Below, in pieces: positions 1 to 64,000 of a DNA stretch of 64,000 nucleotides. Below the pieces are notes generated by a model. The model had not been told where the DNA came from. It did no database searches and worked only from the letters and a program-made list of their open reading frames with translations. The stretch spans positions 62,001 through 126,000 of the forward strand of contig NZ_FOQM01000021.1 in assembly GCF_900113735.1 (NCBI RefSeq), given 5' to 3'. How positions within the stretch are numbered: the stretch's first letter is position 1; the number at the start of each line of letters is the position of its first letter. A program made the translations under genes and the position numbers. The stretch comes from Bradyrhizobium sp. Gha. GTDB taxonomy: Bacteria; Pseudomonadota; Alphaproteobacteria; Rhizobiales; Xanthobacteraceae.

Positions 1-1085
1 GGCGCCCACTTGGTCGCGGTGCGATAGGTATCGCAATCGAAGGGAATCGCCAGGCTCTCGAACCCGCCCCATGAGAAGCCCATGCCGAACAGCTTGAGCG
101 TGTTGAGCATTGTGTCGACGGCGCTCTGCGGCGACGGCTTCAGCACGATGCTGAACAGGCCGGAGGCGCCGGTGAAATCGCGCTTCCAGATCGCGTGGCC
201 CGGATCGGTCTCGAGCCCCGGATGCAGGACGCGCGCGACTTCGGGACGCGCCGCAAGCCAGCGCGCCATGTCGAGGCCGGAGCGATGGTGCTGCGCGAGC
301 CGCACCGACAGCGTGCGGAGGCCGCGGAGCGCCAGGAAGACGTCATCGGGGCCGGCGCAGACGCCGAGCAGGCGGATGCCTTCGGCAATTTGCGGCCAGG
401 TCTTGGCGTTGGCCGAGATGGTGCCGAACATGATGTCGGAATGGCCGCCGATATATTTCGTGGCGGCCTGCATGCTGATGTCGACACCCTGCTCGAGCGA
501 GCGGTGATACAGCGGCGTCGCCCAGGTGTTGTCGTCGATGACGAGCGCGTCACGCGCATGCGCCACTTCGGCGATGGCGCGGATATCAGGCATCTCGAAC
601 GATTGCGAGCCCGGCGCCTCGACCAGCACGGCACGGGTGTTGGGCTTGAACAATTTTTCGATGCCGGCGCCGATCAGCGGATCAAAGTAAGTGGTCTCGA
701 CCCCGTAGCGGGCGAGCATGCCGTTGCAGAAATTGCGCGAGGGCCGATAGATGTTGTCAACGACCAGCAGATGGTCGCCGGCCTTCAGCACCGAGAGCAG
801 AGTGGTGGAGATCGCCGACAGGCCCGACGGTACGATGCCGACGCCGGCGCATTGCGGTCCCTCCAGTGCCATCAGCGTGTCCTGGAACGCACGCGTGGTC
901 GGGGTGCCGTGGCGGCCATAGGTGAACTCGCCCCGATGGGCGTGCAGGTCCTCGGCGGTCGGGTAGAGCACGGTGGAGCCGTGGAACACCGGCGGATTGA
1001 CGAACCCCTTCTGCGCCTTGGTGTCGCGGCCGGAGGTGACCAGCCGGGTATCGGCATGCTGCTGTGCGGGGTGCGAGGAATCCAT
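1..1085 (-). CDS. metC: cystathionine beta-lyase, partial (C-terminus off the left edge)
   Basis: PLP-dependent lyase of the Cys/Met-metabolism family that cleaves cystathionine to homocysteine, pyruvate and ammonia in cytosolic methionine synthesis. Reading the minus strand from ATG at 1085 gives about 361 open codons that run off the window edge. The family is usually 390-400 residues, so a few tens of residues are missing. The protein starts MDSSHPAQQHADTR. The PLP-binding lysine is Lys210 in QAATKYIGGHSD, and the preceding VIDDNTWATPLYHR segment is typical of cystathionine beta-lyases. A gamma-lyase or a related transsulfuration enzyme is the main alternative. It is divergent from aapJ, with a 396-nt intergenic region. 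The large plus-strand ORFs over this segment are antisense shadows. Confidence 0.88.
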   Translation of the reverse strand, partial: MDSSHPAQQHADTRLVTSGRDTKAQKGFVNPPVFHGSTVLYPTAEDLHAHRGEFTYGRHGTPTTRAFQDTLMALEGPQCAGVGIVPSGLSAISTTLLSVLKAGDHLLVVDNIYRPSRNFCNGMLARYGVETTYFDPLIGAGIEKLFKPNTRAVLVEAPGSQSFEMPDIRAIAEVAHARDALVIDDNTWATPLYHRSLEQGVDISMQAATKYIGGHSDIMFGTISANAKTWPQIAEGIRLLGVCAGPDDVFLALRGLRTLSVRLAQHHRSGLDMARWLAARPEVARVLHPGLETDPGHAIWKRDFTGASGLFSIVLKPSPQSAVDTMLNTLKLFGMGFSWGGFESLAIPFDCDTYRTATKWA

Positions 1086-1481
1086 GCGTCTGCTTTCAAA
1101 ACGGCGTTTCCGCCGGGCGCGGATCGCACGGCCGGGGGCGGCTTGGAGGCCGCGGGCGTTAATAACAGAACACAGAAGAGTCCCGTCAACCCCTTGACCC
1201 GGCTCGCCAGTCGTTCTGTGATGCGCAGGTGCTATTCAGTCGCCGCATGTTGAGGGGCCTGCCGCGACCTTCGATCCATCGTTTGACCGAACCTTGCGTC
1301 ACAGCCACAACGGCGGGCGCCTTCGGCGGGGATTAAGGTATGGCCTCCCAGGATCGGCGAGTGTTCGGCAAGGTTTTCCAGCATGACTCTTGCAAGGCAG
1401 ATCCTAAGCAGGATTGCCCTGGCGGAGACGATCCTGAGACAACGTTCCTGACCTTGAGACGACCTTGAAAGGCCTGAAACC
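1086..1481. other. intergenic region between divergent metC and aapJ
   Basis: About 396 nt without a convincing gene. It must hold the promoters for metC (leftward) and the aap operon (rightward). I see no clear -35/-10 pair, SAM riboswitch fold or strong palindrome. A purine-rich GAAAGG lies about 9 nt upstream of the aapJ start and can act as its ribosome binding site. Confidence 0.5.
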
Positions 1482-2498
1482 ATGAAACGCGTCACCCTGG
1501 CTCTCTCTCTTGCTCTCGCCGCCGGCCTCTCTGGCCAGGCCGCCAACGCGCAAACGCTCAAGACCGTCAAGGATCGGGGCATGCTGTCCTGCGGCGTCAG
1601 CCAGGGCTTGCCGGGCTTCTCGTCGCCTGATGACAAGGGCAACTGGACCGGGCTCGACGTCGACGTCTGCCGCGCCGTGGCCGCCGCGATCTTCAACGAC
1701 CCGACGAAAGTGAAGTTCGTGCCGACCTCGGCCAAGGACCGCTTCACCGCACTGCAATCCGGCGAGATCGACCTGCTCTCGCGCAACACCACTTGGACCC
1801 TCTCGCGCGACACCTCGCTCGGCGCGAATTTCACCGGGGTGACCTATTATGACGGGCAGGGCTTCATGGTGAAGAAGTCGCTCAAGGTGAATTCCGCGCT
1901 GGAGCTCAACAGCGCATCCGTTTGCGTGCAAACCGGCACCACCACCGAGCAGAACCTGGCCGACTACTTCAAGGCCAACAACATGAAGTACGAGGTGATC
2001 GCGTTCGGCACCAACGACGAAACCGTCAAGGCCTATGAAGCCGGTCGCTGCGACGTCTTCACCACCGACCAGTCCGGCCTCTACGCCAACCGTCTGAAGC
2101 TCGCCAATCCCAACGATCATATGGTTCTCCCGGAAATCATCTCGAAGGAGCCGCTCGGACCGATGGTGCGCCACGGCGACGACCAGTGGTTCGATCTCGT
2201 GAAATGGACGCTATTCGCCATGGTGACCGCCGAGGAACTTGGCATCACCTCGAAGAATGTCGACGAGAAAGCCAAGATGGAGAATCCGGAGCTGAAACGT
2301 GTCCTCGGCACCGACGGCAATTTCGGCGAGCAGCTCGGCGTGACCAATGATTGGGTGATCCGTATCGTGAAGGCCGTCGGCAATTACGGCGAGATGTTCG
2401 ATCGCAATGTCGGCTCCGGTTCGCCCCTCGCCATCAACCGGGGTCTGAACAATCTCTGGAACAAGGGTGGTCTTCAGTACGCGCCCCCGATCCGCTGA
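1482..2498 (+). CDS. aapJ: general L-amino acid ABC transporter, periplasmic binding protein
   Basis: Family 3 solute-binding protein (338 aa) that captures L-amino acids in the periplasm for the AapQMP membrane complex. A signal peptide covers about residues 1-23, with predicted cleavage after ANA. The mature part has the family pattern MLSCGVSQGLPGFS, then GLDVDVCRAVAAAIF and a TTWTLSRDT block characteristic of AapJ/BztA rather than of short PAAT binding proteins. It is the first gene of an aapJQMP operon; aapQ begins 27 nt downstream. In rhizobia this system also affects amino-acid efflux and nitrogen regulation (family knowledge), but no NtrC-type site was recognised upstream here. Confidence 0.92.
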   Translation: MKRVTLALSLALAAGLSGQAANAQTLKTVKDRGMLSCGVSQGLPGFSSPDDKGNWTGLDVDVCRAVAAAIFNDPTKVKFVPTSAKDRFTALQSGEIDLLSRNTTWTLSRDTSLGANFTGVTYYDGQGFMVKKSLKVNSALELNSASVCVQTGTTTEQNLADYFKANNMKYEVIAFGTNDETVKAYEAGRCDVFTTDQSGLYANRLKLANPNDHMVLPEIISKEPLGPMVRHGDDQWFDLVKWTLFAMVTAEELGITSKNVDEKAKMENPELKRVLGTDGNFGEQLGVTNDWVIRIVKAVGNYGEMFDRNVGSGSPLAINRGLNNLWNKGGLQYAPPIR

Positions 2499-2525
2499 TC
2501 CCGCTCGATCAGCCGGCAAACGGCA

Positions 2526-3731
2526 ATGAGCACCGAGGCTCGTAAACCGCCGCTCCAGATCGCCCTGAAGATCAGGCGCCTTCTGGGTGGCAAGGCAGGC
2601 TGGAACGGCGTTGCCGTCCAGTTCGCCTTTGCGGCGGTGTTGGGTTGGGTCGCCTACGAGATCATCTCGAATGCGCGAGCCAACCTCGAAAAACAGCACA
2701 TTGCAGCCGGCTTCGGCTTCCTTGCCAACAATGCCGGTTTCGACGTCAACCAGACCCTGATTTCCTACACCGGCTCCGACACGTTCCTGCGCGTGTTCGT
2801 GGTCGGGCTTCTGAATACGCTCGTGGTCTCGGTGGTGGGCATCGTGTTCTCCACCTTGATCGGCTTCGTCGTCGCGCTGTGCCGGCTGTCGCCGAACTGG
2901 CTGGTGTCGCGCGTCGGCGAGATCTACGTCGAGATCATCCGCAATTTGCCGCTGCTGTTCCAGATCCTGTTCTGGTACCTGGCGGTGCTCGCGGCGCTGC
3001 CCAATCCCAGGCAGAGCATTTCGTTGCTGGGCATCGCCTTCATCAGCAATCGTGGCCTCGTCATTCCTCAGCCGATTGGCCAGGCCGGGCTGGAGCCGTT
3101 CGTGGCGGCCCTGGTGTTCGGCATCGTCGCGGCGCTGAGCTTGCGCATCTACGCGCGGCGGGCGCTGTTCCTGCGCGGGCAGTTGATCCGCATCTGGCCT
3201 TACGTGCTGGGCCTGTTGATCGGCTTGCCGCTCGTCACGATGGCGGTGTTCGGTCTGCCCTTCACGGTCGAGCTGCCGCAGCTCAAGGGTTTTAATTTCG
3301 CCGGCGGCGCGCGCATCATTCCGGAATTCGTCGCGCTGACGCTGGCGCTGTCGACCTACACGGCTGCCTTCGTCGCGGAGATCGTGCGCGCCGGTATCCT
3401 GTCCGTCCACACTGGGCAAATGGAGGCGGGAGCCTCGCTCGGCCTTTCCCGCGGCAACACGCTGCGGCTGATCGTGGTGCCGCAGGCCATGCGCGTGATC
3501 GTGCCGCCGTTGACCAATCAGTACCTCAATCTGACCAAGAATTCCTCACTCGCGGTCGCGATCGGCTATCCCGACCTGGTATCGGTATGGGCGGGCACGT
3601 CACTGAGCCAGACCGGGCAGGCGATCGAGATCATCGCCATGACAATGGGTGTCTATCTCCTGATTTCCCTCTTCACCAGCGCCCTGATGAGCATCTATGG
3701 CTGGCGACTTAGCCGGAGTCTCGGCGCATGA
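2526..3731 (+). CDS. aapQ: general L-amino acid ABC transporter, permease AapQ
   Basis: Inner-membrane permease (401 aa) of the BPD_transp_1 superfamily, one half of the AapQM heterodimer that passes L-amino acids across the membrane. It has the long N-terminal part with an early transmembrane segment typical of AapQ/BztB. The transport domain starts near residue 95 (LLNTLVVSVVGIVFSTLIG). The cytoplasmic EAA loop is GASLGLSRGNTLRLIVVPQA near residues 301-320. The stop codon overlaps the aapM start as ATGA at 3728-3731, which points to translational coupling. Confidence 0.92.
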   Translation: MSTEARKPPLQIALKIRRLLGGKAGWNGVAVQFAFAAVLGWVAYEIISNARANLEKQHIAAGFGFLANNAGFDVNQTLISYTGSDTFLRVFVVGLLNTLVVSVVGIVFSTLIGFVVALCRLSPNWLVSRVGEIYVEIIRNLPLLFQILFWYLAVLAALPNPRQSISLLGIAFISNRGLVIPQPIGQAGLEPFVAALVFGIVAALSLRIYARRALFLRGQLIRIWPYVLGLLIGLPLVTMAVFGLPFTVELPQLKGFNFAGGARIIPEFVALTLALSTYTAAFVAEIVRAGILSVHTGQMEAGASLGLSRGNTLRLIVVPQAMRVIVPPLTNQYLNLTKNSSLAVAIGYPDLVSVWAGTSLSQTGQAIEIIAMTMGVYLLISLFTSALMSIYGWRLSRSLGA

Positions 3732-5248
3732 GCGACATCACCGCCTCGTCCTTCGTCCGTCAGGACCTGGTCAGCGAGCGCCCCGCGCCGATCAAGACAT
3801 CAGGGCTTGTCGGCCTGCTGCGCACCCGCCTGTTGAACTCGCCGACCAATATTCTGCTCACCATCGTCGGCCTCCTGCTGCTCTGGTTCACGATCATTCC
3901 GTCCGTCAGATTCCTTGTCGTCGATGCGGTCTGGACCGGCAGCGACCGCGGCGCCTGCCTGACCGAGAACGCCGGTTTCGCGGTCGGCGCCTGCTGGCCC
4001 TACATCCAGGCCAAGCTGCCGCAGTTGATCTACGGCTTCTATCCCGAGGCCGAGCGCTGGCGGGTCGATCTTGCGCTGATCCTGGCGGCAGCCCTGCTGC
4101 TGCCGCTGCTGATTCCGCGGCTGCCGGCCAAAGGCCTCAACGCCGGCCTGTTCTTCCTGGCGTTTCCTGCCGTGGCGTTCTTCCTGCTCCATGGCGGCGG
4201 CATCACCGGCTTCGGCCTGAGCTGGACGGCCGGCCTGCTTGAATTGTTCGACGACAGCATCGTCAGCGCCGGGCAGGTCGTGCTCGGCCTGAGTGGGACA
4301 TCGGCCATCGCGCCGCTCTTGTGGCTCATTGGTCATCTCATCACGCTGCTCGGCGTCGCGATTCATTGGCTGATCTTCCCGCTGACCTGGCTGCGCGACC
4401 AGATCCAGCAAACAGGCCAGCCGGTCTGGGTCGACCTCGTCCTCACGGCCGCGTTCGTCTCGCTGACCGGCTTTGTCCTCGGTGGCGGCATGCGCGGCGG
4501 CGGGCGCGCGCTCGGGTCCAGCATCGCCACCTTTGTCGCCGTCGCGATCATCATCAAGCTGATGGGCCTCGACCACGGCGGGCTGCCGATCGTCGCCACC
4601 AATCTCTGGGGCGGCCTGCTGGTGACGCTGGTGGTCTCGGTCACCGGCATCGTCACCTCGCTGCCGATCGGCATCGCGCTGGCGCTCGGCCGGCGCGCTT
4701 CCATCCCCCTGATCCGGATCTTCTCGATTGCCTTCATCGAGTTCTGGCGCGGCGTGCCGCTGATCACCGTGCTGTTCTTCGCGACCTACATGCTGCCGCT
4801 ATTCCTGCCGGGCAATTTCTCCGTCGACGGTCTGGTGCGCGCGCTGATCGGCATCGCATTGTTCACCGGCGCCTACCAGGCCGAGAACGTTCGCGGCGGG
4901 CTCGCCGCGATCCCGCGCGGGCAGAGCGAGGCGGCGGCGGCGCTCGGGCTGTCGTGGTGGAAGACGACCGCGCTGATCGTGCTGCCGCAGGCCCTGCGTC
5001 ACGTCATTCCGAACCTCGTCAACAGCTTCATCTCGCTGTTCAAGGACACCTCGCTGGTCTCGATCGTGGCGCTGTTTGACCTGTTGGGCTCGCTCCGGGC
5101 CTCGTTCTCGGATCCGAAATGGGCGACGCCGTCGACGGCGTTCACCGGCTTTGCCTTCGCCGGCATCATCTATTTCCTGTTCTGCTTCGGAATGTCGCGC
5201 TATTCACTTTTCGTCGAGCGCCGTCTCAACGCCCACCGCCGCAACTGA
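3728..5248 (+). CDS. aapM: general L-amino acid ABC transporter, permease AapM
   Basis: Second membrane subunit (506 aa) of the Aap importer. It is longer than AapQ because extra transmembrane helices precede the conserved permease domain, as is usual for AapM/BztC. The transport domain begins near residue 295 ([19 protein letters not shown]). The EAA loop reads [20 protein letters not shown] near residues 399-418. Translation is probably coupled to aapQ through the ATGA overlap, and aapP follows after 11 nt. Confidence 0.92.
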
Positions 5249-5259
5249 TCGAGGCCGTC

Positions 5260-6000
5260 ATGCCTGCTGACCCCATCGTCAACATTTCCGGTCTCAACAA
5301 GTGGTACGGCGAATTTCACGTGCTGCGTGACATCGACCTCGAGGTCGTCAAGGGTGAGCGCATCGTGATCTGCGGCCCGTCAGGCTCGGGCAAGTCGACC
5401 CTGATCCGCTGCATCAACGCGCTGGAGGAATTTCAGGAGGGCCAGATCGTCGTTGACGGCATCGAGCTCGGCCCGAACTTGAAGCATGTCGATGCCGTGC
5501 GGCGCGAGGTCGGCATGGTGTTCCAGAGCTTCAATCTGTTCCCGCACCTGACCGTGCTGGACAATTGCACGCTGGCGCCGATCTGGGTGCGCAACATCCC
5601 CAAGAAGGACGCCGAGGAAACCGCGATGAAATTCCTGGAGCGGGTGAAGATCCCGCACCAGGCCAACAAGTTTCCCGGCCAGATGTCCGGGGGCCAACAG
5701 CAACGCGTCGCCATCGCGCGCGCCCTGACCATGAATCCGAAGGTGATGCTGTTCGACGAGCCGACCTCGGCGCTCGATCCTGAAATGGTCAAGGAGGTCC
5801 TCGACACCATGGTCGATCTTGCCGGGGAGGGCATGACCATGCTGGTCGTCACCCACGAGATGGGCTTTGCCAAGGAAGTCGCCAACCGCGTCGTGTTCAT
5901 GGACGCCGGCCAGATCATCGAGGCCAACACGCCGAACGAATTCTTCGCCACCCCGCAGCACGCCCGCACGAAGCTGTTCTTGAGCCAGATCCTGCGCTGA
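5260..6000 (+). CDS. aapP: general L-amino acid ABC transporter, ATP-binding protein
   Basis: ATPase subunit (246 aa) that energises AapJQM import at the cytoplasmic face. Walker [10 protein letters not shown] is at residues 39-47, the Q-loop in [16 protein letters not shown], the ABC signature SGGQQQR, Walker [11 protein letters not shown], and the switch histidine in VVTHEMGFA. The start was placed at ATG 5260, 11 nt after the aapM stop. The frame stays open further upstream, but only inside aapM. It ends 9 nt before the convergent cysK, with no room for a conventional terminator. Confidence 0.93.
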
Positions 6001-6009
6001 TCTCGCTGA

Positions 6010-7044
6010 CTAGACGAACGGCAATTTGATGTTGCTGCGCTTCTCCAGCCATTCCGGCACGGGAAGGTTCTTGGCGCGCATGAAATCGGCGTTGAACAGT
6101 TTTGACTGATAGCGGCTGCCGGAATCGCAGAGAATGGTGACGATGGTCTTGCCCGGCCCGAGCTGCTTGGCGAGGCGCATCGCGCCCACAATGTTGATGC
6201 CAGTCGATCCGCCGAGGCACAGGCCTTCGTGCTGGAGCAGCTCGTAGATCACCGTAACAGCTTCGGCATCGGGAATGAGGAAGGCATCATCGACCTTCGC
6301 ACTCTCGACGATTGCGGTCGCGCGACCGAGGCCAATGCCTTCCGTGATGGAGTCGCCGGGGCTCGCCTTGGCGGTGCCGGTCCTGAAATATTCGAACATG
6401 CCGGCGCCGTGCGGATCGGCGCAGGCAATCCGGACGTCCCTGTTCTTCTCTTTCAGATAGCGGCTGGTGCCGGCGAGCGTGCCGCCGCTGCCGACCGAGC
6501 AGACGAAGCCGTCGACCTTGCCGCCGGTCTGTTGCCAGATTTCGGGACCGGTCGACTCATAATGAGCCTTGGCGTTGTCGAGGTTGTTCCACTGGTCGGC
6601 GAACAGGACGCCGTTCGGCTCGGTCTTGCGCAGCTCGTCGGCAAGACGGCGGCCGACATGCTGGTAATTGTTCGGGTTGGAGTAGGGCAGCGCTGGCGAT
6701 TCCAGCAGCTGGGCGCCGCACAGCTTCAGAAAATCCTTCTTCTCCTGGCTCTGCGTCTCCGGGATCACGATCAGCGTGCGATAGCCGCGCGCGCTCGCCA
6801 CCACCGCAAGGCCGATGCCGGTGTTGCCGGCGGTCGCTTCCACCACCAGGCCGCCCGGCTTCAGCTCGCCGCGCTTCTCGGCTTCCTGAATCATCCATTT
6901 GCCGGCGCGATCCTTGACCGATTGGCCGGGATTCATGAACTCGGCCTTGCCGAGGATCGTGCAGCCGGTCAATTCGGAGGCGCGCTTGAGCTTGATGAGC
7001 GGAGTGTTGCCGATGGCGTCGACAACGTCGTTTTTGATGGTCAT
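6010..7044 (-). CDS. cysK: cysteine synthase A (O-acetylserine sulfhydrylase)
   Basis: PLP enzyme (344 aa) making L-cysteine from O-acetylserine and sulfide in the cytosol. The PLP lysine is Lys44 in PGQSVKDRAG, the substrate loop is TAGNTGIG, and the phosphate-binding loop is in SVGSGGTLAG. It belongs to the longer, roughly 345-aa CysK form common in alphaproteobacteria, with the NNYQHVGRRLADELR insert; cystathionine beta-synthase-like activity cannot be excluded from sequence alone. The ATG at 7044 (MTIKNDVVDAIG) is preferred over an in-frame TTG 12 nt upstream. A perfect 9-bp hairpin lies 34 nt upstream of the start (7078-7098). Convergent with the aap operon. Confidence 0.9.
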   Translation of the reverse strand: MTIKNDVVDAIGNTPLIKLKRASELTGCTILGKAEFMNPGQSVKDRAGKWMIQEAEKRGELKPGGLVVEATAGNTGIGLAVVASARGYRTLIVIPETQSQEKKDFLKLCGAQLLESPALPYSNPNNYQHVGRRLADELRKTEPNGVLFADQWNNLDNAKAHYESTGPEIWQQTGGKVDGFVCSVGSGGTLAGTSRYLKEKNRDVRIACADPHGAGMFEYFRTGTAKASPGDSITEGIGLGRATAIVESAKVDDAFLIPDAEAVTVIYELLQHEGLCLGGSTGINIVGAMRLAKQLGPGKTIVTILCDSGSRYQSKLFNADFMRAKNLPVPEWLEKRSNIKLPFV

Positions 7045-7077
7045 GTCAGGCAACACCGGCTGGTTTCGCGATTGGAC

Positions 7078-7098
7078 GCGACCCTAAAGTAGGGTCGC
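7078..7098. promoter_or_regulatory. perfect 9-bp inverted repeat upstream of cysK
   Basis: GCGACCCTA (7078-7086), loop AAG, TAGGGTCGC (7090-7098). It lies 34 nt upstream of the cysK ATG. It could be a dimeric regulator operator or a hairpin in the cysK 5' untranslated region. No factor is assigned. The symmetry is seen directly; the function is inference. Confidence 0.45.
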
Positions 7099-7535
7099 AG
7101 GACACACAAGGCGAGGGCGCACACTCTCATTGCTGAATTGCGAAGGTGGCCTGCCCACGGATCGGCTTTGCCCCGACGGATCGAAGGCGACGATCGAAAG
7201 CCAACAATCGCAGGATAGCGAAGCTGGCGCGAACGATGTGGCTGCAATACCACATGAAATCTTCGTAAGCTTGATTGTGTTTCTGAAGTCTGTTGGAAGC
7301 TGAAAAAAGACTGCAAGACAGGCACTTCTTACATTTCGAGAGCCCCTGCGCCGGCGCGTTCGGTTGTGCGTTTCGCAGGTGCGGGACTGTCCCGCGGTTC
7401 CGCGCCCGGCTAGTATTGCTTCCAGGTCTGCAGAAAGCATCACGCCGTGAACGAGTTGGATCAACGCCTCCCGCCGTCTGCCCGCGAATCGGCCAATCCG
7501 GCCGCGCGGGGGCGGCATGATCTGTCCGGCGGGGG
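7099..7535. other. intergenic region upstream of the efflux operon
   Basis: About 437 nt between the cysK leader and the NodT-like gene. The open frames here overlap each other on both strands and have no recognisable products. One small inverted repeat is visible: ATGTGG (7236-7241), 8-nt loop, CCACAT (7250-7255). No transcriptional regulator gene is present, although RND operons often have one next door. Confidence 0.45.
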
Positions 7536-9011
7536 GTGGATGTGACACAGCGGGTTCCGGCCGTTGCCACCAGGCGCTTCCTCGATCCTGCGCTCCGCAC
7601 GCTGCGAGCGGTCGCAGTCGTGTGCCTGGCGTCGAGTTCGGGCGCCTGCGTGCTGACCCAGGACCTTCCCGATCCCGCGCTCGATGTGCCCGCGCAATAC
7701 AAATATGCCGGCAAGACGGATGCGCCGCCGACTCTGGATTGGTGGCGCGGCTTCCGCTCGGCGGAGCTGACACAGCTGATGGAGGAGGCGCAGACCGTCA
7801 ACCTCGATATCGCAGCCGCGGTCTCGCGCATCGTCGAGGCCGACGCCCAGGCGCGGCAGGCCGGCGCGGCGCTGCTGCCGAGTTTGTCAGGGAGCGGGCA
7901 GGAAACCTATTCGCGCACCTCGGGCTCGAGCTCGTCGGGCCTGACCAACGGCGGCCGCGAGGTCGTCAATTACTCCGCGTCGCTCAGCGCCAGCTACCAG
8001 CTCGATTTCTGGGGCCAGAACCGCGACGCGCTCCAAACGGCGGAGGAGACCGCCAAGGCCAACCGCTTCGACCGCGACACCGTCGCGCTGACGACGCTCG
8101 CAGCGGTCGCCAATGCCTATTTCCAGGTGCTGTCGTCGCAGGACCGCCTGCGCACCGCCCAGCGCAACATCGCCAGCGCCCAGCGTATCCTCGATGCCAT
8201 CCGCGAGCGCCGCAAGGCCGGCACGGGTACCGACCTCGACGTCGCCCAGCAGGAGAGCGTGCTGGCCAATCAGAAGGCGCTGGTGCCGCCGCTGCGCCAG
8301 ACCCTCGACCAGAACACCAATGCACTCGCCGTGCTGGTGTCGCGTCCGCCCGAGAGCGTGCGCCTTGCGGGTGGCTCGCTGGACAGGATCGCCATCCCGC
8401 GCGTGACGCCCGGCCTGCCGTCGGAGCTCCTCACGCAGCGGCCGGACATCCGTCGGCAGGAGGCGCAGCTGGCCTCCGCCACCGCCAATATCGGCAACGC
8501 GCGCGCGCAGTTCTTCCCGACCATCCAACTCACCGGGAATGGCGGCTACCAGAGCTCGGCACTGGTCTCACTGTTCCAGCCGCACGCAGCGTTCTTCCAG
8601 CTTGTCGGCAGCGCGACACAGCCGATCTTCGACGGCGGCAAGATCCTCGGCAATTTCGAATATGCCAAGGCGCGGCAGGAGGAATTGCTGCAAACCTACC
8701 GCAAGACCATCGTCCAGGCCTTCACCGACGTCGACAACGCACTATTTTCAATAAGGCAGACCACGATCAAGCTGCAATTGCAGCGCGATGTCGTCAACGC
8801 TTCGCGGCGCGCCTTCGATCTTGCCGAGCAACAGCTGCGCGCCGGCACGGCCGACATCGTGACCGTGCTCAACACCCAGCTGACGCTGTTCCAGGCCGAA
8901 GACACGCTGTCGCAAGCGCAGCTCGCACGCCTTCTCGCCATCGTCAGCCTGTATCAGGCGCTCGGCGGCGGCTGGGAGCCGCGAATGGAGAAACCGGTCA
9001 ATGCTCTTTAA
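7536..9011 (+). CDS. NodT-like outer membrane efflux factor (lipoprotein, RND type)
   Basis: Outer membrane channel (491 aa) of the OprM/NodT family that completes a tripartite efflux pump. A hydrophobic leader is followed by a possible lipidated cysteine in SSSGACVL near residue 44; the residue three before the cysteine is Ser, so the lipobox is weak. The conserved DWWRGF block and two OEP repeats follow, including the typical GLPSELLTQRPDIR and FFPTIQLTG segments. The start is GTG at 7536. An in-frame GTG at 7542 lies at a better distance from the G-rich run at 7531-7536 and may be the true start. The stop overlaps the downstream adaptor start (9001), so this is the first gene of a four-gene efflux operon. 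Confidence 0.85.
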   Translation: MDVTQRVPAVATRRFLDPALRTLRAVAVVCLASSSGACVLTQDLPDPALDVPAQYKYAGKTDAPPTLDWWRGFRSAELTQLMEEAQTVNLDIAAAVSRIVEADAQARQAGAALLPSLSGSGQETYSRTSGSSSSGLTNGGREVVNYSASLSASYQLDFWGQNRDALQTAEETAKANRFDRDTVALTTLAAVANAYFQVLSSQDRLRTAQRNIASAQRILDAIRERRKAGTGTDLDVAQQESVLANQKALVPPLRQTLDQNTNALAVLVSRPPESVRLAGGSLDRIAIPRVTPGLPSELLTQRPDIRRQEAQLASATANIGNARAQFFPTIQLTGNGGYQSSALVSLFQPHAAFFQLVGSATQPIFDGGKILGNFEYAKARQEELLQTYRKTIVQAFTDVDNALFSIRQTTIKLQLQRDVVNASRRAFDLAEQQLRAGTADIVTVLNTQLTLFQAEDTLSQAQLARLLAIVSLYQALGGGWEPRMEKPVNAL

Positions 9012-10428
9012 GCCGGACATGAAGGACAACGTGAAAGACGGGACGGCGAAGAAGTCGCGCGGCCGCGGCTTCGTCATGACGCTGATCACGCTCGCGATCC
9101 TCGGCGGGCTCGGTTATCTCGGCTGGTCCGTGATGCATCAGCAGCCGCAGCAGCAGGCGAACGGACGCGGCCAGCAGCGCCCCGATCTGCCGGTGCCGGT
9201 GCTGGCGGCGACGCCCAAGGTCCAGGACGTGCCCGTCTATCTCGACGGCGTCGGCGCGATCCGCGCGCTCAACACCGTCACCGTGCGCTCGCAGGTCGAC
9301 GGCAAGCTGATCGTGGTGAATTTCACCGAAGGCCAGGACGTCAAGAAGGGCGACGTGCTGGCTGAGATCGACCCCGCGCTCTACCAGGCGACCTACGACC
9401 AGGCGGTCGCCAAGAAGGCCCAGGACCAGGCCCAGCTCGCCAACCAGCGCATCGACCTCACGCGCTACGAGCAGCTCGCGGCGTCCAATGCCGGCTCGAA
9501 GCAGCAGGCCGATACCCAGCGCGCGGCGGTCGCGCAGACCGAGGCGCTGGTCAAGGCCGATCAGGCCGCGATCGACAATGCGGCCGCGACGCTGAGCTAT
9601 ACCAAGATCGTGGCGCCGCTGTCGGGCCGCGTCGGCCTTCGTCAGGTCGATCAGGGCAACATCATCCACGCTTCCGACACCATCGGCCTCGTCGTCATCA
9701 CGCAATTGCAGCCGATCGCGGTGTGGTTCAGCCTGCCGCAGCAACAGATCATGCGGGTCAATGCCGCCGCCGCGAAGGGCGCGCTGTCGGTCGACGTGTT
9801 CGGCAATGACGGCGTCACCGTGATCGACACCGGCAAGCTCACCGGCATCGACAACCAGGTCGACCAGACCACCGGCACGCTCAAGCTCAAGGCGGAATTC
9901 CCCAACGCCAACTACCAACTCTGGCCCGGCCAGTTCGTCAATGTCCGCCTCAAAGTCGAAACGCTGAACCAGGCGCTGGTGGTGCCGACGTCTGCCGTGC
10001 AGCGCGGACCGATCGGCACGTTCAGCTATGTCATCGGCGAGGACAACGTGGTGACGGCCAAGCCCGTGACGGTGACGCAGCAGAACGAGCATGATGCGGT
10101 CATTGCGAGCGGCCTGACGGCGAACGACAAGGTGGTCACCACGGGCTTTGCCAATCTATCCGATGGCTCCAAGGTCATCATCGGCCGCGACGAGCAGACG
10201 CCGTCGGCCGACCTCGCCCCGCGCAAGCGCACGCGCGCTCCGCAAGCCGACGGGAAGGGCGGTCAGGCCAAAGATGGCCAGAAGGACGGACAAGGCAGGG
10301 ACGGTGAATTCCGCGCCAAGCGGAAGAGCAGCGAGGGCGATCAGAAGGGCCAGACCGGGCCTGCGCCGGGGCCGGGGGCTCAACCATCGGGGGCTCAACC
10401 ATCCGGATCTGGAGCCAAGCAGCCATGA
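9001..10428 (+). CDS. RND efflux periplasmic adaptor (HlyD/MdtA-like)
   Basis: Membrane fusion protein (475 aa) linking the inner-membrane RND pumps to the NodT-like channel. A single N-terminal membrane anchor (about residues 22-40) is followed by the lipoyl/barrel-sandwich core with VRSQVDGKLIVVNFTEGQDV, an alpha-helical hairpin rich in Gln and Ala, and the beta-barrel segment VWFSLPQQQIM. Its shape and its two downstream RND genes resemble MdtABC. The last 75 or so residues are a Lys/Gly/Gln-rich low-complexity tail with a short GAQPS duplication, not part of the normal adaptor fold. Its start codon overlaps the end of the upstream gene. Confidence 0.87.
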   Translation: MLFKPDMKDNVKDGTAKKSRGRGFVMTLITLAILGGLGYLGWSVMHQQPQQQANGRGQQRPDLPVPVLAATPKVQDVPVYLDGVGAIRALNTVTVRSQVDGKLIVVNFTEGQDVKKGDVLAEIDPALYQATYDQAVAKKAQDQAQLANQRIDLTRYEQLAASNAGSKQQADTQRAAVAQTEALVKADQAAIDNAAATLSYTKIVAPLSGRVGLRQVDQGNIIHASDTIGLVVITQLQPIAVWFSLPQQQIMRVNAAAAKGALSVDVFGNDGVTVIDTGKLTGIDNQVDQTTGTLKLKAEFPNANYQLWPGQFVNVRLKVETLNQALVVPTSAVQRGPIGTFSYVIGEDNVVTAKPVTVTQQNEHDAVIASGLTANDKVVTTGFANLSDGSKVIIGRDEQTPSADLAPRKRTRAPQADGKGGQAKDGQKDGQGRDGEFRAKRKSSEGDQKGQTGPAPGPGAQPSGAQPSGSGAKQP

Positions 10429-10464
10429 TCCCGGCAACAGCCGCCTGAGCGGCAGGCGCATCAC

Positions 10465-13400
10465 ATGGGTGTCTCCGAACCCTTCATCCGCCGTCCGATC
10501 GCGACCTCGCTGCTTGGCATTGCGCTGCTGATTGGCGGGCTGCTGGGTTATTTCGCGCTGCCGGTCTCGGCGCTGCCGCAGGTCGACTTTCCGACCGTGC
10601 AGGTGTCGACGCAGCTGCCCGGCGCGAGCCCCGACGTGATCGCCTCGCTGATCACGGCGCCGCTGGAGCGGCAGCTCGGCCAGATCCCGTCGCTGACGGC
10701 GATGAACTCGACGAGCTCGTTCGGCGTCAGCCAGATCTCGCTCCAGTTCGATCTCAACCGCGACATCGACGGCGCCACCCAGGACGTGCAGGCCGCGATC
10801 AACGCCGCAGCCGGCGTCTTGCCCAAGACGCTGCCCTATCCGCCGACTTACGCCAAGGTGAATCCGGCGGATGCGCCGGTCATGACGCTGGCTCTGCGCT
10901 CGGACACGATCTCGCTGCGGGCGATGAGCGACATCGCCGACACGCTGCTGGCGCAACGGCTCAGCCAGATCTCCGGGGTGGGGCGCGTCTCGGTGCTTGG
11001 CGGGCTGAAGCCGGCCGTGCGCATCCAGGCCGATCTGGCGCGCCTTGCCGCCTACGGCATCGCGATGGAGGACTTACGCGCCGCGATCGCCAACGCCAAC
11101 GTCTCGGGGCCAAAAGGCTCGCTCGACGGCGCCCAGCAATCCTACATCATCGCGGCCAACGACCAGATCGCCGCCGCCGATGCTTACAGGCCGATCATCA
11201 TCGCCTACCGCAACGGCTCGCCTGTGACGATCGGCGACGTCGCGCAGATCGTCGACGGGCTCGAGAACGATCGCACCGGCGGCTGGTACCAGGGCACGCC
11301 GGCCGTCATCATCGACATCCAGCGCCAGCCCGGCGCCAACGTCATCGACGTCGTCAAACAGATCCGTGCCGAGATCCCGAAGATGCAACGGGCGATTCCG
11401 GCCGGCGTGAAGCTCACCATCGTCTCCGATCGCACCGTCACCATCCGTGCCTCCGTCCACGACGTGCAGTTCACGCTGATCCTCAGCGTGGTGTTGGTGA
11501 CGCTGGTAGTGCTGCTGTTCCTGCGCTCGCTGCGGGCCACGCTGATCGCGGGCGTAGCGCTGCCGCTGTCGCTGATCACGAGCTTCGGGATCATGTATTT
11601 TGCCGGCTTCAGCCTCGACAATCTGTCGCTGATGGCGCTGACGATCGGCACCGGTTTCGTCGTCGACGACGCCATCGTGATGATCGAGAACATCGTGCGT
11701 CACATGGAGGACGGCGACAATGCGATGACGGCCTCGCTCAAGGGCGCCAGCGAAATCGGCTTCACCGTGATCTCGCTGACGGTGTCGCTGATCGCGGTGT
11801 TCATCCCGCTTTTGTTCATGTCGGGCCTGGTCGGCCGCATGTTCCGCGAATTCGCGCTGACGCTGACCATCGCGGTCGTGACCTCGGCGGTGGTGTCGCT
11901 GACGCTGACGCCGATGATGTGCTCGCGGCTGCTCAAGCACGCCCATGAGGAACTGGCGGTGCCGGGCCTTGCCGCCATCAGCCGCTTCATCGACCGCACC
12001 GTCGAATTCTATCACCGCACGCTGCTCGTGGTGTTGCGGCACCAGCGAACCACGCTGGTCGTGACCTTTGCGACCTTAGCCGCAACCCTCGTCCTCTATG
12101 TCGTCGCGCCCAAAGGTTTCCTGCCGCTGCAAGACACGGCCTCGATCACGGCGGTGACGGAGGCGGGGCCCGATGTCTCCTTTGCCGAGATGCAGAAGCG
12201 GCAGGCCGATGCCGCCGACGCGATCAAGGCTGATCCCGACGTGACGGGTGTGGTCTCCGTGATCGGCGCGGGGTCGGTCAACCCGACGACCAATGTCGGC
12301 CGCCTCGTCATGACTTTGAAGCCGCGCGGCGAGCGCCGCGACGATGTCGGCATTGTCATTGCGAGGTTGAAGGACAAGGTCTCCGGCATTCCCGGCATGA
12401 CGGTTTATTTCCAGCCGGTGCAGGACGTGCAGATTTCGACCCAGTCGAGCCGCTCGCAGTACCAGTATACGCTGACAGGTACCGACGCGACGCTGGTGTC
12501 GGAATGGGCCCGCAAGCTCGTCGGCGAGATGCGGCGCGATCCCCTGTTCCGCGACGTCTCCTCGGAAGCCCAGGAAGGCGGCCTGCGCGCGCAGCTGGAG
12601 GTCGACCGCACCCGCGCCGGCCAGCTCGGCGTCAGCCTGCAAGCCATCACCGACACGCTCAATGATGCCTTCGCGCAGCGCCAGATCTCCACGATCTATG
12701 GTCAGGCCAACCAGTATCGCGTGGTGCTGGAGGCGTTGCCGATGTACCAGCGCGATCCCTCGATTCTGTCGAAACTGTACTTGCCGGGCGGCGCCAGCTC
12801 CGCGGTGGCCGGTGCGCCCAATGCCCAGGTGCCGCTCGACGCGGTGGCGACGTTGAAGCGCACCACGGCGCCGCTGGCGATCTCGCACCAGGCCCAGTTC
12901 CCGGCGATCTCGCTCAGCTTCAACCTCGCCCCGGGTGCGGCGCTCGGCGACGCGGTCGATGAGGTGAAGTCGATCGAAACCCGCATCGGCATGCCCAACA
13001 GCATCGTCGGCGTCTATGCGGGCGATGCCGCCGAGTTCGCCAAGGCGCTGGCCGGCCAACCCTGGCTGCTGCTCGCCGCCGTGATCACGATCTACATCGT
13101 GCTGGGCGTGCTCTATGAGAGTTACATCCACCCGATCACGATCCTCTCGACGCTGCCGTCGGCCGGCGTCGGCGCCATCCTGGCGCTGATCCTGTGCGGG
13201 CAGGATCTCTCGGTGATCGGCCTGATCGGCATCATTCTCTTGATGGGCATCGTCAAGAAGAACGCGATCATGATGATCGACTTCGCACTGGAAGCCGAGC
13301 GCGGTCAGGGCATGCCGGCCCACGAAGCCATCGTGCAGGCCTGCCTGTTGCGCTTCCGCCCGATCATGATGACGACGCTGGCCGCGCTGTTCGGCGCGCT

Positions 13401-13614
13401 GCCGCTCGCGATCGAGAGCGGCACGGGCGCCGAGCTGCGATTCCCGCTCGGCATCTCCATCATCGGCGGCCTGCTCCTGAGCCAGCTCCTGACGCTCTAC
13501 ACCACGCCCGTGATCTATCTCGCGCTCGACCGCATCAACCGCCGCCTCGAGCAGGCGCTGCCGCCGCCCGAGCCCGAGGCGCCGACGGCCGGCGCGACTG
13601 AGGGGATGCAGTGA
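10465..13614 (+). CDS. RND efflux pump, inner membrane transporter (MdtB-like)
   Basis: Proton-driven multidrug exporter (1049 aa, normal HAE-1 length) with twelve transmembrane helices and two large periplasmic loops. It begins with the RND signature VSEPFIRRPIATSLL. The paired aspartates of the proton relay are in GFVVDDAIVMIEN near residues 400-401. The GIVKKNAIMMIDFA segment of the second membrane half is also present. It is directly followed by a second RND pump, as in heterotrimeric MdtBC. Substrates are not predictable. Confidence 0.9.
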   Translation: MGVSEPFIRRPIATSLLGIALLIGGLLGYFALPVSALPQVDFPTVQVSTQLPGASPDVIASLITAPLERQLGQIPSLTAMNSTSSFGVSQISLQFDLNRDIDGATQDVQAAINAAAGVLPKTLPYPPTYAKVNPADAPVMTLALRSDTISLRAMSDIADTLLAQRLSQISGVGRVSVLGGLKPAVRIQADLARLAAYGIAMEDLRAAIANANVSGPKGSLDGAQQSYIIAANDQIAAADAYRPIIIAYRNGSPVTIGDVAQIVDGLENDRTGGWYQGTPAVIIDIQRQPGANVIDVVKQIRAEIPKMQRAIPAGVKLTIVSDRTVTIRASVHDVQFTLILSVVLVTLVVLLFLRSLRATLIAGVALPLSLITSFGIMYFAGFSLDNLSLMALTIGTGFVVDDAIVMIENIVRHMEDGDNAMTASLKGASEIGFTVISLTVSLIAVFIPLLFMSGLVGRMFREFALTLTIAVVTSAVVSLTLTPMMCSRLLKHAHEELAVPGLAAISRFIDRTVEFYHRTLLVVLRHQRTTLVVTFATLAATLVLYVVAPKGFLPLQDTASITAVTEAGPDVSFAEMQKRQADAADAIKADPDVTGVVSVIGAGSVNPTTNVGRLVMTLKPRGERRDDVGIVIARLKDKVSGIPGMTVYFQPVQDVQISTQSSRSQYQYTLTGTDATLVSEWARKLVGEMRRDPLFRDVSSEAQEGGLRAQLEVDRTRAGQLGVSLQAITDTLNDAFAQRQISTIYGQANQYRVVLEALPMYQRDPSILSKLYLPGGASSAVAGAPNAQVPLDAVATLKRTTAPLAISHQAQFPAISLSFNLAPGAALGDAVDEVKSIETRIGMPNSIVGVYAGDAAEFAKALAGQPWLLLAAVITIYIVLGVLYESYIHPITILSTLPSAGVGAILALILCGQDLSVIGLIGIILLMGIVKKNAIMMIDFALEAERGQGMPAHEAIVQACLLRFRPIMMTTLAALFGALPLAIESGTGAELRFPLGISIIGGLLLSQLLTLYTTPVIYLALDRINRRLEQALPPPEPEAPTAGATEGMQ

Positions 13615-16600
13615 TGGCATCGATCTCGGAGCCCTTCATCCGCCGCCCCGTTGCGACCACTCTGCTGTCGATCGGACTGTTTCTGCTGGGGGGCGTCGCC
13701 TACGAGTTCCTCCCCGTCGCCTCGGTCCCGAATGTCGATTTCCCCGCCATCTTCGTCTCGGCCAGCCGGCCCGGCGCCGACCCGTCTGTGATGGCCGCGA
13801 CCGTCGCGGCGCCGCTGGAACGGCGGCTCGGCGAAATCGCAGGGATCAACCAGATCACGTCGACGAGTTCGCTCGGCACCGCGAACATCCAGCTCCAGTT
13901 CGACATCGGCCGCAACATCGACAAGGCGGCGCGTGACGTGCAGGCCGCCATCAACGCCGCGCTGGTCGATCTCCCCAGCGATCTTCCGACGCTGCCTAAA
14001 TTCCGGAAAGCGAACACGGCCGGCGCGCCCGTCTTCGTGCTGGCGCTGACCTCCAAGACACTGTCCGCCAGCGCCATCTACGACGTCGCCGACACCGTGC
14101 TGGCGCAGCGTATCTCGCAGGTACCTGGTGTTGGCGACGTGACGGTGTCGGGCGCCGACCAGCCGGCCGTGCGGATCCAGCTCAACCCGGTGGCGCTGTC
14201 GAATGCGGGAATCGCCACCGACGACGTACGGACCGCGATCATCAACGCCAACCCGCTTGGTCCGGTCGGCATCTTCAACGGCGAGCGCCAGAGCGAGACG
14301 CTGTCGCTGAACAGGCAGATGCGCACGGCGCAGGAATTCCGCGACATCGTCATCAAGAGCTCGGGCGGCAATTTCGTCAAGCTCTCCGACGTCGCCGAGA
14401 TCGAGGACAGCGTGCGCAACGCGCGCTCGATCGCCTGGTTCAACAAGCAGCCGGCGGTGCTGATCCAGATCACCAAGCAGGGCGACGCCAACGTCATCGA
14501 TACCGTGGACAGGGTCAAAGCGCTGATCCCCGAGCTGAAGCAGTGGATTCCGGCCGGCGTCGACGTTTCCACGCTGGTCGACCGCACCTCGACGATCCGC
14601 GCCAGCGTCATGGACATGCAGTGGACGCTGCTGGCGACCGCAGTTCTCGTCATGGTCGTGGTGTTCGTGTTCCTGCGTCGCGTGACGCCGACCATCGCCG
14701 CCGGCATTTCGGTGCCGCTGGCGCTGGCCGGAACCTGCGCGGGGATGTGGGTCGCCGGCTTCTCGATCGACAATCTGTCGCTGATGGCGCTGGCGATCTC
14801 GGTCGGATTCGTGGTCGACGACGCCATCGTCATGATCGAGAACATGTTCCGCAATCTCGAGCACGGCATGCGGCCGATGCAGGCCGCGCTGGAGGGCGCC
14901 AGGCAGATCGGCTTCACGGTGGTCTCGATCAGCCTGTCGCTGATCGCGGCCTTCACGCCGCTGATCTTCATGGACGGCATCGTGGGCCGCCTGTTGCGCG
15001 AATTCTCGCTGACGCTGACCTTCGCGATTCTGGTCTCGACCCTGGTGTCGCTGACGGTCACGCCGATGATCTGCGCCCATTATATCAGGCAGACCACGTC
15101 GGGCTCCGCCACACTGTTCGACCGCCTGATCGAAGGCTCGCTGTCGCGTGTCGTCGCGTTCTACACCCGGACCTTGCGCGCCGTGCTCGAGTTTCCGCTG
15201 CTGACGCTGCTGGTGTTCTTCGCCACCATCGCCCTGACGGTGGTGCTCTACATCAAGGTGCCCAAGGGCTATTTCCCGACGGATGATTCCGGCTTCGTGA
15301 TCGGCGCGACGCGGGCCTCGGCCGACATCTCGTTCCAGTCGATGCTGACGCTGCAGCAGCGCCTCGCCGACATCGTGATGCAGGATCCGGCCGTGGCCAG
15401 TATTGGCTCGAGTGTCGGCAGCGGCGGTGGGCCGGGCGGCGCGACCTCGAACCGCGGCATCATGTACATCACTCTGAAGCCGCCGGAGGAGCGCGATCAC
15501 ATCTCGACGCAGGTCGTGATCGATCGGCTGCGGAAGGCACTGTTTCCCGTGCCCGGCATTCGTCTCTTCATGTTCGCCGCCCAGGACGTGCGCGCCGGCG
15601 GCCGGCAGAGCGATTCCAACTATCAATACACGCTCTCGAGCACCGACCTCGACCTGCTGCAGAAATGGGCGCCGATCGTGGCCAAGCGCATGGAGACGGT
15701 CGAGGGCATCACCGATATTTCCAGCGACCGCGATCCCGGCGGACTTCAGCTGACATTGAACATCGATCGCCAGAAGGCCGCAGCCCTCGGCGTCAAGGTC
15801 CAGGACATCGACAATGCCCTGAACAACGCCTTTTCGCAGCGGCAGATCTCGATCATCTACACCCAACGCAACCAGTACATGACCGTGCTGGAGATCGACC
15901 CGAAATTCCAGGTCGATCCCTCCAACCTGGAACGCATTTACGTCGCCGGCGCGGGTGACGTGCAGGTGCCGCTGTCCGCCGTGGTACATGCGAGCCGCGG
16001 GCTCGCTGCGCTCGCGGTCTATCATTCGCAGTCGGTGCCCTCGACCACGGTGTCGTTCAACACCTTGCCTGACGTGGAGCTTCAGGCGGCGACCCAGAAC
16101 ATCCAGCGTGCTGTCGACGAATTGCACATGCCCGAAGGCATCCGCGGCAGCTTCGACGGCAATGCCGGCGATTTCGCCAAGACCAGCGGCCGGCAGCCGC
16201 TGCTCATCCTCGGCGCGCTGGTGGCGATGTATATCGTGCTCGGGGTGCTCTATGAGAGTCTCGCTCATCCGCTCACGATCATCTCGACGCTGCCCTCGGC
16301 CGGTTTGGGGGCGTTGCTCGCGCTGCAGATCACCAATACGCCGCTGACGGTGATCGCGTTCGTCGGCATCATCCTCTTGATCGGCATCGTCAAGAAGAAC
16401 GGCATCATGATGGTCGACTTCGCGCTCGATGCCGAGCGCCAGCGCGGCCTGTCCTCGGCGGAAGCCATCTTCGAGGCCTGCCAGGCGCGCTTCCGCCCGA
16501 TCCTGATGACGACCATGGCGGCACTGTTCGCCGGCATTCCGCTCGTGGTGGCGACAGGGCCAGGCACCGAGCTGCGGCGTCCACTGGGCATCACCATCAT

Positions 16601-16739
16601 CGGCGGCCTGTTCGTCTCGCAGGTCCTGACGCTCTACACCACGCCCGTGATCTACCTTCTGATTGACCGCCTACGTCTGCTGATCGACCGCCTGCGCGGA
16701 CGGTCTGAACCGCGAGGACGGGCGGCACCGGCGGAATAG
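13614..16739 (+). CDS. RND efflux pump, inner membrane transporter (MdtC-like)
   Basis: Second RND transporter of the operon (1041 aa). It begins MASISEPFIRRPVATT; the proton-relay aspartates are in GFVVDDAIVMIEN near residues 401-402 and the second-half motif is GIVKKNGIMMVDFA. It is clearly paralogous to the preceding pump, with near-identical membrane motifs but diverged periplasmic loops. The ATG at 13614 shares its A with the upstream TGA stop; an in-frame GTG at 13611 is possible. Two RND proteins in tandem behind one adaptor and one outer membrane factor suggest a mixed MdtBC-type trimer (inference). Confidence 0.9.
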   Translation: MASISEPFIRRPVATTLLSIGLFLLGGVAYEFLPVASVPNVDFPAIFVSASRPGADPSVMAATVAAPLERRLGEIAGINQITSTSSLGTANIQLQFDIGRNIDKAARDVQAAINAALVDLPSDLPTLPKFRKANTAGAPVFVLALTSKTLSASAIYDVADTVLAQRISQVPGVGDVTVSGADQPAVRIQLNPVALSNAGIATDDVRTAIINANPLGPVGIFNGERQSETLSLNRQMRTAQEFRDIVIKSSGGNFVKLSDVAEIEDSVRNARSIAWFNKQPAVLIQITKQGDANVIDTVDRVKALIPELKQWIPAGVDVSTLVDRTSTIRASVMDMQWTLLATAVLVMVVVFVFLRRVTPTIAAGISVPLALAGTCAGMWVAGFSIDNLSLMALAISVGFVVDDAIVMIENMFRNLEHGMRPMQAALEGARQIGFTVVSISLSLIAAFTPLIFMDGIVGRLLREFSLTLTFAILVSTLVSLTVTPMICAHYIRQTTSGSATLFDRLIEGSLSRVVAFYTRTLRAVLEFPLLTLLVFFATIALTVVLYIKVPKGYFPTDDSGFVIGATRASADISFQSMLTLQQRLADIVMQDPAVASIGSSVGSGGGPGGATSNRGIMYITLKPPEERDHISTQVVIDRLRKALFPVPGIRLFMFAAQDVRAGGRQSDSNYQYTLSSTDLDLLQKWAPIVAKRMETVEGITDISSDRDPGGLQLTLNIDRQKAAALGVKVQDIDNALNNAFSQRQISIIYTQRNQYMTVLEIDPKFQVDPSNLERIYVAGAGDVQVPLSAVVHASRGLAALAVYHSQSVPSTTVSFNTLPDVELQAATQNIQRAVDELHMPEGIRGSFDGNAGDFAKTSGRQPLLILGALVAMYIVLGVLYESLAHPLTIISTLPSAGLGALLALQITNTPLTVIAFVGIILLIGIVKKNGIMMVDFALDAERQRGLSSAEAIFEACQARFRPILMTTMAALFAGIPLVVATGPGTELRRPLGITIIGGLFVSQVLTLYTTPVIYLLIDRLRLLIDRLRGRSEPRGRAAPAE

Positions 16740-16780
16740 GCGGGTTGTTGAACCGGCGCACGAAGCGTATAGCGGCGACG

Positions 16781-17521
16781 ATGTCGAACCCAGCTGAAAC
16801 TGCGGCCATAGTGGCCGAGCCTGTCCCCGAGTGCCCGCACTGCCAGAAGCCGATGCCGCTCTGCATCTGCGACAGTGTCACGCCGATCGAAAGCAAGCTC
16901 TCGCTCCTGATCCTGCAGCATCCGCAGGAGCAGGACAGGGCGCTCGGCACCGCGCGGCTGCTGGCGAAGCATTTTGAGGACGCCACCGTGCGGGTCGGCC
17001 TGTCCTGGCCGAGCCTGTCCAAGGCGCTCGGGCATCCGATCGAGAACGCCTCGCACTGGGCCGTGCTCTATCTCGGCTCGGCCCGCGCGGCCGACCTTGA
17101 TGTCGATGGCGAGATCATCGCGCTCAACCGCAAGGGCGAGGTCGCGGACAACCAGCGCGCCATCCTGGGAAAGCTCGAAGGCGTGGTGCTGCTCGACGGC
17201 ACCTGGAGCCAGGCCAAGGCGCTGTGGTGGCGCAATCCATGGATGCTGAAATGCCAGCGCGTGATCCTCAATCCGGCGCACCCGTCGCGCTACGGTCGCC
17301 TGCGTCGCGAGCCACGCAAGGACGGATTGTCGACCATCGAGGCGGCGGCGACGTTGCTGGCCGGGCTCGAGCGACGCCCCGATATCGCCGCGACGCTGAA
17401 CGCGAGCTTCGAGCGGCTGTTGACACGCTACCGCGAGGTTCAGGCCGAGATGCCGGAACTGGCGCCGAAGCCCGCGCCGAAAGGCCGTCGGCGCGATTTC
17501 CGCCGCAGCAAGAAGGCTTGA
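16781..17521 (+). CDS. DTW-domain protein, tRNA-uridine aminocarboxypropyltransferase (TapT-like)
   Basis: Predicted cytosolic enzyme (246 aa) that transfers the 3-amino-3-carboxypropyl group of SAM to a tRNA uridine (acp3U). An N-terminal zinc-binding cluster CPHCQKPMPLCIC (CxxC...CxC) and the name-giving DGTW motif in VVLLDGTWSQAKAL are both visible. NPAHPSRYGRLRREP is a further conserved DTW-family block. The C-terminus is a basic Lys/Arg tail. The ATG at 16781 is preferred; the frame is open from a TTG at 16745. A tRNA-Cys gene lies about 100 nt downstream on the other strand. Confidence 0.82.
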   Translation: MSNPAETAAIVAEPVPECPHCQKPMPLCICDSVTPIESKLSLLILQHPQEQDRALGTARLLAKHFEDATVRVGLSWPSLSKALGHPIENASHWAVLYLGSARAADLDVDGEIIALNRKGEVADNQRAILGKLEGVVLLDGTWSQAKALWWRNPWMLKCQRVILNPAHPSRYGRLRREPRKDGLSTIEAAATLLAGLERRPDIAATLNASFERLLTRYREVQAEMPELAPKPAPKGRRRDFRRSKKA

Positions 17522-17623
17522 GCCCCCGCCGGCGCGGGGTAAACCCGGTGGCAGGACCCGCGCGGCAGAGTTCCGCCGGCGCCGCAACGGTTGACTTTAT
17601 GACGGGATATCAGGGAGTTGTGA

Positions 17624-17697
17624 TGGAGGCCACGACCAGAATTGAACTGGTGTACACGGTTTTGCAGACCGTTGCGTAACCACTCCGCCACGTGGCC
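17624..17697 (-). tRNA. tRNA-Cys (GCA)
   Basis: Full cloverleaf on the minus strand. The acceptor stem is GGCCACG/CGTGGCC with discriminator T and an encoded CCA at 17624-17626. The anticodon stem is ACGGT/ACCGT with loop CTGCAAA (anticodon GCA at 17663-17665). The T arm is CCAG/CTGG with loop TTCAATT. Confidence 0.95.
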
Positions 17698-17771
17698 TCA
17701 ACGAGGGCGGAGCAATATAGGGGATCAGCGGTTTAGGCAACCCCGCGGGCCGTCGCGCTTGACGGTAGGCC

Positions 17772-17978
17772 TCAGCGGGCGGCGTACCAGCCTTCCGGAA
17801 AGGGCAGCAAAGGCCAGGCGCCCTCATTGTCGTTCGCGGCTTTGAGAGTTTTCTTGAGCATCGCGTCGAAGCTCCACGAACGGGGCACCAAGTCCTCCTC
17901 CGGCGCGGGCGCAAAATCTTCATGAATCATGGCGTCGCGCACTGCATCCAGCATCAAGTTGAATTCGGCTTCGCTCAT
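17772..17978 (-). CDS. conserved-looking small protein of unknown function (68 aa)
   Basis: Short acidic to neutral protein starting MSEAEFNLMLDAVRDAMI and ending WPLLPFPEGWYAAR. No known domain is recognised and there is no signal peptide or membrane segment. The ATG at 17978 is supported by a strong GGAGGG ribosome binding site about 5 nt upstream. The same frame is open further upstream, but that part overlaps the control region of the next gene and looks non-coding. The segment KAANDNEGAWPLLPFPE is of a kind often seen in small rhizobial hypothetical proteins (recollection, not checked). Confidence 0.6.
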   Translation of the reverse strand: MSEAEFNLMLDAVRDAMIHEDFAPAPEEDLVPRSWSFDAMLKKTLKAANDNEGAWPLLPFPEGWYAAR

Positions 17979-18157
17979 CACACCCTCCGGAACGCGGATG
18001 GCGCACTGTCGCAAAGCCGGCTTGTGTCCCGATTGAGCCGATCGTTCGCATTTTAACGAACAGACCATCAGGCCCGTTTTGGTTAGCGATTTCTGAAAGA
18101 TCCCCAAGAAACGCGCGAGTCCCACGGGAACTCTAGGGGCCTCCAGGTAGCGGCGAG

Positions 18158-18173
18158 TGTGAAAGAGATCACA
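18158..18173. promoter_or_regulatory. CRP-type palindrome upstream of the small Cys-rich protein gene
   Basis: TGTGA (18158-18162), spacer AAGAGA, TCACA (18169-18173): an exact match to the cAMP-receptor-protein half-site consensus with 6-nt spacing, centred about 87 nt before the ATG at 18253. It lies in the divergent region between the 68-aa gene and the Cys-rich gene, so it could act on either. No convincing -10/-35 pair was found to fix the distance to a start site. Confidence 0.5.
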
Positions 18174-18252
18174 TCGCCCGCAATTTGTTCCTACTACCTC
18201 TGCCATACCGGCCAACGCGGGCCCGGCGGTCAGGACACACGGGAGACTGGTC

Positions 18253-18516
18253 ATGAAGGCGAGGTTTTTGCGGTCTGCAGGTGTGAGAAGCCGGGCGCGT
18301 CGTGCCTCGACCGTTGGGCTGTTCCTGACACTGTTTGCCAGCACCGCCCAGGCACAGCAGGGCACGCCGGAGCAGCGGCGGGCTTGCACCCCCGACGTCT
18401 ACCGGCTCTGCGCCGGCGAAATCCCGAACGTGCGTGCCATCACGGCCTGTCTGCGGCGCAACCGCTCGAGCTTAAGCGAAGCTTGCCGCGCCGTGTTCGA
18501 CCAGGCCGGCGGTTGA
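18253..18516 (+). CDS. small secreted protein with a four-cysteine repeat
   Basis: 87-aa precursor with a basic N-terminus and a hydrophobic signal peptide, predicted cleavage after AQA at residue 34. The mature part has four cysteines (45, 53, 66, 78) spaced C-x7-C-x12-C-x11-C in the context TPDVYRLCAGEIPN and ITACLRRN. This resembles a single GLG1-type cysteine-rich repeat found in many small periplasmic proteins of rhizobia; function unknown. A GGGAG ribosome binding site precedes the ATG. A CRP-type palindrome is centred about 87 nt upstream. Confidence 0.7.
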   Translation: MKARFLRSAGVRSRARRASTVGLFLTLFASTAQAQQGTPEQRRACTPDVYRLCAGEIPNVRAITACLRRNRSSLSEACRAVFDQAGG

Positions 18517-18739
18517 GCAGTCCCTGTGGATTTGTGCGCAGCAAGTGCTTTGCATCGTCAGCGCAAATTCATCCGAACGCGGCTGTGGATATGCTGCGGA
18601 CAAGCTGTTGAGCGGCGGGTACCGGGCGCAGATCGGACAAATCAGCTGATCATATCTGCCGGATTCACGGCGTGCATCGTCTTGCGGCGAAACCAGCTTT
18701 GTTCGGCAGAGCTGCGGCGTCGTGGTTTCGGCCGACCGT

Positions 18740-19882
18740 CTAGCGCTTGCCGAACCACTCCTCGTAGATCCGCTGGTAGATGTCGCGCTCGCGCAGCCCC
18801 AGAAGTGCTTCGTTGACCTGCTTGCGCAACGGACTGCCGGTCGGAAAGACGATGCCGTAATCTTCCCTGTGAAACACCTCGCCTACGATCCGTGCCGAAC
18901 TCTGGCCGTCGTGGGTCGTGTAGTAGAGCAGGGCGGGTGCATCGAACACGACCGCGTCGACCTGTTGCTTCAACAGGGCATTATAGAGGTCGTCGACTTT
19001 CTCGAACTCGACCATGTGAGCACTGACCTCGTTCAGATAGGCTGTCGCCGTGCTTCCTCGGGTCGTGCCGACGGTCTTGCCGACGAGATCCTGCGGACCG
19101 TTGATCGGGCCCCTGATCTGCTGGACCGTGAGTGAAGCGGTCAGCTGCGCCGTATAGAAGGCGACGAAGACCACGCCGGTGAACATCCACAGCACGGCGA
19201 CTATCCGCGCCATCCAGTGCCGGGGCATCTGGTCGGCCTGAGTGGCCAACGTGCCCGCAGCCCAAAACATCGCATGGAAGATTCCCGGGAAATATTTCCG
19301 GGTTGGAATGATTCCGCTGTGATGCGTTCGCTCGACCAGGAACATCAGATGAGCCGGCACGAGGATCAGCAGAAGCGCAATGCCGAGCCACACCAGCAGG
19401 GTCCGTGAGACGAACAGTTGCATCAACTCGCGCAACGGATTGGCTTCGACATTGACGGCCGTGCCACGCACCAGAATTTGCAAACCCGAGTTCATGATCG
19501 GCAGAGAGAAGTCGAATTTGTCCTCCCGCTCCGACGTGATCGAGATGGCCGCGATGGCGAGATCGGCCCGTCCACTTCCCACGGCGTCAAGCAATTCGCT
19601 CACATCGGGCAACACGAGGTATTCGGTCTCGCGGTTCAGTCGTTGGCCGATGCTGTTCCAGAGCTCGATACTGAAGCCGCTCAGCGTGCCGTTCTTCTCG
19701 ACGACCATGGGCGGCACTATTCGGGTCGCCACCCGGAGCTTGGCAGTCTCGGCTTGAGCCGCGGACCAGGTCAGGCAGAACAGCAGTGCCAACGCCAGCC
19801 CTCGGGCGGCCTCGGCCGCGATCGCCCAAGGCGGTCGAGCGGCTCGAGCGCGAGAGCTGGTCGCCGGTTGCGGACGAGTCAT
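18740..19882 (-). CDS. ionotropic glutamate receptor-like ligand-gated channel (prokaryotic iGluR / GluR0 type)
   Basis: 380-aa membrane protein. A signal peptide ends near residue 45. The first half of a family-3 solute-binding domain (about 47-145) contains Arg119 in SITSEREDKFDFS, the position that normally binds the ligand alpha-carboxylate. Then come M1 (about 160-183), a re-entrant pore loop (about 199-220) and M2 (about 227-253) ending in FYTAQLTASLTV, comparable to SYTANLAAF of animal receptors. The second binding-domain half (about 260-380) has Asp314 in VVFDAPALLYY. The pore loop reads WAAGTLATQADQMP and lacks the K+ filter TVGYG of GluR0. The start was set at ATG 19882; the frame is open to 20005 but without signal-peptide logic. 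Ion selectivity and ligand are unknown. Confidence 0.78.
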   Translation of the reverse strand: MTRPQPATSSRARAARPPWAIAAEAARGLALALLFCLTWSAAQAETAKLRVATRIVPPMVVEKNGTLSGFSIELWNSIGQRLNRETEYLVLPDVSELLDAVGSGRADLAIAAISITSEREDKFDFSLPIMNSGLQILVRGTAVNVEANPLRELMQLFVSRTLLVWLGIALLLILVPAHLMFLVERTHHSGIIPTRKYFPGIFHAMFWAAGTLATQADQMPRHWMARIVAVLWMFTGVVFVAFYTAQLTASLTVQQIRGPINGPQDLVGKTVGTTRGSTATAYLNEVSAHMVEFEKVDDLYNALLKQQVDAVVFDAPALLYYTTHDGQSSARIVGEVFHREDYGIVFPTGSPLRKQVNEALLGLRERDIYQRIYEEWFGKR

Positions 19883-20177
19883 CGATGGTTTCCGGTCTCG
19901 GACCACCCCGTCGGGGACAGTCCCGTCAGGATTGATGGCCCAGTCCAATATAAAACACCATCCCTTGCGCTGCCTGACGCACGAAACACCCAATCCGCGG
20001 ATCAATCGTAGCGCGAAAATATACCGATTTACCGAATTTGCGATTTATAGCAGGAGAACTCCCCACCTCGTCCTGAATCTGGAACATTCGCGCCGAGTAG
20101 CCCGCCCCCGACGTAGGCCCGAGGAGGGCCCGGTAGGTCCTTCCTCGATGCTTTGCGAGTGATCACGAATTCGTCCT

Positions 20178-20204
20178 TTGCAAGCGCAACCGGCTTTGTT
20201 ATAC
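20178..20204 (+). promoter_or_regulatory. candidate promoter of tRNA-Asn
   Basis: TTGCAA at 20178-20183 and TTATAC at 20199-20204, spacing 15 nt (16 nt if TTTGCA is used). Transcription would start about 25 nt before the tRNA 5' end, a reasonable leader length. The match to the sigma-70 consensus is partial. Confidence 0.35.
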
Positions 20205-20235
20205 GCAGCCGCGCGCGAACGAACGGTTCGCCTTT

Positions 20236-20310
20236 TCCTCGGTAGCTCAGCGGTAGAGCATCCGACTGTTAATCGGATGGTCGCTGGTTCGAATCCAGCC
20301 CGGGGAGCCA
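20236..20310 (+). tRNA. tRNA-Asn (GTT)
   Basis: Cloverleaf with acceptor stem TCCTCGG/CCGGGGA (one G-T wobble), discriminator G and encoded CCA at 20308-20310. The anticodon stem is CCGA/TCGG with loop CTGTTAA (anticodon GTT). The T arm contains GGTTCGAATCC. Confidence 0.96.
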
Positions 20311-20505
20311 AATTCCGCTTCATATTCAAGAGGTTGCGATCGCCGCTGGTGCTGCGCGGAATGTTGCTCGATCGTTCTCTCAACGTTCTCGCGCGGGAAG
20401 CCAGCACAGAATCGTCGAGCGGATGTGTGCGGCGGCAGCACGATCGCCGCGTGGGCAGCACCAAATCGACTTAATTCAAATCAAGCTTGGCATGGCCGGC
20501 CTCTT

Positions 20506-20700
20506 ATGGAGCTGATTCCCATGCCCGACATCGAGATCGACCGCGCCCATCAGGCCCCCTCGATTCGACCGGCCGATATCCCCGAGTTGAGCGACGACGA
20601 ATGCCTGGCGTGTCTCGCCCGGGCGGTCGAGACGCCCGATTCGGCACGGCTGGGCGAAGTGGCGGCCCTGATCGGGCGGCTTGCCGTCGCGATCGAATAG
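20506..20700 (+). CDS. small hypothetical protein (64 aa)
   Basis: Acidic protein with the segment IPELSDDECLACLARAVETP and a hydrophobic C-terminal helix ending LIGRLAVAIE. No domain is recognised. Two in-frame ATGs (20506 and 20521) are possible; the second gives a 59-aa form beginning MPDIEIDRAHQ. It is the only coherent frame between tRNA-Asn and the methyltransferase gene, and its codon use matches its neighbours. Function unknown. Confidence 0.5.
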   Translation: MELIPMPDIEIDRAHQAPSIRPADIPELSDDECLACLARAVETPDSARLGEVAALIGRLAVAIE

Positions 20701-20836
20701 CCTAATCATCTCCGATGAGTGCGTTGCCTGGCCGTTGGCTGGCGGGCCAACGGACGTGTTGCGTTTTCGCGGTGCCTGTTCCAAAGATGCCGCCAATTCA
20801 TTCCCGCGGCATCGTCCGCCATGCAGGGTTCCGCAA

Positions 20837-21499
20837 ATGTCCGGTTTTTCGACCGCGCGCCAAAAAATGGTCGATGGCCAGGTGCGCACCAATGATGTCA
20901 CCGATCGCCGCATTCTCGATGCCATGCTCACGGTTCCCCGCGAGGCGTTTGTGCCGGCGAGCCGCCAGGCCCTGGCCTATCTCGACCTCGATCTCGACGT
21001 CGGCGAGGGCGCTTCCAAGCGCTATCTGCTCAAGCCGCAGCTGATCGGCAAGTTGCTCCAGGCCGCCGAGATCGGCGAGGGCGACAACGTGCTGGTCGTC
21101 GGTTGTGCCACCGGCTACCTCGCCGCGCTGACCGCCAAGCTTGCGCGCCACGTCACTGCAACGGAATGCGATTCGGCGCTGGTGGCAAAAGCCACGGATG
21201 CGCTTGCCGCGAGCGGCCTCACCAACGTGACTTGCAAGGCCGCGCCATGCGCCGAGGGCGACCCATCTGCCGCGCCCTATGACGTGATCGTCCTCAACGG
21301 CGCCACCGAGGTGACGCCGGATGGGCTGTTCGGCCAGCTCAAGGAGGGGGGACGCCTGGTGGGTGTCTCGGCCGAATCCCGGCCGTCGCGCGCCATGATT
21401 GTGACGCGCTCCCACGGCGAATTCGGCTACCGGCCCCTGTTCGACGCCGCAGCCCCGGTGCTTCCCGGGCTGGAACGGGCTGCCGCGTTCGTCTTCTGA
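20837..21499 (+). CDS. protein-L-isoaspartate O-methyltransferase-like protein (divergent)
   Basis: 220-aa Rossmann-fold methyltransferase of the PCMT family. The N-terminal ARQKMVDGQVRTNDVTDRRI block and VPREAFVP are typical. The SAM loop reads VLVVGCATGYLAAL, in place of the usual VLEIGTGSGYQAA. The peptide-binding GxTISQP motif of repair enzymes is replaced by KRYLLKPQL, so genuine isoaspartate repair is doubtful. The start at ATG 20837 gives the normal family N-terminus. It lies upstream of tolC, an arrangement I recall from other Bradyrhizobium-type genomes. It may be a SAM-binding protein with another substrate. Confidence 0.75.
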   Translation: MSGFSTARQKMVDGQVRTNDVTDRRILDAMLTVPREAFVPASRQALAYLDLDLDVGEGASKRYLLKPQLIGKLLQAAEIGEGDNVLVVGCATGYLAALTAKLARHVTATECDSALVAKATDALAASGLTNVTCKAAPCAEGDPSAAPYDVIVLNGATEVTPDGLFGQLKEGGRLVGVSAESRPSRAMIVTRSHGEFGYRPLFDAAAPVLPGLERAAAFVF

Positions 21500-21607
21500 C
21501 GGCCGAAACCCCGTTAAAATCCCGTTCCGAATCAGAAGTGTGGCCGGGATGCTGCACGTGAAGAGTTTCCGCTGAGAACTACCCTGAGGTAGTTCCGTCG
21601 CGCTTGA

Positions 21608-21630
21608 CCCCGTCCTATGTTGCGACGGGG
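21608..21630. promoter_or_regulatory. 7-bp hairpin between the PCMT-like gene and tolC
   Basis: CCCCGTC (21608-21614), 9-nt loop, GACGGGG (21624-21630). There is no T run on either side, so it is a weak candidate for a terminator of the upstream gene or a regulatory hairpin upstream of tolC. Confidence 0.3.
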
Positions 21631-21703
21631 GCCACGAGTCCACTCGATACGGTAACCAGGTTCGCGGGCACGGGCCTGGCGTGAGAATGAACGGATTTCA
21701 GGG

Positions 21704-23110
21704 ATGCATGGGGTGAAGCTTTTCACCGGAGCAGCGGTTTCGGTCCTCCTGACGGCGTTAGCCGGACCGGTGCCTGCGTTGGCGGATACGATCGAGGCAG
21801 CTCTGGTGCGCGCCTATCAGAACAATCCGCAGCTCAACGCGCAGCGCGCGCAGGTGCGATCGACCGACGAGAACGTGCCGCAGGCGCTTTCCGGCTATCG
21901 CCCCAAGGTCGCTGTCACGGCGAGCGCTGGCTATCAATACACGGATACGAACACCACGGCCGGTGGATCGCCGACTGCGATCGTGCGGACCGAAATCCAC
22001 GGCGCCAACGCGCCGCGCAGCGTCGGTGTGACGGCGACGCAGAACCTGTACAACGGCAATCAGACTGCCAACCGGACCCGTGCCGCCGAGAGCCAGGTCT
22101 CCGGTGCGCGTGAAGCGTTGCGCGTGCTGGAGCAGACCGTTCTGCTGCAGGCCGCCACGGTCTACATGGACTATCTGCGCGATTCCGCGACCTTGGAAGT
22201 CCAGCGCAGCAACGTGCGCGTGCTCGAGCAGACGCTGAAGCAGACGCGCGACCGCTTCAACGTGGGTGAGGTGACCCGTACCGACGTCGCGCAATCCGAG
22301 GCGCAGTTGGCAGCCGGCAATACCCAGGCGTTGACCGCCGAATCGAACCTGACCACGACCCGCTCCAACTTCCGGCGCATCATCGGCAACGAGCCGAGCA
22401 ACCTCGCGCCGGGCGCGCCTGTCGACCGTTATCTGCCGGGCACGCTCGCGTCCGCGGTCAGCCTGAGCCTGGTCGAGAATCCGAACGTCACCGCCGGAAT
22501 GTACGGCATCGACGTCAACTACCTTCAGGTGAAGATCAACGAGGGTGCGCTGCTGCCGACGATCAACTTCCAGGTCGCGGCGACCCAGTCCTACGAGCAG
22601 ACCATGACGATCTTCCGCTCGTTCGGCGCCTCGGCGGTCGCCTCGATCAATGCGCCGATCTATCAGGGCGGTGCGGAATATTCGTTGATCCGCCAGTCCA
22701 AGGAAAATCTGGCGCAGCAGCGTCTCAACCTCGAAACCACCCGCGACCAGACCCGCGCCAACGTGGTGACGGCGTGGGGTCAGCTGCAGGCGGGCAAGGC
22801 GCAGGTGCAGTCGGCGCAGGCCCAGGTCACCGCGTCCGAGATCGCGCTGAACGGCGTGCGCGAAGAAGCAAAGGCCGGTCAGCGCACGACGCTCGACGTG
22901 CTCAATGCGCAGCAGGCGCTGGTCAACGCGCGCGTCGCGCTGGTTACTGCACAGCACGACCGGGTCGTTGCATCCTACAACGTGCTTGCCGCCGTCGGCC
23001 GCCTTGCACCGCAGGTGCTCGGTCTCAACACCACGGTCTACGACCCGAGCGTGCACTACCAGCAGGTCCGCGACAGCTGGGCCGGCGTGCGCACGCCTGA
23101 CGGACGCTGA
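21704..23110 (+). CDS. tolC: TolC family outer membrane protein (type I secretion/efflux)
   Basis: Outer membrane trimeric channel subunit (468 aa) for type I secretion and drug efflux. A signal peptide covers about residues 1-27, with cleavage after PALA. Two OEP repeats follow; the first starts DTIEAALVRAYQNNPQLNAQ and the second contains NYLQVKINEGALLPTINF. This is the TIGR01844-like architecture of free TolC proteins, unlike the lipoprotein-type NodT gene at 7536. It is followed by a strong hairpin terminator at 23123-23156. Confidence 0.88.
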   Translation: MHGVKLFTGAAVSVLLTALAGPVPALADTIEAALVRAYQNNPQLNAQRAQVRSTDENVPQALSGYRPKVAVTASAGYQYTDTNTTAGGSPTAIVRTEIHGANAPRSVGVTATQNLYNGNQTANRTRAAESQVSGAREALRVLEQTVLLQAATVYMDYLRDSATLEVQRSNVRVLEQTLKQTRDRFNVGEVTRTDVAQSEAQLAAGNTQALTAESNLTTTRSNFRRIIGNEPSNLAPGAPVDRYLPGTLASAVSLSLVENPNVTAGMYGIDVNYLQVKINEGALLPTINFQVAATQSYEQTMTIFRSFGASAVASINAPIYQGGAEYSLIRQSKENLAQQRLNLETTRDQTRANVVTAWGQLQAGKAQVQSAQAQVTASEIALNGVREEAKAGQRTTLDVLNAQQALVNARVALVTAQHDRVVASYNVLAAVGRLAPQVLGLNTTVYDPSVHYQQVRDSWAGVRTPDGR

Positions 23111-23122
23111 TTGCCGAGTTCT

Positions 23123-23156
23123 CCGGTCGGCCTCGCAAACAGACGAGGCTGACCGG
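23123..23156 (+). terminator. terminator of tolC
   Basis: 13-bp stem with one G-T wobble: CCGGTCGGCCTCG (23123-23135), 8-nt loop, CGAGGCTGACCGG (23144-23156), followed by the T-containing CGCTTTGCTTGC. It starts 12 nt after the tolC stop. Confidence 0.7.
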
Positions 23157-23411
23157 CGCTTTGCTTGCAATCATCAAAATCCCTGACATAGCCTTGCTTT
23201 GAAGCTGCGGGTCGATTCGCCTGCATTCGGTGTTGCGTGAGTGATGCTTAAGTGGCGGGGCAGGGGCGCACCGCCTCACGTTGAGCCGTGATCTGGGGAC
23301 AAGTCTGGCTGTCGCGACGAAAATGTCGTGGCACACGTCCGGAACAGGCCAATCCTGTCGTGCTTGGTGTTAAACAACGCATGCGAAGGCGTTGATGATG
23401 TGGAGTCGGAG

Positions 23412-24182
23412 ATGACGCAGCCTGCAAAGGTCACAGAACCCTCCATGGAGGAGATTCTGGCCTCGATCCGGCGCATCATTGCCGATGATGAGGCCAAGCC
23501 GCCGCCAGCAGAGGCAGCAAAGCCTTCGGCGGCTGCGCCCGCAGCAAAGCCGCAGGCGATGGCTGACGTTCCACCATCCAAGATCGCACCCGCAAAACCT
23601 GCCGCTGAAAAGCCCGCGCCACCGCCGGCCGCAAAACCTGCGCCGGCACCACCACCTCCACCCGCAGCGGAGTCCGGCGCCAACAGCCAGGACGATATCG
23701 ACGCGCTGCTGGCCGGGCTCGATACGGCCACCGCGGCGCCCGAGATCCGCGCGCCGGAACCCGAGCCCGAACCTGAACCCGACGTGCTCGAATTGACCGA
23801 CGATATGGCGATGGACCCGGAGCCGACACCAGCGCCGCCGCCGCCGAGCTTCCACAAGGTCGAGCCGCGCGATGATCTCGAATTCGCGGAGGCGCCGCCG
23901 CCGCGTCCGACACCTGCGCCATCCTATGCGCCGGTGGATTTCAACCCGCCGCCGCTGCCGCCGCAGCAGCCGATTCTGGCTCAGTCGACTGTCTCGGCCG
24001 TCGAATCCGCCTTCAACTCGTTGGCCCACACCGTGCTCAGCAGCAATGCGCGGACGCTGGAGGATCTGGTCAAGGAGATGCTGCGTCCGATGCTGAAATC
24101 CTGGCTCGACGACAATCTGCCGGGCCTGGTCGAACGCATCGTGAAGGCCGAAATCGAGCGCGTCTCGCGCGGGGGGCGCTGA
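23412..24182 (+). CDS. popZ: PopZ-like polar organising protein (DUF2497)
   Basis: 256-aa protein with the PopZ architecture. It has a short N-terminal helix EPSMEEILASIRRIIADDE, a long Pro/Ala/Glu-rich disordered linker (about residues 35-180), and a C-terminal helical oligomerisation region with LEDLVKEMLRPMLKSWLDDN. In Caulobacter PopZ forms a polar matrix that anchors the chromosome origin via ParB and recruits signalling proteins; in polar-growing rhizobia it marks a cell pole. The ATG at 23412 is preceded by a GGAG site. An inverted repeat CAACGC/GCGTTG (23375-23394) and a GAGTC (CcrM-type) site at 23403 lie just upstream. valS follows on the same strand after about 130 nt. Confidence 0.8.
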   Translation: MTQPAKVTEPSMEEILASIRRIIADDEAKPPPAEAAKPSAAAPAAKPQAMADVPPSKIAPAKPAAEKPAPPPAAKPAPAPPPPPAAESGANSQDDIDALLAGLDTATAAPEIRAPEPEPEPEPDVLELTDDMAMDPEPTPAPPPPSFHKVEPRDDLEFAEAPPPRPTPAPSYAPVDFNPPPLPPQQPILAQSTVSAVESAFNSLAHTVLSSNARTLEDLVKEMLRPMLKSWLDDNLPGLVERIVKAEIERVSRGGR

Positions 24183-24311
24183 GGCAAGCCGCACGGCCCC
24201 GATAAAGCCCTGCTCCTGTATCATATTTGACCTGCCGGTCGGGCCGGAAAGCCCTTTTGCCGCTGAGCTTTCCGTTGACTTGAACCCCGCGCGCGGCTTT
24301 CTAGCAGCCCC

Positions 24312-27188
24312 ATGATCGAGAAAAACTACCAGCCCGCCGATATCGAAGCCCGCATGTCCGTGGTGTGGGAGGACAGCCTTGCCTTCAAGGCCGGCCGTCC
24401 CGACCGCCGCGACGCAGTGCCCTTCACCATCGTGATCCCGCCGCCGAACGTGACGGGCTCGCTGCATATGGGTCACGCCCTCAACAACACGCTCCAGGAC
24501 ATCCTGTGCCGTTTCGAGCGGATGCGGGGCCGCGACGTGCTGTGGCAGCCCGGTACCGACCATGCCGGCATCGCCACCCAGATGGTGGTCGAGCGCCAGC
24601 TGATGGAGCGCCAGCAGCCTGGCCGCCGCGAGATGGGCCGCGAGAAGTTTCTGGAGCGAGTCTGGGAGTGGAAGGCCGAGAGCGGCGACACCATCATCAA
24701 CCAGCTCAAGCGCCTCGGCGCCTCCTGCGACTGGTCCCGTGAGCGCTTCACCATGGACGAGGGCCTGTCGAAGGCCGTGGTCAAGGTGTTCGTCGAGCTG
24801 CATCGCGATGGCTTGATCTACAAGGACAAGCGCCTGGTGAACTGGGACACCAAGCTCTTGACCGCGATCTCCGATCTCGAAGTGCAGCAGACCGAGGTGA
24901 AGGGTCACCTCTGGTATCTGCGCTATCCGATCGAAGGCAAGACCTTCAACCCCGAGGATCCCACGACCTTTATCGTGGTTGCGACGACGCGTCCCGAGAC
25001 CATGCTCGGCGATACCGGCGTCGCCGTGCATCCCGAGGACGAACGCTATCGGAAGCTGGTCGGCAAGAACGTTGTGCTGCCGCTGGTCGGCCGCAAGATC
25101 AAGATCGTCGCGGACGAATATTCCGATCCCGAGAAGGGCTCGGGCGCAGTGAAGGTGACGCCGGCGCACGACTTCAACGATTTCGAGGTCGGCAATCGCC
25201 ACGGCCTGCGCCGCATCAGCGTGCTCGACAAGGAAGGTTGCCTCGATCTCCTCGACAACGAGGAGTACCTGCGCGGCCTGCCGGAAGGCGCATTGCAATT
25301 CGCCGAGGAGTTCAACAAGGTCGACCGCTTCGTGGCGCGCAAGCGCATCGTCGAGCGGCTGGAATCGTTCGGCTTCGTCGAGCGAATCGAGCCGCACACC
25401 CACATGGTGCCGCATGGCGACCGCTCCAACAGCGTGATCGAGCCGTATCTGACCGACCAGTGGTACGTCGACGCCAAGACCCTGGCAAAACCGGCGATCG
25501 CGGCGGTACGTTCGGGCGAGACGTCGTTCGTCCCGAAGAACTGGGAAAAGACCTATTTCGAGTGGATGGAGAACATCCAGCCCTGGTGCATCTCGCGCCA
25601 GCTGTGGTGGGGGCACCAGATCCCGGCGTGGTACGGTCCTGACGGCAAGGTGTTCGTCGCGGAGACCGAGGAAGAGGCCGTCAGCCACGCGCTCGGCTAT
25701 TACGTCGAGCAGGACGTCATCACGGTCGAGCAGGGCCGCGAGATGGCGCTCGATCGCAACAAGCGCGAGGGCTTCATCACGCGCGACGAGGACGTGCTCG
25801 ACACCTGGTTCTCCTCGGCGCTGTGGCCGTTCTCGACCCTCGGCTGGCCCGAAGACGCGCCCGAAGTGCAGCGCTACTACCCGACCAACGCGCTGGTGAC
25901 CGGCTTCGACATCATCTTCTTCTGGGTCGCCCGGATGATGATGATGGGCCTGCACTTCATGAAGGAGGTGCCGTTCTCGACGATCTACATCCACGCCCTC
26001 GTCCGCGACGAGAAGGGCGCCAAGATGTCGAAGTCGAAGGGCAATGTCATCGATCCGCTCCACCTGATCGACGAATATGGCGCGGACGCGCTGCGCTTTA
26101 CGCTGGCCGCAATGGCGGCGCAGGGACGCGACATCAAGCTCGCCACCAGCCGCGTCGAGGGCTACCGCAATTTCGCGACCAAGCTGTGGAACGCCTCGCG
26201 CTTCGCGGAGATGAACCACTGCGCGGTGCCCGAGGGGTTCGAGCCGGCCAAGGCGAAGGAAACGCTGAATCGCTGGATCGCTCATGAGAGCGCCCACACC
26301 ACGCGCGAGGTGACCGAGGCCATCGAGGCCTATCGCTTCAACGATGCCGCGGGCAGCATCTACCGCTTCGTCTGGAACGTCTATTGCGACTGGTATGTCG
26401 AGCTCGCCAAGCCCGTGCTGCTCGGCCCCGACAGTCCGGCCAAGGATGAGACCCGCGCCATGGTCGCCTGGGCACGGGACGAGATTTTGAAGCTGTTGCA
26501 TCCCTTCATGCCCTTCATCACGGAAGAGCTGTGGGAGGTCACGGCCAAGCGCGACGGCCTGCTCGCACTGGCGCCCTGGCCGCTGAAGCCATCCGGGCCG
26601 ACGCCGGAGCAGCTCGCGATGCTCGCGGCTGCGGCCGGACCGACTGATCCGTTGATCACGCCTGCGTTCGTGATGCCGATCTTCGATCATGCCGACTTCA
26701 CCGATCCCAAGGCGGAAGCCGAGATCGGCTGGGTCATCGACCTCGTCACGCAGATCCGCTCGGTGCGCGCGGAGATGAACATTGCGCCGGCGACGCTGAC
26801 TGCACTGGTGCTCGCGGGGGCCTCGGCCGAGACCAGGGAACGTGCGCCGCGCTGGACCGACGTCATCAAGCGCATGGCGCGGCTGTCGGATATCTCCTTC
26901 GCGGATCGTGCGCCTGACGGAGCCGTTCAGTTGCTCGTCCGCGGCGAGGTGGCGGCGCTGCCGCTCAAGGGCGTCATCGACATTGCCGCCGAGCGTACGC
27001 GGCTCGACAAGGAAATCGGCAAGGCCGAGGCCGACATCAAGCGTGCCGAATCGAAGCTCGCGAACGAAAAGTTCGTCGCGAACGCGGCCGAGGAGGTCGT
27101 CGAGGAGGAGCGCGAAAAGCGCGAGGCGGCGCTGGCCCGCAAGGCCAAGCTGCTCGAAGCGCTGGAGCGGCTGAAGCAGGCGTCGTGA
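24312..27188 (+). CDS. valS: valyl-tRNA synthetase
   Basis: Class I aminoacyl-tRNA synthetase (958 aa) charging tRNA-Val. The HIGH motif is in PPPNVTGSLHMGHALNNTL. An editing domain is inserted in the Rossmann fold (TTRPETMLGDTGVAVHPED). The KMSKS loop is AKMSKSKGNVIDP. A C-terminal coiled-coil arm with many Lys/Glu/Ala residues ends the protein, as expected for ValRS. Full length. Very long antisense frames over this gene are artefacts of high G+C third positions. Confidence 0.96.
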   Translation: MIEKNYQPADIEARMSVVWEDSLAFKAGRPDRRDAVPFTIVIPPPNVTGSLHMGHALNNTLQDILCRFERMRGRDVLWQPGTDHAGIATQMVVERQLMERQQPGRREMGREKFLERVWEWKAESGDTIINQLKRLGASCDWSRERFTMDEGLSKAVVKVFVELHRDGLIYKDKRLVNWDTKLLTAISDLEVQQTEVKGHLWYLRYPIEGKTFNPEDPTTFIVVATTRPETMLGDTGVAVHPEDERYRKLVGKNVVLPLVGRKIKIVADEYSDPEKGSGAVKVTPAHDFNDFEVGNRHGLRRISVLDKEGCLDLLDNEEYLRGLPEGALQFAEEFNKVDRFVARKRIVERLESFGFVERIEPHTHMVPHGDRSNSVIEPYLTDQWYVDAKTLAKPAIAAVRSGETSFVPKNWEKTYFEWMENIQPWCISRQLWWGHQIPAWYGPDGKVFVAETEEEAVSHALGYYVEQDVITVEQGREMALDRNKREGFITRDEDVLDTWFSSALWPFSTLGWPEDAPEVQRYYPTNALVTGFDIIFFWVARMMMMGLHFMKEVPFSTIYIHALVRDEKGAKMSKSKGNVIDPLHLIDEYGADALRFTLAAMAAQGRDIKLATSRVEGYRNFATKLWNASRFAEMNHCAVPEGFEPAKAKETLNRWIAHESAHTTREVTEAIEAYRFNDAAGSIYRFVWNVYCDWYVELAKPVLLGPDSPAKDETRAMVAWARDEILKLLHPFMPFITEELWEVTAKRDGLLALAPWPLKPSGPTPEQLAMLAAAAGPTDPLITPAFVMPIFDHADFTDPKAEAEIGWVIDLVTQIRSVRAEMNIAPATLTALVLAGASAETRERAPRWTDVIKRMARLSDISFADRAPDGAVQLLVRGEVAALPLKGVIDIAAERTRLDKEIGKAEADIKRAESKLANEKFVANAAEEVVEEEREKREAALARKAKLLEALERLKQAS

Positions 27189-27205
27189 TGTCGCGCCATT
27201 CCGAG

Positions 27206-27247
27206 CGGCTCGAAGAGCCGAAACCCGGAAGCTCGAGGTTCCGGGTT
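27206..27247. terminator. tandem hairpins between convergent valS and the glycosylase gene
   Basis: Two consecutive stem-loops: CGGCTC-GAA-GAGCCG (27206-27220) and AACCCGGAA (27222-27230), 8-nt loop, TTCCGGGTT (27239-27247). They sit in the 88-nt gap between two converging genes and could terminate both transcripts. Confidence 0.55.
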
Positions 27248-27276
27248 CGCTGCTACGAATCGCCCCGGAACGACAA

Positions 27277-27879
27277 CTACTTCGGAAACGGCTTGCTCAA
27301 GAATTTCGACCCCCTGACGCCATAGCGCCAGGGCAGCTCGACAGCCTTGGTGATGCCGATGCGGATGCCGGTCGCGACCTCGACGTGCTCGGTTCGTGCA
27401 TGCAGTGCGATCGGTGGGCGGTCCAGGGGCAGGGTGTTGTGCGCAATCGTGATGCCGAGCGCCTCTGTCAGCTTGCCTGGGCCCGAGCACAATGCGTGCA
27501 CGTCCTGGAGATGGCGACGGCGGCGCATCGCCGTGATCCCATGCGTCGGCTCCAGCGCGCGGATCAAGACGGCGGCGGCCGACCCGGCCCGCTCGCAGAC
27601 GAAGTTCACGCACCAGTGGATGCCGTAGGAACGGTAGACATAGGCAAAGCCGGGTGGACCGAACATGATCTGGTTCCGCGGCGTCGGGCCGTTGTAGGAG
27701 TGCGCAGCCGGCTCGGTATGATGATAGGCCTCCACCTCCACGATGATGCCGCCGACACCGTCGACCAGCATGGTCGCGCCGATCAGATCGGGCGCGACCT
27801 CGCGGACATCGCGGTCGAAAAAGGACCGCTTCAGGAGCTTGCCCAGCCGTGGTGTGGAAGTGTTCGAGACTGGAGCCAT
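27277..27879 (-). CDS. DNA-3-methyladenine glycosylase (AAG/MPG family)
   Basis: Base-excision repair glycosylase (200 aa) that removes alkylated purines from DNA. The catalytic glutamate lies in [20 protein letters not shown]. The DNA-intercalation and base-pocket blocks [20 protein letters not shown] and [13 protein letters not shown] are present, with spacing normal for the family. ATG at 27879. Divergent from lipA and convergent with valS. Confidence 0.9.
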
Positions 27880-28009
27880 TCGAGGTGAGAATCGCCTGAG
27901 AACAGAGCAGGATATTGCCCATATCTGCCATGTTCCCTGAAGCGGCGCGAGCCGGGTTGCGGCAGGCAGCCAGACCGACTAGGTAGGACCTGAACAGACC
28001 GGACGGATC

Positions 28010-28966
28010 ATGGTCGTTATTGTCGATACCATCACGAACCCGCTGCGCCCGCGACACCCCGAAAAGGTGAATCGACCTGATTCCGCTTCGCCGCCGAAGC
28101 CGGACTGGATTCGCGTGCGCGCGCCCAACACCCGCGGCTATGCCGACACTCGCAACATCGTGCGCGCCAACGGCCTGCACACGGTGTGCGAGGAGGCGGG
28201 CTGTCCGAACATCGGCGAGTGCTGGGACAAGAAGCACGCGACCTTCATGATCATGGGTGACACCTGCACCCGTGCCTGCGCCTTCTGCAACGTCAAGACC
28301 GGACTACCCAATGCGCTGGATGCGGCCGAGCCGCAGAATGTCGCTGAGGCCGTGGCCAAGCTCGGCCTCGCGCACGTCGTCATCACCTCCGTTGATCGCG
28401 ACGATCTCGCCGATGGCGGCGCCGGGCACTTTGCCCAGACCATCCGCGCGATTCGGGCCGCGTGCCCCTCGACCACGATCGAGATCCTGACGCCGGACTT
28501 TTTGCGCAAGGAGGGCGCGCTCGAAATCGTCGTCGCGGCGCGGCCCGACGTCTTCAACCACAATCTCGAGACGGTGCCGTCGCGTTACCTGACGGTGCGG
28601 CCGGGCGCGCGCTACTTCCACTCGATCCGGCTGCTGCAGCGGGTCAAGGAGCTCGATCCCGGCATCTTCACCAAGTCAGGCATCATGGTCGGCCTCGGCG
28701 AGGAGCGCCACGAGGTGCAGCAGGTGATGGACGATCTGCGCTCGGCCGACGTCGATTTCCTGACCATCGGGCAATATCTCCAGCCGACCCGCAAGCATCA
28801 CGCCGTGATGCGCTACGTGCCGCCGGACGAGTTCAGCTCTTACGAAAAGGTCGCCTACACCAAGGGCTTCCTGATGGTGTCGGCGAGCCCGCTGACCCGT
28901 TCGTCGCACCACGCCGGCGAGGACTTTGCGAGACTGAAGGCTGCGCGGGCAGCTAACGCCCGCTGA
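28010..28966 (+). CDS. lipA: lipoyl synthase
   Basis: Radical-SAM enzyme (318 aa) inserting two sulfurs into protein-bound octanoyl groups to make lipoate. The auxiliary cluster cysteines are in [13 protein letters not shown] and the radical-SAM CxxxCxxC is CTRACAFC, followed by NVKTG. The C-terminal RSSHHAGE segment supplies the serine ligand of the auxiliary cluster. Full length. The RatA/COQ10-like gene starts 6 nt after the stop, a common alphaproteobacterial pairing. Confidence 0.95.
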
Positions 28967-28972
28967 ACTGCG

Positions 28973-29443
28973 ATGCCAAAATTTTCGAGCAAGCGCCGTG
29001 TCAATCACAGCGCATCCAAGATGTTCGATCTGGTCGCCGACGTCGAGCGCTACCCGGAATTCGTACCGCTGTGCAGCGCGCTGAAGATACGCCAGCGCGT
29101 GGCCAAGCCTGATGGTTCCGAGGTGCTGGTTGCCGACATGACGGTGTCGTTCAAGCTGGTCAAGGAATCGTTCACCAGCCGCGTGACGCTCGACCGCGCG
29201 AATTTGAAAATCCAGGTCGAATATCTCCAGGGTCCGTTCAGCAAGCTCGAAAACCGCTGGACGTTCGAGCCCAGGGGGGACGACGTCTGCGACGTCGGTT
29301 TCTTCCTTGCCTACGAATTCAAGAGCCGCATGCTGGCGATGCTCATGGGCTCGATGTTCGACGCAGCCTTCGCGCGGTTTTCCACGGCGTTCGAAAAACG
29401 CGCCGACGCGATCTACGGCCGGCCGAAGCTGGCGTCGTCCTAG
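28973..29443 (+). CDS. RatA/COQ10-like START-domain protein
   Basis: 156-aa member of the polyketide cyclase/dehydrase START-like superfamily. It has the family N-terminus KRRVNHSASKMFDLVADVERYPEFVP and a hydrophobic ligand-binding groove. The nearest described relatives are mitochondrial COQ10, which binds ubiquinone, and E. coli RatA, which was reported to bind the ribosome. In alphaproteobacteria next to lipA, a ubiquinone-chaperone role is the more natural inference. Six nt after lipA, probably co-transcribed. Confidence 0.82.
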   Translation: MPKFSSKRRVNHSASKMFDLVADVERYPEFVPLCSALKIRQRVAKPDGSEVLVADMTVSFKLVKESFTSRVTLDRANLKIQVEYLQGPFSKLENRWTFEPRGDDVCDVGFFLAYEFKSRMLAMLMGSMFDAAFARFSTAFEKRADAIYGRPKLASS

Positions 29444-29498
29444 GGTCCGCGTTGGGCGCGAGCGCAGTACTCACTCGCTTGCGAAGCTTGGAGAGCGC

Positions 29499-30110
29499 TC
29501 ACCCCCGCGGCGAGCGCGGCGGTCTGCGCGTCACGGCATGTCGTCGCGGTGAGCGCGTCGCGCGAGGACGCAGCCTCGTCGCTGCAGCGGCGCGGCGCGG
29601 CTTGGCCGCGGCTTGCGGGCCTCGGGCAAGCTCCATCAGCATGCGCAGCGCTTCGACCACCGAGCGTTGGCGCACGGCGGTGCGGCCGATCGCGCCAAAA
29701 CGCTGCTCGCGATGGATGATGCGGCCGTCGCGCGCGGCGGCGGCGAAATGGACGAGGCCGACCGGCTTGCCGGGGGTAGCACCGCCGGGGCCGGCAATGC
29801 CGGTGATGGCAACCGCGAGATCGACATCGGCCCGCTCGAGCGCGCCGACTGCCATCGCGGTTGCGGTTTCCTTGCTGACGGCGCCGAAATTGGTGAGCGT
29901 TGAGGCCTCGACCCCGAGCATCGCGCGCTTGGCGTCGTTGGAATAAGTGACGAAGCCGCGATCGATCACGTCAGACGAACCGGGGATGTCGGTCAGCGCG
30001 CCGGCGACGAGGCCGCCGGTGCAGGACTCGGCGGTCGCGATCGTCAGCTTGCGCATCCGGCACAGATCGAGCAGCGAGCGGGAGAGGGCGCGTGCGTCGC
30101 TGCCGCCCAT
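29499..30110 (-). CDS. CinA family protein (nicotinamide-nucleotide amidohydrolase domain)
   Basis: 203-aa protein consisting of the C-terminal CinA (PncC) domain alone. This domain hydrolyses NMN to nicotinate mononucleotide in pyridine nucleotide recycling. Conserved blocks are TIATAESCTGGLVAGALTD, FVTYSNDAKRAMLGV and AITGIAGPGGATPGKPVGLV. The last 37 or so residues (from about 167) form an Arg/Ala/Pro-rich, strongly basic, low-complexity tail that is not part of the enzyme fold. It lies 4 nt downstream of ispDF and is probably in the same transcript. Confidence 0.88.
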   Translation of the reverse strand: MGGSDARALSRSLLDLCRMRKLTIATAESCTGGLVAGALTDIPGSSDVIDRGFVTYSNDAKRAMLGVEASTLTNFGAVSKETATAMAVGALERADVDLAVAITGIAGPGGATPGKPVGLVHFAAAARDGRIIHREQRFGAIGRTAVRQRSVVEALRMLMELARGPQAAAKPRRAAAATRLRPRATRSPRRHAVTRRPPRSPRG

Positions 30111-30114
30111 GACC

Positions 30115-31311
30115 TCACGCGCTCCAAGTCTTGTCGTTAAATGGAAGGCGGATCGTGGCGCTCGCGGTGGCCGCGATGCCTTCCTCGCGACCGGTGAAGC
30201 CGAGCCGCTCGCTGGTCGTCGCCTTCACAGCCACGCGGGAGATGTCGACGCCTGATATCTCGGCGATGCGCGCGCGCATGACGTCGCGCAACGGGCCGAT
30301 CTTCGGCCGCTCGCAGATCATCGTGACTTCGAGATTGGCGATGCGGCCGCCGCGCGCCGTCACGCGCTCGATGGCGTATTTCAGGAACTGGTCGGAGGAG
30401 GCGCCCTTCCACTTCGCATCGCTCGGCGGGAAGTGCGAGCCGATGTCGCCGTCGGCAAGCGCGCCCAGGATGGCATCGACCAGCGCATGCAGGCCGACAT
30501 CGCCGTCGGAATGGGCAAGAAAACCCTTGGTATGCGGCACGCGCACGCCGCAGAGCATGAGGTGGTCGCCTTCGCCGAAGGCGTGCACGTCATAGCCGGT
30601 GCCGGTCCTGATATCGCCGAGGAGGGTGGCCAGGCGCGCTTCCTCGCGCACGAAATCTTCGGGAGTGGTGAGCTTCATGTTGGCAACATCGCCTTCAAAG
30701 GTCGCAACCGTCAATCCCGCCCATTCGGCGATCGCGGCGTCGTCGGTGAAATCTGAGCGCCCGTCCTTGGCCGCGCGACGATGCGCTTCGAGGATGACAT
30801 CGAAACGAAAGGATTGCGGCGTCTGCGCGATTCGCAAGCGTGCCCTATCAGGCGTGTCCTCGACATCGCCGTTCGCACTCGTGACTTTGATGGTATCGGT
30901 GACGGGGACAACCGGAATGGCAGCGCCGGTGCGGCTTGCCGCCTCGATCGCGCGCGAGATCACGCCAGAAGAGACGAAGGGACGCGCGGCGTCGTGGATC
31001 AGGACGATGTCGGGCTCGTGTTTTGCGAGAGCTTCGAGGCCTGACAGCACCGAAGCCTGGCGTGTCGCGCCGCCACTGGCCGGCGCCTCGTGCTTGAGGC
31101 CTGCGACCGCCGCCGTGAACATGGCGCTGTCGTCGGGGTTCACCACCGGCTGCACGGCGAAGACGTCAGGGTGGGTGCTGAAGGCTTCCATGGCGCGGTA
31201 GATGACGGGCACGCCGCCGATTTCGCGATATTGCTTGGGGCCACCGGCGCCTGCGCGCAGACCACGTCCGGCCGCGACAAGAACGACTGCAGTGCGCTGT
31301 GATTTCGCCAT
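30115..31311 (-). CDS. ispDF: bifunctional IspD/IspF, MEP-pathway isoprenoid synthesis enzyme
   Basis: 398-aa fusion. The N-terminal IspD domain (about 1-230) transfers CMP to methylerythritol 4-phosphate, with the nucleotide loop [19 protein letters not shown] and [10 protein letters not shown]. The C-terminal IspF domain (about 235-398) forms the 2,4-cyclodiphosphate, with zinc ligands in GTGYDVHAF (Asp241, His243) and the [13 protein letters not shown] helix. The fusion is usual in alphaproteobacteria. A 12-bp perfect palindrome TCGAATATTCGA (31317-31328) lies 5 nt before the start, and no clear ribosome binding site is seen. An intrinsic terminator on this strand lies about 70 nt upstream (31381-31413). 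Confidence 0.95.
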
Positions 31312-31316
31312 GGGAC

Positions 31317-31328
31317 TCGAATATTCGA
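31317..31328. promoter_or_regulatory. 12-bp palindrome next to the ispDF start codon
   Basis: TCGAATATTCGA is perfectly self-complementary and occupies the place where a Shine-Dalgarno sequence would be expected on the minus strand. A second perfect palindrome, GAGGCATGCCTC, is at 31352-31363. Either could be an operator; no factor is assigned. Confidence 0.3.
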
Positions 31329-31380
31329 CTGTTGTCGTGCCTGGGGTGATTGAGGCATGCCTCTAGCACGGCAGGCCCGC

Positions 31381-31413
31381 AAAAAAAGGGGTTTCCCTGG
31401 ATTGTGGGAAACC
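31381..31413 (-). terminator. intrinsic terminator on the minus strand upstream of ispDF
   Basis: Read on the minus strand: GGTTTCCC, 8-nt loop, GGGAAACC, then CC and seven T residues (the A run at 31381-31387 on the plus strand). Any minus-strand transcript starting to the right of 31413 would stop here, before ispDF at 31311. No coding gene on that strand lies immediately upstream, so it may terminate a short RNA or block divergent transcription. Confidence 0.6.
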
Positions 31414-31430
31414 GCATTGCTGCACTGCAC

Positions 31431-31458
31431 TTGAAAGATCTAGAGAACTGTCTAAACT
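31431..31458 (+). promoter_or_regulatory. candidate sigma-70 promoter of dusB-ntrBC
   Basis: TTGAAA (31431-31436), 16-nt spacer, TAAACT (31453-31458). Transcription would start near 31465, exactly at the first in-frame ATG, so the functional dusB start must be further downstream. A hairpin GCACAA-GAA-TTGTGC (31478-31492) would then lie in the leader. Confidence 0.4.
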
Positions 31459-31515
31459 GTAGGCATGATGCTTGACTGCACAAGAATTGTGCGCAAGATA
31501 AGCCATGGCAGCGCG

Positions 31516-32580
31516 ATGAGGCCCTGCCTACGTAACGGGACCACTGTGACCGGCTCGGCAGGATCAGGCTCTAAGCCGTTGAAAATAGGCGACATCGATG
31601 TCGCAACCCCGGTTTTCCTGGCACCGATGTCGGGCGTAACCGATTCACCCGTTCGCAAGCTCGCCGCCGAGCTGGGAGCGGGTCTCGTCGTCTCTGAAAT
31701 GACTGCCAGCGATGAATTGGCCAAAGGCCACCGCATGTCGCGGTTGCGCTGCGAAGCGACCGGCGTTGGGCCGCATGTGGTCCAGCTCGCTGGCTGCGAG
31801 GCGCGTTGGATGGCGGAGGGGGCCCGGATCGCCGAGGCCGAGGGCGCCGACATTATCGACATCAACATGGGCTGTCCCGCCCGCCACGTCACCGGCGGTC
31901 AGTCGGGCTCGGCCCTGATGCGCGATCTCGATCATGCCGTGACCTTGATCGAGGCGACGATATCAGCCGTGAAGGTGCCGGTGACGCTGAAGATGCGGCT
32001 CGGCTGGGACGACCGCACCCGCAACGCGCCAGAGCTAGCGCGGCGCGCCGAGGCTGCCGGCATCAAGCTCGTCACCGTCCATGGCCGCACCCGCTGCCAG
32101 TTCTACAAGGGCGAGGCCGATTGGGAGGCGATCCGCGCGGTGCGCGAGGCGATCTCCATTCCGCTCGTCGTCAACGGCGACATCACCACTTACGAGAAGG
32201 CGCGCGCGGCGCTCCAGGCCTCCGGCGCCGACGCCGTGATGATCGGCCGCGGCGCGCAGGGCCAACCGTGGTTGCCCGGCGAGATCGGCCGACGCCTGAA
32301 CGGCGGGGCCGTTGAGGCCACGCCGTCGCTCGCGACGCAGCTGCATTACGTCCGCACGCTCTATGAGGGCATCTGTGCACTCTACGGCCTGCGCGTCGGC
32401 CTGAAGCATGCGCGAAAGCATCTCGGCTGGGCGCTCGATGTCGCGGCGCAAGCGAGCGGCGCCCCGATCGAGACGTTGAAAGGCTGGCGTCAGAAGATCC
32501 TGACCTCGGAGGATGCTGGCCTCATCCACCGGTCGCTGCAGGATGCGTTCGACGACTTCGCATGGAGCGCTGCTGCATGA
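31516..32580 (+). CDS. dusB: tRNA-dihydrouridine synthase DusB (NifR3)
   Basis: FMN-dependent enzyme (354 aa from this start) reducing uridine to dihydrouridine in tRNA. The FMN barrel begins [20 protein letters not shown]. The catalytic cysteine is in [14 protein letters not shown] and the phosphate-binding end in [17 protein letters not shown]. In alphaproteobacteria this gene (historic name nifR3) is the first gene of the ntrBC operon, as here. The frame is open from ATG 31465, but a promoter ending at 31458 argues for ATG 31516 (MRPCLRNG). The stop overlaps the ntrB start as ATGA. Confidence 0.9.
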
Positions 32581-33746
32581 CCTCAGCCGCCGACCATCGC
32601 CAGCCAGCCGACAGTGACGCAATCCTCGATGCCTTGCCCAATCCCGTTCTGATGATCGGGCCGGACGGCAAGATCGTTGCCGCCAATATCGCGACCGAAG
32701 CCTTCTTCGAGATCTCGACGCAGTTCCTGAAGCGGCAGTCGCTCAAAGAGCTGGTGCCGTTCGGCAGTCCGCTGCTGGCGCTGATCGACCAGGTGCGCTC
32801 GTCGAACGTGCCGGTCAACGAATACAAGGTCGATTTGGGCACGCCGCGCATGGGCGGCGACCGCCAGGTCGATCTCCATGTGGCTCCGCTCACCGAGCGG
32901 CCCGGCCATATCGTGGTGATGCTGCAGGAGCGCTCCATCGCCGACAAGATGGACCGCCAGCTCACCCATCGCAGCGCCGCGCGCTCGGTGATCGCGCTCG
33001 CCGCGATGCTCGCGCACGAGATCAAGAACCCGCTTTCGGGCATCCGCGGCGCAGCGCAGCTGCTGGAGCAGCAGGCCTCGACCGAGGACCGCATGCTGAC
33101 CCGGCTGATCTGCGACGAGGCCGACCGCATCGTGACGCTGGTCGACCGCATGGAGGTGTTCGGCGACGAACGGCCCGTGGTACGCGGCGCCGTCAACATC
33201 CATTCCGTGCTCGATCACGTGAAGCGGCTGGCGCAGTCGGGCTTTGCCCGCAACATCCGCTTCATCGAGGATTACGATCCGTCGCTGCCGCCGGTGCTGG
33301 CGAACCAGGACCAACTGATCCAGGTGTTCCTCAATCTGGTGAAGAATGCCGCCGAAGCGCTGATCGACGTGCCCGATGCCGAGATCCAGCTCACCACCGC
33401 GTTCCGCCCCGGCGTGCGCCTGTCAGTCCCCGGTCAAAAAACCCGGGTATCCCTGCCGCTGGAATTCTGCGTGAGGGACAACGGACCAGGCGTGCCGGAC
33501 GATCTTCTGCCCAATCTGTTCGACCCCTTCGTGACCACCAAGCAGACCGGCTCCGGCCTCGGTCTTGCGCTGGTCGCCAAGATCGTCGGCGATCACGGGG
33601 GCATCATCGAATGCGAGTCTCAGCCGCGCAAGACCACCTTTCGCGTGCTGATGCCGATGTATTCCACATCGGTCAAACACGCTGATCACAGCAGTCGCGA
33701 CGGCTCTGCCGGGAAGTCGTCGTCTGCATCACAGGGCGCAAGATGA
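32577..33746 (+). CDS. ntrB: nitrogen regulation sensor histidine kinase NtrB
   Basis: Cytosolic kinase/phosphatase (389 aa) that phosphorylates NtrC under nitrogen limitation and is controlled by PII. A PAS domain starts near residue 15 ([18 protein letters not shown]). The phosphoacceptor histidine is in [20 protein letters not shown]. The HATPase N box is [14 protein letters not shown] and the G boxes are in [11 protein letters not shown] and [13 protein letters not shown]. There are no membrane segments. The start ATG at 32577 overlaps the dusB stop; ntrC begins 9 nt downstream. Confidence 0.95.
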
Positions 33747-33755
33747 GGATTAACG

Positions 33756-35198
<1,443 letters not shown>

Positions 35199-35218
35199 GG
35201 CTCTCGGAACGCACGAAT

Positions 35219-35252
35219 GGCTCAGCTCCCCCTACCAAAGCGGAGCTGAGCC
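35219..35252 (+). terminator. hairpin after ntrC
   Basis: Perfect 11-bp stem GGCTCAGCTCC (35219-35229), 12-nt loop, GGAGCTGAGCC (35242-35252). There is no T run, so this may be a transcript-stabilising or Rho-assisted end. It separates the dusB-ntrBC block from ntrYX. Confidence 0.5.
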
Positions 35253-35368
35253 TGTCCGGATCGCGCTGGCCCTTGTGGCTGACGCGGTGGGCAGAAGTCC
35301 TGACAGCGCTGAAATGTTCCGCGGGAATATCGAAATTTTGCCGTGGGCCGCCGGGCCTGGCGTCGCAC

Positions 35369-35515
35369 CTACCTGATCGTGCGGGCCATGACCGGCTGAA
35401 TGTTGGCGAACTCCGCCGTCTGCTCCTGCCTGCTGGGGCCGTTGACCAAGAGGTCAGAGGCCACAATCAGCAGCAGCACGGCCGATGCCATGATGCCCAA
35501 AAATATTCGATCCAT
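35369..35515 (-). CDS. candidate 48-aa membrane/secreted mini-protein, antisense between ntrC and ntrY
   Basis: Minus-strand frame from ATG 35515 to TAG 35369. The product starts MDRIFLGIMASAVLLLIVAS, a convincing single transmembrane helix or signal anchor, followed by a short polar tail with Gln and Glu and the ending PVMARTIR. No strong ribosome binding site is visible (upstream sequence CTTGACCCGGC). It lies alone in the 496-nt gap between ntrC and ntrY. A chance frame is possible; conservation at the same place in related genomes would decide. Confidence 0.4.
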   Translation of the reverse strand: MDRIFLGIMASAVLLLIVASDLLVNGPSRQEQTAEFANIQPVMARTIR

Positions 35516-35694
35516 GCCGGGTCAAGCCCGAGCGGGCCGATTCCGTTCCGGGTGAACTCGCAAGAATGCCATCCTGTGGATGCGCCCGTCCATGGCGGGA
35601 AACACGCCGCGGAATTGTCGCAATTCGGCAACAATGTGGTAGGAATACATCAGTATCCGCCACGCGGACCCCGTTTTCAGCACCCATTGCCGGA

Positions 35695-38109
35695 ATGACC
35701 AGCGCAGATACCTCAGCCGCATCCTTTGACACGGCCCCAGCGGAAGAGCCCCGGCGCTGGTCGGTGCGGCGCTGGCTGGCGCCGTTTGCGGTCGCGCTCG
35801 CGCTGTTGTCGGCGTTCCTGACGTTCATGGTCCTGACCGGCCTGACGAGCATCGAGCCGACGCCGGAAGTGGTGCGCTCATTCTATCTCATCAATGCCGG
35901 CACGATCCTGCTGCTGGTCGGGATCATCGTCCGCGAGCTCTGGCAGCTGATCCTGGCCCGGCGGCGGGGACGAGCGGCGGCACGCCTCCATGTCCAGATC
36001 GTCAGCCTGTTCTCGATCGTCGCCGTGCTGCCCGCGGTGCTGGTCGCCGTCGTGGCCAACGTCACGATCGAGCGCGGCCTCGACCGGCTGTTCTCGGGTC
36101 CCACCAAGGAAGTCATCCAGAACTCGCTGACGATCGCGCGGGCCTACATGCAGGACCACGCCCAGTTGATCCGCGGCGACATTATCGGCATGGCCAACGA
36201 TATCGCCCATGCCAGGCCCCTCTACGACCAGGATCGCCGCTCGTTCCGTGAATTGCTGACGTCGAGCGCCGCTTCGCGCAATTTGCCGGGCGCGATGATC
36301 ATCGACAAGGACACCAACATCCTCGAATCCGCCGACACCGGCATGCGGCTGGCCTATTCGCCGCCGGCGCCTGATTTCCTCAGTAACGTCAACGAGAATG
36401 AGCCGGAGATCGCGGTCCTCCCGGATGCGAGTTACGTCGCCGCGGTGATCCGCCTGCGCGCTTTCAGCGACACCTTCCTCTACGTCGCGCGTCCGCTCGA
36501 TCCGAACGTCGTCGCCCAGCTGAAGCAGACCGAGCTCAGCGTCGCCGAATACGCCCAGATCGAATCGCGCCGGCTCGGCATCCAGGTCGCATTCGCGCTG
36601 ATGTTCGCGGTGATCGCGCTGACCATCCTGATGGCCTCCGTGTTGATCGGCCTGAACTTCGCCAACTCCCTGGTGTCGCCGATCCGGCGGTTGATGAACG
36701 CGGCCCACACCGTCTCGACCGGCGATCTCCATGTGAAGGTGCCGGTGCATCAGTCGGAGGGCGATCTCGCCCAACTCGGCGAGACCTTCAACAAGATGAC
36801 GCAGGAATTGCGCAGCCAGCGCGACGAGCTCGTCAACGCCAGCGATCTCATCGACAGCCGCCGCCGCTTCATCGAGGCCGTGCTGTCCTCAGCAAGCGCC
36901 GGCATCATCGGCGTCGACACCTCGGGCAGCGTGGGCATTCTCAACCGCTCCGCCGAGAAGCTGATCGGGGACTCCGAGGCGGAGACACTCGGCCATCCGC
37001 TCTCCGACGTGCTGCCCGAGCTCGAGGAGATGATGCAGACGGCGCGGGAAGGGACCCAGCGCCTGGTCCAGGGCCAGATCACGATCACGCGCGACGGACA
37101 GGAACGTAATCTGTCGGTTCGTGTCAGCGCCGAGAAGAACCAGCCGCACGACAGCTACATCATCACGCTCGACGACATCACCGAGCTGGTTTCGGCGCAG
37201 CGTACCTCGGCCTGGGGCGACGTCGCGCGCCGCATCGCCCACGAGATCAAGAACCCGCTGACGCCGATCCAGCTCTCGGCCGAACGCATCCGCCGCAAGT
37301 TCGGCAAGGACATCACCGAAGCGAAGGACAAGCAGATCTTCGATCAGTGCACCGACACCATCGTGCGCCAGGTCGACGACATCAGGCGCATGGTCGACGA
37401 GTTCTCGCGCTTTGCGCGGATGCCGAAGCCCGTGATGGAAGGCGAGGACGTCGCCGATACCGTGCGGCAGGCCGTGTTCCTGATGAAGGTCGCCCATCCC
37501 GAGCTCGATATCGAGGCCGAGTTCAAAGAAGATCCGCTGCGCGCCCAGTTCGACCGCCGCCTGATCTCGCAGGCGGTCACCAACATCGTCAAGAACGCCA
37601 CCGAGGCCATCGAGCAGGTCCCGCCGGAGGAGCTCGGCAAAAACGGCGGAAAGGGCCGCATCGACGTCGTGGTGTCGCGCGAAGGCGAGGACGTGCTGAT
37701 CGACGTCGTCGACAACGGCATCGGCCTGCCCAAGGTCGCGCGCTCGCGGCTGCTGGAGCCGTATGTGACGACGCGCGCCAAGGGCACCGGCCTTGGCCTG
37801 GCGATCGTCGGTCGCGTGCTGGAAGACCATGGCGGCCGCATCGAGCTGAAGGATGCCTCCGACTTTCGCGAGGGCCAGCGTGGCGCGTGGATGCGGATGC
37901 GCTTTGCGATCTCCGGCGAGGCCAGGAAGGCCCAGGGCGCGGCCGAGCATGCGCCGGCAGCCAAGGATGCGGCCGCGGCGCGTACCCGGCGAGCCGCTGC
38001 GGATCCCGTCGCGACGCAGGAAACAAAAGTGCCGGCGGCTGAAACCAAAGAACCGGCTGAAAAGACCAATGATGATTCAACGAAAATCGAAGCCTCGACA
38101 GGCAGCTGA
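35695..38109 (+). CDS. ntrY: nitrogen regulation sensor histidine kinase NtrY
   Basis: Membrane-bound kinase (804 aa) of the NtrY/NtrX system, linked in alphaproteobacteria to nitrate use, redox sensing and envelope control. There are three N-terminal transmembrane helices (about residues 25-135), a periplasmic sensing loop and a fourth helix near 300-325. A HAMP segment SPIRRLMNAAHTVSTGDL, a PAS domain and the histidine box [20 protein letters not shown] follow, then an HATPase with DNGIGLP and GTGLGLAIV. The C-terminal tail is Ala/Lys-rich and probably disordered. The ATG at 35695 gives the normal N-terminus. ntrX follows after 17 nt. Confidence 0.94.
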   Translation: MTSADTSAASFDTAPAEEPRRWSVRRWLAPFAVALALLSAFLTFMVLTGLTSIEPTPEVVRSFYLINAGTILLLVGIIVRELWQLILARRRGRAAARLHVQIVSLFSIVAVLPAVLVAVVANVTIERGLDRLFSGPTKEVIQNSLTIARAYMQDHAQLIRGDIIGMANDIAHARPLYDQDRRSFRELLTSSAASRNLPGAMIIDKDTNILESADTGMRLAYSPPAPDFLSNVNENEPEIAVLPDASYVAAVIRLRAFSDTFLYVARPLDPNVVAQLKQTELSVAEYAQIESRRLGIQVAFALMFAVIALTILMASVLIGLNFANSLVSPIRRLMNAAHTVSTGDLHVKVPVHQSEGDLAQLGETFNKMTQELRSQRDELVNASDLIDSRRRFIEAVLSSASAGIIGVDTSGSVGILNRSAEKLIGDSEAETLGHPLSDVLPELEEMMQTAREGTQRLVQGQITITRDGQERNLSVRVSAEKNQPHDSYIITLDDITELVSAQRTSAWGDVARRIAHEIKNPLTPIQLSAERIRRKFGKDITEAKDKQIFDQCTDTIVRQVDDIRRMVDEFSRFARMPKPVMEGEDVADTVRQAVFLMKVAHPELDIEAEFKEDPLRAQFDRRLISQAVTNIVKNATEAIEQVPPEELGKNGGKGRIDVVVSREGEDVLIDVVDNGIGLPKVARSRLLEPYVTTRAKGTGLGLAIVGRVLEDHGGRIELKDASDFREGQRGAWMRMRFAISGEARKAQGAAEHAPAAKDAAAARTRRAAADPVATQETKVPAAETKEPAEKTNDDSTKIEASTGS

Positions 38110-38126
38110 AAAGGCAGGCGCGACCC

Positions 38127-39497
38127 ATGGCAAGTGAAATTCTGATTGTCGATGATGAGGCCGATATTCGGGATCTCGTCGCGGGCATTCTCGAAGACGA
38201 GGGTTTCGTCACAAGGACCGCGCGCGACAGCGACTCGGCACTCGCCGAGATCGCCAACCGCCGGCCGCACCTGGTGTTCCTCGACATCTGGCTGCAGGGC
38301 TCCAAGCTCGACGGCTTGCAGCTGCTGGAGCAGGTCAAGAAGGACAATGCCGACCTTCCGGTCGTCATGATCTCCGGCCACGGCAACATCGAAACCGCGG
38401 TCGCCGCGATCAAGCGCGGGGCCTATGATTTCATCGAGAAGCCGTTCAAGGCCGACCGCCTGATCCTGGTCGCCAACCGCGCGCTGGAGAACTCCCGGCT
38501 CAAGCGCGAGGTCAAGGAGCTGAAGCAGCTCGCGCCCAGCGCCAGCTCGCTCGTCGGCCGCTCGCCGAGCATGAACCAGCTGCGCCAGACCATCGAGCGC
38601 GCGGCGAAGGCCAACAGCCGCATCCTGATCGTCGGCCCCGCCGGCGCCGGCAAGGAATTGACCGCACGCACGCTGCATATGGCTTCGGGCCGCGCCGACG
38701 GTCCCTTCGTCGTCATCAACGCAGCGGCGATCACGCCGGAGCGGATGGAGCATGAACTGTTCGGCGTCGAGCAGTCCAACGGCGAACATCCGCGCAAGCC
38801 CGGCGCGCTCGAAGAGGCCCATGGCGGCACGCTGTTCATCGACGAGATCGCGGACATGCCGCGCGAGACCCAGAACAAGATTCTGCGCGTGCTGGTCGAG
38901 CAGTCCTTCCAGCGCGTCGGCGGCACCGCCAAGGTGCAGGTCGACGTGCGCATCATCTCGTCCACCGCGCGCAATCTCGAAGAGGAGATCGCGGCCGGTC
39001 ATTTCCGCGAGGACCTCTATCACCGGCTCTCGGTGGTGCCGATTCGCGTGCCTGCACTCTCGGAGCGGCGCGAGGATATCCCCGAACTGATCGACTACTT
39101 CATGGAGCAGATCTCGGCCGGCAGCGGTTTGCCCCGGCGGCAGATCGGGCAGGACGCGATGGCGGTGCTGCAATCGCACGTCTGGCCCGGCAATGTGCGT
39201 CAGCTCCGCAACAACGTTGAGAGAGTCATGATTCTAGCCGCCGGCGGTCCGGAGGTGATCATCACCGCCGACATGCTGCCGCAGGATGTCGGCTCGATGG
39301 TGCCGGCAATGCCGACCAGCAACAATGGCGAGCACATCATGGGCCTGCCGCTGCGCGAGGCGCGCGAAGTCTTCGAGCGCGACTATTTGATTGCACAGAT
39401 CAGCCGTTTCTCAGGAAATATTTCTCGTACGGCCGAGTTTGTTGGCATGGAACGTTCGGCGCTGCACCGAAAATTGAAGGCACTCGGCGTCGGCTAA
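38127..39497 (+). CDS. ntrX: nitrogen regulation response regulator NtrX
   Basis: 456-aa NtrC-family regulator partnered with NtrY. The receiver has its phosphorylation aspartate in VFLDIWLQGSKLDG. The central AAA+ domain has Walker A GPAGAGKE and Walker B TLFIDEIADMP. The sigma-54 contact loop GAFTGA is absent: the place is occupied by EQSNGEHPRKPGALEEA, while NtrC in the same window has the canonical loop. The C-terminal Fis-type DNA-binding helix is RTAEFVGMERSALHRKLKAL. It is therefore unlikely to be a classical sigma-54 activator. A weak hairpin with a T run (39542-39560) follows. Confidence 0.94.
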   Translation: MASEILIVDDEADIRDLVAGILEDEGFVTRTARDSDSALAEIANRRPHLVFLDIWLQGSKLDGLQLLEQVKKDNADLPVVMISGHGNIETAVAAIKRGAYDFIEKPFKADRLILVANRALENSRLKREVKELKQLAPSASSLVGRSPSMNQLRQTIERAAKANSRILIVGPAGAGKELTARTLHMASGRADGPFVVINAAAITPERMEHELFGVEQSNGEHPRKPGALEEAHGGTLFIDEIADMPRETQNKILRVLVEQSFQRVGGTAKVQVDVRIISSTARNLEEEIAAGHFREDLYHRLSVVPIRVPALSERREDIPELIDYFMEQISAGSGLPRRQIGQDAMAVLQSHVWPGNVRQLRNNVERVMILAAGGPEVIITADMLPQDVGSMVPAMPTSNNGEHIMGLPLREAREVFERDYLIAQISRFSGNISRTAEFVGMERSALHRKLKALGVG

Positions 39498-39541
39498 TGC
39501 CCGACGTCGCGCCAGGACCTTAGGGATACCAGAGGAAAAAC

Positions 39542-39560
39542 AACTATTTCCGTAGTTTTT
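39542..39560 (+). terminator. weak terminator-like hairpin after ntrX
   Basis: AACTA (39542-39546), 6-nt loop, TAGTT (39553-39557), then TTT. The stem is only 5 bp, so read-through into hfq is likely. Confidence 0.3.
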
Positions 39561-39744
39561 CGGAGAAGACGGACGTCGCCTGCCGCGTGAAGCGGCTTGC
39601 CTAATAAGCCGTCCTGTCCTCTAATCAATCGGCTGTTCCTCCGAGGGGGATCTCATGAGGAACGGCAACCGGAAGAAGGCCTAATTTTGAAAACAGGGGC
39701 CGCGACCGGCGCAATAAAAAGAAACTCAAAGCGAGAAAAAAACA

Positions 39745-39993
39745 ATGGCGGCAGACCGCGCACAAAACCTTCAGGACACCTTCCTTAATCACGTTCGCAA
39801 AACCAAGACGCCACTGACGATCTTCCTGGTCAACGGAGTGAAGCTCCAGGGCATCGTGACCTGGTTCGACAATTTCTGTTTGCTGCTTCGGCGCGACGGT
39901 CATTCGCAGCTCGTCTACAAGCACGCGATCTCGACCATCATGCCGGGCGCTCCGATCCAGCTGTTCGAAGGCGGCGAGGACCAGCCGGCTTGA
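39745..39993 (+). CDS. hfq: RNA chaperone Hfq
   Basis: 82-aa Sm-like hexameric RNA-binding protein that helps small RNAs pair with mRNAs. The Sm1 motif is in [19 protein letters not shown] and the Sm2 motif is YKHAIST. It has the short C-terminal tail typical of alphaproteobacterial Hfq. It lies downstream of ntrX (NifA and nitrogen control by Hfq are known in rhizobia) and 11 nt upstream of hflX, the standard hfq-hflX pairing. Confidence 0.96.
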
Positions 39994-40004
39994 GAGTGAT
40001 CTAA

Positions 40005-41384
40005 TTGGACCCCCGGAGTTTCGACGGGGATGCCGACCGTTCGCGGCCGGCAGGGGCTAAGCAGACGGGGCGGGTGCTTGTCATCGGCCCCTATTTGCGC
40101 GCGCGCGCGGGAAGTGCCGACGCGCAATCGGAAAGTCATGTCCAACGTGACGCCGAGGCGCGGCTCGACGAAGCCGCCGGCCTCGCGCGTGCGATCGACC
40201 TCGTCATCGCCGATGCCATCATCGCGCCGATCAGCCAGATCCGGCCCGCGACCTATATCGGCAAGGGTAAGGTCGAGGAGATCGCCGCGCTCGCCAAGAG
40301 TCTCGACGTCGAGCTCGTGGTGATGGATTGCGCGCTTGCGCCGATCCAGCAACGCAATCTCGAGAAGGAATTGCATGCCAAGGTGCTCGACCGCACCGGG
40401 CTCATCCTGGAAATCTTCGGCCGCCGCGCCAAGACCAAGGAAGGCTCGCTCCAGGTCGAGCTCGCGCATCTGAATTACCAGCGCTCGCGCCTGGTGCGAT
40501 CATGGACCCATCTGGAACGCCAGCGCGGCGGTTTCGGTTTCATGGGCGGTCCCGGCGAGACGCAGATCGAAGCCGACCGCCGCCTGATCCAGGAGCGCAT
40601 CACCAAGCTCGAGGGCGAGCTGAAGAAGGTGCAGGCGACGCGCCGTCTGCATCGCGCCGGCCGCCAGCGCGTGCCGTATCGCGTCGTCGCGCTGGTCGGC
40701 TACACCAATGCCGGCAAGTCGACGCTGTTCAACCGCCTGACCCGCGCCGACGTGCAGGCCGCCGACATGTTGTTCGCCACGCTCGATCCGACGCTGCGCG
40801 CGCTGACACTGCCGCATGGCGGCAAGGCGATGCTGTCTGATACCGTCGGCTTCATCTCCAATTTGCCGACGCAGCTCGTCGCCGCCTTCCGCGCCACGCT
40901 GGAGGAGGTGCTGGAAGCCGATGTCATCCTGCATGTCCGCGACATCTCGCACGAGGACGCCGAGGCCCAGCAGGGCGACGTCGACGCCGTGCTGCGCCAG
41001 CTCGGCATCAACCCTGACGACTCCGGCCGCATCATCGAGGTCTGGAACAAGATCGACCGCTACGAGCCTGACAAGCGCGAGGAACTTCTGAACATCGCGG
41101 CACGCCGGCCCGAGGATCATCCGGCCATGCTGGTCTCTGCCGTGTCAGGCGAGGGGATCGATGCGCTGCTCGCCGCGATCGAGGAACGCCTCGCCGCCAA
41201 ACGCACCACGCTCGATCTCTCGATCGATGCCGCCGACGGCGCCGGCATCTCCTGGCTGCACCGCAATTCCGAGGTGCTGGTGAAGGAGCTGCACGACGGC
41301 CGCTTCGACATGACCGTGCGCGTGGACGAGACCAAACGGGATATCGTGGTGAACAGGTTCGACGCGGTGCCACGCGTGGCTTGA
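40005..41384 (+). CDS. hflX: GTPase HflX
   Basis: Ribosome-associated GTPase (459 aa) that splits stalled ribosomes, for example after heat stress. The N-terminal HflX domain contains TYIGKGKVEEIAALAKSLDV. A coiled linker leads to the G domain with G1 GYTNAGKST, G3 DTVGFISNLP and G4 NKID. The open frame begins at a TTG at 40005, 11 nt after hfq; no in-frame ATG lies close to it, so TTG is taken as the start with some uncertainty. Confidence 0.92.
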   Translation: MDPRSFDGDADRSRPAGAKQTGRVLVIGPYLRARAGSADAQSESHVQRDAEARLDEAAGLARAIDLVIADAIIAPISQIRPATYIGKGKVEEIAALAKSLDVELVVMDCALAPIQQRNLEKELHAKVLDRTGLILEIFGRRAKTKEGSLQVELAHLNYQRSRLVRSWTHLERQRGGFGFMGGPGETQIEADRRLIQERITKLEGELKKVQATRRLHRAGRQRVPYRVVALVGYTNAGKSTLFNRLTRADVQAADMLFATLDPTLRALTLPHGGKAMLSDTVGFISNLPTQLVAAFRATLEEVLEADVILHVRDISHEDAEAQQGDVDAVLRQLGINPDDSGRIIEVWNKIDRYEPDKREELLNIAARRPEDHPAMLVSAVSGEGIDALLAAIEERLAAKRTTLDLSIDAADGAGISWLHRNSEVLVKELHDGRFDMTVRVDETKRDIVVNRFDAVPRVA

Positions 41385-41399
41385 TCTATCAGTTTGGTC

Positions 41400-41419
41400 G
41401 TCCCGGCGAAGGCCGGGAC
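41400..41419. repeat. REP-like palindromic element between hflX and mazG
   Basis: Perfect hairpin GTCCCGGC-GAAG-GCCGGGAC, followed by CCCATAACCTC and AGTTTGGCGAAGACTTGGAG up to about 41458. The CATAAC and GTTATG flanks (41420-41425 and 41456-41461) are themselves inverted. I recognise the CGTCCCGGCGAAGGCCGGGA core as a dispersed repeat of Bradyrhizobium genomes (recollection). It sits between two converging genes and may serve as their shared terminator. Confidence 0.6.
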
Positions 41420-41505
41420 CCATAACCTCAAAGCGTAGTTTGGCGAAGACTTGGAGTTATGTGTCGGCCGGTACGAAGAGGACGACCTCTGGACGACAGC
41501 TGAGT

Positions 41506-42360
41506 TTAGACCCGGTCAGCCTCGCGTCCCTCTGACGCCGGCTTCGTCTCGCCCTTCGCCGCATTCCAGAGCGCATCCATCTCCGCCAGCGAGGCCTGCT
41601 CGAGCGTGCGCCCCTGCGCTTCCAGCGCCCGCTCGATATAGGCAAAGCGCCGTTCGAATTTCGCATTCGTCGCGCGCAGCGCCGCTTCCGGATCGGCATC
41701 GACGTGGCGGGCGAGGTTGACCAGCGCGAACATCAGGTCGCCGGTCTCTTCCGCGATCTCCTGCTTGTCGTTGCGGTCGAGGGCGGCCTCGATCTCGTCG
41801 GCTTCCTCGCGGATCTTTTGCAGCACCGCGCGCGGATCGTTCCAGTCGAAGCCGACGGTGGAGGCCTTGCGCTGCAGCTCCATGGCGCGGGTCAGCGCGG
41901 GCTGACCGGCTTTCACGCCCGAGAGTAGCGATTTGTGCGGTGGCGTTGACTCCGGCGGCCGGCGTGCGGCGCGCTCGGCCTTCTCTTCGGCCTTGATGCG
42001 ATCCCAGACTTCCTTGACGTGGGAGGAGGCGAGATTGCCGTCCTTGTCAGCGAAGACGTGCGGATGGCGCCGGATCATTTTTCGGGTGATGGCCTCGACG
42101 ACGTCGCCGAACGCGAAAGCGTTCTGCTCGGAGGCCATCTGGGCGTGGAACACGACCTGCAAGAGGAGATCGCCGAGCTCCTCGCGGAGATCGTCGAGAT
42201 CGCCGCGGTCGATGGCATCGACCACCTCATAGGCCTCCTCGATCGTATAGGGCGCGATCGTCGCAAAATCCTGCTCGAGATCCCAGGGGCAGCCGGTCAC
42301 CGGCGTACGCAGTGCCGCCATGATCTCGATCAGGCGGGAAATGTCGCGGGAAGGGGTCAT
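41506..42360 (-). CDS. mazG: nucleoside triphosphate pyrophosphohydrolase MazG
   Basis: Cytosolic house-cleaning enzyme (284 aa) that hydrolyses NTPs, including damaged ones, to NMP and pyrophosphate. Two MazG domains are visible. The first has [20 protein letters not shown] and the metal-binding [19 protein letters not shown]. The second, near residues 180-265, has [20 protein letters not shown] and [15 protein letters not shown]. The ATG at 42360 ([14 protein letters not shown]) is chosen over a longer frame to 42447. Divergent from queC. Confidence 0.92.
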
Positions 42361-42486
42361 TGCAGGGCAGTCTCCTGGATCCAAAGCCTTATGCCAAAAG
42401 CGGGCCTCCGTTCCCAGCGGGACGGGCGGGAACGGGCCGATTTCCACCGATTGGCTGATATCTTCCGCAGTGCTAAAGCGCGGGCC

Positions 42487-43200
42487 ATGAGCGACGCATT
42501 TGCTTCACAAACCGCACTGGTGCTGTTCTCCGGCGGCCAGGATTCCACCACCTGCCTCGCCTGGGCGCTCAGCCGCTTCGCGCGGGTGGAGACGCTGGGG
42601 TTCGAGTACGGGCAACGCCACGCGGTCGAGCTCGACTGCCGTGACCGGCTGTTCGAGGGCATCAAGGGTCTCCGCGCCGATTGGGCGGCCAAGCTCGGCG
42701 AGAGCCATACGCTGTCGATCCCGACGCTGGCGGCCGTCTCGGAGACGGCGCTGACGCGTGACGTCGCGATCGCGATGGGCGCCGACGGTCTGCCCAACAC
42801 CTTTGTGCCTGGCCGCAACCTGGTGTTCCTGACCTTCGCCGCGGCACTGGCGTATCGACGCGGCATCACCCACATTGTCGGCGGCATGTGCGAGACCGAC
42901 TATTCCGGCTATCCCGATTGCCGCGACGACACCATCCGCGCGATGCAATCAGCGCTCTCGCTCGGGATGGCGAGGTCCTTCGAGCTGCATACGCCACTGA
43001 TGTGGATCGACAAGGCGGCGACGTGGAAGCTCGCGCACGATCTCGGCGGCGAGGGGCTGGTCGATCTGATCCGCGAGCAGTCGCACACCTGCTATCTCGG
43101 TGAACGCGGCGCGCAGCATGATTGGGGCTACGGGTGCGGCGAATGCCCGGCCTGCAGCCTGCGGGCGAAGGGCTGGCGGGAGTTTGTCGCGGGGCGGTGA
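42487..43200 (+). CDS. queC: 7-cyano-7-deazaguanine synthase
   Basis: ATP-dependent enzyme (237 aa) converting 7-carboxy-7-deazaguanine to preQ0 in queuosine biosynthesis. The PP-loop is [18 protein letters not shown]. The zinc site is formed by the cysteine in SHTCYLGE and the three in [13 protein letters not shown] near the C-terminus. ATG at 42487. The last nine codons (GWREFVAGR) are included in a roughly 241-bp tandem duplication that continues downstream, so parts of the queC 3' end recur at 43413 and 43653. Confidence 0.94.
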
Positions 43201-43361
43201 GGCAAACTCCGTGTCGTCACCCGCGAAAGCGGGTGATCCAGTATTCCAGAGGCCGTCCTTGAGCCGAAAGGCCACGGCGTACTGAGTCGCCCGGTCAAGC
43301 CGGGCGACGACAGAGGAAAAAATCCGGCCTCTCTCCGCCGTCGTTGCGAGCGAAGCGAAGC

Positions 43362-43412
43362 GTCGCGAGCCAATGCAGATAATAGGTTTCGCCCGTATCG
43401 GGATCGCCGGGC
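43362..43412 (-). pseudogene. fragment of a nitrile hydratase accessory gene (repeat unit 1)
   Basis: On the minus strand this stretch encodes GDPDTGETYYLHWLATL, identical in protein to the resident accessory gene (44057-44113). Ten of 17 codons differ, all synonymously. The frame continues into repeat sequence (RFARNDGG). Remnant without its own start; not a functional gene. Confidence 0.75.
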
Positions 43413-43601
43413 GGCTGGCGGGAGTTTGTCGCGGGGCGGTGAGGCAAACTCAGTGTCGTCACCCGCGAAAGCGGGTGATCCAGTATTCCAGAGGCCGTCC
43501 TTGAGCCGAAAGGCCGCGGCGTACTGGGTCGCCCGGTCAAGCCGGGCGACGACAGCGGAAAAATCCGGCCTCTCTCCGCCGTCGTTGCGAGCGAAGCGAA
43601 G

Positions 43602-43652
43602 CGTCGCGAGCCAATGCAGATAATAGGTTTCGCCCGGATCGGGATCGCCGGC
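43602..43652 (-). pseudogene. fragment of a nitrile hydratase accessory gene (repeat unit 2)
   Basis: Second copy of the same remnant, almost identical to unit 1. One base change turns DPDTGE into DPDPGE. It arose by tandem duplication of the unit, not independently. Confidence 0.72.
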
Positions 43653-43820
43653 GGCTGGCGGGAGTTTGTCGGGGGGCGGTGAGGCAAACTCAGTGTCGTC
43701 ACCCGCGAAAGCGGGTGATCCAGCATTCCAGAGGCCGTCCTTGAGCCGAAAGGCCGCGGCGTACTGGGTCGCCCGGTCAAGCCGGGCGACGACAGAGGAA
43801 AAAATCCGGCCTCTCTCCGC

Positions 43821-43909
43821 CGTCGTTGCGAGCGAAGCGACGCAATCCAGCGTCCTTCCGCAAGCGCAGTCTGGATTTGCTTCGTCGCAAGAGCTCCTCG
43901 CAATGACGG
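43821..43909. repeat. dispersed palindromic repeat 3' of the nitrile hydratase operon
   Basis: Imperfect long palindrome: CGTCGTTGCGAG at the left pairs with CTCGCAATGACGG at the right, and CAATCCAG pairs with CTGGATTTG inside. This matches the widespread alphaproteobacterial element with ends like CGTCATTGCGAG (recollection). Units 1 and 2 of the tandem repeat carry only its left end. Confidence 0.6.
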
Positions 43910-43924
43910 AGGAAACAGCACGCG

Positions 43925-44305
43925 CTACCCGAAATCCTCCGGCATAAGCTCAATCGGCTTGCCATGCGGGGTGCGATCGGCGGCGTGGTCCCAAGCATTG
44001 CGATAGCGATGCAGGGTGTCCATCGACGCGACGCCTTTGCGTGCCACGAGGCCTTCCAGCGTGGCAAGCCAGTGCAGATAGTAGGTCTCACCCGTATCAG
44101 GGTCACCGGCGGCTTGCGCGCGCTTGATCTCGTCGGCCAGCGCCGCGGCCCATTCCGGCCAGGTGAAGACGCCGCGGTCGTGCAGGCTCAAGGCCATTGC
44201 GAAGGCCTGCGCTTCCCATGGCGCGCGGAACACGGGGCCGTCGTCGTCACGCGGGATGCTCGGGATGGCCGCCGTTGCAGCAGCCGCAGCAATGCTGCGC
44301 GTCAT
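43925..44305 (-). CDS. nitrile hydratase accessory/activator protein
   Basis: 126-aa protein related to the beta-subunit N-terminal domain, of the type needed for metal loading of nitrile hydratase alpha subunits. Typical blocks are FRAPWEAQAFAMALSLHDRG, FTWPEWAAALADEI and DPDTGETYYLHWLATLE. The ATG at 44305 overlaps the beta-subunit stop (ATGA), indicating translational coupling. It is the last gene of the alpha-beta-accessory operon. Its 3' end faces the repeat cluster, and an internal segment (44057-44113) has diverged copies in that cluster. Confidence 0.86.
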   Translation of the reverse strand: MTRSIAAAAATAAIPSIPRDDDGPVFRAPWEAQAFAMALSLHDRGVFTWPEWAAALADEIKRAQAAGDPDTGETYYLHWLATLEGLVARKGVASMDTLHRYRNAWDHAADRTPHGKPIELMPEDFG

Positions 44306-44961
44306 ACCGGGTCCAGATAGGGCTCGAACGCGTCGACCGAGACCTTCAGGGTCGGATCAGCGCCGGCACCCCAGAGATCGCGGCCCTCGAATACGACCGT
44401 GTAGAGCCATTGCGGATTCTCGCCGCGCTCCATCGCGGCCGTATCGGGAAATACATGGCAGCCATGGTTCAGCTCGACCACGCCGACATGCCCGCGCACA
44501 TAGCGCGGCAGCCGCGTATGCGTGGTCGGATGAATGTTTTTCGCGCGGACACGGTCGCCGATGTCGAACTTGGCGGGGGCAGGGGCAGGGCGGGCGAACT
44601 TGCCGCGCACCATGACGCGCTCGACATTGGCGAGATCGAACTTGCCGTGCTTGAGCGCTTTGCCGGGCTGCATCGCACGGCCGGCGGCGACCTCCTCGCG
44701 GGTGAGGTAGCCCTTCTCGATCAGCATCTCTTCGAGGCCGAGGAACCACTTCTTGTAGTAGGAGCTCGAGAGATAGACATGCGGCGGCAGCGTCTCGCGA
44801 TAGAAACGCGAGGTGTCGATGTTGAACGCGCCGGCTGCGCCCATCGCGCGCACCATCGCGAGCACGCGGGACTCCCACGCTTCATGAAACATCGGCTCGT
44901 TCGGCTCGGGCTCGACCTTGCCGAACCCGTCCATGCCGCCCATGTCGTGCACGCCGTTCAC
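44302..44961 (-). CDS. nitrile hydratase, beta subunit
   Basis: 219-aa subunit of the enzyme hydrating nitriles to amides in the cytosol. The N-terminus [20 protein letters not shown] is diagnostic, followed by [14 protein letters not shown] and the C-terminal SH3-like barrel with [20 protein letters not shown]. The start is a GTG at 44961; GTGA overlaps the alpha-subunit stop at 44958-44960. The frame is open much further upstream, but that part is antisense-like sequence within the alpha gene. Confidence 0.92.
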
Positions 44962-45590
44962 GATGGCGCTCCGGGCGTCCTGGGAAAGCCGGTCCCGATC
45001 ATTGAATCGCGGGTGACGAGTTCGGCAAGCTGCTCCTCGCTCCAGCCTTCGGTGCCCGCGGGCCGCATCGGCAGCACCAGGAAGCGCGTCTCCGCGGTAG
45101 AATCCCACACCCGGATTTCCGTGTCCTTCGGCAGCGTGACGTCGAATTCGGCGAGCACGCCGCGTGGATCCTTCACCGCGCGCGAACGATAGGGTGACGC
45201 CTTGTACCAGACCGGCGGCAGACCCAGCATTTCCCAGGGGTAGCAGGAGCACAGCGTGCACACGACCATGTTGTGACGCTGCGGTGTGTTCTCGACCACG
45301 ACGAGATGGTCGCCGACGCGGCTGACATGGCCGAGCGTGCCGATCGCCTTGCTGCCGTCCTCCAGCAGGGCCTTCTTGAAATCAGCATCCGTCCAGGCTT
45401 TTGCGACGACGCGGGCGCCGTTATGCGGACCGATCTTGGTTTCATAGGCCTGGATGATGGCGTCGAGCGCGGCTGGCTCGACATAGCCTTTTTCGGTCAA
45501 GATCGTTTCGAGCGCGCGCACGCGCAGCTCGGTTTCCGACAGTTCCGAATGATCGTGGTCGTGGTGATGATGGTCGTGATCGTGGCTCAT
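44958..45590 (-). CDS. nitrile hydratase, alpha subunit (cobalt type)
   Basis: 210-aa catalytic subunit. The metal-binding claw VCTLCSC (Cys111, Cys114, Ser115, Cys116) has Thr at the second position, the signature of cobalt-containing nitrile hydratases (iron types have Ser). The active-site segment [14 protein letters not shown] follows. The N-terminus is unusually rich in His and Asp ([14 protein letters not shown]), probably a metal-binding extension. First gene of the alpha-beta-accessory operon; the short 45591-45711 gap to the divergent crotonase gene must hold the promoter. A thiocyanate hydrolase is the nearest alternative but is less likely with this gene order. Confidence 0.93.
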
Positions 45591-45711
45591 GGCGAAAGAT
45601 TAAGCGCATGGTCCTGTCCTGTCGAGCATTCGTTGCGGCGCGCAACTGGTCCCATGTTCCTGACGCCTGATGTGCGCTACGATGGAGCAAAAATCGGCTT
45701 CGGAGGCGCCC

Positions 45712-46518
45712 GTGAAAGAGTTCGTCAAGATCGAGAAAGGCCTCGGTCCCGAGGGGCGGATTGCCGTGGTGCGGTTCGATCGTCACGACGGCATCAACGC
45801 ATTGTCGCCGGAGGCGCTGCGCCAGCTCACCGCGGCGGCACGCAGCTTCGAGGATGATGCGGCGACCTCCGTCGTGGTGCTGACCGGAAATTCGGGCGCG
45901 TTCAGCGCAGGCTTCGATTTGAAGGACCCCGAAGGGCGCTCACGCAAGGAGATGGATATCGGCACGCTGAGGCGGCATCTCCGGCTGGGCCCGCGCCTGA
46001 CACACGCCTGGCACGAGATGGAGCAGATCACCATCGCGGCGATCGAAGGCTTTTGCATCGGCGGCGGCGTGGCGTTGGCGGTCGCGCTCGACTTCCGCGT
46101 CATGGGCCGCGATGCGCATCTGCGCGTGCCCGAGATCGGGCTCGGCATGAACATGAGCTGGCAGAGCATCCCGCGCATGCTGCATCTGATCGGACCGGCC
46201 CGCACCAAGCAGGCCGTGATCCTGGCCGATCAGCGCATCTCCGCCGACGAGGCCTATGAATGGGGCCTGGTCGAGCAGGTGGTCGATCCCGGTCATGCCT
46301 TCGATGCCGCCATGGAATTGGCCCGCAAGGTCGCCGCCCAGCCGCCGCTCTCGGTCGCCATGACCAAGCTGACGGTCAACCGGCTCGCGCATGCGCTGGA
46401 CGATCTCGCCAGCCACATGGATGTCGATCAGTTCGCGCTGGCGAGCCTCAGCGAAGACCACAGAGAGGGCGTCGAAGCGTTCCTGACTCGGCGCAAAGCA
46501 AAGTTTAGAGGAAGGTAG
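45712..46518 (+). CDS. enoyl-CoA hydratase/isomerase family protein (crotonase fold)
   Basis: 268 aa from a GTG at 45712, chosen because GGAGG lies 5 nt upstream and the protein then starts MKEFVKIEKGLGPEGR; ATGs at 45670 and 45682 give longer forms without a clear ribosome binding site. The two oxyanion-hole segments FSAGFDLKDPEG and CIGGGVALAVALD are present. One catalytic glutamate position is conserved (VPEIGLGMN). The other, usually GGGxEL, is Ala in GGGVALAV, so ordinary hydratase chemistry is uncertain and an isomerase, hydrolase or other crotonase reaction is possible. Confidence 0.83.
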   Translation: MKEFVKIEKGLGPEGRIAVVRFDRHDGINALSPEALRQLTAAARSFEDDAATSVVVLTGNSGAFSAGFDLKDPEGRSRKEMDIGTLRRHLRLGPRLTHAWHEMEQITIAAIEGFCIGGGVALAVALDFRVMGRDAHLRVPEIGLGMNMSWQSIPRMLHLIGPARTKQAVILADQRISADEAYEWGLVEQVVDPGHAFDAAMELARKVAAQPPLSVAMTKLTVNRLAHALDDLASHMDVDQFALASLSEDHREGVEAFLTRRKAKFRGR

Positions 46519-46819
46519 CCAACGCATTCTCTGCCGCCTTCGCGCAGGAGAGGCGCTGTCTTCGTCCGGCCATTGGACCGCCAGCGGGCGGCAACGGCCC
46601 GAAGACTGCCCGTGGCAGAGGAATTTTCTTCCCAGGAGGCGGATTGGGAAAACTTCGCCCAGCTCCTCGCAAATATCCGAAATTGCAGAGACGGCCGGAA
46701 AGAGCGATATGTTGCAATGCAGCGTCGCAGGCGCCTGCCATTATTCCATCCTCTGTCGTTTGGAACGACCTTGACCTCGTGCGCCTGTCGGGCGGGCGAG
46801 CTAGATCTAGATATCGTGC
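46519..46819. other. intergenic region upstream of metN
   Basis: 301 nt without a supported gene. A short plus-strand frame through it has no recognisable product. A 10-bp palindrome CTAGATCTAG (46801-46810) lies 9 nt before the metN start. I looked for SAM-I and SAM-II riboswitch cores and found none by eye. Confidence 0.4.
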
Positions 46820-47941
46820 ATGAAAGCCGCTTCCATGAATGCGCAGCCATCGCTGGTGGTCGGAGACCCGATCGAAATCCTGGACGCCGCGGCTGAGCCG
46901 GCTGCGATGGTCCGTTTCGAGAACATTTCAAAAACCTATCCGGCCCACCGCGGCAAGCCCGGTGTCGTCGCGCTGCGAGGCATCGATTTGGCCATCGCGC
47001 GAGGCTCCATCACCGGCGTGATCGGCCGCTCCGGTGCCGGCAAGTCGAGCCTGGTCCGTCTCATCAACGGGCTTGAGAAGCCCACCGCCGGCCGCGTCGT
47101 CGTCGACGCCAGAGACATCTCCGCGCTCACGGGCCGCGACTTGCGGCTGGCGCAACGCTCGATCGGGATGATCTTCCAGCATTTCAACCTGCTGTCGTCG
47201 CGCACTGCCGCCGACAACATCGCGCTGCCGCTGGAGATCGCCGGCTGGTCCAAGGCCGACATCCGCGCCCGCGTGAGCGAGCTGCTTGCGCTGGTCGGCA
47301 TCGCCGACAAGCACGATCGGTACCCCTCAGAACTCTCCGGCGGCCAGAAGCAGCGCGTCGGCATCGCCCGCGCGCTGGCGACGCGGCCGGATGTGCTGCT
47401 CTCGGACGAGGCGACCTCCGCGCTCGATCCGCAGACCACGCGTGCAATCCTTGACCTGCTTGCGAATATCAACCGCGAGCTCGGCGTGACCATCGTGCTG
47501 ATCACCCACGAAATGTCCGTGGTGCGTCAGCTCGCCAAGGAAGTCGTCGTGCTCGATGCCGGTCACGTCGTCGAGCGCGGCCACGTCGCGGACATCTTCA
47601 CCCATCCCAAGCATCCGATCACGCAGTCCTTCCTGGCCGAGGTCACGGGTGACAGCCTGCCGGTCTCGCTGGCCGGCCGGATCGTGCAGGAGCCTGGCGG
47701 GCAGGCCGTAATCCGCGTCCAGGTGCGCGGAGCAGGGGCCGGCGACACGCTGATCGCGCGGCTTGCCCGCGAACTCGGCCTCGACGTCTCGCTGCTGTCG
47801 GCCCGCATCGACGAGATCGGCGGCCGGCATGTCGGCGCGCTGGTGCTCGGCATTCCCGGGGGCGAGGGCGCCGCGGCGCGCACGCTGGCATGGCTCTCTC
47901 AATTTCAGATCTCGGCGGAGCGTCTCGGCTATGTCGCCTGA
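46820..47941 (+). CDS. metN: methionine ABC transporter, ATP-binding protein
   Basis: 373-aa ATPase of the D/L-methionine importer. Walker A is GRSGAGKS, the signature LSGGQKQR, Walker B VLLSDEATSALDP and the switch histidine in LITHEMSVV. The C-terminal NIL domain (about 290-373) is the methionine-sensing regulatory module of MetN. The start is uncertain: ATGs at 46820, 46835 and 46910 are in frame and none has a strong ribosome binding site. The stop overlaps the metI start at 47931. No metQ gene follows. Confidence 0.9.
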   Translation: MKAASMNAQPSLVVGDPIEILDAAAEPAAMVRFENISKTYPAHRGKPGVVALRGIDLAIARGSITGVIGRSGAGKSSLVRLINGLEKPTAGRVVVDARDISALTGRDLRLAQRSIGMIFQHFNLLSSRTAADNIALPLEIAGWSKADIRARVSELLALVGIADKHDRYPSELSGGQKQRVGIARALATRPDVLLSDEATSALDPQTTRAILDLLANINRELGVTIVLITHEMSVVRQLAKEVVVLDAGHVVERGHVADIFTHPKHPITQSFLAEVTGDSLPVSLAGRIVQEPGGQAVIRVQVRGAGAGDTLIARLARELGLDVSLLSARIDEIGGRHVGALVLGIPGGEGAAARTLAWLSQFQISAERLGYVA

Positions 47942-48596
47942 ACTCATCAATCTGATCATCCAGGCCACCTTCGAAACCCTGTACATGGTCGGCATCGCGG
48001 CGCTGATCGGCACCGCGTTCGGCCTGCCGCTCGGCGTGTTCCTCGCCACCAGCCGGAAGGGCGAGCTGTTCGCGGCGCCCACCGTCAATCGCGTGCTGGG
48101 CATCGTCGTCAATGCGACGCGTTCGACGCCCTTCATCATCCTGGTCGTCGCCATCATTCCGTTCACCCGGATGGTCGCCGGCACGTCGATCGGATCGACG
48201 GCCGCCATCGTGCCATTGACCATCGCCTCCGCACCTTTCATCGCCCGTCTCGTCGAAGGTGCAATCCGCGAGGTCGACGGCGGCCTGATCGAGACCGCGT
48301 CCTCGTTTGGGGCCTCGCCGGTCCAGATCGTGCTCAAGGTGCTGATTCCCGAGGCGCTGCCCGGCCTGCTGCTGGCGCTGACGCTCGCGGTCGTCAGCCT
48401 GCTCGGCTATTCCGCCATGGTCGGCGCCGTTGGAGGCGGGGGCTTAGGCGATCTCGGCATCCGTTACGGCTATCAGCGCTTCATGCCTGAGATGATGCTG
48501 GCGGTGGTCGTCGTGCTGATCGCACTGGTGCAACTCGTGCAGAGTGCCGGCGATTATCTGGCGCGCCGGGTCAACCGCCGGCTACGTCACCGCTGA
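47931..48596 (+). CDS. metI: methionine ABC transporter, permease
   Basis: 221-aa inner-membrane permease with five predicted helices, partner of MetN. It begins MSPELINLIIQATFETLYMV. The coupling helix and EAA loop are in ETASSFGASPVQIVLKVLIP, and the conserved GYSAMVGAVGGGGLGDLGIR block is typical of MetI. The ATG at 47931 overlaps the end of metN by 11 nt. The expected binding protein gene metQ is missing from its usual place downstream. Confidence 0.92.
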   Translation: MSPELINLIIQATFETLYMVGIAALIGTAFGLPLGVFLATSRKGELFAAPTVNRVLGIVVNATRSTPFIILVVAIIPFTRMVAGTSIGSTAAIVPLTIASAPFIARLVEGAIREVDGGLIETASSFGASPVQIVLKVLIPEALPGLLLALTLAVVSLLGYSAMVGAVGGGGLGDLGIRYGYQRFMPEMMLAVVVVLIALVQLVQSAGDYLARRVNRRLRHR

Positions 48597-48783
48597 TCCA
48601 CCTGAGGCCGCCAGCCAGGCGCGCCGCAGCGTCTCCTGGGGCAGCACGCCCGGAGGGAGACCGATGCGGCGTTCCGGTCGGACCGCTTCTCCTAAATGGC
48701 CGATCCAGAAACTCGGCCTTCGCCACATCACCAACATGCATCGACGCGAACGCCGATGAGACCCGCGGAGCGGGGCATTGGGG

Positions 48784-48802
48784 AGCCACGGATCCCGTGG
48801 CT
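48784..48802 (+). terminator. hairpin downstream of metNI
   Basis: Perfect 8-bp stem AGCCACGG-ATC-CCGTGGCT about 190 nt after metI. No T run follows directly. It lies in the 547-nt gap (48597-49143) before dctP. The same gap contains an unusually AT-rich stretch (48838-48872) and no supported gene. Confidence 0.4.
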
Positions 48803-49143
48803 TCAAATCCAAATGGTCACATGCACAATTCGCATAAGGTATATTATGGAATATATTTATATCCAATTCGATCAATCATTTAGCTGGAATTGCTGCCACG
48901 GCGCTTTCGCTCAGGCGCGATATCCCGCTCCGGGCTCGCCGAACGCCTCGGCACTTGACGGCTACTGTGCATGGGGTTGTTTTTCAGATTTGGATCGGAT
49001 CGACGCCTCCGAAAGCCGATATTGCCGCGACCTTGTCCGGCTGCAATAAGCGAGCTTCGCGAGATCGCAGATGACCTTCGAGCCTTCGGTCCGTATAGGT
49101 TTGCATCTCACAACAAGAACAAAATTTTTGAGGAAGCAGACCC

Positions 49144-50163
49144 ATGAGTTTCTCCCGCCGCACGCTTCTGAAGGCCTCCGCCGCGACCGCCGTCTTTGGC
49201 GGCTTCAGCGCGCCCCATGTGGCCCGTGCCCAGGCTGCCGAGTTCTCGTACAAATACGCCAACAACCTGCCGGACAGCCATCCGCTCAACGTGCGCGCCA
49301 AGGAGATGGCCGCAGCCATCAAGAGCGAGACCAACGGCAAGTTCGACCTGCAGATCTTCCCGAACAACCAGCTTGGGTCCGACACCGACATGCTGAGCCA
49401 GATCCGCTCCGGCGGCGTCGAGTTCTTCACGCTGTCGGGCCTGATCCTGTCGACCCTGGTGCCGGCGGCCTCCATCAACGGCATCGGCTTCGCGTTTCCG
49501 GACTACGACACCGTTTGGAAGGCCATGGACGGCGATCTCGGCGGCCATGTCCGTGGCGAGATCAAGAAGGCTGGCCTCGAGGTGATGGACAGGATCTGGG
49601 ACAACGGATTCCGGCAAACCACGTCGTCGACCAAGCCGATCACCGGTCCGGACGATTTCAAGGGCTTCAAGATCCGCGTGCCGGTGTCGCCGCTGTGGAC
49701 CTCGATGTTCAAGGCGTTCGACGCCGCGCCCGCCTCGATCAATTTCGCCGAAGTCTATTCCGCCCTGCAGACCAAGATCGTCGAGGGCCAGGAAAACCCG
49801 CTGGCCATCATCTCGACCGCGAAGCTCTACGAGGTCCAGAAGTTCTGCTCACTGACCAATCACATGTGGGACGGCTTCTGGTTCCTGGCCAACCGCCGCG
49901 CCTGGGAAAAGCTGCCGGAGGACGTGCGCGCGGTCGTCGCCAAGAACATCAATGCCGCCGCGGTCAAGGAGCGCGAGGATACCGCCAAGCTGAACGCCGG
50001 TCTCCAGCAGGAGCTCGCAACCAAGGGCCTGACGTTCAACCAGCCCAGCATCGCGCCGTTCCGCGACAAGCTGCGGGCTGCAGGCTTCTATGCGGAGTGG
50101 AAGGGCAAATACGGCGAGCAGGCCTGGGACCTGCTGGAAAAGGCCGTCGGCAAGCTGTCGTAA
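49144..50163 (+). CDS. dctP: TRAP transporter substrate-binding protein (DctP family)
   Basis: 339-aa periplasmic receptor for a sodium-coupled TRAP importer of organic acids. The N-terminus SRRTLLKAS is a twin-arginine signal, ending near residue 30 (HVARAQ). The mature part has the DctP pattern YANNLPDSHPLNVRAKEM and the conserved carboxylate-binding region FKGFKIRVPVSPLW, where an Arg normally holds the substrate. A GAGGAAG ribosome binding site is 8 nt upstream. The fused permease starts 15 nt after the stop. Confidence 0.9.
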   Translation: MSFSRRTLLKASAATAVFGGFSAPHVARAQAAEFSYKYANNLPDSHPLNVRAKEMAAAIKSETNGKFDLQIFPNNQLGSDTDMLSQIRSGGVEFFTLSGLILSTLVPAASINGIGFAFPDYDTVWKAMDGDLGGHVRGEIKKAGLEVMDRIWDNGFRQTTSSTKPITGPDDFKGFKIRVPVSPLWTSMFKAFDAAPASINFAEVYSALQTKIVEGQENPLAIISTAKLYEVQKFCSLTNHMWDGFWFLANRRAWEKLPEDVRAVVAKNINAAAVKEREDTAKLNAGLQQELATKGLTFNQPSIAPFRDKLRAAGFYAEWKGKYGEQAWDLLEKAVGKLS

Positions 50164-50178
50164 CGCATTGGGGCCGTC

Positions 50179-52068
50179 ATGGCTCATATCGAAGTCGAGG
50201 CGAACGGAGTGGCGGGCGAGGCGACTGTTCAGTCCCCTCGCCGACCTTCGCTGCTGGCGTCGCTCGAACGCGTCCTCGGCCTTGCCGTTGAAATCCCCGC
50301 GGCGATCCTGGTGGTCGCCGAAATCGGGATCCTGTTTGCGGGCGTGGTCGCGCGTTACGGCTTGCACCGGCCGCTGATCTGGTCGGACGAGCTCGCCTCG
50401 ATCCTGTTCCTGTGGCTCGCCATGCTGGGCGCAGCGGTGGCGTTCCGCCGTTCCGAGCACATGCGCATGACCGCGCTCGTCGGAAGCGCTGGCCCGGCCA
50501 TGCGCGCTTATCTCGATCTGTTCGCGATCTGCGCGGCGCTGGCGTTCCTCGCGCTGATCGTGTGGCCGTCCTGGGACTATGCCTACGAGGAAAGCTACAT
50601 CACCACGCCGGCACTTCAGATCTCGAACATCTGGCGCGCCGCCGCGCTGCCGGCCGGCATCTGCCTGATGGCGGTGTTCGCCTTGCTGCGGCTGCTGCGC
50701 GCGGCGGACTACCGGATGGTCGCGGCCGCCACGCTGTCCGTTGCCGTCGTGATCGGCCTGTTCTGGTTGGCGGAGCCGTCGTTGCGGCCCCTGGGCAATC
50801 TCAATCTCGTCATCTTCTTCGTCGGCGTTGCCGGCTTCTGCGTCTTTGCCGGCGTTCCCATTGCATTCGGCTTTGGCCTCGCAATCTTCGGCTATCTGGC
50901 GCTGACCACCCGCACGCCGGTCATGGTGCTGGTCGGACGGATGGACGAGGGCATGAGCCATCTCATCCTGCTGTCGGTGCCGCTCTTCGTGTTCCTGGGA
51001 TTGCTGATCGAGATGACCGGCATGGCGCGGGCCATGGTGTCGTTCCTGGCGAGCCTGCTTGGCCATGTCCGTGGCGGCTTGCATTACGTGCTGGTCGGCG
51101 CGATGTATCTGGTCTCCGGCATATCAGGCGCCAAGGCTGCCGACATGGCCGCGGTCGCGCCCGTGCTGTTCCCCGAGATGAAGCAGCGCGGCGCCCGGCC
51201 CGGAGATCTCGTCGCGCTGCTTGCGGCCACGGGTGCCCAGACCGAGACCATTCCGCCGAGCCTCGTGCTGATCACGATCGGATCGGTCACCGGCGTCTCG
51301 ATCGCGGCACTTTTCACTGGCGGACTCCTGCCCGGCGTCGTGCTCGCGATCACCCTCTGCACGCTGGTGTGGTGGCGCTATCGCGGCGAGGACATGAGCC
51401 ACGTCCGACGCGCGACCGCGGCCGAGATCGGCAAGACCTTCGTCATCGCCCTGCCCGCGCTCGCGCTGCCGTTCGTGATCCGCTACGCCGTGGTCGAGGG
51501 CATCGCGACCGCTACCGAAGTCTCGACCATCGGCATCGTCTATGGCGCGCTGGTCGGTCTTCTCGTCTACCGCCGCTTCGACTGGCGGCGGCTGTTTCCA
51601 ATGCTGGTCGAGACCGCGGCGCTGTCGGGTGCGATCCTGCTGATCATCGGCACCGCCACCGGCATGGCCTGGGGCCTGACGCAGTCGGGCTTCTCGCGCT
51701 CGCTGGCATCCGCCATGACCGGATTGCCGGGCGGAGCTGCGACCTTCATCGCCGTGTCCATCCTGGCTTTCACTGTGCTCGGCAGTGTGCTGGAAGGCAT
51801 CCCCGCGATCGTGCTGTTCGGGCCACTGCTGTTTCCGATCGCACGCCTCGTCGGCGTGCACGAGGTGCACTACGCCATGATCATCATTCTGGCGATGGGT
51901 ATCGGCCTATTCGCCCCGCCATTCGGCGTCGGCTATTATGCCGCCTGCGCCATCGGAAGGGTCGATCCAGCCGAGGGCATCAGACCGATCTGGGGTTATC
52001 TGCTGGCGCTGCTGGTGGGATTGATCATCGTCGCGGTCTTCCCCTGGATCTCGATCGGATTCCTGTAA
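50179..52068 (+). CDS. dctM: TRAP transporter fused permease (DctQ-DctM)
   Basis: 629-aa membrane protein. Residues 1-200 form the small DctQ domain with four helices (PLIWSDELASILFLWLAML is characteristic). Residues of about 210-629 form the large DctM domain with some twelve helices (GMSHLILLSVPLFVFLGLLI and GMAWGLTQSG). Fusion of the two permease subunits is known in many TRAP systems. The acyl-CoA ligase gene starts 25 nt downstream and is likely in the same operon, suggesting that the imported acid is activated with CoA. Confidence 0.9.
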   Translation: MAHIEVEANGVAGEATVQSPRRPSLLASLERVLGLAVEIPAAILVVAEIGILFAGVVARYGLHRPLIWSDELASILFLWLAMLGAAVAFRRSEHMRMTALVGSAGPAMRAYLDLFAICAALAFLALIVWPSWDYAYEESYITTPALQISNIWRAAALPAGICLMAVFALLRLLRAADYRMVAAATLSVAVVIGLFWLAEPSLRPLGNLNLVIFFVGVAGFCVFAGVPIAFGFGLAIFGYLALTTRTPVMVLVGRMDEGMSHLILLSVPLFVFLGLLIEMTGMARAMVSFLASLLGHVRGGLHYVLVGAMYLVSGISGAKAADMAAVAPVLFPEMKQRGARPGDLVALLAATGAQTETIPPSLVLITIGSVTGVSIAALFTGGLLPGVVLAITLCTLVWWRYRGEDMSHVRRATAAEIGKTFVIALPALALPFVIRYAVVEGIATATEVSTIGIVYGALVGLLVYRRFDWRRLFPMLVETAALSGAILLIIGTATGMAWGLTQSGFSRSLASAMTGLPGGAATFIAVSILAFTVLGSVLEGIPAIVLFGPLLFPIARLVGVHEVHYAMIIILAMGIGLFAPPFGVGYYAACAIGRVDPAEGIRPIWGYLLALLVGLIIVAVFPWISIGFL

Positions 52069-52093
52069 CCCGCGCGACGTGAAGGAGGGGTCG

Positions 52094-53743
52094 ATGAGCG
52101 ACCGGCACAACCAGTACAATATCGGCCTCGACAAAACCCCCGCCAATTACGTGCCGCTGTCGCCGCTCAGCTTCCTCGCGCGCAGTGCTGCCGTCTATCC
52201 CGATCACATCAGCACGGTCTATGAGGCGCGCTGCTTCACCTGGGCCCAGACGCATGAGCGCTGCAAGCGCTTTGCCTCCTGGCTCGCCGGCAAAGGCGTC
52301 GGCGTCGGCGATACTGTTGCTGTGATGCTGCCGAACATCCCCGCGATGAACGAGGTGCACTTTGCCGTTCCGATGACGGGCGCCGTGCTCAACGCGCTCA
52401 ATATCCGCCTCGATGCGCCCTCGATCGCATTTCAGCTCGATCATGGCGGCGCAAAAATCATTCTGGTCGATCCGGAATTCTCGGGCGTGATCACCGATGC
52501 GCTCGCGCAAATGAGCGGGCCGAAGCCATTCGTGATCGACGTCGACGATGCCGCCTTCACGGGCGGCAAGCGCATCGGCGAGATCGAATACGAAGCCGCC
52601 GTCGCGCAAGGCAATCCCAACTTCACGGCGATCCCGCCGCAAGACGAATGGGATGCCATCGCACTGAGCTACACTTCCGGCACAACAGGCAATCCCAAGG
52701 GCGTCGTCACCCATCATCGCGGCGCCTACCTCAACGCCATCAGCAACATCCTCGCCGGCAATCTCGGCCAGCATCCGGTCTATCTCTGGACGCTGCCGAT
52801 GTTCCATTGCAACGGCTGGTGCTTTCCCTGGACCCTCGCGGCCGCCGCGGGCATCAATGTCTGCCTGCGCAAGGTCGAACCGACCAAAATCTTCGAGCTG
52901 ATCAGGCAGCACGGCGTCACCCACATGTGCGGCGCGCCGATCGTCTACAACACGCTGATCAATGCACCCGACGCGCCCAGGGGTGAGGCTGCACGCCGCG
53001 TCGTCGGCCTCATCGCCGGCGCCGCACCGCCGGTCGCGGTGCTGGAAGGCGCGGAGAGCATCGGCATCAAGCTGACCCATGTTTACGGCCTGACCGAGGT
53101 CTACGGCCCCGCCTCTGTCTGCGCCGAGCAGCCCGGCTGGGACGATCTCCCCGCCGCGGAGCGCGCGCGCATGAAGCGGCGGCAGGGCGTGCCTTACCCG
53201 CTCGAGGAAGCTGTCACCGTCATCAATCCGCAAACCATGCACGAAGTGCCGCGCGACGGCGAAACCATCGGCGAGGTGATGTTCCGCGGGAACATCGTGA
53301 TGAAGGGGTATCTGAAGAACGAGAAGGCCACGAAGGAAGCGTTCGAGGGCGGCTGGTTTCACACCGGCGACCTCGGCGTGCTTGACGAGCACGGCTACGT
53401 CACCATCAAGGATCGCTCCAAGGACATCATCATCTCCGGCGGCGAGAACATTTCCTCCGTCGAGGTCGAGGACATTCTCTACAAGCACCCGGCCGTGCTG
53501 TTCGCGGCCGTCGTCGCCAAGCCCGATCCGAAATGGGGCGAAGTGCCCTGCGCTTTCGTCGAGCTCAAGGACGGCGCCAGCGCAACCGAGGCCGACGTCA
53601 TCGCGTTCTGCCGCGCGCACATGAGCGGCTTCAAGACGCCGAAAGCAGTCGTGTTCGGACCGATCCCGAAGACGTCGACGGGAAAGATCCAGAAATTCCT
53701 GCTGCGCAATGAGGTCGGTTCGACCAAGGCGATTACGGCCTAA
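52094..53743 (+). CDS. acyl-CoA synthetase (AMP-forming, short/medium-chain type)
   Basis: 549-aa ANL-superfamily ligase activating a carboxylic acid to its CoA thioester via an acyl-adenylate. The AMP-binding loop is SYTSGTTGNPKGVVTHH. The acyl-pocket block TLPMFHCNGWCFPWTLA is typical of the plant AAE / DmdB-like branch. The hinge region is FHTGDLGVLDEHGYVTIKDR and the catalytic lysine is in KTSTGKIQKF. The ATG at 52094 follows a perfect GGAGG at 6-nt distance; the frame is open 15 nt further. Immediately downstream of the TRAP genes, convergent with the MBL-fold gene. Confidence 0.87.
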   Translation: MSDRHNQYNIGLDKTPANYVPLSPLSFLARSAAVYPDHISTVYEARCFTWAQTHERCKRFASWLAGKGVGVGDTVAVMLPNIPAMNEVHFAVPMTGAVLNALNIRLDAPSIAFQLDHGGAKIILVDPEFSGVITDALAQMSGPKPFVIDVDDAAFTGGKRIGEIEYEAAVAQGNPNFTAIPPQDEWDAIALSYTSGTTGNPKGVVTHHRGAYLNAISNILAGNLGQHPVYLWTLPMFHCNGWCFPWTLAAAAGINVCLRKVEPTKIFELIRQHGVTHMCGAPIVYNTLINAPDAPRGEAARRVVGLIAGAAPPVAVLEGAESIGIKLTHVYGLTEVYGPASVCAEQPGWDDLPAAERARMKRRQGVPYPLEEAVTVINPQTMHEVPRDGETIGEVMFRGNIVMKGYLKNEKATKEAFEGGWFHTGDLGVLDEHGYVTIKDRSKDIIISGGENISSVEVEDILYKHPAVLFAAVVAKPDPKWGEVPCAFVELKDGASATEADVIAFCRAHMSGFKTPKAVVFGPIPKTSTGKIQKFLLRNEVGSTKAITA

Positions 53744-53756
53744 GTTGAACGCGCGC

Positions 53757-54554
53757 CTAGTGCGTCTCCAGCCGCATCCCGTCGTAAGCCGGCACCACGC
53801 CCGCGGGCAGCGTCTGCCGGATCACCTCGTAGTCGACATCGGCCGTCATGTTGGTGATGACGGCGCGCTTCGGCTTGAAGCGTTCGATCCAGGACAGCGC
53901 GTCGTTGATGCTGAAATGGCTGACATGCTGGGTGTAGCGCAGACCGTCGACGATCCAGAGATCGAGGTTTTCCAGGGCACCCCAGCTCTCGCGTGGGATG
54001 TCGTTGAGGTCGGGCGTGTAGGCGGCATTGCCGATGCGATAGCCGAGCGCGGGGATCTGGCCGTGCTGGACCAGGAAGGCGGTCATGGTCACGTCCCCGC
54101 CCTTGCCGATGACGATTTGGCTCCCGCCCGCCTCGATCGAATGCCGCGTCAGGATCGGCGGATAGTCGCTGCCCTCCGGCGAGATGAAGCAATAGGAGAA
54201 CCGCGCCATGATGTCCTTCGCGGTTGACTGATTGAAATAGGTCGGAATGCGCTTGCGCATGTGGAGAACGACGGAGCGCAGATCGTCCATGCCATGGGTC
54301 TGGTCCGCATGCTCATGGGTCAGGAACACCGCGTCGATGTGGTCGACATTGGTATCGATGAGCTGCTCGCGCAGATCCGGCGAGGTATCGATCACGATGC
54401 GCGTGGTGCCGTGGCTAGACGTTTTCTCGACCAGCAACGAGCAGCGGCGGCGGCGGTTCTTGGGATTGTTGGGATCGCAGGCGCCCCAGCCGAGCGCCGG
54501 GCGCGGCACGCCGGCGGAGGAGCCGCAGCCCAGGATCGTCAGCGTCAGCGTCAT
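53757..54554 (-). CDS. MBL-fold metallo-hydrolase (PhnP-like)
   Basis: 265-aa metallo-beta-lactamase-fold phosphodiesterase-type protein. The N-terminus ILGCGSSAGVPRPALGWG and the metal motif LTHEHADQTHGMDDLR (HxHxDxxH) are typical of PhnP-like hydrolases that open cyclic phosphodiesters. No phn genes are near. The neighbours are tatD and metG, the usual alphaproteobacterial housekeeping string, so a general nucleotide or tRNA-related phosphodiesterase role is also possible. It starts 13 nt after tatD ends. Confidence 0.85.
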   Translation of the reverse strand: MTLTLTILGCGSSAGVPRPALGWGACDPNNPKNRRRRCSLLVEKTSSHGTTRIVIDTSPDLREQLIDTNVDHIDAVFLTHEHADQTHGMDDLRSVVLHMRKRIPTYFNQSTAKDIMARFSYCFISPEGSDYPPILTRHSIEAGGSQIVIGKGGDVTMTAFLVQHGQIPALGYRIGNAAYTPDLNDIPRESWGALENLDLWIVDGLRYTQHVSHFSINDALSWIERFKPKRAVITNMTADVDYEVIRQTLPAGVVPAYDGMRLETH

Positions 54555-54567
54555 GCGGCTCCCAATC

Positions 54568-55344
54568 TCAAGCTTTCACCTTGGAGAACAGGCGGAAGAA
54601 GTTTTCGGTGGTCTGGCGCGCGATCTCATCAAACGACACACCGCGGGTCTCAGCCAGCACCTTGGCGACCTCGACCACATAGGCCGGCTCATTGCGCTTG
54701 CCCCGGAATTTGCCCGGCGCAAGATAGGGCGAGTCGGTTTCAACCAGAATACGGTCGGACGGCAGCTCGGCCGCGAGGGCACGCAAGGTGTCCGACTTCT
54801 TGAAGGTCAGGATGCCCGTGAAGCCGATGTAGAGCCCGAGCGACACCGCCTTCAGCGCCAGCTCGCGCCCGCCCGTGTAACAATGCAGCACGGCGCGAAA
54901 CGATCCCTTGGCGGCCTCCTCTTCGAGGATGCGGGCGCAGTCCTCATCCGCTTCGCGGGTGTGGATCACCAGCGGCAGGCCCGTGGCGCGTGCGGCGGCG
55001 ATGTGAGCACGAAAGCCCCTCGCCTGCGCTTCCGGCGAGCCGTCGTCGTAGAAATAGTCGAGCCCGGCCTCGCCGAGCGCGACGACCTTGGGATGCTGCG
55101 TCAGGGCGATCAGTTCGTCCGCCGAGACGCCGTCTTCCTCATCCGCGTTGTGCGGATGGGTGCCGACCGAGCAATAGACGTCGTCATAACGCCCGGCGAT
55201 GGCGAGAAGCTGATCGAGCTTTCGCACCCGCGTCGAGATCGTGACCATGCGGCCGATCCCGGCCGCGCGGGCACGCAATACGATCCCGTCGAGATCTTCC
55301 GCAAAGTCCGGAAAATCCAGATGACAGTGACTGTCGACCAGCAT
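54568..55344 (-). CDS. tatD: TatD family hydrolase (metal-dependent deoxyribonuclease)
   Basis: 258-aa amidohydrolase-fold enzyme. It begins MLVDSHCHLDF with the first metal ligands (HxH). The metal-ligand glutamate is in VALGEAGLDYFYDD, further histidines in LPLVIHTREADED and VLHCYTGG, and the aspartate in LVETDSPYLAPGKFRGKRNE. TatD enzymes trim 3' ends of DNA/RNA during repair. The ATG at 55344 lies 13 nt after metG. The frame is open further upstream, but that is metG read out of phase. Confidence 0.92.
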   Translation of the reverse strand: MLVDSHCHLDFPDFAEDLDGIVLRARAAGIGRMVTISTRVRKLDQLLAIAGRYDDVYCSVGTHPHNADEEDGVSADELIALTQHPKVVALGEAGLDYFYDDGSPEAQARGFRAHIAAARATGLPLVIHTREADEDCARILEEEAAKGSFRAVLHCYTGGRELALKAVSLGLYIGFTGILTFKKSDTLRALAAELPSDRILVETDSPYLAPGKFRGKRNEPAYVVEVAKVLAETRGVSFDEIARQTTENFFRLFSKVKA

Positions 55345-55357
55345 CGTTGTGTCCGCC

Positions 55358-57289
55358 TCAGGCCGCGGGCTCGATGTAGCGCGGGAACGCCGGCGTCGGC
55401 GCCGGCAACGTCGAGCCGGGCGCGATCCGCTTGTCCCCGCCGAGCATGGCGAAGTTGCGCTCCCCTTCGGGGATGGCGAGGCTGTCGAGCAGGAGGCTGG
55501 AAGCACCCGGCATTGCCGGCTGAGCCAGGATCGCGACCTGGCGCACGACTTCGGCGGTGACGTAGAGCACCGTCTTCTGCCTGACAGGATCGGTCTTGGC
55601 GAGCGCCCATGGCGCCTCGCCCGCGAAATAGCGGTTCGCTTCCGCAACAACGGCCCATACGGCATTGAGCCATTGATGGATCTGCTGCGTGGCCATCGCC
55701 TCGCGCGACGCTCCGACCATTCCGTCGGCCATCGCCAAAATCGCCTTGTCGCCGTCGCTGAACGCCCCCGGCTCGGGCAGCACGCCGCCGAGCTGCTTCG
55801 CAATCATCGACAGCGAGCGCTGAGCGAGGTTGCCGAGATCGTTGGCGAGATCGGCGTTGATGCGCGCCACGATGGCTTCGTGGTTGTAGTTGCCGTCCTG
55901 GCCGAACGGCACCTCGCGCAGGAAGAAATAGCGCATCTGGTCGACGCCATACTGGTCGGCGAGATTGAAGGGATCGACGACGTTGCCGACCGATTTCGAC
56001 ATCTTCTCGCCCCTGTTGAACAGGAAGCCATGGGCATAGACCCGCTTCGGCAGCGGGAGCCCGGCCGATAGCAAGAAGGCTGGCCAGTACACCGCGTGGA
56101 AGCGGATGATGTCCTTGCCGATGATGTGCACATCCGCGGGCCAGTAGCGCCAGTTCCCGTCGGTCTCGTCGGGAAAGCCGACGCCGGTGAGATAGTTGGT
56201 CAGCGCGTCGACCCAGACATACATTACGTGATCTTCGTCGCCGGGCACTTTGACGCCCCAGTCGAACGTCGTGCGCGAGATCGAGAGATCGCGCAGGCCA
56301 CCCTTGACGAAGCTCATCACCTCGTTCTTGCGGGAGTCCGGCCCGACGAAATCGGGCTGATCCGAATAGAGCTTGAGCAGCTTGTCCTGGTAGGCCGAGA
56401 GGCGGAAGAAATAGCTCTTCTCCTCGACCCATTCGACCGGCGTGCCCTGCGGCCCGAGCCGCACGCCCTCGTCGTTCAGACGCGTCTCATCCTCGGCGTA
56501 ATAGGCCTCATCTCGCACCGAGTACCAGCCGGAATAGGTGTCGGCATAGATGTCGCCGTTCGCTTCCATGCGACGCCAGATCTCCTGGCTGGAGCGATGG
56601 TGTTGCTCCTCGGTCGTGCGGATGAAGCGGTCGAACGACACGTTCAGCCGCTCGTCCATCTCCTTGAAGCGTCCGGCGTTGCGGGTCGCAAGCGCGGATG
56701 GAGTCAGGCCCTCGTTCTGCGCGGTCTGGACCATCTTCAGACCGTGCTCGTCGGTGCCGGTCAGGAAGAACACGTCCTTGCCGTCGAGCCGCGCAAAGCG
56801 CGCCAGCACGTCGGCGGAGATTGCCTCATAGGCGTGGCCGATATGCGGGACACCGTTGGGATAGGCGATCGCGGTGGAGATGTAGAAGACGTTGTCGCGC
56901 GCGGGAGCGGCAACGGGCTTCGGCGCAGGCGGCGCTTCGGGTTTTGATGCCTTGGTCTTCGAGACTATGGGCTTCGACACCTCGGGCTTCGAGGCAACGG
57001 GGGGCACGGCCTTCAACGTCTTGGCAACAGCAGCTGGCGCGGCGATTACGGCAGATGCCGTCACCCTCGCCTTCTTGGCTGCCTTCTTCGATGGAGCTTT
57101 GGCCGACGCTTTCGCGACCTTCGTCGTCGCGGCCTTCTTGCCCGCCTTCTTTGCGCTCTTCGCGGCGCTCTTCTTCACGCCTTTCTTGGCAGCCTTGCGC
57201 CCGAGTGCCTTTGTCGACTTTTTCGCGGCGTTGTTCGCAGCCTTCTTGCTACCCTGGGCCTTGGCCGTTTTCTTAGCTCGTGCTGCCAC
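55358..57289 (-). CDS. metG: methionyl-tRNA synthetase with histone-like N-terminal extension
   Basis: 643-aa class I synthetase. Residues 132-643 form the enzyme: HIGH at 149-152 (VPHIGHAYE), [10 protein letters not shown], and the KMSKS loop in [14 protein letters not shown]; it resembles the shorter MetRS form without the C-terminal dimer domain. Residues 1-131 are almost only Lys, Ala, Ser, Pro and Val, first with histone-H1-like AAKK/KKA repeats, then SKPxxSK repeats. The start is GTG at 57289, supported by AGAGGA about 9 nt upstream, so the extension is probably translated. Part of the dacC-tmk-holB-metG-tatD run. Confidence 0.92.
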
Positions 57290-57344
57290 GACGAATTCCT
57301 CTACCGGATTCTCGAAATTTGGAAACGAAATCGCGTTGTTTTGC

Positions 57345-57388
57345 GCATGGTCTTTTCGGAAAACCGCTCCGCACTTTCCGGATCATGC
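57345..57388. repeat. palindromic element between holB and metG
   Basis: GCATGGTCTTTTCGGAAAA at the left and TTTCCGGATCATGC at the right form an imperfect inverted repeat around an 11-nt centre. I recognise the TTTTCGGAAAACC...TCCGGATCATGC pattern as a dispersed repeat of Bradyrhizobium and related genomes (recollection). It ends 1 nt before the holB stop codon. Confidence 0.55.
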
Positions 57389-57389
57389 T

Positions 57390-58436
57390 CTAGCGCGTTG
57401 CGTCCGACAGCCAACCGAACACCGAAAAAACCAAGGGCTTTCGCTCCAGATTGTAGGTTTCAGTGTCGCGCGCGGCGCGGACGATCTTTTCCCATACCTC
57501 GGCTAGGCGCGCAAGGCGCGGCAGGTTCTGGTTGGCATTGGCTTCGTCCGCATGCAGGCTTTGCGCGATCCAGCGATCGATGCCATGGATGAACGCCGCA
57601 AGCGCGACCCGGTCGTTGGTGGGAAGCGAATCGCCAAGCGTATGCAGCTCCCGCGGATCGACCTGCGGCAGGCGCGCCAGCAGCGCCGCCGTGCGCTGCT
57701 GGAGCTTGAGCGCGTCGCCGCCGAGCAGCGTCAGCGCGCGCGCGACGCTACCTTCGGAGGCCTCGGCGGCCTCGCGTAGCGCAAGATCGGTCGGCGCAAG
57801 ATCGGCGGCCGCAGCCGCGGCGCCGATCACCTCGTCGGTTGTGAGCGAACGCAGCCGCAGCTTGCGACAGCGCGACTGGATCGTGGCGAGCACACGTGCC
57901 GGTGCGTGGCTCACCAGGAGGAACAGCGATTGCTGCGGCGGCTCCTCCAGGATCTTCAGCAACGCGTTCGCCGCATTAGCATTGAGCTCGTCGACGGTGT
58001 CGACGATGCAGACGCGCCAGCCTTCAGCCGCCGCCGTCGAGCCGAAGAACGAAATGGTTTCGCGCGTCTCGTCGACGGTGATGACGGTACGCATCACACC
58101 GCGGTCATTCGCGGTACGCTCCAATGTCAGCAACCCGCCATGTGAGCTCGCTGCAACCTGCCGTGCCACAGCATCATCAGGATCGATCGCGAGGTCTTCG
58201 GCGCCCTGCACGGCGGGAGACTGCGGCTCTCCGTGGGCGAGCACGAAGCGCGCCATCCGGTAGGCCAGCGTCGCCTTGCCGATTCCTTGCGGTCCGCCAA
58301 TCAGCCAGGCATGCGGAATGCGTCCGCTGCGATAAGCCGTCAGCAGCGCGGTCTCGGCCTCGCGGTGGCCAAACAGCAAACTGGTCTCGCGCGGATGTGG
58401 AATCGCGCTCTCGCGCTCGACCTGACGCGGGCTCAT
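57390..58436 (-). CDS. holB: DNA polymerase III delta-prime subunit
   Basis: 348-aa clamp-loader subunit. The AAA+ P-loop is in LIGGPQGIGKATLAYRMARF. Walker B and sensor segments are VCIVDTVDELNANAANALLK and the SRC motif in IQSRCRKLRLR, typical of delta-prime. The four zinc cysteines of the E. coli protein are not evident. The ATG at 58436 overlaps the tmk stop (ATGA), the usual tmk-holB coupling. Confidence 0.92.
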   Translation of the reverse strand: MSPRQVERESAIPHPRETSLLFGHREAETALLTAYRSGRIPHAWLIGGPQGIGKATLAYRMARFVLAHGEPQSPAVQGAEDLAIDPDDAVARQVAASSHGGLLTLERTANDRGVMRTVITVDETRETISFFGSTAAAEGWRVCIVDTVDELNANAANALLKILEEPPQQSLFLLVSHAPARVLATIQSRCRKLRLRSLTTDEVIGAAAAAADLAPTDLALREAAEASEGSVARALTLLGGDALKLQQRTAALLARLPQVDPRELHTLGDSLPTNDRVALAAFIHGIDRWIAQSLHADEANANQNLPRLARLAEVWEKIVRAARDTETYNLERKPLVFSVFGWLSDATR

Positions 58437-59119
58437 GCCGAGATCACCGATGCCGAGGTCGCCAGGAGACGGTCGCGCAGCGCGGTCCAGACCCGCCCTG
58501 CAATCGTGTCTGGGTCGGAATTGGCGTCGATCAGCACGCAACGTGAAGGATCGTCCGCGGCGATCTTGCGATAGGCCTCGCGCAGGCCCTGATGGAAGGC
58601 CAGCTGCTCGCCCTCAAATCTGTCAGGCGTGCCACTGCCCCGCCGCGCCGCCGCGCGTGCCAGGCCGATTTCGACGGGCAAATCGAGGATGATGGTGAGA
58701 TCAGGCTTGAGATCACCGATCGTGACCCGCTGCATCGCATTGATCAGCGCGGTGGGCACGCTGCCGAGGCTGCCCTGATAGGCCCGGGTCGAGTCGGCGA
58801 AGCGGTCGCACAGGACCCAGATGCCCCGGCTGAGCGCAGGCTGGATCACGGTGCGGACATGGTCGTCGCGCGCGGCCGCAAACAGCAGCGTCTCGGCTTC
58901 GGGCCCGAGCAGCTTGCCCATGCCCGACAGCACCAGATGCCGCATGACCTCTGCGCCCGGCGAGCCGCCCGGCTCGCGCGTGACGAGGATGCGCATCCTT
59001 GCCGCCTTGAGACGATCGGCGAGCTTCTTGATCTGGGTCGACTTGCCCGTCCCCTCGCCGCCTTCAAAGGTGACGAAGCGCCCGCGTCCAGACGGCCATG
59101 TTACCGCGCTTTCGGTCAT
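58433..59119 (-). CDS. tmk: thymidylate kinase
   Basis: 228-aa kinase phosphorylating dTMP to dTDP. The P-loop is FEGGEGTGKSTQIKKLADRL, the DR motif is in CDRFADSTRAYQG, and the nucleotide block is LPVEIGLARAAARRG. It starts 2 nt after dacC ends and overlaps holB, so it is in the middle of a tight operon. Confidence 0.95.
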   Translation of the reverse strand: MTESAVTWPSGRGRFVTFEGGEGTGKSTQIKKLADRLKAARMRILVTREPGGSPGAEVMRHLVLSGMGKLLGPEAETLLFAAARDDHVRTVIQPALSRGIWVLCDRFADSTRAYQGSLGSVPTALINAMQRVTIGDLKPDLTIILDLPVEIGLARAAARRGSGTPDRFEGEQLAFHQGLREAYRKIAADDPSRCVLIDANSDPDTIAGRVWTALRDRLLATSASVISA

Positions 59120-59121
59120 GA

Positions 59122-60384
59122 TCAGAGCTTCTCGGCGCCTGCGCGGAACATGCCGATGACGAGCTCGCTGGCGCCATCGATCGCGCGCCGCATGGTCGAG
59201 CCGGTGCCAACAGCCTCGGCCGCGTAGACCGGCGTCTCGACGGCGATATTGCCGCTGCGCCAGACCCTGGCCACGCCGACCTGCTGGCCCGCCTGGACCG
59301 GCGCGCGCACCGGACCGTTATAGACCACGCGCGCGATCAGCTTGTCGCCGCCGCTCTTGTGCACCATCACCTTCACCGGCTCTTTCGCAATCAGCTTCAC
59401 CGAGCGGCTGTCGCCGCCAAAGACCTTGGCGTAACCGAGGGGCTGGTCAGCTGCGATCAGCGTGCGGGTCTCGAAATTGCGAAAGCCCCATTCCAGCATC
59501 TTCTTGGCTTCGGTGGCGCGGTCTTCGGAATCTTCCAGGCCGTTGACGACGACGATCAATCGGGTGCCGTTCTGCACGGCCGAGCCGACCATGCCGTAGC
59601 CGCCCTCCTTGGTGTAGCCGGTCTTCAGCCCGTCTGCTCCTTCCATCGCATTGAGCAGCGGATTGCGGTTGGGCTGGCGGATCTTGTTCCAGGTGAACTC
59701 CTTTTCGCCGAACAGTTTATAGAATTCGGGAAAGTCCAGGATGATGTGCCGGGCGAGCATGCCGAGCTCTCGCACCGTCATCTTGTTGCCGGGGTCGGGC
59801 AAGCCGTTGGAATTGGCGAAGGTCGATTTGGTCAGGCCGAGTTCGCGGGCGCGCTTGGTCATGAAGTCGGCGGCAAAAATCTTCTCGCTGCCGGCAATGC
59901 CTTCTGCGAGCGCGATGCAGGCGTCATTGCCGCTCTGGATGATCGCACCGTGCAGGAGGTCATCGACCGAGACCTTGCTGTTGATGGCAGCGAACATGGT
60001 CGAGGTGCCGGAAGGGGCACCACCCTTGCGCCAGGCATTCTCGCTGATCCGGTATTCGTCGGTCAGCTTGACGTCGCCCTTCTTGATCGCGTTGAACACG
60101 ACCTCGGCGGTCATGAGCTTCATCATGCTGGAAGGCGCGCGCAACTCGTCGGGGTTCTTCTCGAACAGAACGCTGCCGCTGGAAGCCTCGATCAGGATCG
60201 CGGTGGGGGCATCGCCGTCGAAGCCGGTATCCTCGGTCTTCTTGGCGCCCTGGACGCTCTGGTTCGCGGCATAGAGCACCCCGCCCCAGCTGAGGCTCAC
60301 CGCAAGCGCCCCCGCAACCAGCCCGCGCGCCAGTGCTCCGGCTGTGAAGCCGGTATGACGAAGCGAGATGAGATGAAATACCAT
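59122..60384 (-). CDS. D-alanyl-D-alanine carboxypeptidase (PBP5/6 family)
   Basis: 420-aa low-molecular-weight penicillin-binding protein that trims the terminal D-Ala of peptidoglycan stem peptides in the periplasm. A signal peptide ends near residue 40 (VLYAA). The active-site motifs are Ser86-MM-Lys89 (SxxK), Ser151-Gly-Asn153 (SxN) and LKTGYTKEGG. The C-terminus carries the PBP5-type beta domain and ends in an amphipathic helix for membrane attachment. The start at ATG 60384 is preferred over a TTG at 60414. Commonly called dacC/dacF in this context. Confidence 0.92.
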   Translation of the reverse strand: MVFHLISLRHTGFTAGALARGLVAGALAVSLSWGGVLYAANQSVQGAKKTEDTGFDGDAPTAILIEASSGSVLFEKNPDELRAPSSMMKLMTAEVVFNAIKKGDVKLTDEYRISENAWRKGGAPSGTSTMFAAINSKVSVDDLLHGAIIQSGNDACIALAEGIAGSEKIFAADFMTKRARELGLTKSTFANSNGLPDPGNKMTVRELGMLARHIILDFPEFYKLFGEKEFTWNKIRQPNRNPLLNAMEGADGLKTGYTKEGGYGMVGSAVQNGTRLIVVVNGLEDSEDRATEAKKMLEWGFRNFETRTLIAADQPLGYAKVFGGDSRSVKLIAKEPVKVMVHKSGGDKLIARVVYNGPVRAPVQAGQQVGVARVWRSGNIAVETPVYAAEAVGTGSTMRRAIDGASELVIGMFRAGAEKL

Positions 60385-60537
60385 GGCGAAGCCCTGAGAG
60401 CGCCGTTCTAACAAATGGAACAGGTGCGAACAACACGAGGGTCGTTGCTTGCCCCCGAGATTGCACGATTCTCATCGCGCCCCTATCGTGTCACCTGATG
60501 TTTTTCAACCAAACCCCTGAAACAAGGCGGAAAAGCG

Positions 60538-61494
60538 ATGTCCATTACCCGAGCGATCAAGGCCAACGGGATCGACCTCTTCATCCGCGAGGCCGGTCAG
60601 GGACCACTGGTGGTGCTGTGCCATGGCTGGCCGGAACTGTCCTACTCGTGGCGACACCAGATCCCTGCCTTAGCAGCGGCCGGGTTTCATGTCGTAGCCC
60701 CGGACATGCGGGGCTACGGCCAGAGCGCGGCGCCGCCGGAGGTGGCAGCCTATTCGATCTTCGATCTGGTCGGCGACGTCGTCGGCCTGGTCCGGGCGCT
60801 CGGCGAGACCAAAGCCATCGTGGTCGGCCATGACTGGGGCGCGCCGGTGGCCTGGCACGCGGCACTGTTCCGCCCGGATATCTTCACGGCCGTCGCAGGC
60901 CTGAGCGTGCCCCCGCCGTTCCGCGGACGCGGCAAGCCGCTCGAGCTGCTGCGCCAGGGCGGCATCACCAATTTCTACTGGCAGTATTTCCAGACGCCCG
61001 GTGTCGCCGAGGCCGAGTTCGAGCGTGACGTCGCTCGCACCATGCGCATTGTGCTCGGCGGCCGCGGACTTGCCGATCCGAACGCCGCGATGTTCGTCCA
61101 GGAGGGCAAGGGCTTTCTCGGCCATGCCACAGGCGACGAGCCGCTGCCGGCGTGGCTGAGCGAGGCCGATCTTGCTCATTTCACCGAAAGCTTCCGCTCT
61201 TCCGGGTTTCGTGGCGGGCTGAATTGGTATCGCAACCTCGACCGCAATTGGGAGCTGACCGCGCCCTGGCAGGACGCGCAAATCCACCAGCCCTCCCTGT
61301 TCATCGCCGGCGCGCAGGACGCCGTCATCACCGGCCTGATCGGCGCCAAGCGGGTCAACGAGCTGGAGCGCGTGCTGCCCAATCTCACGCGAAAGCTGAT
61401 CATCGACGGTGCCGGTCACTGGGTGCAGCAGGAACGGCCCGACGAGGTCAATGCCGCGCTTTTGCGGTTCTTGCGCGAAGCGGCATCAGGCTAG
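60538..61494 (+). CDS. alpha/beta hydrolase, epoxide hydrolase-like
   Basis: 318-aa alpha/beta-hydrolase. The oxyanion-hole motif is LCHGWPELSYSWRHQ. The nucleophile is Asp in VVGHDWGAPVAW, as in epoxide hydrolases and haloalkane dehalogenases, and the catalytic His is in IDGAGHWVQQERP. The cap domain holds likely ring-opening tyrosines (ITNFYWQYF; GLNWYRNLDRNW), favouring an epoxide hydrolase. It has an AAGGCGG ribosome binding site. It stands alone on the plus strand between dacC and rlpA, which are usually close neighbours. Confidence 0.85.
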   Translation: MSITRAIKANGIDLFIREAGQGPLVVLCHGWPELSYSWRHQIPALAAAGFHVVAPDMRGYGQSAAPPEVAAYSIFDLVGDVVGLVRALGETKAIVVGHDWGAPVAWHAALFRPDIFTAVAGLSVPPPFRGRGKPLELLRQGGITNFYWQYFQTPGVAEAEFERDVARTMRIVLGGRGLADPNAAMFVQEGKGFLGHATGDEPLPAWLSEADLAHFTESFRSSGFRGGLNWYRNLDRNWELTAPWQDAQIHQPSLFIAGAQDAVITGLIGAKRVNELERVLPNLTRKLIIDGAGHWVQQERPDEVNAALLRFLREAASG

Positions 61495-61569
61495 CCAGAC
61501 GCGTCCTTCCTCAGTGCCATGTGGGGCGGCGCCCACAGACCTGGTCTCGGCAAAGCTGTTGCGGCTTGC

Positions 61570-62496
61570 CTAGTACAGGCCGCGGCCGGTCAGGATGCTG
61601 CGTGCCTCGGCTGCGCCGTCATCGGAGGTCGCCGGACCGCTATCTCCCGCGTAGCGGCCGCTCTCGTCATAAGACACTTGCCGGGCGTTCTGGAGCATCC
61701 GCCCCCGGCTGCGGCTCGAGGCCGACATCTCGGAGGTCGCCTCGATCGAGGCGAGGTCGGCCGACGTGTTGCCAAGGCTGTAGGGCCGCCCTTCCGGCAT
61801 CGGGACTTCGCCCCTGAAGGCGCCGCGGCTTGATGTCACCTCCGGCACGAACGGCCTGGCCGAAGCGACCCGGACCATCGAGGGTGACGGCGCCGGAACG
61901 CCGGTGCGCAAGGTCGCCATCAGCTGGCGGTCGTCGGAACCCTCCAACGGCGCCCGGCCGACATATTCGACGCGCACTCTGGCGACACCATTGCCTTTGA
62001 ATTCAAGCAGTTCGGCGGCTTTGTTCGAGACGTCGATGAGGCGATTGCCGTGATAGGGCCCGCGGTCGTTGACGCGGACGATCAGCGACTTGCCATTGGA
62101 GAGATTGGTCACCCGCGCATAGGACGGCATCGGCAGGGTGGGATGCGCCGCCGTCAGCGAGGCCATGTCGAATACTTCGCCGTTGGCGGTCAGGCGACCA
62201 TGAAAGTCGTCGCCGTACCAGGAGGCCGTGCCCTCGGCGCGGTAATTGACGTCCTCCTCCGGTACGTAGGTCCGCCCTGCAACGACATAAGGCTTTCCGA
62301 CGCGATAGGTGCCGCCGCCCTTGGGGACGGGTTCGCCGAAGCCAACGACCCGTGGGCTCGACGACACGCCGTATTTGGGGTCCACCCGGCTGGCGAACTT
62401 GTTGGACGAGGCGCAATTGGCAAGCGCAAGGCAACCGGCCACCACCGCAACGCACCGCGCGGCCCGCACCACCGAATCTGACCGTCGGATCCCCAT
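61570..62496 (-). CDS. rlpA: septal ring lytic transglycosylase RlpA (lipoprotein)
   Basis: 308-aa outer membrane lipoprotein. A signal peptide with lipobox LANC places the lipidated Cys at residue 28. The double-psi beta-barrel domain runs from EGTASWYGDDFHGRLTANGE to RNDRGPY-type sequence (VRVNDRGPYHGNRLIDVS) with the catalytic Asp. RlpA cleaves denuded septal glycan strands. The C-terminal 110 or so residues are Ser/Arg-rich; I do not recognise a SPOR domain. The ATG at 62496 is chosen over an in-frame GTG at 62532. Confidence 0.87.
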   Translation of the reverse strand: MGIRRSDSVVRAARCVAVVAGCLALANCASSNKFASRVDPKYGVSSSPRVVGFGEPVPKGGGTYRVGKPYVVAGRTYVPEEDVNYRAEGTASWYGDDFHGRLTANGEVFDMASLTAAHPTLPMPSYARVTNLSNGKSLIVRVNDRGPYHGNRLIDVSNKAAELLEFKGNGVARVRVEYVGRAPLEGSDDRQLMATLRTGVPAPSPSMVRVASARPFVPEVTSSRGAFRGEVPMPEGRPYSLGNTSADLASIEATSEMSASSRSRGRMLQNARQVSYDESGRYAGDSGPATSDDGAAEARSILTGRGLY

Positions 62497-62858
62497 TCGC
62501 CCCAAATACCATTTCCCCGGAGACGGACCCACCCCGCTTGCACACGGGAATCGCCTTCCGGTCCTTTAAGCCCGAGGCGGCCCACCACCGTCTCAGAGAC
62601 GGTAACGATAACGCAACCCGAACACGGCGGAAATGGGGAGCCCACAACGTTCGCGTCGGCATGGTAAACAGGACGTTCGGCATTCTCGTTGATCTACGGA
62701 ACGAGGGCTTCGCAGCCGCTCTGATGTGCCAGTCCCGCACAAGCTGTTGCGCCAAAACCTCACTCCACCCCCGATATCGTCGGCTTCACTGGAATTCTTT
62801 TGACTGTGCAAGGCCGCGCGCGTTTTCTCGCGTGCAGGGGCGGGATTGGAATTTAACG
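62497..62858. other. intergenic region upstream of rlpA
   Basis: 362 nt without a supported gene. It contains a perfect 7-bp inverted repeat ACCGTCT-CAG-AGACGGT (62587-62603) about 90 nt upstream of rlpA, possibly an operator. Overlapping frames on both strands have no recognisable product. Confidence 0.4.
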
Positions 62859-62948
62859 ATGATCGAGACGGTTTCGGCACTGATGGGTCTCTTAAGCGCG
62901 GGAATCTTCCTGGCCCATGCGTTTGAAGGCTACCGCACGAGGGCCTGA
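62859..62948 (+). CDS. 29-aa single-helix membrane mini-protein
   Basis: MIETVSALMGLLSAGIFLAH followed by AFEGYRTRA: one hydrophobic helix of about 16 residues with a short basic tail. ATG at 62859 and TGA at 62946-62948. The ribosome binding site is weak (GGAATTTAACG). I believe very similar short proteins are annotated in related Bradyrhizobium genomes, but this was not checked. Function unknown. Confidence 0.5.
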   Translation: MIETVSALMGLLSAGIFLAHAFEGYRTRA

Positions 62949-63051
62949 CGGCACTCGCGCGGTCGACATTGCATCACCTCTTCTAGGCGGCACGTTCGGA
63001 CAATTTTAATCAATCCGATCGAGCATCGAAGGCGAGAGCAGCAGGTGTCCC

Positions 63052-63150
63052 ATGCGCAAACATGACTTCGTATCCGACGGCTTTCTGGCACTGACAGCAG
63101 GCGGCCTGGTGCTGCTCTGCTCGAGCCTCGTCGCCCTGGCCTTCGGCTAA
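63052..63150 (+). CDS. 32-aa single-helix membrane mini-protein
   Basis: Starts MRKHDFVSDGFLALTAGG and ends with a hydrophobic LVLLCSSLVALAFG segment. ATG at 63052, TAA at 63148-63150, with AGCAGGTG upstream as a possible ribosome binding site. It is followed by a 7-bp hairpin (63181-63200), which supports a small transcription unit. Function unknown. Confidence 0.48.
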   Translation: MRKHDFVSDGFLALTAGGLVLLCSSLVALAFG

Positions 63151-63180
63151 CCCTCGCGCCACCCGTTTCGAATTTTCAGA

Positions 63181-63200
63181 GCGCCGCGCGTCTGCGGCGC
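63181..63200 (+). terminator. hairpin after the 32-aa gene
   Basis: GCGCCGC (63181-63187), 6-nt loop, GCGGCGC (63194-63200), 30 nt after the stop codon. No T run; a terminator-like GC hairpin. From here to 63447 I see no supported gene. Confidence 0.4.
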
Positions 63201-63447
63201 AGCACGCGGAATCACCCCCGCTCCCGTTTAGTTGATTGAATTTCCGCGTTCGGCACCTCGACTAATTTCAAGAGGCCACGCCAACGCAGGTGACGCACAT
63301 GCTCGCCGAGAAATTTTTCCTGGTCCTGGAGTCGCTGATTCGAAGCGGCCGGACCTACCCCGACGGAAGCCCCCGGTTGGTCAGCAGCTCCCCCCACATT
63401 CCCGTGACGCTGCCGAACCCAAAATAGCGGCGCTGGACCACGGGGGC

Positions 63448-63738
63448 TCAGCGCAAGCCGAACGGCGAACTCCGGTAGAGGCTGTCGCGCGCTTCGGACA
63501 GGCAGACGAAGCTGCCATCGAATCCCCGGCCGTAGAGTTTCTGCCCTTTGCGGTAATAGACGCTCTTCCTGAAATCCAGCCACACCACCTTGTCGCCTGG
63601 GCAATGGCGCTGCGCTTGCGCCTCATTGCGGAAGGGCGTCAGCGGGGTCGCCAATACCACAGTGGCGCCGCCAGCGCCGACGACCATCGCACTTGCAAGT
63701 ACGCTATGTCCGAGCCATCGGCCAAAGCCACTGCGCAT
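63448..63738 (-). CDS. small secreted protein of unknown function
   Basis: 96-aa precursor from ATG 63738, with GGGAGG about 10 nt upstream. A hydrophobic signal segment (about 10-31) is followed by a mature part with KVVWLDFRKSVYYRKGQKLY and two cysteines (in QRHCPGD and FVCLSEA). The pattern recalls small rhizobial secreted proteins with VWVNT-x-S-x-VYH...YYG...YMCE motifs (recollection). The frame is open to 63861, but without a better start. Function unknown. Confidence 0.6.
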   Translation of the reverse strand: MRSGFGRWLGHSVLASAMVVGAGGATVVLATPLTPFRNEAQAQRHCPGDKVVWLDFRKSVYYRKGQKLYGRGFDGSFVCLSEARDSLYRSSPFGLR

Positions 63739-63898
63739 AACTATCGGCCTCCCGATCTCCGCCCCCCGGGCGGCCGTCCGGCACGTTAGCATGGGACGGC
63801 GCGATCCACACCCGATGAACCGGGCGGCGTGTCTTCCACCGGCCAGCTTGGCGCGGTACATGATGCCGAGACGATCTCAACCCGTGGATGCAATCTGA

Positions 63899-64000
63899 AT
63901 GTCGGCAGAGCTTGAACCCACCGGACCCCGCCCGCGGCTCGGGCTGTTGCCGATGATCATCTTCGGTTCGCGCTGGCTGCAGCTGCCGCTCTATCTCGGG
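63899..64000 (+). CDS. YqhA/UPF0114 family membrane protein, partial (C-terminus off the right edge)
   Basis: Only the first 34 codons are present: MSAELEPTGPRPRLGLLPMI followed by IFGSRWLQLPLYLG. The IFGSRWLQLPLYLGL-type start is the hallmark of the YqhA/TIGR00645 family of inner-membrane proteins of unknown function. Start ATG at 63899; no clear ribosome binding site. Confidence 0.75.
   Translation, partial: MSAELEPTGPRPRLGLLPMIIFGSRWLQLPLYLG

Follow-up and report, generated by a model that had tools for sequence, protein, structure and literature searches.

The 64,000-nucleotide stretch of Bradyrhizobium DNA analysed here (the window) encodes what is probably a glutamate-gated cation channel of the NpGluR0, or Group 2, kind, built around a two-helix M1-P-M2 pore that would not be selective for K+. 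The receptor has the architecture of these proteins and is homologous to them, its binding domain matches in fold, and its pore is under strict purifying selection. The features to which we refer are as follows.

18740–19882, minus strand: complete coding sequence of a prokaryotic ionotropic glutamate receptor (NpGluR0/Group 2 type), 380 residues.
19748–19882, minus strand: signal-like N-terminal region, residues 1–45 (hydrophobic at 20–38, AQA before ET, helix 19–39 in the model).
19463–19747, minus strand: ligand-binding half S1, residues 46–140 (Pfam SBP_bac_3; aligned with 2pyy over 49–140).
19526–19528, minus strand: Arg119, the expected contact of the ligand alpha-carboxylate, present in 76/76 clade rows and 21/21 K+-type rows.
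19331–19405, minus strand: M1 helix, residues 160–184 (AlphaFold2; hydropathy peak 162–180).
19247–19294, minus strand: pore helix, residues 197–212 (AlphaFold2).
19223–19252, minus strand: filter TLATQADQMP, residues 211–220, in place of TVGYGD (P-loop 200–222 invariant in 18 orthologues).
19112–19216, minus strand: M2 helix, equivalent to eukaryotic M3, residues 223–257 (AlphaFold2; dN/dS 0.020 over 223–256).
19124–19159, minus strand: gate-like motif FYTAQLTASLTV, residues 242–253, aligned with SSYTANLAAFLTV of the GluA chains.
18743–19111, minus strand: ligand-binding half S2, residues 258–380 (Pfam; aligned with 2pyy over 257–378).
18941–18943, minus strand: Asp314, the expected contact of the ligand alpha-amino group, present in 64/76 clade rows and 19/21 K+-type rows.
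18253–18516, plus strand: small open reading frame of 87 residues facing the receptor gene in convergent orientation; it opens with a signal-like stretch and contains several cysteines.
17624–17697, minus strand: tRNA-Cys, flanking the receptor-bearing stretch.
20236–20310, plus strand: tRNA-Asn, flanking the receptor-bearing stretch.

The reading frame runs on the minus strand from an ATG at 19882 to a stop at 18740–18742 and gives 380 residues; a sequence-only reading of the same DNA had placed a receptor gene exactly there. That reading had also proposed the GluR0 layout S1-M1-P-M2-S2, which is borne out by the translation, by Pfam and by an AlphaFold2 model. The best Pfam family was SBP_bac_3 (4.7e-26), whose 132-position profile matched a single stretch spanning residues 49–379, i.e. 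around the insert; Lig_chan matched residues 164–270 above its cut-off (9.3e-19), Lig_chan-Glu_bd scored 1e-8, and Ion_trans_2 stayed below its cut-off (0.0022; 18.3 versus 22.5 bits). Besides the N-terminal hydrophobic stretch (20–38), hydropathy peaks at 162–180 and 227–245. The N-terminus is likely to be a signal peptide, as predicted from this stretch and the AQA site, and residues 1–45 are the fastest-evolving part of the receptor (dN/dS 0.62). The M1–M2 loop carries four Lys or Arg residues and one acidic residue, as would be expected if the loop is cytoplasmic, and consistent with the measured topology of GluR0 described in PMC13099474. Orthologues could be aligned from residue 1 to 380, and since the sequence is 74–90% conserved in 17 further Bradyrhizobium genomes, the receptor is not a chance reading frame.

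The full-length AlphaFold2 monomer (71 rows) had a pLDDT of 81.9 and a pTM of 0.61, with an extended stretch between the pore helix and M2. M1 (160–184), the pore helix (197–212) and M2 (223–257) were all formed, the arrangement for which the sequence-only reading had suggested looking in a predicted structure. By sequence, the closest solved relative was the NpGluR0 binding core, 2pyy (E 2.3e-59); other solved relatives were glutamine-binding proteins, GluR0 (1ii5, 9.9e-23) and, at about 1e-21 or weaker, kainate and AMPA receptors of animals. When the full model was compared with the PDB by Foldseek, 2pyy again came first among the best 50 rows, followed by AMPA receptors aligned over 368–384 columns; in these rows the alignment with AMPA receptors spans both the ligand-binding and the transmembrane domains, with a top TMq of 0.63 (7qhb_B). 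VIA-align gave a Z score of 33.1 for 2pyy_B, which has L-glutamate bound (rmsd 1.1 Å over 213 residues, 49% identity), 29.4 for 1ii5 (30% identity) and 27.1 for the kainate receptor GluR5.

The M1-P-M2 segment modelled alone (pLDDT 79.8) was less discriminating. With Foldseek, the transmembrane domains of AMPA receptors ranked first, albeit weakly (E 1.3e-3; no match reached 0.001), and a KcsA mutant ranked 31st. With VIA-align, tetrameric P-loop channels (MlotiK1, Kv, KirBac, NaK, SthK) appeared at Z 11–12, and the best 50 rows, made up of K+, CNG and NaK channels, held no glutamate receptor, an absence that carries no weight. On these models, fold comparison of the pore does not separate the glutamate receptor type from the K+ channel type.

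The pore loop reads W207-AAGTLATQADQM-P220. As the sequence-only reading had stated, TVGYGD is lost: the loop holds no TVGYG-type filter and has TLATQADQMP instead. Among 18 Bradyrhizobium orthologues, window included, none of the 23 residues of the P-loop (200–222) is variable (dN/dS 0.000, dS 0.74). Elsewhere in the protein, dN/dS is 0.020 for M2, 0.163 for the linker and M1, 0.223 for residues 185–199, 0.130 for S1 and 0.137 for S2. This invariance rules out a decayed pore. Because the pore is so strictly preserved, it is very likely functional, and we predict on the same ground that the receptor very likely works; note that purifying selection would equally act on a pore serving assembly alone, and that a structural need for this exact loop is possible.

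Filters were read from 127 aligned rows, in which the window's own copy is counted twice. The Gln-filter clade comprises 76 rows (the 123 tree rows minus 21 of K+ type and 26 outside), 18 of which are the Bradyrhizobium orthologues, window included. The commonest filter in the clade is T-L-[A/V/L..]-T-Q-[A/G/S]-[D/E]-x-x-P: Gln is found at 215 in 72 of the 76 rows, an acid at 217 in 60 and Pro at 220 in 71, while all 21 K+-type relatives have Tyr, Asp and Pro at these three positions. By hand count, Gly and Pro lie 20 steps apart in the window protein, against 21 in GluA and 22 in the K+-type L123. Sixteen of the 76 clade rows lack the filter acid, four lack the Gln and 12 lack Asp314, so that function is unlikely to be uniform across the clade. 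Labels assigned by filter pattern are imperfect: L013 (TQGETSRK), which falls outside the clade, was labelled TQ, whereas L087 (CLSTQAETMP), a clade member, was labelled 'other'.

Several filters depart from this pattern. Three receptors of Mycobacteriaceae inside the clade (L105, L114, L121) have filters like SLVGKNATTA, with neither Gln215 nor the acid at 217. Other alphaproteobacterial receptors (L138, L140, L143, L141) carry NGGFEERMP or MGGFEKEVP, which have the length of the K+ filter and contain acids. Distant paralogues in other genomes of the genus (about 29–33% identity) have very different filters within an otherwise K+-type group, namely TQAGAAQNAP or TQAGAAHNAP (L014, L036, L038, L039, L041, L042, L136, L146) and TQRADAS-like sequences (L033, L034, L035, L037); they probably represent separate losses of the K+ filter.

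To compare pores by sequence profile, we used a Gln-filter profile made from 37 of 77 clade pore fragments (window included), sorted by tree and picked by hand for spread, and a K+-type profile made from all 21 K+-type bacterial receptor pores. Against the PDB, the best 60 of the 393 matches of the Gln-filter profile were all glutamate receptors, from 6.5e-13 onward, titled GluA1, 2 or 4, chimeras thereof, or plain 'Glutamate receptor'. By contrast, among the best 60 of the 587 matches of the K+-type profile (5.5e-16 onward), 59 bore titles of K+ channels or chimeras, the one exception being titled 'Lmo2059 protein'. The Gln-filter and K+-type profiles gave, respectively, 53.4 versus 43.7 bits for GluA1, 49.2 versus 40.7 for GluA4 and 39.1 versus 33.0 for the plant receptor GLR3.4, as opposed to 14.2 versus 60.5 for Kv1.3; of 800 shuffled segments, the 769 and 781 reported peaked at 7.2 and 9.4 bits. 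By sequence profile, the pore module is thus of the ionotropic glutamate receptor type rather than of the K+ channel type. The gaps of about 6–10 bits indicate a lean toward the eukaryotic receptor pores, to be read with the different depths of the two profiles.

The bacterial tree was built by a quick search from 102 of the 123 rows (21 near-copies dropped) with the filter columns removed. One group of 61 rows has an SH-aLRT of 99 and is starred, stars on a quick tree meriting less trust. It contains 52 of the 53 TQ-labelled rows, the remaining one being the mislabelled L013. K+-type rows adjoin the clade, and a second K+-type group lies at a distance; the K+ label changes four times on the tree versus a mean of 19.4 after shuffling. 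Additional non-K+ filters (NGGFEERMP, TQAGAAQNAP, GHPHHKAP) arise elsewhere in the tree, and some branches are long (L040 and others). The simplest history that fits would be one exchange of the K+ filter at the base of the clade and several others apart, a direction that we infer from an unrooted tree.

Trees of the pore including eukaryotes had 103–115 columns and three eukaryotic segments, one of them of 54 residues. With the filter columns kept, the K+-type rows grouped with 19 others and Kv1.3 (starred, 95), the eukaryotes being on the opposite side. The grouping 'TQ plus eukaryotes' gave p 0.029 in the AU test, with a set that omitted L106, L107 and L118, which sit inside the clade. Without the filter columns, and with seven more long or odd rows dropped, 'TQ plus 5 others plus eukaryotes' reached an SH-aLRT of 88 and was not starred; a tree with the bacterial clade alone on one side was 20 log units better than this free search. 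In a run with three constrained trees, thinned to 29 of the 57 clade rows and without Kv1.3, the one placing the eukaryotes between the clade and the rest scored best and the other two were kept (p-AU 0.233 and 0.402), the searches being short and the best tree also meeting the looser constraints. The profiles lean toward the suggestion of the sequence-only reading that the protein is intermediate between K+-type bacterial and eukaryotic receptors, and the constrained pore trees are compatible both with it and with its alternatives. The idea itself is already in print as the Group 2 hypothesis (PMC2950845).

Of the 22 prokaryotic proteins with this topology described by Ger et al. (2010), 12 carry a K+ filter and make up Group 1. 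The 10 of Group 2 have no recognised filter, are closer to human receptors than Group 1 is, and have a P region unlike that of any channel of known selectivity (PMC2950845). The same source calls Group 2 'putative' channels, notes that two of the 10 members have no signal peptide, and reports that their genes largely carry other annotations (PMC2950845). The protein studied here has binding halves flanking two transmembrane helices and a pore loop, lacks the K+-channel signature and retains R119 and D314; on its sequence, the gene is a member of this known kind, to which we add a sharper definition of the pore along with good evidence for its use. Whereas the 10 Group 2 proteins had few identical positions across the channel (2 of 120 columns; PMC2950845), the tree built here singles out one clade united by its Gln filter. 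In the literature surveyed, which left subscription papers mostly outside, we found neither a current from a Group 2 protein nor a Gln-filter signature.

NpGluR0 of Nostoc punctiforme, solved with L-glutamate bound (2pyy), has a binding domain 49% identical to that of the window protein, but belongs to the cyanobacterial branch of the clade. A search with its S2 half gave 10 related cyanobacterial loci in 10 of 195 genomes. The four nearest (L156, L157, L158 and L159; 93, 83, 80 and 78% identical in S2) have TLATQADEMP in three cases and TLGAQVDEMP in one; since its nearest relatives carry this filter or a slight variant, NpGluR0 is itself very likely a member of the Gln-filter clade, the filter being read in these relatives. 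In a BLAST search with the 2pyy halves, the top ten rows all had a Gln-type filter; L111 (TTGEYGDKT) was among the best 24, and the K+-type L115 was 57% identical in S2. GluR0 of Synechocystis PCC 6803 (slr1257; 1ii5) has the layout and binding-domain fold in common with the window protein, but conducts K+ through a Gly-Tyr-Gly signature (as described in PMC13099474), which is missing from the window protein, as is the TVGYG-type filter of Group 1 as a whole.

With the AMPA receptors GluA1 and GluA2, the P-loop aligns with a single one-residue insertion, that of the window protein being one residue shorter. The filter has a Gln and an acid in common with theirs, and the gate is of the SYTANLAAFLTV type; indeed, the motif FYTAQLTASLTV, which the sequence-only reading had likened to the animal gate, does lie at the end of M2 and aligns with theirs. 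Unlike AMPA receptors and eukaryotic receptors in general, the window protein has neither an amino-terminal domain nor an M4 after S2, its 380 residues ending with S2. The plant receptor GLR3.4 (7lzh) aligns without gaps over a 54-residue segment that begins where the pore helix ends and reaches the first part of S2, with 15 identities; it has SSYTASLTSILTI at the position of FYTAQLTASLTV, but its filter letters differ (STMFFSHREN), and we take it to carry both an amino-terminal domain and M4. From Thr211 to Arg226, the length equals that of GLR3.4. For this reason, the short loop no longer counts against a eukaryotic connection.

Both ligand-site residues named by the sequence-only reading, Arg119 and Asp314, are present under that numbering; the conserved Arg of S1 and Asp of S2 hold the ligand backbone through its alpha-carboxylate and alpha-amino groups, respectively, as stated in PMC2950845. 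Asp314 is replaced by G, S, E, P or A in 12 of the 76 clade rows, and the parts of the clade without Asp314 probably bind another ligand. Six rows (L086, L103, L097, L098, L092, L093) keep Arg119 with P, G or S at 314 and would probably accept a ligand that lacks the usual alpha-amino contact. R54, present in 54 of the 76 clade rows, aligns with Asp10 of glutamine-binding protein, which presumably contacts the ligand side chain; residues 276–278 (GST) fall at the side-chain site of animal receptors, where the Ser/Thr residues corresponding to S277 and T278 contact the ligand. R54 and GST would fit an acidic side chain. Since 2pyy, moreover, holds L-glutamate, this amino acid is the first guess and, by analogy, most likely the ligand.

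The window genome has one full-length copy of the gene; three more matches, at E 2.2e-18 to 9.5e-5, are each confined to a single binding half, in reading frames of 306 and 259 residues. At 1e-40, matches were found in 13 of 149 relatives and in 5 of 385 genomes drawn class-wide, the window genome included in both. Of 265 Bradyrhizobium genomes, 52 gave a match at E 1e-30: 18, window included, have a close orthologue (74–100% identity), one more has a 49% relative and the other 33 have only weaker paralogues. In a phylum-wide draw, Lig_chan was above its cut-off in 22 of 398 genomes and at E 0.001 in 77, versus none of 14 control genomes. All five sub-cut-off matches examined in reading frames of 221–260 residues (L148, L149, L150, L153, L155) were TVGYGD K+ channels and not receptors; another (L151) was a receptor with a different filter. 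A scan of one genome per species over 84,980 species gave 249 candidate stretches, of which 205 encode relatives, and the best 80 yielded 79 named loci. Their sources, many of which are metagenome bins, include alpha- and betaproteobacteria, cyanobacteria, Mycobacteriaceae and Chloroflexota. Two of the loci (L092, L093) carry a near-identical receptor in bins named Paceibacterota and Verrucomicrobia; the Paceibacterota label probably stems from an error in binning.

The neighbours of the gene are the convergent small reading frame, tRNAs, and DTW, PCMT and efflux genes; no operon or evident partner gene is seen at the locus. This setting is conserved in all five 88–90% orthologues with long flanks (L047, L048, L050, L051, L077; the flank of L049 is too short to be informative), but in none of the four 78–83% orthologues (L052–L055), nor in the 48–49% relative L086. 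The 87-residue reading frame is likewise found near the receptor in the 88–90% orthologues with long flanks and matches no Pfam family at 0.001.

The main rival is a periplasmic amino-acid sensor that conducts nothing, in which the pore would be an anchor or tetramerisation unit and the signal would pass to a partner protein. The lack of a K+ filter, or of any recognised filter, speaks for it, as do clade members whose filters are further altered (e.g. SLVGKNATTA, ALVNQVMCLP). However, the would-be anchor, M1 with its linker, is less constrained (dN/dS 0.163) than the P-loop, the most conserved part of the protein (0/23 sites variable); Pfam reveals no further domain, and no evident partner is encoded nearby, in a setting that differs in the 78–83% orthologues. 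This alternative, which the sequence-only reading had left beside the channel, is weakened by the invariance of the P-loop among the 18 orthologues, and we regard it as unlikely.

The chances that the receptor selects K+ as GluR0 does, via another filter geometry, seem slim to us. K+-type relatives do flank the NpGluR0 clade in the tree and the pore modelled alone is similar to K+ and NaK channels, but GYG is absent from a filter two residues shorter, with Gln where all 21 K+-type rows have Tyr, Ion_trans_2 is under its cut-off, and Kv1.3 matches the Gln-filter profile far less well than the K+-type one (14.2 versus 60.5 bits). It is most improbable that the gene encodes an ordinary binding protein of an ABC transporter into which a hydrophobic segment was inserted by chance. 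SBP_bac_3 is indeed its top Pfam family, and its 14 NCBIfam matches are mostly to ABC binding-protein models; yet all 14 are far under their cut-offs (the best at 133 versus 303 bits), Lig_chan is above its own, the transmembrane insert contains the most conserved part of the protein, and none of the six neighbouring reading frames scanned matched an ABC family. Together these observations contradict it.

In the glutamate-gated channel that we favour, the receptor would sit in the inner membrane with its binding domain facing the periplasm, where an L-amino acid, most likely L-glutamate, would bind between S1 and S2. Closure of this clamshell would pull on the M2 helices, crossing at FYTAQLTASLTV, and the pore of a putative tetramer would open. 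Cations would then flow (we infer both conduction and its direction) through a filter that has two residues fewer than the K+ filter, in which rings of Gln215 and Asp217 would replace Tyr-Gly-Asp; because of these rings and of the shorter filter, the flow is probably not K+-selective. A wider proposal, which we put forward as speculative and rather doubtful, is that the NpGluR0 clade is a third receptor pore type of single origin. A K+-filter receptor would have swapped GYG for a Gln-ring plus acid-ring filter shorter by two residues, giving natural two-helix, glutamate-gated, non-selective bacterial cation channels; among living pores, theirs would be the closest kin of those in animal and plant receptors.

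How the non-selective pore of brain and plant receptors arose from a K+-channel pore is the question that a Gln-filter receptor addresses. Here is a minimal, conserved one with K+-filter relatives flanking it in the tree, a small system in which exchanging some ten residues could probe the change in selectivity, and Group 2 genes merit electrophysiology.
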